Part shown: piece after piece, positions 1 through 16,173 of the stretch | Layout of the letters: every line of letters starts with the position of its first letter | Position numbering within the stretch: position 1 is the stretch's first letter | DNA from: Deltaproteobacteria bacterium RBG_13_61_14 | GTDB lineage: Bacteria; RBG-13-61-14 | Direction: 5' to 3' | DNA: 16,173 nt | NCBI GenBank assembly: GCA_001797815.1 | Contig: MGQK01000021.1 | Coordinates: forward strand, 18,427-34,599 | Translations under genes and position numbers: made by a program | Notes under the pieces: model-generated | The model's database searches: none | Seen by the model: the letters and a program-made list of their open reading frames with translations, nothing else | What the model was told of the DNA's origin: nothing

Positions 1-428
1 ACCTGCTCGATCCCGGCTTCGGCATCAATCACGGTCAGGTCGAACTGGCCGGCCAGGAGCTCAATGGCTTCCCGCAGGAGCGTGTTGACCGAGCAGTAGC
101 AGCCCACTTCCTCCGGCCGGCCAAGAGACAAAAAAGCCAGGTTCCCCCTCTCGGTGACCGCCTCCAGCAGCCGGTAGTCCAGGGAAACGGCCAGATCCTT
201 GGGCCCGGTTTCTCGATTTTTGATTTCCCGGATGGTTTCCTTGCGCACCACGTTGAGCGAGCGCTTGACCGGAAGGGAAAGGGCCAAACCCAGGCCCCCG
301 GCCGGGTCCGCGTCCACCAGCAGCACCTTCCGCTCCGTTTGCCGGGAAAGCGACCGGGCGAGCACCGCCGCGACCGTGGTCTTGCCCACCCCGCCTTTCC
401 CGCAGACCGCCACCACCCGGGGACTCAC
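1..428 (-). CDS. CooC-like nickel-insertion ATPase, 3' end cut by window edge
   Basis: About 142 N-terminal residues are visible of a family that is usually about 250-270 aa. Residues 5-18 form a deviant Walker A loop (VAVCGKGGVGKTT), followed by VLLVDADPAGG at 35-45, a CXC pair (C110, C112) in GCYCSVN, and VIDAEAGIEQ at 133-142. This order is that of CooC, the MinD/ParA-type ATPase that loads nickel into carbon monoxide dehydrogenase; in CooC a CXC motif at the dimer interface binds metal. The GTG start at 428 overlaps the upstream stop as GTGA, so translation is probably coupled, and it places the P-loop at the usual N-terminal position. It is the last visible gene of the minus-strand operon. 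The specific client (CODH, ACS or the co-encoded reductase) cannot be told from sequence. Family assignment is good; function is inferred. Confidence 0.82.
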   Translation of the reverse strand, partial: MSPRVVAVCGKGGVGKTTVAAVLARSLSRQTERKVLLVDADPAGGLGLALSLPVKRSLNVVRKETIREIKNRETGPKDLAVSLDYRLLEAVTERGNLAFLSLGRPEEVGCYCSVNTLLREAIELLAGQFDLTVIDAEAGIEQ

Positions 429-1141
429 CGCCGCTTCCTCGCCAGCAGTTTTTCCCGAATCTGTCTCAGGTCGGGCACTTGCTCGCACACGTCCCGGAAC
501 TCGCAGCTAGCGCAGTCGTAACTCATCTCCTCGCTCATCTTGACCATGGCGCTCGTGATCCGGGCCGTCTCCCGGCCCGCGCTTTCCAGGCCGGCGATGT
601 CCCGGGCGCTTCCGGTGATAAAGAGCGCACGCGCGCCGGAGACAAACGCCGCCTCTTTCAGCCGGCGGACCAGGGCGGCGCCCAGATGCGCCAGGGAAAA
701 TCCATTTTCGAGCGCTTCGTGGTTCACCCGCGACCAGATGGTCTGGCGGCTGGGAAGGACCCGGGTCATGAGCCCGCGGAGCTTGGTGTCATAGACCGCT
801 TCCCGCAGCTTTTGGTAGCATTCATACTCGTCCGCAAAAGAACCGCGGACCAGGAGGACTTGGGCAAACGGCTCCCGCCCGGTCTTCATCTCGTTCAGGT
901 CCGGACCCAGGAGCAGGACCTGATCGCCGTCCGCCCAAGCTCCCTCGGTCCAGAGCAGGAGCGAAAGGGAGCCGAGGCCAGGGTGGCCCAGTTCCAGCGC
1001 CGTGTCTTCTTCCAGGATCAGGCTCGATTCCTCGGGCCAATCCCAAGCCGCATGCAGCGGGAACTCCCGGACCTTATGGGACGCCCGCTGCAGAGCCAGG
1101 AAATCTTCCAGTTGTTGGAGCGGGGAGTCGAAGAGTCCCAT
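425..1141 (-). CDS. Stand-alone acetyl-CoA synthase (AcsB/CdhC) middle-domain-like protein
   Basis: 238 aa. By recall it aligns with the middle (A2) domain and the beginning of the A3 domain of acetyl-CoA synthase. Residues 50-66 (E-L-G... ), 75-83 (LLLGPDLNE, compare VIGPDIDQ in Moorella AcsB), 92-103, 106-125 and 141-150 (HEALENGFSL, compare DAVAKGFRF) follow the order in AcsB. The end, EEMSYDC-ASC-EFRDVC (C210, C213, C219), corresponds to the first Fe4S4 ligands of the A-cluster (YSCVLC...). The protein then stops at residue 238, so the fourth ligand and the CGC that holds the nickels are missing, as is the N-terminal CODH-binding domain. The ATG at 1141 lies one base after the upstream stop; longer in-frame starts only read through the preceding gene. 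It may be a scaffold or adaptor that binds the normal ACS partners. The alignment is from memory and needs a profile search. Confidence 0.68.
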   Translation of the reverse strand: MGLFDSPLQQLEDFLALQRASHKVREFPLHAAWDWPEESSLILEEDTALELGHPGLGSLSLLLWTEGAWADGDQVLLLGPDLNEMKTGREPFAQVLLVRGSFADEYECYQKLREAVYDTKLRGLMTRVLPSRQTIWSRVNHEALENGFSLAHLGAALVRRLKEAAFVSGARALFITGSARDIAGLESAGRETARITSAMVKMSEEMSYDCASCEFRDVCEQVPDLRQIREKLLARKRR

Positions 1142-1142
1142 C

Positions 1143-1913
1143 TCAGTCGGATTGGCCCAATAAGGCCGCGCCGATGGCGGCCGCGAGCTGGGGATCAGAG
1201 GGGAAGGGGTGGAAGGTGCCGCCCAGTTTTTCCTGGATGATCCGGGCCACGGTTTGGATCTTGGCCACGCCTCCGGTGAGGGTGTAGTGTTCGGCCGCGC
1301 CGAAGCGGCGGCCTTGGGCCGTGACCATCCGGGCCACGGAGGCGCACACCCCGGCGAGGATGTCGGGGACGGATTCCCCGTTGTTGAGGTGGGTGATGAC
1401 CTCGCTCTCCGCGAACACCCCGCACTGGTTGCTGATCTCGATATGGTTTTGCGACCGGGCCACGGTCCGGTCAATCTCGGCCAGGCCGATCTTGAGCTTC
1501 TCGCTCATGACTTCCAGGAACCGGCCGGACCCGGAGGCGCATTTGTCGTTGCGCATGAAATCGGCAACTTCGCCCTCCGGGTTGAGGAGCAAGGCGGTGG
1601 TGCTCTGGCCGCCCACGTCAATGCACAACTGGATCTCGGGCAGGTAATAACCGGACGCGGCTCCCACGCAGCTGACCACATCTTCGACGCCATCCGCCCC
1701 GGGCAACAGGTCCGCGCCATTGCCCGTGCCGATCAGACAAGCCACCCGCTCGCGCTCTAGCCCGGCTTCCTGGATGACCGCCCGGACCAGCCCGTTGATC
1801 TCGTCCGCGATATTGCCGGTGGTGCGAAGCACCCGGCCGGCGAGCAACTGATCCCCGTCCAGGATCACGGCCTTGGCAAAGAGGCTTCCGATATCGCATC
1901 CCGCTGTGATCAT
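1143..1913 (-). CDS. ASKHA-type activase ATPase, BcrA/BadF/HgdC family, divergent paralogue
   Basis: 256 aa, the size of HgdC-type activators. These homodimeric or heterodimeric ATPases carry one Fe4S4 cluster at the subunit interface and push electrons into HgdAB/BcrBC-type partners at the cost of ATP. The two cluster cysteines are present: C125 in NDKCASGSGRF and C164 in SNQCGVFAESEV. The phosphate loops are GCDIGSLFAK (residues 5-14), IDVGGQST (98-105) and LTGGVAK (212-218). Two motifs depart from the usual form seen in its neighbour: GTGNGA replaces the (S)TGYGR element and GGQST replaces GGQDAK. The ATP site may therefore be altered while cluster binding is kept, as expected for an unequal heterodimer. 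The ATG overlaps the previous stop (ATGA), and the next gene starts after one base. Family certain; partner inferred. Confidence 0.9.
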   Translation of the reverse strand: MITAGCDIGSLFAKAVILDGDQLLAGRVLRTTGNIADEINGLVRAVIQEAGLERERVACLIGTGNGADLLPGADGVEDVVSCVGAASGYYLPEIQLCIDVGGQSTTALLLNPEGEVADFMRNDKCASGSGRFLEVMSEKLKIGLAEIDRTVARSQNHIEISNQCGVFAESEVITHLNNGESVPDILAGVCASVARMVTAQGRRFGAAEHYTLTGGVAKIQTVARIIQEKLGGTFHPFPSDPQLAAAIGAALLGQSD

Positions 1914-2701
1914 CCGGCGCCCGCTTTCCTCCGGGCAAACAGGGCGGCGCCAAAAGCGCCGATGATTTGCGGGTCAACCGGCGCATGCACCACCTTCACG
2001 TTTAACATCCGCTCCAGCTCGTTCTTGACCGCCACGTTCTTGGCCACGCCCCCGGTGAGCATGACCTCCCGCTCCGGGTTCACCCGCCGGGCCAGGGCCA
2101 GGACTCGCTCGGCCATGGCCCGGTTGATCCCCGCGGCAACGTCCTTCTTGGACACGCCCCGCTGCAGGTAGTGGATCACTTCGGTCTCCACGTAAATGGT
2201 GCAGCGGTTGCTCATTTCCACCGGCTTGCGCGAGCCCAGGGACAGGGGACCGAGTTCTTCGAGGGATACCCCGAGCGTCCGGCTCATCACTTCCAGGAAA
2301 TGGCCGGTCCCCGCGGCGCACTTGTCGTTCATGACGAAGTTCTCCAGCTCGCCCGCGGCGCCGATTTTGATCACCTTGGCATCCTGACCGCCGATGTCAA
2401 TGACGGTGCGCGCCTCCGGGCAAAGGGTCCAAGCGCCCAGGCCGTGGCAGGAGATCTCCGAGATGTTTTCCTGGGCCAGGCCTTCCGCTTGCAGCTTCTC
2501 GCGGCCGTAGCCGGTGCTGACCGTGTAGCAAATGTCTTCCGGCTTGATCCCATGCCGCGAGCAAAGCCGGCCCAGGACTTCCTTGGCGGAGTCAAGGGGA
2601 TGAGGAAGCACCGATATGATCTCCGACCCCAGGATCTGGCCGTCCGATAGGACCACGGCTTCCGCGGTAAGCGAGCCAATATCAATTCCAGCGAACAACA
2701 T
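1910..2701 (-). CDS. ASKHA-type activase ATPase, BcrD/HgdC family, canonical paralogue
   Basis: 263 aa. It has all the standard signatures of a 2-hydroxyacyl-CoA dehydratase or benzoyl-CoA reductase activator: GIDIGSLTAEAV at the N-terminus, STGYGR at 62-67, IDIGGQDAK at 101-109, C128 in NDKCAAGTGHF, C167 in SNRCTIYVETEV, and LTGGVAKN at 215-222. The two cysteines supply the Fe4S4 cluster shared between the two protomers. It is encoded 20 bases after the large HgdB-like subunit and overlaps the second activase by 4 bp. The order catalytic-catalytic-activase-activase is the gene content of class I benzoyl-CoA reductases, whereas classical dehydratases normally use one activase gene. The spacer before the ATG has only a weak ribosome-binding site (CCGGGA). 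It may pair with the divergent paralogue or form a homodimer. Confidence 0.93.
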   Translation of the reverse strand: MLFAGIDIGSLTAEAVVLSDGQILGSEIISVLPHPLDSAKEVLGRLCSRHGIKPEDICYTVSTGYGREKLQAEGLAQENISEISCHGLGAWTLCPEARTVIDIGGQDAKVIKIGAAGELENFVMNDKCAAGTGHFLEVMSRTLGVSLEELGPLSLGSRKPVEMSNRCTIYVETEVIHYLQRGVSKKDVAAGINRAMAERVLALARRVNPEREVMLTGGVAKNVAVKNELERMLNVKVVHAPVDPQIIGAFGAALFARRKAGAG

Positions 2702-2721
2702 TTCGGAAATCCCGGAGACGG

Positions 2722-4176
2722 CTAGACGCTACTCCCGGCCGCGGGCGGGTTATCTTCGGAAACGAGTTGGCTTTTTCTGCGGTCCTTGAGCTTCCTCGGC
2801 TTCAGGGACTTTTTCGCCACCACGTTCCTCACGAACTCGTCAATCTCCTGCTGGAGCACGCTCATCGGCGTCATCCGTTTCATCCAGGAATCCCCTTGCA
2901 GGATCAGAAGCGGAAGGCCGGTCCGCTTGGTCAGTTCGCTGCGGAGGATGGAGACCACGCTCCAGGTCTGCTTGCAGGAATGGTGGCCGCAGTAGATCAC
3001 GCAGTCGGCTTTCAGTTCCTTGGCCGCATAAATCACGTCCTCGGTCCAGGAGCGCGACATGGACTCGCCGCCCACCTGCCGGGTCATGGGCATGTTCCAG
3101 GCCGCTTCGGCGATGCCCTCGATCATGGTGTCCCGGGAGGAGGTATCAACGATGCTGGGAAAGCAAAGGTCCAGGCCGTCTCCGAGATGGGTGTAGCCTC
3201 GCTCTTCCATCCAACTGAAGAAGCCCATGAAATCAAAGTAATAGCTGGTATAAGCCCAGAGGCAGCGGGCGACTTCTTTCTCGGCCGGGTAGGCCTTCCG
3301 GGCCAGGCGCTCTTTGCAAACCTTGACCATGGCCTCGAGCGTCTTGATGGCCTCGTCGGTCCCCCACATGGTAAACCGGGTCCCATAGAGCAAGAGCGAG
3401 AAAATGTTCGGGACCGGGCACGGCACCGCTTTGTGGAGGTCCCAGATCTCGTAGTAGAGTTCGGTGCAGCGGTTGGCCTTGGTCAGGACCCGCCGGAGTT
3501 TGTCCTCGGTCAACTCCTCGCCGAGAAACTCTTCCAACTGCGCAATCAGCGCGTGCAGGTATAGGGCATATTGCTTGCGCCCCCGGCCCGAATCGTCCGG
3601 CGGCTTGGGAAGGAAGAACTGGGGTATTCCCAGGTGGTGGGCGACAAACTCGTGGATCTTGGAATTGACGTCACAGCCTCCGGGCGCCGCGGAGATAATG
3701 GCCTGGGGCTTAAAATCCTCGCTGCCGAGCATGGAGCCCAGCTCGATGGTATTGGCCGAGCATAAATGGTCGGGCAGGCCCAGTCCCATGGCCATGTCCC
3801 AATATTGCTCCCCCTGGCCGACCGCCGCGGCCAGGGTGGAGAGGACCTCGCTGGTCAGGGGAGTTGCGGAATCGAACGCATGGATCAGCTCGCAGGGGAA
3901 GTTGAAGGGCACCAGCAAGACCTTTTTGCCGTTCCGGGAGGCGTTGCGGGCATCGGTCGCCCATTTGGCGGTCATCTTTATGAAGGCCAGGCTGGCCGGC
4001 CGGGCGTGGGGGGCCAAAAAGGTTCCGAGCGCCGAGGCCATCTCGGCGGGAAGGATCGGAGAGATTGCCAGCAGCAAGGCGCCGGCTTTGTCCAGCACCG
4101 GGGCGGGCAGGCGATTCAACAGGGCAAGCTGAAGGGACAGGCGATTAAACAGTCCCGTAGGCGTACTCAACTTCAT
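2722..4176 (-). CDS. 2-hydroxyacyl-CoA dehydratase / benzoyl-CoA reductase-type subunit, large (HgdA/BcrB-like)
   Basis: 484 aa, counted from the ATG at 4176, which overlaps the upstream stop (ATGA); longer in-frame extensions only read the previous gene in a wrong frame. The two-lobed HgdAB/BcrBC fold is suggested by VLLVPFNFPCELIHA (86-100), PGGCDVNSK (165-173), GIPQFFLP (183-190), and a C-terminal lobe with VGGESMSRSW (368-377), DCVIYCGHHSC (391-401), GLPLLILQGDS (420-430) and a final helix IDEFVRNVV. Eleven cysteines (95, 139, 168, 237, 253, 287, 305, 338, 392, 396, 401) offer enough ligands for one Fe4S4 or a double-cubane cluster. A basic tail (about 456-470) is added. The first 80 residues look like an alpha-helical addition ahead of the core. 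Known relatives reduce or dehydrate CoA-thioesters, or are double-cubane proteins of uncertain substrate. No substrate can be assigned here. Confidence 0.85.
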   Translation of the reverse strand: MKLSTPTGLFNRLSLQLALLNRLPAPVLDKAGALLLAISPILPAEMASALGTFLAPHARPASLAFIKMTAKWATDARNASRNGKKVLLVPFNFPCELIHAFDSATPLTSEVLSTLAAAVGQGEQYWDMAMGLGLPDHLCSANTIELGSMLGSEDFKPQAIISAAPGGCDVNSKIHEFVAHHLGIPQFFLPKPPDDSGRGRKQYALYLHALIAQLEEFLGEELTEDKLRRVLTKANRCTELYYEIWDLHKAVPCPVPNIFSLLLYGTRFTMWGTDEAIKTLEAMVKVCKERLARKAYPAEKEVARCLWAYTSYYFDFMGFFSWMEERGYTHLGDGLDLCFPSIVDTSSRDTMIEGIAEAAWNMPMTRQVGGESMSRSWTEDVIYAAKELKADCVIYCGHHSCKQTWSVVSILRSELTKRTGLPLLILQGDSWMKRMTPMSVLQQEIDEFVRNVVAKKSLKPRKLKDRRKSQLVSEDNPPAAGSSV

Positions 4177-5297
4177 TGCGGGCCTCCTATCCTTTCCAGG
4201 AAAGCCTGGACGCGGGTTTTCATCCGGCCGATGTCCGCACTGGCGCCGTATTCTTTTTCGAGCTGCAAGACCGGGATTCCTTTCTTCTCCAGGGCGAGGC
4301 GAAACGCCACGTTGTCCACCCCGTGCACGTCGCAAAACTTGTTGTGGACCAGGATCACGCCGTCCGCCTTGGCCCGCTCCACCGCGGCGAGCACATAGTC
4401 TCGCCGGCGGGGAAAGTCCTGGAACATCCTCGGACACAAAAGTTCTTCCAGGTAGGTCTTGGCCAAAACCTGGAGCGGGTCGCCCGCTTTCGCCGGGTTC
4501 AGCCGCGGCCAGAAAGCGCGGGAACCATAGCACAAGGTGTCGGCGACCACCAGGCCACCCATGCTCTCGATCCCCTGGATAAAGTCTACCTCGTCGGTCG
4601 CGCTCCCGCCCAGCAGCAGCCGGGCCTTGTAGCCCCGGATTTTATGGTCCTTCCTCTCCGCGATGGCCTGGTCCAGAAGCTTTTCCCGGATCGCGGCCGG
4701 CGCCGCGGTCGCCATCAGGAAAAGGGAAAGCGTCTCGGCCCCGGTAAAGGCCGGCTCGGCCCGCTCCCGCATCTCGTAGATGGTTTTTAGTTTTTCCCGA
4801 ACCCGGTCCTCCATCTGAATCTGATTCCACAGTTCCGCTTCGGTGATCGTTACATCAAAATGGTTTTCGATCGCCTGCTTATACAACCGCAAGTCCTCTT
4901 CATAGTATTTTAAGGAACTCGGGTCCGCAAGATGCGGGACTTTGAGGTAGTGGAGAAAAGCGAACGGCTTGGCGTAATGCCAGTTCTCGATCATGCCCCG
5001 GAGATGGTCGCAGCCGTTGGTCTCGATCATCCCGTCCAAAAAATCATAGGTGCCGTCCAACCCCAGTTGCAGGCAGGACCGGCAAAAGCTGCAGTTGAAG
5101 CGGGACAAACGGGCGTCGGCCATCTCGGTCTGGCTGTTGCCCAGCGCTCGGACCCGGTAGGGCAATAGCCCGGCCGCATCCATAATCTCCGTCGGGGTGG
5201 CCAGGCAAATGTAGCCCACCACCCGGCCGCCGTCCCGCTTCCACTTTTTGACGTGCTCGTTTTCGATCACTGCCGACTGCTTGATAATCTCGTCCAT
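4173..5297 (-). CDS. 2-hydroxyacyl-CoA dehydratase / benzoyl-CoA reductase-type subunit, small (HgdB/BcrC-like)
   Basis: 374 aa from the ATG at 5297, close to the usual length of BcrC/HgdB. Family marks are GGRVVGYICLATPTEIMDAAG (23-43), FNCSFCRSC (67-75), NGCDHLRGM (94-102), ARLLLGGSATDEVDFIQGIE (225-244), VADTLCYGSRAF (251-262), LLCPRM (286-291) and GVILVHNKFCDVHGVDN (313-329). Cysteines 31, 69, 72, 75, 96, 256, 288 and 322 are candidate cluster ligands; the CxxCxxC at 69-75 is notable. The start is uncertain: the frame stays open to an ATG at 5555, adding 86 residues of low family likeness. I chose 5297 because it puts the conserved VGY motif about 20 residues in, as in relatives, and is preceded by GTGAGGAA. 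This is the first gene of the operon and presumably pairs with the large subunit that follows. Confidence 0.85.
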   Translation of the reverse strand: MDEIIKQSAVIENEHVKKWKRDGGRVVGYICLATPTEIMDAAGLLPYRVRALGNSQTEMADARLSRFNCSFCRSCLQLGLDGTYDFLDGMIETNGCDHLRGMIENWHYAKPFAFLHYLKVPHLADPSSLKYYEEDLRLYKQAIENHFDVTITEAELWNQIQMEDRVREKLKTIYEMRERAEPAFTGAETLSLFLMATAAPAAIREKLLDQAIAERKDHKIRGYKARLLLGGSATDEVDFIQGIESMGGLVVADTLCYGSRAFWPRLNPAKAGDPLQVLAKTYLEELLCPRMFQDFPRRRDYVLAAVERAKADGVILVHNKFCDVHGVDNVAFRLALEKKGIPVLQLEKEYGASADIGRMKTRVQAFLERIGGPQ

Positions 5298-5555
5298 TTC
5301 CTCACCCCCGAACCATCCTGGCGCTATGAACCCGGCTTCCGCGACCGCTCCCAGCCCCGGACCAGGTTCGCGATCACCCGCCCCGTCTTCTTCCTCGATC
5401 CGCCTGAGCCTTCCCGCGGAACCGGGAACCGCTGAGGCTGCCTTTTCAAAATGTGAGATCCCTGGGCTTTTCTGAGGCAGGCGCGGGAGCAGGGCCTCGG
5501 GCTTCTTCACCCCAACCTTGCCTAAAACCTTGTCCTCTCCCTTGGGTAACTTCAT
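5298..5555 (-). other. Leader region or N-terminal extension ahead of the small HgdB-like gene
   Basis: This is open reading frame in phase with the downstream gene (ATG at 5555). The 86 encoded residues are rich in Gly, Ala, Glu and Pro and show no family motif. The promoter -10 hexamer ends 5 bases before this ATG, so a transcript from it would be leaderless there or miss the ATG. Translation from 5297 would then leave a 5' leader of about 250 nt. I recognise no riboswitch class in it. Confidence 0.4.
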
Positions 5556-5560
5556 CCTCT

Positions 5561-5589
5561 ATTATGCACGAGCTTGATGAATATTTCAA
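5561..5589 (-). promoter_or_regulatory. Sigma70-like promoter for the reductase/activase/CooC-like operon
   Basis: Read on the minus strand: TTGAAA (5589-5584), a 17-base spacer, then CATAAT (5566-5561). Both hexamers differ from consensus by one base, the AT-rich stretch stands out from the GC-rich surroundings, and it faces the operon. The start of transcription should lie near 5553-5555. Confidence 0.55.
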
Positions 5590-5607
5590 TATCGGTCAAA
5601 TCCATTT

Positions 5608-5633
5608 GGGGTCAGGTCTTTAGTTTTTAGTTT
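5608..5633 (+). repeat. Left 26-bp inverted repeat of the RAYT element
   Basis: It begins GGGGTCAGGTCT and continues as two heptamers TTTAGTT (5619-5625 and 5626-5632). It is the exact reverse complement of 6621-6646. A further related heptamer, TATTGTT (5633-5639), follows. Confidence 0.85.
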
Positions 5634-5673
5634 ATTGTTGATTTGATTTCTCGGCCATGTTAGCATGCCCGGC

Positions 5674-6627
5674 ATGGCCAGACCCTGGCGCCTGCAATTT
5701 CCGGATGCCGTTTACCACATCATCTCCCGCGGCAACAACCGCCAGGCCATCTTCCATGACGATGCCGACCGGGAGATGTTCCTGGTCCTGCTCGGCCAAG
5801 CGGCGGCGCGCTTTCCTCTCCACCTGTTTGCCTTCTGCCTGATGAGCAATCACTACCACCTGTTCCTTCGCACCCCCGAGCCTAACCTCGCCTCGGCCAT
5901 GCACTGGCTCAATGCCACTTACAGCATGCGCTTCAATCGTCGGCATCATCGCCTGGGCCATCTTTTTCAAGGTCGTTATCGGGCGGTGGTGGTGGTCGAG
6001 GAATCGCACTGGTGGCACCTTTCCATGTATCTCCACCTCAACCCGGTTCGGGCGGGGATGGTGCCAGACCCGGGGGTCCACTTCTGGTCGAGCTTTCGCG
6101 ATTTCACCCGGCGCAAGTCGCGCTTTGAGTGGTTGAAGCCGGAGGAGGTGTTGACCGGCTATGGACGGGGCGAGGCTGACCAGAGGCGCCGCTATCGCCG
6201 GGAATGCCTGGAGTTGGCCGGCGCCGCCTCGGATTTTTGGGAGGAGTTGCGCTCCAGCTTTTTCCTGGGCACTCGGGCGGCGCTTACGGAAATGGCGCGG
6301 CGGCATCGGCCCAAGGGCCAGAGCCAGGAGGTGCCGGCTTTTCGACGGGCGGGGCGAAGGGAGGTGGATCCCGAGTTGGAGTTGACGCGAGTGGCCCAGG
6401 CCTTTCAGGTGGCCAAGGCCGAAATTTTCCAGCGACGCTGGAATCATTGGCCCCGGATGGCGGCCTATTTTCACCTGGTGGAACATTGCGGGATGAAGGT
6501 CAGCGCCGTGGCGAAGAGGATGGGGGTCGGGGCCCCGGCGGTTACCTTGGGTCTTAAAGTCTTCCGGAAAAAGTTAGCCAAGAGCAAAAACCTACGGGAC
6601 ACCATCGCCGACTTAGCTAAAAACTAA
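5674..6627 (+). CDS. REP-associated tyrosine transposase (Y1_Tnp, HUH family)
   Basis: 317 aa from the ATG at 5674, giving the typical family start MARPWRLQFPDAVYHIISRGNN; an ATG nine bases earlier (5665) is also possible. The N-terminal Y1 domain contains FCLMSNHYHLFLRT with the metal-binding HxH (HYH), then GHLFQGRYRAV and MYLHLNPVRAGMV. The latter carries the conserved helix, with its tyrosine as the likely nucleophile. The C-terminal part (about 210-310) ends in a helix-turn-helix-like stretch, SAVAKRMGVGAPAVTLGLK, found in long RAYT variants. These enzymes nick and join single-stranded DNA at REP-type sequences and are often single-copy domesticated genes. The stop codon (6625-6627) lies inside the right inverted repeat, so gene and repeat have been kept together. 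Confidence 0.92.
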   Translation: MARPWRLQFPDAVYHIISRGNNRQAIFHDDADREMFLVLLGQAAARFPLHLFAFCLMSNHYHLFLRTPEPNLASAMHWLNATYSMRFNRRHHRLGHLFQGRYRAVVVVEESHWWHLSMYLHLNPVRAGMVPDPGVHFWSSFRDFTRRKSRFEWLKPEEVLTGYGRGEADQRRRYRRECLELAGAASDFWEELRSSFFLGTRAALTEMARRHRPKGQSQEVPAFRRAGRREVDPELELTRVAQAFQVAKAEIFQRRWNHWPRMAAYFHLVEHCGMKVSAVAKRMGVGAPAVTLGLKVFRKKLAKSKNLRDTIADLAKN

Positions 6628-6646
6628 AAACTAAAGACCTGACCCC
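6621..6646 (-). repeat. Right 26-bp inverted repeat of the RAYT element
   Basis: Exact reverse complement of 5608-5633. It contains AACTAAA heptamers at 6622-6628 and 6629-6635, preceded by AGCTAAA at 6615-6621. The transposase stop codon TAA is part of it. Confidence 0.85.
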
Positions 6647-6669
6647 TTTTTAGACCCCTTTTTAGACCC
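6641..6669 (+). repeat. 12-bp tandem repeat at the element's right edge
   Basis: Two exact copies of GACCCCTTTTTA (6641-6652 and 6653-6664) and a partial third (GACCC, 6665-6669). The first overlaps the outer end of the right inverted repeat. It may record slippage or repeated end processing. Confidence 0.8.
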
Positions 6670-6676
6670 AACCGAT

Positions 6677-6705
6677 TTGATTGTCAGGGAAAAATCCCGT
6701 AAACT
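6677..6705 (+). promoter_or_regulatory. Possible sigma70-like promoter of the NifU/NifS operon
   Basis: TTGATT (6677-6682), a 17-base spacer and TAAACT (6700-6705), just outside the RAYT element and upstream of nifU. The spacer contains the inverted repeat GGGA-AAAA-TCCC (6687-6698), a possible operator. The start site would fall near 6712, leaving a short leader close to the ribosome-binding site GGGAAGGGAG (6709-6718). Confidence 0.4.
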
Positions 6706-6726
6706 CTGGGGAAGGGAGTAGCAGGC

Positions 6727-7296
6727 ATGCCCGGTATGTATAGCCAGAAAGTAATGGAGTATTTCAACAACCCGCGCAACATGGGGGAGATCGAGAACCC
6801 CAGCGGGGTCGGGGAGGTCGGCAACGCGGTTTGCGGGGACATGATGCAGATGTTCATCAAGGTGGACGAGCAGGGGATCATCACCGACGCCAAGTTCAAG
6901 ACCTTCGGCTGCGCCTCGGCCATTGCCAGCTCCAGCATCGCCACCGAGATGATCATCGGCAAGCACGTGGACCAGGCGCGCAAGATCCGCAACCGTGATA
7001 TCATCGAGGCCCTGGACGGGCTGCCCAAGCACAAGATCCATTGCTCGGTGCTGGCCGCGGATGCGATCAACAAGGCGATTGACAATTACCTGGGCATTGT
7101 CCGGGGCGAGGCGGAGGAGATCGTTTGCAAATGCAACGGCATCACCCGGGGCGAGCTTGAGGAAGCCATTGCCCACGGCGCTTTCACCCTGGAGCAGGTG
7201 GCGGAAAAGACCGGGGCCACCACCGGGCCTTGCGGCGGGATCCATTGCGGGCCGATCATTGAAGAGATGCTGAAAAAGTATTCGGGCGAGGAGTGA
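6727..7296 (+). CDS. nifU: NifU-like Fe-S scaffold: IscU domain plus BFD-type [2Fe-2S] domain
   Basis: 189 aa. Residues 5-125 are an IscU/NifU N-terminal scaffold with the three assembly cysteines C36 (VCGD), C62 (FGCAS) and C106 (HCSVLA) and the conserved Asp after the first. Residues 132-180 are a bacterioferritin-associated-ferredoxin type domain with CKCNGITRGELEEAI (C134, C136) and GPCGGIHCG (C169, C174), which binds a permanent [2Fe-2S] cluster. The C-terminal Nfu domain of azotobacter NifU is absent; this shorter form is common in anaerobes that use NifU/NifS as their general Fe-S machinery. No nitrogenase genes are near, so a housekeeping role is likelier than nitrogen fixation. It opens a four-gene plus-strand operon and is followed after 6 bases by nifS. 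The start has a good purine-rich ribosome-binding site. Confidence 0.95.
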   Translation: MPGMYSQKVMEYFNNPRNMGEIENPSGVGEVGNAVCGDMMQMFIKVDEQGIITDAKFKTFGCASAIASSSIATEMIIGKHVDQARKIRNRDIIEALDGLPKHKIHCSVLAADAINKAIDNYLGIVRGEAEEIVCKCNGITRGELEEAIAHGAFTLEQVAEKTGATTGPCGGIHCGPIIEEMLKKYSGEE

Positions 7297-7302
7297 ACCA
7301 CC

Positions 7303-8490
7303 ATGCGCAATGTTTATCTGGACAACAACGCCACCACCCCGATCCACCCCGAGGTGCAGGAGGCGATCAAGGAGGCGCTCCCGATTTACGGGAACGCTTC
7401 CAGCCACCATTCTTTCGGCCAGGAGGCGCGGGAGCGGGTGGAGGACGCGCGGGTCAAGCTGGCCCGGCTGATTAACGCGGACCCCTCGGAGATCATCTTC
7501 ACCAGTTGCGGTTCCGAGTCGAACAACCTGGTGCTCAAGGGCGTCACCTGCGAATACGTGCCCTGCAAACCCAAGGACGCGCCGGGCGGCCGGCACATCG
7601 TCACCAGCCAGATCGAGCATCCCTCGGTGAAGAATACCGCCAATTGCCTGGAGCAGCGCGGTTTCAAGATCACCTGGCTGCCGGTGGACCCGCGCGGGCT
7701 GGTGGACCCGGAAGACCTCAAGAAGGCGATCACCCGCCAGACCGTCCTGGTGACGGTCATGCTCGGCAACAACGAGATCGGCACCATCGAGCCGATCCAG
7801 GAGCTCTGCGCCATCGCCCGCGAGCACGGGGTCTTCTTCCATACCGACGCGGTCCAGGCGCTGGGCAAGGTCCAGGTGGACGTGAAAGAGCTGGAGGTGG
7901 ACTTCCTCTCGCTGTCCGGCCACAAACTCTACGCGCCCAAGGGCATCGGCGCGCTCTACATGAAAAAGGGCCGCATGATCTGCCCCCTGTTTCACGGCGG
8001 CCACCAGGAGGGGGGGCTGCGCGTGGGCACCGAGAACACCCTCGGCATCATCGCCCTGGGCAAGGCCGCGGAAGTGGCCCGGCGCGACATGGGCCAGGAG
8101 GCGCCCCGGATCTGGGCGCTGCGCGAGAAACTCCGCCAAGGCATTGAGAAGCTCATCCCGGACGTGCGCTTCAACGGTCACCCGGAAAAGGTTTTGCCCG
8201 GGACCCTGAACGTCAGCTTCCTCTACGTGGAAGGAGAGTCCATCCTGCTCCGGCTCTCGGGCAAGGGCATCGCCGTCTCCACCGGCTCCGCCTGCTCCTC
8301 GGGCTCGCTCGAGCCGTCCCACGTGCTCCTGGCGCTCGGGCTGATCCATGAAGAAGCCCACGGCTCCATCCGCTTCAGCCTGGGCCGGGAGAACACCGAG
8401 CAGGACGTGGACTACGTGCTCGAGGTGCTCCCGGGGGTGATCGCGGACCTGCGCAAGATGTCGCCGCTTTCCCGGGCCCGGGCGGGGTGA
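7303..8490 (+). CDS. nifS: Cysteine desulfurase, NifS/IscS class
   Basis: 395 aa, full length for a group I desulfurase. This PLP enzyme takes sulfur from cysteine and passes a persulfide to the NifU scaffold encoded just upstream. Visible marks: VYLDNNATTPIHPEV at the N-terminus, SQIEHPSV with H106, HTDAVQALGK (180-189), SLSGHKLYAPKG with the PLP lysine K208, RVGTEN (240-245), and the mobile catalytic loop STGSACSSGSLEPSHVL with C331. The loop insertion after the HPSV region is short and the active-site segment is the long type, as in NifS/IscS rather than SufS. The gene starts 6 bases after nifU and has its own ribosome-binding site within the end of nifU (GGCGAGGAG). Confidence 0.97.
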   Translation: MRNVYLDNNATTPIHPEVQEAIKEALPIYGNASSHHSFGQEARERVEDARVKLARLINADPSEIIFTSCGSESNNLVLKGVTCEYVPCKPKDAPGGRHIVTSQIEHPSVKNTANCLEQRGFKITWLPVDPRGLVDPEDLKKAITRQTVLVTVMLGNNEIGTIEPIQELCAIAREHGVFFHTDAVQALGKVQVDVKELEVDFLSLSGHKLYAPKGIGALYMKKGRMICPLFHGGHQEGGLRVGTENTLGIIALGKAAEVARRDMGQEAPRIWALREKLRQGIEKLIPDVRFNGHPEKVLPGTLNVSFLYVEGESILLRLSGKGIAVSTGSACSSGSLEPSHVLLALGLIHEEAHGSIRFSLGRENTEQDVDYVLEVLPGVIADLRKMSPLSRARAG

Positions 8491-8501
8491 GGCGGAAAGT
8501 T

Positions 8502-8580
8502 GTATTGAGTATTTCGTATATTTTTTTTGCGCTAGACTGAATACGAAATACGGAATACTGAATACGAAATACGAAACACC
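8502..8580 (+). repeat. Degenerate heptamer array with inverted arm, nifS-cysE gap
   Basis: From 8539 six 7-base units follow without a break: GAATACG, AAATACG, GAATACT, GAATACG, AAATACG, AAACACC. The segment 8502-8519 is the inverse complement of 8541-8558 with 16 of 18 matches, separated by a loop that includes eight T residues. A 15-base direct repeat (8538-8552 and 8559-8573) has a 21-base period, that is, three heptamers. The block fills most of the 106-bp gap and could form a long AU-rich hairpin in the operon transcript. Confidence 0.75.
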
Positions 8581-8596
8581 TTCCCAGGGCAAAACG

Positions 8597-9322
8597 ATGC
8601 TCGACCGAATCCGCGAAGACATCCAGGCCGTCTTTAATCATGATCCTGCCGCCAATAATTTCTTGGAGGTGGTTACCTGCTATCCGGGCTTGCATGCCAT
8701 CTGGATCCACCGGGCGGCTCATCGGCTCTACCGGCGCCGGCTGTTCACCTTGGCCCGGATGGTCTCCCACCTGGGCCGGTTCCTGACCGGGGTGGAGATC
8801 CATCCCGGCGCCGTGATCGGCCGGCGGGTGTTCATTGACCACGGCATGGGCGTGGTGATCGGCGAGACCGCGGAAGTGGGCGACGACTGCCTGCTCTACA
8901 AGGGCGTGGTCCTCGGCGGCACCAGCCTGGAAAAAAAGAAGCGCCACCCCACCCTGGGCCAGGGCGTGGTGGTCGGCTCCAACGCCTGCATCCTCGGCGC
9001 CATCGAGATCGGCGACGGCGCCCGCATCGGCTCCGGCTCGGTGATCGTGCGCTCGGTCCCGGCCCAGGCCACCGCGGTGGGCATCCCCGGCAAGGTGGTG
9101 CTGAAAAAGACCACCGGCGATCTTTCCGCGGACCTGGAGCACGCGAACATGCCCGACCCCATGCTCGACGTGGTCAAGGTCTGGCTGCGCATGTTCCGGA
9201 AATACGAGGAGCGGCTGAGGCGCCTGGAGCAGGAGCACCAGATCAAAGAGCCTGAGCTGGTCAAGGATTACCAGCGCGAGCTGGAATTTTTGAACCAGGA
9301 CGAGGATAATGAGGAAAGCTGA
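8597..9322 (+). CDS. cysE: Serine O-acetyltransferase
   Basis: 241 aa. It makes O-acetylserine from serine and acetyl-CoA, the first step of cysteine synthesis. The N-terminal alpha-helical part (1-65) includes NNFLEVVTCYPGLHAIWIHRAAHRLY. The left-handed beta-helix (about 66-175) carries IHPGAVIGRRVFIDHGMGVVIGE, with the conserved His/Asp and His residues of the active site, then YKGVVLGG, KRHPTLGQGVVVGSNACILG and GSVIVRSVPAQATAVGIPGKVV. A charged, probably coiled-coil tail (about 190-241) follows, longer than in the shortest bacterial forms. It sits between nifS and a second Fe-S scaffold, so the operon couples cysteine supply with cysteine-derived sulfur use. The weak ribosome-binding site (AGGGC) lies in the gap after the heptamer repeat. 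Confidence 0.95.
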   Translation: MLDRIREDIQAVFNHDPAANNFLEVVTCYPGLHAIWIHRAAHRLYRRRLFTLARMVSHLGRFLTGVEIHPGAVIGRRVFIDHGMGVVIGETAEVGDDCLLYKGVVLGGTSLEKKKRHPTLGQGVVVGSNACILGAIEIGDGARIGSGSVIVRSVPAQATAVGIPGKVVLKKTTGDLSADLEHANMPDPMLDVVKVWLRMFRKYEERLRRLEQEHQIKEPELVKDYQRELEFLNQDEDNEES

Positions 9323-9339
9323 GGGACCGGGGAAGGCAA

Positions 9340-9951
9340 ATGTCGCCGGACAATAAGAAGTTAATTGAACATTTCGAGAACCCCCGCCACCTGGGCGAGA
9401 TCGAGAATCCGGACGGCGTGGGGGTGGTCGGCAACCTGGTCTGCGGCGACCTGATGACCTTTTCCATCCGGGTGCGGGACGACCGGCTGCAGGAGGTCAA
9501 GTTCCAGGCTTTTGGGTGCGGCGCGGCCACCGCGGTCTCGAGCTACATCGCGGACACGGTGCAGGGCAAGACCCTGGCTGAGGCCAAAGCGCTGCGGGTG
9601 GAGGACCTCTTCCAGGACTTGCGCGGTCTGCCGGAGAATCGGGTCCACTGCACTTTCCAAGGGCTGGACGCCCTGAACATGGCCATCGAGGACTACGAGG
9701 AGCGCCGCCGGGGGAAGAAGGAGCGGGGCAAGCGCCTGGAGATCCGGGCCGGCCTGGAAAGCCATCCCGACCATGTTCACCCGGTCGGGTGCTGCTGCCC
9801 TTACTGCAACGCGGCGCTCCTGGGCGACAAGCACTATTGCGAGCCGTGCGGCAAGGAGTTCCAGTATTGCAAGCACTGCGGCCAGGCCCTGCCCCTGGAG
9901 GCCGAGACCTGCCTGGCCTGCGGCAAAAAACTCCTCGCCACGGCCCGTTAA
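9340..9951 (+). CDS. IscU/NifU-type scaffold fused to a paired zinc ribbon
   Basis: 203 aa. Residues 5-125 repeat the IscU scaffold fold and keep all three cluster cysteines (C35 in VCGD, C60 in FGCGAA, C104 in VHCTF). In place of a BFD or Nfu domain there is a charged linker (120-140), an HPDHVHP stretch (142-148), and two CxxC-CxxC pairs: CPYC (153-156) with CEPC (167-170), and CKHC (177-180) with CLAC (191-194). Two extra cysteines, C151 and C152, precede them. The spacing of the pairs is that of rubredoxin-like or double zinc-ribbon modules. The scaffold portion is clearly paralogous to the operon's NifU (shared NPR(N/H)(M/L)GEIENP). It may be a specialised scaffold or delivery protein, possibly with the ribbon binding Fe or Zn or docking a client. 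Start context GGGGAAGG is good. Confidence 0.85.
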   Translation: MSPDNKKLIEHFENPRHLGEIENPDGVGVVGNLVCGDLMTFSIRVRDDRLQEVKFQAFGCGAATAVSSYIADTVQGKTLAEAKALRVEDLFQDLRGLPENRVHCTFQGLDALNMAIEDYEERRRGKKERGKRLEIRAGLESHPDHVHPVGCCCPYCNAALLGDKHYCEPCGKEFQYCKHCGQALPLEAETCLACGKKLLATAR

Positions 9952-9961
9952 ACGAAAATTT

Positions 9962-9987
9962 GGGGTCAGGCCCCATTAGTTAGTTTA
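9962..9987 (+). repeat. Solo relative of the RAYT terminal repeat
   Basis: It opens with GGGGTCAGG, identical to the outer nine bases of the 26-bp RAYT repeat, and ends TTAGTTAGTTTA, close to that repeat's TTTAGTTTTTAGTTT. In between it reads CCCC, making GGGG-TCAGG-CCCC a small hairpin. It lies 11 bases after the end of the Fe-S operon and may also act as a weak terminator. Confidence 0.5.
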
Positions 9988-9998
9988 AGGGGAAAAGG

Positions 9999-10196
9999 AT
10001 GGGACTGCGTTACAAGGTAGTCGAGACTTCGACGGTCACTGACGAGGCGATCGAGGCCATCATCAACGAGTGGACGGCCAAAGGCTGGCACTATGACGGC
10101 ATCCAGTTCGCCATCCGCGACGCCTCCAAGCGGCCGGCCATGGCCTTTGTCCTTTTCACCTGCCCCAATTCCGATCCCGAGCCGCCCAAAGAATGA
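9999..10196 (+). CDS. Small DUF4177-like protein
   Basis: 65 aa. The form YKVVETSTVTDEAIEAIINEWTAKGWHYDGIQFAI, then AMAFVLFTCP, fits the short beta-alpha-beta proteins of the DUF4177 type, in which a GW-containing strand follows the helix. Function is unknown in the family. It has a good ribosome-binding site (AAGGGGAAAAGG) and is separated from the Fe-S operon by a RAYT-related repeat, so it may be read through from that operon or have its own promoter, which I cannot see. Its stop codon is part of the first unit of a 30-bp tandem repeat. The call rests on general shape and a few motif residues, not on a firm alignment. Confidence 0.65.
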   Translation: MGLRYKVVETSTVTDEAIEAIINEWTAKGWHYDGIQFAIRDASKRPAMAFVLFTCPNSDPEPPKE

Positions 10197-10281
10197 CCTT
10201 GGGGCCGCGGGTGCTCTCAAGAATGACTTTAGGGGCGCGGCGGCCTTCAACAATGACTTTAGGGCCGCGGGTGCCCTCACC
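10192..10281 (+). repeat. 30-bp tandem repeat, three copies, between convergent genes
   Basis: Units start at 10192, 10222 and 10252, each with AATGAC, and share the pattern AATGACyTTrGGGsCGCGG followed by a CTC-rich end. The period is exactly 30. The first unit contains the stop codon (TGA) of the small plus-strand gene; the third ends 10 bases before the stop of the minus-strand peptidase gene. There are no spacers between units. Confidence 0.85.
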
Positions 10282-10285
10282 CGCG
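10266..10285. terminator. GC-rich hairpin between convergent genes
   Basis: CGCGGGTG-CCCT-CACCCGCG is a perfect 8-bp stem with a 4-base loop. It overlaps the end of the third 30-bp repeat and lies between two converging genes, where a bidirectional terminator is expected. No run of T follows on either strand, so it is only a candidate. Confidence 0.4.
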
Positions 10286-10290
10286 AACCC

Positions 10291-11064
10291 TTAACTGCCT
10301 CTTCGGCTCCAGCGCTCCTCCACAAAACGCTTTTCAAAAGCATAAGCCTCCCGATACCGCGCAAACAATTTCTCCCGCCGCTTGAACTCGCGGGTGTGCG
10401 AGGCGCGCCGGCCGCCGGCGGCTCGGGCCTCCGGGACCACGGCGTGGAGCAGCTCGTGATAGACGATATACTCCACGAAAAAGCGCGGCACCTGCTTGCG
10501 GTCGAGCAGGGGATGAACCCGGATCAGCTTCTGCTCCTCGTCAAAGCTCCCCAAGCGGATCGCCCGGAACTTGCGCTTGCCCCGGCGCTGGCCCCAACTG
10601 ATTCTCACTTCCGGCGCCGGGATCTGGTAAGCCTGCTTCACCTGTTCCAGAATCTCGCCCAAATGGTAAACCTTGCCCCGGACCGCGAGCGGCAAGGCCC
10701 GCTTGCGTGCCGGCTTTTCCCGAATGCGTTCCAGGTGCCGGGCGATGAAATCGCCCATGGCCTTCCGGTTCTTGCGGTCGGGCCGGCGGATGAAGCGGGC
10801 GAGCGCGGCCAGGGTCGCAGGCTCCGCCTGGGCAAAGATCCGATGCAGACGCACCTGAAAGCTCCGGTTCTGGAGCCGCTTCACCGTGATCATGGAAGAG
10901 CGGTTGTCGGTCAGGATCACCCGGATCGGCGCCCGCACCAGCTGGTCCAGGCTCGCGTTTAACCTTTCCGCGGGGTCGGTGCAGGAACGACCAGCTAGCG
11001 CCGACTCCCCGAACAAGAAGAGCTGGATCGGGCGAGAAGTCGCGTCGCTGATTTTACGCCTCAC
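10291..11064 (-). CDS. SprT-like / WLM-type zinc metallopeptidase
   Basis: 257 aa from the GTG at 11064, which overlaps the preceding stop as GTGA. The zinc motif HELLH (203-207) sits in VEYIVYHELLHAVVP, with a third ligand candidate H223 in ASHTREFKRRE. RAIRLGSFDEEQKLIRVHPLLD (168-189) resembles the strand-turn segment ahead of the helix in SprT-type and YgjP-type proteins. The N-terminal 130 residues include a long basic helical region (RFIRRPDRKNRKAMGDFIARHLERI), suggesting nucleic-acid contact. The SprT/Spartan family includes proteases that clear DNA-protein crosslinks, but many bacterial members are uncharacterised. It is last in a three-gene group with an ADP-ribosylglycohydrolase and a MATE exporter. 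Longer in-frame starts only run backwards through the neighbour. Confidence 0.8.
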   Translation of the reverse strand: MRRKISDATSRPIQLFLFGESALAGRSCTDPAERLNASLDQLVRAPIRVILTDNRSSMITVKRLQNRSFQVRLHRIFAQAEPATLAALARFIRRPDRKNRKAMGDFIARHLERIREKPARKRALPLAVRGKVYHLGEILEQVKQAYQIPAPEVRISWGQRRGKRKFRAIRLGSFDEEQKLIRVHPLLDRKQVPRFFVEYIVYHELLHAVVPEARAAGGRRASHTREFKRREKLFARYREAYAFEKRFVEERWSRRGS

Positions 11065-12377
11065 CGGTCCTTGCCTCCCCGCCAAGGCGCTTTGACCCGC
11101 TCCGGCTTCTGGCGCTTGCCCTTTCGGACCTGGGCCGAGGGTTTCTCCCGGGTTTTGGCGGGCGCCGGCCGGCCGCGCCGGCTCGGAGAGGGCGCGCTCA
11201 CCTCTCCCCGGTGCACCGCGATCTCGAGCAGCCGGTTTCGCTCGGTCGCTTCTTCCTCGGTCAGCCGCGCTTCCATTTCCACCGGGTCTTCCACCCGCAG
11301 GCCCTGAAAGGAGCGGTCGAGGAGTCCCTCGCCCCGGAGCGCCACCTGCTCCGAATTCTTCAGGCCCTCGCGCCAGGCCGGCGGGATCGCTTCTTCGCCC
11401 AGCCGGGCGCCGAGGATGCCTCCCGCAATCGCGCCCATGGTGTCGGTATCCTTGCCCAGGTGGATGACCTCGAGCAGGCCGTCCTCGAAGCTGTTCGCAG
11501 TTACCCCCACGAACAGGGCGGACATGCCTCCGGCCAGGGCAAAGGGGTCGCCCGGCTCGGTGATCTGGTGCGCGGGAAAATGGCGGTTGGCCTCGGCCAC
11601 CAGTTGCTTCCACACTTGCCCGCGCTCCATCTCCCGGTAATAGCGGAAGTTCTCGACGCAGGCTCGCACCCGGCCGAACATGTCAAAAGCTTCCACCGGA
11701 ATGAAGCCGATGAACTCGCGCTCAATCGCCTTTTCCGCTTCACCCGTCCACTCCGTTAAAAGCTTTATCCGTTCCCCCGGCGGCAGCCGGTCCCAGGCCC
11801 CGCTCGCGCCCTGGGCCACGGCAAAGGCCACGGCCGCGGCCAGCGCCAGCGCCCGGGGATCGCGGTGGGTGACCAGCGCCTGCTTCACCGCGGCCGAAAG
11901 CAGCGCGTCGCTTTCATCCGCGTAATACAGACCCACCGGCGCTACCCGCATGGCCGGGCCCATCCCGGCCGAGAGCGTGCCCGACTCTTCGGGCGGGACT
12001 CCGATGGCCAGGCGCTTAAGCGCGGCCAGGAAGGCCGGCCCGACGCCCCGGTGCGCGCCCAGGCTTCCCGGCGCCTCGGCCTGGGCGGCCCGTAAGAGGA
12101 GCCGGGCGAAAAAGCCGGGATCAAAGCCGTGGCAGCGCACGAGAGTGTCGGCGAGAAAGAGCGCCTGCTGGGTGTCGTCGGAGTAAAGGCCGGGCATCCG
12201 CCAGCGCCAGGGCTTTTCCTTCCAAATTTGCATGGGGTCCACGTAGCCACTGATCCGGCCGACCAGTTGCTGGATGTGGCCGGCCTTAAGCCCTTCCACC
12301 GGGCAGCCGAGCGCGTCGCCCACCGCCAGCCCGAGCATGGCGCCCCGGAACCGGCCGCGGGTTTCGATCTCGCTCAT
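11061..12377 (-). CDS. ADP-ribosylglycohydrolase family protein
   Basis: 438 aa from the ATG at 12377, with GGAG nine bases upstream; an in-frame start at 12410 is possible. Family motifs: RFRGAMLGLAVGDALGCPVEG near the N-terminus, YSDDTQQALFLADTLV (magnesium-binding SDDT), GAHRGVGPAF, and the second metal site GKDTDTMGAIAGGILGARLGEEAIP. These dimagnesium enzymes remove ADP-ribose from proteins (DraG), nucleic acids or small molecules. The N-terminal and C-terminal aspartates needed for metal binding are present, so it is probably active. An unusual basic tail of about 45 residues, rich in Arg, Lys and Pro (SPSRRGRPAPAKTREK onward), follows the domain and may bind nucleic acid. It is coupled to the SprT-like gene by a 4-bp overlap; no ADP-ribosyltransferase is seen nearby. 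Confidence 0.92.
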   Translation of the reverse strand: MSEIETRGRFRGAMLGLAVGDALGCPVEGLKAGHIQQLVGRISGYVDPMQIWKEKPWRWRMPGLYSDDTQQALFLADTLVRCHGFDPGFFARLLLRAAQAEAPGSLGAHRGVGPAFLAALKRLAIGVPPEESGTLSAGMGPAMRVAPVGLYYADESDALLSAAVKQALVTHRDPRALALAAAVAFAVAQGASGAWDRLPPGERIKLLTEWTGEAEKAIEREFIGFIPVEAFDMFGRVRACVENFRYYREMERGQVWKQLVAEANRHFPAHQITEPGDPFALAGGMSALFVGVTANSFEDGLLEVIHLGKDTDTMGAIAGGILGARLGEEAIPPAWREGLKNSEQVALRGEGLLDRSFQGLRVEDPVEMEARLTEEEATERNRLLEIAVHRGEVSAPSPSRRGRPAPAKTREKPSAQVRKGKRQKPERVKAPWRGGKDR

Positions 12378-12432
12378 GGGATGAACTCCAGCATCAGGTC
12401 GAGAATCCAAGCAATGGCCGGAGGCCGCGCCA

Positions 12433-13812
12433 TCAGATCACCCTCCGCTTCCACGAGCCGCTCCGATACCAAAGCAGGTTGATGATGCCCTCCACCACCA
12501 GCGAGACGGCCATGGCCGCCCAGATCCCGGTCGGCCCGAGTCCCAGCGGCTGGGCCAGGACCCAGGCCAGCGGCAGCTTGACCAGCCAGTTGGATAAAAA
12601 CGCATTGACCATCAGGGGTTGGGTATCGCCGGCGCCGACCAGGGCTGCCGCGGCCACCCCTCCGATGGAGGAGAACATCAGGCTGACCGCGATCCATTGC
12701 AGGAAGGCGACCCCGGGTTCCAGGGTTTCGGGCGAGGGGTCCATGAAGGCCACCAGCGGAGCGGCCCAGCCGAAGTAGGCCGCGGTGGAGACGGCCTGGA
12801 CGAGGAAGGCGAGGAGGAAGCCTCGGCGGATCATGGCCTCGGCCCGCTCCGGGCTGCCGGCGCCCAGATGCTGGCCGGTCAGGGCGGAAACGGCGAGACC
12901 CAGGCCCCCGAAAAAGATCCAGTTGATCCCGAGCCAGCGGAGCCCGATGCCGAAGCCGGCGATGGGGCCGGTGCCGTAGCCGGCCAGGATTTTCTGAAGC
13001 AGGAGCGTCGAGAGCGGCCGGAAGATGTGGGCGAGGCTGGCCGGCACGCCGATGCGGATGATGCGGGTAAGCTCGCCCGGGTCCCAGGGGCCGAGTTGGC
13101 GGGTGGGCCAGTGGATCGGGAAGCGGCGGGTGGGGAGCAACGCGAAGAAAAGGGCGGCGCTGAGCATGGCGGCAAAGACGGTGGCCAGCCCGGCGCCGAA
13201 GATGCCCCAGCCGAAGTAGCCTAAGTCCAGGCCGGCTTTCACCATTTCGCCGGGCCGGTAGATGAGGACCGGGGCCAGGATGACGTTGGCCAGGACCGCG
13301 ATCCCGTTGATTACCAGCGGAGTGCGGGTGTCGCCGGCCGCGTTGAAGCCGGCGATGAGCGGGGTTTCGAAGGTCAGGAAAAAGAAATGGAGGAAGAGCA
13401 GGCGCAGGTAGATGATGGAAAGGCGCTCGACCTCGGGTTCGAGATCAAAGAAACCGATCAGGGGCGGGGAAATGAGGTAGCCGAGCCCGGCGCAAAGCAA
13501 TCCCAGCAGCGCGGCCAGGACCAGGGCGTGGAAAAGCGAGGTCCGGGCCGCGGGCTGATCGCCGGCGCCGAGCGCGCGCGAGACCAGGGCCAGGGTGCCG
13601 GCATAGACGATGTAGCTGGCGCCGAAAATGATAAAGACGATGTTGGTGCAGAGGCTGACCGCGGCGACCGGGGCGGTGCCGAGGAAGCTGATCCATTTCA
13701 GGTCCACCAGGGAGAGCGAGGTGAAGAGCAGCATGGACAGGCTGCCCGGCCAGGCAATGGACCAGATTTTACGGAGATCGCCTCCCTTCTGGTAGATAGC
13801 GGCTACATCCAC
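12433..13812 (-). CDS. MATE family multidrug/cation exporter
   Basis: 459 aa from a GTG at 13812. Hydrophobicity gives about twelve membrane segments in two similar halves, beginning RKIWSIAWPGSLSMLLFTSLSLVDLKWISFLGTAPVAAVSL, a typical MATE opening, and FNAAGDTRTPLVINGIAVLANVILAPVLI, with its second-half counterpart AALVGAGDTQPLMVNAFLSNWLVKLPLAWVL. Such proteins export drugs or metabolites in exchange for Na+ or H+ across the inner membrane. The likely operon MATE, ADP-ribosylglycohydrolase, SprT-like runs leftwards; the 55-bp gap to the next gene holds no terminator I can see. The start lacks a strong ribosome-binding site. Substrate cannot be predicted. Confidence 0.93.
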   Translation of the reverse strand: MDVAAIYQKGGDLRKIWSIAWPGSLSMLLFTSLSLVDLKWISFLGTAPVAAVSLCTNIVFIIFGASYIVYAGTLALVSRALGAGDQPAARTSLFHALVLAALLGLLCAGLGYLISPPLIGFFDLEPEVERLSIIYLRLLFLHFFFLTFETPLIAGFNAAGDTRTPLVINGIAVLANVILAPVLIYRPGEMVKAGLDLGYFGWGIFGAGLATVFAAMLSAALFFALLPTRRFPIHWPTRQLGPWDPGELTRIIRIGVPASLAHIFRPLSTLLLQKILAGYGTGPIAGFGIGLRWLGINWIFFGGLGLAVSALTGQHLGAGSPERAEAMIRRGFLLAFLVQAVSTAAYFGWAAPLVAFMDPSPETLEPGVAFLQWIAVSLMFSSIGGVAAAALVGAGDTQPLMVNAFLSNWLVKLPLAWVLAQPLGLGPTGIWAAMAVSLVVEGIINLLWYRSGSWKRRVI

Positions 13813-13860
13813 GGAATTAGCTTTTCCGAACCCTAATCAAGTTAAGTTTCGATCCATTTT

Positions 13861-13889
13861 ATATAAGAGCTTCGGCTCAGCTTTATGAA
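13861..13889 (-). promoter_or_regulatory. Possible promoter of the MATE operon with a hairpin in the spacer
   Basis: Minus strand: TTCATA (13889-13884), 17 bases, TTATAT (13866-13861). The spacer contains GAGC-TTCG-GCTC (13867-13878). The 119-bp gap (13813-13931) is AT-rich compared with the genes and holds nothing else I recognise. Confidence 0.3.
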
Positions 13890-13931
13890 GTCGCCGTTAA
13901 GCAAGCTCAGCATCGGAGTTTAATTACTTTT

Positions 13932-14027
13932 CTATTCTTTGATTTCCTTGCGCATGGCCTCAATCGCGGCCTGCAAGGGAGGCAGATCCCGCTCCACGAT
14001 CTCCCAGATCCGCCGGCCCTGGCTCAT
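13932..14027 (-). pseudogene. hepT: Remnant of a HEPN (HepT/DUF86) toxin gene with internal deletion
   Basis: The frame has 31 codons. It opens at an ATG that overlaps the MNT stop as ATGA, the normal arrangement of MNT-HEPN pairs, and ends with RIWEIVERDLPPLQAAIEAM. That matches the last 20 or so residues of HEPN/DUF86 toxins, which typically end (L/I)VW(D/E)IV...DLP.L...I. About 80-100 residues of the usual 110-140 are missing, including the R-x4-6-H RNase motif. The reading therefore keeps the start and the C-terminus but lacks the core, best explained by an in-frame internal deletion. No intact copy is seen elsewhere in the window. Alternatively it is a short unrelated peptide, but the match and position argue against that. 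Confidence 0.7.
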
Positions 14028-14314
14028 AAGGGCACCGACTCCCGAAACACCCGCTCCCGGATCTGCTCCCGGAGGCCGGCGGGTTCGACGACATCCACCC
14101 GGCATCCCAGAAGCTGCTCCAACTCCGCCACCAGGCCGCCGGGAAACCAGGGAGTGGTCGGCCCTTTGACCTCGACCAGGAAGTCCACGTCACTCGACGG
14201 CCCGGCTTCACCCCGGACCGTGGAACCGAATACGCGAATTTCCTTGACTCCGTGTTTAGCCGCAATGCGCTTAATCTCTTCGCGCTTCTCGCTCAATAAC
14301 TCCGGAATGCCCAT
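14024..14314 (-). CDS. mntA: MNT-type nucleotidyltransferase antitoxin
   Basis: 96 aa, the usual size. Residues 1-20 form a helix (MGIPELLSEKREEIKRIAAK), then IRVFGSTVRGEAGPSSDVDFLVEV shows the GSx10DxD catalytic motif of minimal nucleotidyltransferases, and LLGCRVDVVEPAGLREQIRERVFRESVPL is the standard C-terminal part with the third-carboxylate strand (VDVV). MntA antitoxins block HepT RNases, in studied cases by AMPylating the toxin. The ATG at 14314 has AAAGGAG eight bases upstream; longer versions only add noncoding upstream sequence. The partner toxin is reduced to a remnant immediately downstream, so this is probably an orphan antitoxin. Confidence 0.92.
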   Translation of the reverse strand: MGIPELLSEKREEIKRIAAKHGVKEIRVFGSTVRGEAGPSSDVDFLVEVKGPTTPWFPGGLVAELEQLLGCRVDVVEPAGLREQIRERVFRESVPL

Positions 14315-14453
14315 TCCCCCCACTCCTTTCCTGGCAAAGGCCGGCTCCTCCGCTTTTGTTTTACCACATGCCGATCCTTTCAGGATGGTCCCCCTAACTT
14401 TCGGACACATTCGCGTTTACGTTCACGGCAACCGGGCTTTTCCGAATTCTTCC

Positions 14454-14481
14454 CTACCTACCACCTGCGACCTGCTACCTA
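14454..14481 (+). repeat. Heptamer array at the end of the TPR gene
   Basis: Four 7-base units: CTACCTA, CCACCTG, CGACCTG, CTACCTA (consensus CnACCTr). The last unit includes the stop codon (TAG on the minus strand, 14481-14479) of the exported TPR-like protein. The rest of the gap, 14315-14453, shows nothing else I can support. Confidence 0.65.
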
Positions 14482-15330
14482 CGGCTTCTTGACCGCCGAC
14501 TGGCTCACCTCTTCCTGCTGGATCCGGCTGTAACCGCAGGCCAGCGAGGGATCGTCCATCACCAGCTTCGCGTCCTGCTGGTCAATCCGATCCAACTGGT
14601 CCTTAGCCGGCATCTCGATCACCTTCTGCAGATAATTCTTGCCCTCGCTCACGTCCTGCGCCTGGTCCCGGCGGGTGCCCCGGCAGGTGTAGGACATGCC
14701 CAGCTCCTTCATGTATTCATGGTTGTTGGAGAACATCTTGACCGCCTCGGTGCATTCGGTCACCGACTTGTCCAGGTCGCCCCGGGCGCCGAAGATCCAT
14801 TCCATGATCCGCCACTCCGGCACCTTGCGGTAGAAGACGCAGAGCGCGAAGTGGGCGTTGGAGATGGTCGAGTCATCGTCCGAGACATACACCGGCTTCA
14901 GCGTCAAGGTCTTCTTATACATCTGCTCGATGTCGTCGGCCAGGCTCAAGGAATTGGCAATGCCCCGCACCACCGCCTGCTGGCTGATGCCCACCGCGGT
15001 CCAGAAAGTGTTCTCAGCCAGGTTGGGGTCTTTCTCCATGCCCTTCCTCGCCCATTCCTCGGTCAGGGCATAGAGCTTGAGCTTCTCGTCCTTCTTCTCC
15101 TTGGGCAGCCGCTCGGCGATGTTGTAATAGTTCTCCGCGATCCGCCAGTAGGTGTCGGCCTGGGGGTCGCGCTTTTGCAGGTCGAGCAGGAGCTTATTCG
15201 ATTCCTCATACTTCTCCTGGTCGCTCAGCTCCCGGGCCTGCTTGATGATGGCCTCGCTCGTTTCCTGGGCCGCGACCGCCAGGGCCAGCGCCAGTCCGAC
15301 CAACGCCGCAAAACAAATCAGGCGTTTCAT
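14479..15330 (-). CDS. Exported TPR-like protein
   Basis: 283 aa. An N-terminal signal peptide is clear: MKR, a hydrophobic core (LICFAALVGLALALAVAA), and a cleavage site near residue 21. The mature part is alpha-helical with TPR-like helix pairs: AIIKQARELSDQEKYEESNKLLLDL, TYWRIAENYYNIAE, ALTEEWARKGMEKDPNLAENTFWTAVG, then NAHFALCVFYRKVPEWRIMEWIFGARGDLDKSVTECTEAV and a matching repeat near 215-245. The layout recalls TPR proteins of the RMD (regulator of microtubule dynamics) type found in some bacteria. It is likely periplasmic and involved in protein-protein contact; no catalytic motif is visible. A strong ribosome-binding site (AGGAGGAGGGGAAGG) precedes the ATG. It is transcribed away from ftsE. 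Confidence 0.82.
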   Translation of the reverse strand: MKRLICFAALVGLALALAVAAQETSEAIIKQARELSDQEKYEESNKLLLDLQKRDPQADTYWRIAENYYNIAERLPKEKKDEKLKLYALTEEWARKGMEKDPNLAENTFWTAVGISQQAVVRGIANSLSLADDIEQMYKKTLTLKPVYVSDDDSTISNAHFALCVFYRKVPEWRIMEWIFGARGDLDKSVTECTEAVKMFSNNHEYMKELGMSYTCRGTRRDQAQDVSEGKNYLQKVIEMPAKDQLDRIDQQDAKLVMDDPSLACGYSRIQQEEVSQSAVKKP

Positions 15331-15372
15331 CTTCCTTCCCCTCCTCCTGAAAGTTGATCCTCAATCCCCTCC

Positions 15373-15401
15373 ATTGTAGCCAATTTTCTTTGGCTTCGCC
15401 A
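15373..15401 (-). promoter_or_regulatory. Possible promoter of the TPR gene with palindromic spacer
   Basis: Minus strand: TGGCGA (15401-15396), 17 bases, TACAAT (15378-15373), which is one base from consensus. The spacer contains the inverted repeat GCCAA-AGAAAA-TTGGC (15394-15379), placed as an operator would be. The -35 match is poor (3 of 6). Confidence 0.4.
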
Positions 15402-15427
15402 GATTTGCCGCTCCTCAATTTTTCAAG

Positions 15428-15448
15428 AGCCCCGCGCCGCGCGGGGCT
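15428..15448. terminator. Strong GC hairpin between divergent promoters
   Basis: AGCCCCGCG-CCG-CGCGGGGCT is a perfect 9-bp stem with a 3-base loop. ATTTTC follows on the plus strand and CTTGAAAAATT on the minus strand, so the U tract is weak on both. Its place between two divergent promoters suggests an insulating terminator or a protein site rather than the end of a gene. Confidence 0.5.
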
Positions 15449-15473
15449 ATTTTCTGAGCAGAGCCATAATTTT

Positions 15474-15505
15474 TTTGCGCCTTTGCTTCTTTGCGTCTTG
15501 GCGTG
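15474..15505 (+). repeat. Octamer array upstream of ftsE
   Basis: Four 8-base units in a row: TTTGCGCC, TTTGCTTC, TTTGCGTC, TTGGCGTG. Flanking T runs (15470-15476 and 15511-15517) frame it. It resembles TTTGCGTC-type intergenic repeats that I recall from many environmental bacterial genomes. Confidence 0.6.
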
Positions 15506-15518
15506 AAATCTTTTTTTC

Positions 15519-15547
15519 TTGTCGTTCTCCCCGGCTTGTGATAAAAT
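15519..15547 (+). promoter_or_regulatory. Sigma70-like promoter of ftsE
   Basis: TTGTCG (15519-15524), 17 bases, TAAAAT (15542-15547), with TGA directly before the -10 (extended -10 form TGnTAAAAT). It points toward ftsE and would give a leader of about 55 nt. Confidence 0.55.
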
Positions 15548-15610
15548 TTATTCTCAAGTGAAGCGTTTGACCTCTCTCGTAGCTGGACGACTCTTGCGGA
15601 AGCGGGGATC

Positions 15611-16173
<563 letters not shown>

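Follow-up and report, generated by a model that had tools for sequence, protein, structure and literature searches.

The locus examined here raises the question of what an ATP-driven reductase module related to benzoyl-CoA reductase (BCR) does beside genes resembling parts of CODH/ACS. We analysed a 16,173-nt stretch of Deltaproteobacteria bacterium RBG_13_61_14 (contig MGQK01000021.1, positions 18,427 to 34,599 of the forward strand), hereafter referred to as the window. The reading we prefer, with a probability of roughly 55%, is that the cassette encodes a novel ATP-dependent reductase of BCR type, equipped with a dedicated metal-site module made up of an ACS-like protein (ACSL) and a CooC-type ATPase.

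A six-gene cassette on the minus strand

Positions 3-5297 of the minus strand hold six adjacent genes, encoding two HgdA/B-type subunits, two activases, ACSL and a CooC-type ATPase; the six-gene operon of the preliminary description is thereby borne out by Pfam matches and coordinates for every gene. The features are:

5561..5589, minus strand: promoter-like site upstream of the cassette, TTGAAA-17-CATAAT, 10/12 matches, consensus match only
4173..5297, minus strand: HgdA-type subunit (HGD-D 1), 374 aa; PF06050, 275 bits
2722..4176, minus strand: HgdB-type subunit (HGD-D 2), 484 aa; PF06050, 176 bits
1910..2701, minus strand: ASKHA activase 1, 263 aa; PF01869, 207 bits; TIGR00241 above cut-off
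1143..1913, minus strand: ASKHA activase 2, 256 aa; PF01869, 143 bits; TIGR00241 above cut-off
425..1141, minus strand: ACSL, ACS-like, 238 aa; PF03598 (CdhC), 37 bits against a 24-bit cut-off
3..428, minus strand: CooC-type deviant Walker A ATPase, N-terminal 142 aa; AAA_31/CbiA matches

The tight junctions described initially were recovered as well, together with a candidate for the single promoter: the genes are joined, in order, by a 4-bp overlap, a 20-nt gap, a 4-bp overlap (shared by the two activase genes), a 1-base gap and a 4-bp overlap, and one promoter-like site was observed near the cassette against 0.2 expected. The end of the CooC gene is missing because it runs into an assembly gap. 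No Rfam matches were found in the window.

ACSL adjoins reductase genes in 23 of the 27 named loci, the remaining four lying on short contigs or contig ends. These cassettes come from both bacteria and archaea (Actinomycetota, Chloroflexota, "Deltaproteobacteria", Myxococcota, Spirochaetes and Jordarchaeia), and the gene order is far beyond chance because it recurs in many unrelated genomes; the neighbourhood survey thus shows that the set is not confined to the genome under study. Among 386 genomes, a high-scoring HgdA was present in all ten with ACSL and in 2 of the 376 others. In one genome with a high-scoring HgdA (G034; 89% complete, contig of 5 kb), ACSL was undetectable. Two genomes (G026 and G173) carry an unlinked ACSL-CooC pair, with HgdA-HgdB-activase genes elsewhere that fall inside the HgdA clade described below (L123, L128). 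One cassette (L030) is preceded by two small proteins of no clear Pfam family. Among the papers searched, none describes the gene set; the nearest lead comes from a benzene-degrading sulfate reducer, with an undetected HGD-like cluster of six genes whose contents are not named there.

Related cassettes adjoin genes for acyl-CoA dehydrogenase, SCP2, GMC oxidoreductase and thiolase/ChsH2, and these neighbours suggest a hydrophobic acyl-CoA as substrate. Against this, SCP2, GMC and acyl-CoA dehydrogenase genes accompany the cassette in only part of the lineages and are not adjacent to it in the window, where benzoate pathway genes beside the cassette are likewise absent. Beyond the assembly gap, the same strand encodes a PIG-L protein and a 3-hydroxyacyl-CoA dehydrogenase, so acyl-CoA genes are not entirely missing here, and the earlier statement that none lay nearby is unsupported, given this gene and the neighbours of related cassettes.

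Putative reductase subunits and their predicted clusters

The best PDB match of HgdA was BzdN (8s02_B, 177 bits). Six of its cysteines (C31, C69, C96, C256, C288 and C322) are conserved in the cassette homologues and align with the six [8Fe-9S] ligands of BzdN, as listed in PMC11971306, and HgdA is predicted on this basis to be a BzdN-like carrier of an [8Fe-9S] double cubane. The HgdB profile matched BzdO best (127 bits), with conserved C139, C168 and C401 aligned to BzdO C95, C128 and C380, and the predicted fold matches those of HadB, BzdO and MbdO, HadB being the top Foldseek match. HgdB is accordingly predicted to be a BzdO/HadB-like subunit with the active-site [4Fe-4S] cluster. Because the six HgdA cysteines match the [8Fe-9S] ligands of BzdN and the three of HgdB match the [4Fe-4S] ligands of BzdO, a Bzd-type layout is indicated. 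Counting against a BCR-type reading, the acid/base His131 of BzdO is replaced by Asn171 in the window HgdB (profile alignment), a histidine that MbdO also lacks.

Both activases contain both cluster cysteines, as reported at the outset, and these are invariant among 42 homologues where covered. Among solved structures, activase 1, a predicted ATP-driven electron donor, is closest to MbdQ and to activators of the HgdC and HadI types; with the methanogenesis marker 15 model it scored 125 bits, short of the cut-off. The window cassette has two catalytic and two activase subunits, the Bzd-type make-up, in four consecutive genes, while some related cassettes carry one activase. Pfam and PDB matches, cluster cysteines and the tree agree with the original assignment to an ATP-driven 2+2 redox module from the BCR/HAD family, one that is linked to an ACS-derived protein and a CooC-type ATPase both physically and in evolution.

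Known identities within this family were nevertheless rejected by NCBIfam cut-offs, trees and cysteine sets. The BzdN equivalog TIGR03190 gave 161 bits (cut-off 454), and the score against the BzdO cut-off of 449 was far below it, at about 22-25. The HGD subunits reached 131 of 700 and 32 of 750 with the HadBC models NF052456 and NF052455, and 184 and 50 with the DCCP model NF040772 (cut-off 350). In the tree, cassette HgdA proteins form one clade (SH-aLRT 99) outside BzdN, HadC/MbdN and DCCP, and when other HGD proteins were added, the sole intruders in this clade stemmed from genomes that also hold ACSL. The preliminary description had proposed a use of the family beyond its named members, and both the HgdA tree and the comparison of cysteine ligands place the module outside all of these. 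Neither of the refuting results named there came about: HgdA stays out of the BzdN, HadC and DCCP clades, and several phyla carry the gene set.

The ACSL/CooC pair and CODH/ACS

ACSL was modelled with AlphaFold at pLDDT 90, and the model superposes on residues 316-495 of Moorella ACS, the A2 domain, with Z 19 and an rmsd of 2.4 Å over 171 residues; together with the PF03598 match, this confirms the proposed ACS-like domain. Its C-terminus has the motif C-x2-C-x5-C, whose three cysteines are near-invariant in 36 homologues, with a fourth in 27. ACSL stops shortly after the first cysteine group and so lacks A3, the domain that supplies the Ni ligands of the A-cluster, which tells against the preferred reading and makes any Ni site conjectural. 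Two ACS-like proteins considered as exceptions (G088, G228) proved to be archaeal-type CdhC.

The CooC-like ATPase is likewise confirmed by its AAA_31/CbiA matches; it has the deviant Walker A GKGGVGKT and a C110xC112 pair, a putative metal motif by sequence, which is present in 23 of 23 homologues and aligns with C112/C114 of CooC1 (3kje, the best PDB match of the L030 homologue). Cassette CooC proteins form a clade of their own, apart from the four CooC proteins of CODH/ACS operons with which they were compared. The cassette type occurs in 16 of 18 genomes searched, in several next to a second ACSL; its absence from the other two (G402, G405) and the existence of cassettes without an adjacent CooC count against a dedicated pair. 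Borrowing of CooC from CODH operons by the CooC-less cassettes showed a weak trend only (p 0.07) and was rejected, as those 16 genomes have the cassette type.

The cassette is independent of CODH/ACS. CODH and/or ACS occur in 28 of the 35 cassette genomes. In the remaining seven, which include a complete genome on a single contig, neither ACS beta nor CODH is present, yet ACSL and CooC are retained. CODH/ACS operons with a cassette inside them were not observed, and the CODH/ACS operon of the window genome carries its own RACo and CooC-type genes. Its presence in organisms without CO/acetyl-CoA machinery as well makes it likely that the cassette is an enzyme system in its own right. Of the co-occurrence expected earlier, a loose genome-level association stood (acsB in 7 of 10 ACSL genomes vs 31 of 376 others; p 5e-6, the genomes not being independent), whereas it broke down in the seven cassette genomes.

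Rival readings, mechanism and comparison with known systems

Feeding CODH/ACS or loading CODH, as first suggested, was rejected as a general role because those seven genomes have neither ACS nor CODH. That the module gives very low-potential electrons to CODH/ACS or a corrinoid protein, or helps CODH/ACS cofactor maturation, is thus improbable: the acsB enrichment, the 28 genomes and the homology of ACSL and CooC to CODH/ACS parts are set against the seven genomes, the separate operons, the operon's own RACo and CooC-type genes and the distinct CooC clade, and nickel loading into CODH is left unsupported on the same grounds. We consider it just as improbable that the module is a HAD-type (R)-2-hydroxyacyl-CoA dehydratase and the additional genes are bystanders. 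The superfamily is shared, HadBC models match both subunits weakly and HadB leads the Foldseek matches, but those scores lie far under the cut-offs, HgdA falls outside the HadC clade, and HadC (3o3m_B) has no equivalents of C31 and C256 in the alignment, whereas cassette HgdA keeps all six cysteines. Moreover, ACSL and CooC are not bystanders, as the set has been conserved in several phyla. To our knowledge, no such dehydratase has an ACSL or CooC partner.

Somewhat less unlikely, though still a minority reading, is an ATP-dependent complex that activates or matures a protein rather than turning over a metabolite, with HgdAB and activase reducing or building a metallocofactor on ACSL or another client. 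In methanogens, methyl-coenzyme M reductase is said to have an ATP-driven activation complex that acts likewise. This would fit the persistence of the ACSL-CooC pair at loci from which HgdAB is missing or to which it is unlinked (L031, L093, L042), the sub-threshold marker 15 match of activase 1 and the lack of a constant substrate-pathway gene with the cassette; against it, HgdB retains the catalytic-subunit fold and the BCR/HAD cluster ligands, and acyl-CoA genes lie beside the cassette in several lineages.

For the BCR-type reductase, we infer an electron path, substrate class, metal and role for ACSL/CooC as follows. Reduced ferredoxin would pass electrons to the [4Fe-4S] cluster of the activase dimer, which would transfer them with ATP hydrolysis to the HgdA double cubane and from there, via an open-site [4Fe-4S] cluster of HgdB, to a substrate that is likely to be a hydrophobic acyl-CoA. 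ACSL, an A2 domain with its own 3-4-cysteine site, and the CxC-bearing ATPase probably form a dedicated pair serving the reductase rather than CODH/ACS, with ACSL most likely the metal-site subunit and CooC its ATP-dependent loader. More speculatively, ACSL might be a pared-down relative of acetyl-CoA synthase whose mixed-metal site, of Ni-iron-sulfur or another kind, is filled by a CooC of its own; working with the double-cubane reductase, it would form a Ni-dependent system independent of CODH/ACS and outside all known nickel enzyme families. We regard this as doubtful. Class I BCR-type enzymes operate at among the lowest redox potentials in biology, and a widely spread clade with a conserved ACS-derived subunit and a CooC-type ATPase of its own would broaden the range of substrates open to such chemistry. 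It would also be the first case of the ACS A2 domain and CooC acting outside CODH/ACS, and could help to trace how uncultured bacteria and archaea in sediments turn over lipids or aromatic compounds. As the operon is compact, its metal content and activity are directly testable.

Compared with known systems, ACSL resembles AcsB/CdhC in its A2 domain, by sequence and fold and including the W-x-R motif, but lacks A1, A3 and the CGC Ni ligands, has a different C-terminus with 3-4 cysteines, and sits beside HgdAB, also in genomes without CODH/ACS. The cassette CooC shares the deviant Walker A and CxC of the CooC/AcsF nickel ATPases, yet differs in its own clade, its linkage to ACSL instead of CODH and its retention where there is neither CODH nor ACS to serve. 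Like DCCP (6eno/7yyl), the module would be an ATP-driven reductase with an ASKHA partner, and it has a double-cubane ligand set in HgdA; unlike that homodimer, with ligands in both subunits and two double cubanes, its HgdB keeps three conserved cysteines only, and the NF040772 cut-off is missed. HAD (HadBC/HadI, 3o3m) is similar in fold, activase type and three-cysteine catalytic subunit, and differs in the two double-cubane cysteines missing from HadC and in clade. The Bzd-type class I benzoyl-CoA reductase (BzdNOPQ, 8s02) is set apart by its clade, its unreached BzdN and BzdO cut-offs, the His131 to Asn exchange and the additional ACSL and CooC, but it has, like the cassette, a pair each of catalytic and activase subunits, with six cysteine ligands for [8Fe-9S] in the N-type subunit and three for [4Fe-4S] in the O-type, and its proteins are by sequence the best solved relatives of both HGD subunits.

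Gene set and recurrence of the cassette

The window (C21:18427-34599 of the 4.7-Mb draft genome G000) carries the six-gene minus-strand set of the preliminary description, which holds in gene calls, junctions and Pfam families; the six genes are listed here below two upstream features:

5665-6627, plus strand: REP-associated-transposase-like ORF
5561-5589: single promoter-like site of the cassette
4173-5297, minus strand: HgdA-type gene (HGD-D, Pfam)
2722-4176, minus strand: HgdB-type gene (HGD-D, Pfam)
1910-2701, minus strand: activase (Act) 1 (BcrAD_BadFG, Pfam)
1143-1913, minus strand: activase 2 (BcrAD_BadFG, Pfam)
425-1141, minus strand: ACSL, a stand-alone acetyl-CoA synthase (ACS) A2-domain protein (CdhC, Pfam; 37 bits, cut-off 24)
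428-3, minus strand: CooC-like gene (ParA/CbiA-type ATPase families, Pfam), its end lost in an assembly gap

From HgdA to CooC, the junctions are a 4-bp overlap, 20 nt, a 4-bp overlap, 1 nt and a 4-bp overlap. None of the window proteins attained the NCBIfam equivalog cut-offs for benzoyl-CoA reductase (BCR), 2-hydroxyacyl-CoA dehydratase (HAD) or double-cubane cluster protein (DCCP). The transposase-like ORF lies within an insertion-element-like unit (5608-6646) directly upstream of the promoter, flanked by perfect 26-bp inverted repeats (5608-5633 and 6621-6646). NifU-like, NifS, CysE and second IscU-like genes, assigned by sequence likeness, stand in series at 6727-9951 (plus strand); this putative Fe-S assembly/cysteine operon was not seen adjoining other cassettes.

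An alignment of six ACSL sequences, run against the GTDB species genomes, yielded 27 named loci, a sample rather than a census, as the scan relied on one peptide pattern. An HgdA- and/or HgdB-type gene clustered with ACSL in 23 of the 27, from several phyla, and the remaining four (L036, L038, L042 and L054) were on short contigs or contig ends. The source MAG titles included Actinomycetota, Dehalococcoidia and other Chloroflexi, Desulfobacteraceae and other Deltaproteobacteria, Myxococcota, Spirochaetes and Jordarchaeia. Gene orders vary (HgdA-HgdB-Act-Act-ACSL-CooC, HgdB-HgdA-Act-Act-ACSL-CooC, Act-Act-ACSL-CooC-HgdB-HgdA and Act-ACSL-HgdA-HgdB), which argues that the partnership itself is conserved, beyond mere inheritance of one block.

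The window genome also contains a second cassette, arranged Act-ACSL-HgdA-HgdB (C73, L029 4210-8264), and, as a third copy, an HgdA-HgdB pair that belongs to the same clade (C40, L118 15466-17920). The Act-ACSL-HgdA-HgdB type is also that of G001 and G002, relatives from the order to which the window belongs; the G001 contig starts within ACSL, and its activase is therefore outside the visible sequence. Dehalococcoidia/Chloroflexi genomes (L187-L190) carry two differing cassettes, one in an SCP2/acyl-CoA dehydrogenase context without CooC and the other with CooC. On a Jordarchaeum contig (L042 144-3082), ACSL and CooC are kept and the intervening reductase/activase genes of L040 are absent.

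ACSL, CooC and INDEPENDENCE from CODH/ACS

The confident ACSL model (pLDDT 90) matched only the A2 domain of ACS (residues 316-495; Z 19, rmsd 2.4 Å over 171 residues). ACSL shares the W-x-R motif with this domain but, unlike ACS, is without the A3 domain and the CGC motif. Its C-terminal C-x2-C-x5-C occurs in 35/36 proteins, and 27 have an additional, fourth Cys ahead of it; proteins of the window's subtype contain three. Cassette-type CooC was found in 16 of 18 genomes searched (15 at at least 268 bits, plus the window's gap-cut copy), and five Dehalococcoidia/Chloroflexi genomes with one CooC-less cassette have a second ACSL-CooC pair. Read most simply, this means that CooC serves ACSL. All 23 CooC-type proteins have a Walker A and a CxC motif; in CooC1, the CxC cysteines bind Zn, and Ni competes for the same site (PMC6006190). 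By analogy, we infer that the cassette CooC may load nickel. At L031 (12570-16801) and L093 (7066-11859), ACSL-CooC pairs adjoin aldehyde:ferredoxin oxidoreductase-type genes (by Pfam and by likeness, respectively), and the reductase genes lie at other sites in these genomes.

The expected co-occurrence with acsB/cooS stood in 28 of 35 cassette genomes (full-size ACS beta in 26, CODH in G001 and G399) and failed in seven (G376, G316 and G406-G410), which have neither; TIGR01702 matches there, where any, were weak, at 25-31 bits with the cut-off at 478. The G376 genome is a single contig, 100% complete, and most of the other six are MAGs. In all seven, ACSL and CooC adjoin reductase genes. In the window genome, the CODH/ACS operon (C10) includes a RACo gene and two CooC-type genes of its own, and cassette CooC proteins cluster apart from the four available operon CooC proteins, two further rows labelled operon copies being cassette copies fetched twice. 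Thus, the cassette does not require CODH/ACS, a client proposed in the preliminary reading, and its CooC must serve another.

Phylogeny, substrate and cluster ligands of the reductase

In quick IQ-TREE searches without bootstraps, using PDB proteins and proteins above the TIGR03190 cut-off as references, 28 cassette HgdA formed one group (SH-aLRT 99) apart from BzdN (BCR), HadC (HAD)/MbdN and DCCP. When 25 more HGD proteins, taken from nine genomes, were included, five non-cassette proteins fell inside or at the base of this clade; all five come from genomes with ACSL (G000, G026 and G173). In the latter two, the ACSL-CooC pair is unlinked and an HgdA-HgdB-activase set lies at another locus (L123, L128). 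Among 386 genomes, HgdA of at least 430 bits occurred in 10/10 with ACSL versus 2/376 others, where p = 4e-18 is only indicative, the threshold having been set after the scores were seen and several genomes being related. Of the two exceptions, G034 is an incomplete genome with its hit on a 5-kb contig, and of such proteins in G088, the only one placed on the tree (C300) fell just outside the clade.

Cassette neighbours in other genomes include GMC-type oxidoreductases (Pfam matches in L037, L039, L057 and L095; sequence likeness alone in L041 and L048), SCP2 (L044, L048 and L049 at or above cut-off; L033 and L054 below), acyl-CoA dehydrogenases (L030 twice, L044 and L189; L050 and L052 by likeness), and thiolase with ChsH2 (L189). 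In L094 (2465-8016), HgdB and HgdA are separated by a gene for a molybdopterin oxidoreductase (968 aa). Together with the aldehyde:ferredoxin oxidoreductase at L031, these neighbours suggest hydrophobic CoA thioesters as substrates, the weakest step, since no single pathway gene was constant across the neighbourhoods examined.

Homology gives good support to the mechanism as far as electron delivery. Window HgdA scored best against BzdN among solved structures (177 bits; HadC 112, DCCP 87, MbdN 86). In the 2025 BzdNO structure, BzdN Cys36/73/100/263/293/327 ligate the [8Fe-9S] cluster and BzdO Cys95/128/380 the [4Fe-4S] cluster (PMC11971306). The former align with C31, C69, C96, C256, C288 and C322 of cassette HgdA, invariant or nearly so (L096 deviates at two of the six columns), and the latter with the only conserved HgdB cysteines, C139 (31/31), C168 (31/31) and C401 (30/31). 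Both activases have both cluster cysteines. By its predicted fold (mean pLDDT 81), HgdB matches HadB, MbdO, BzdO and DCCP, and BzdO His131 is replaced by Asn171 in window HgdB. Whereas HadC and MbdN miss some of the six double-cubane cysteines, window HgdA has all six in the alignment.
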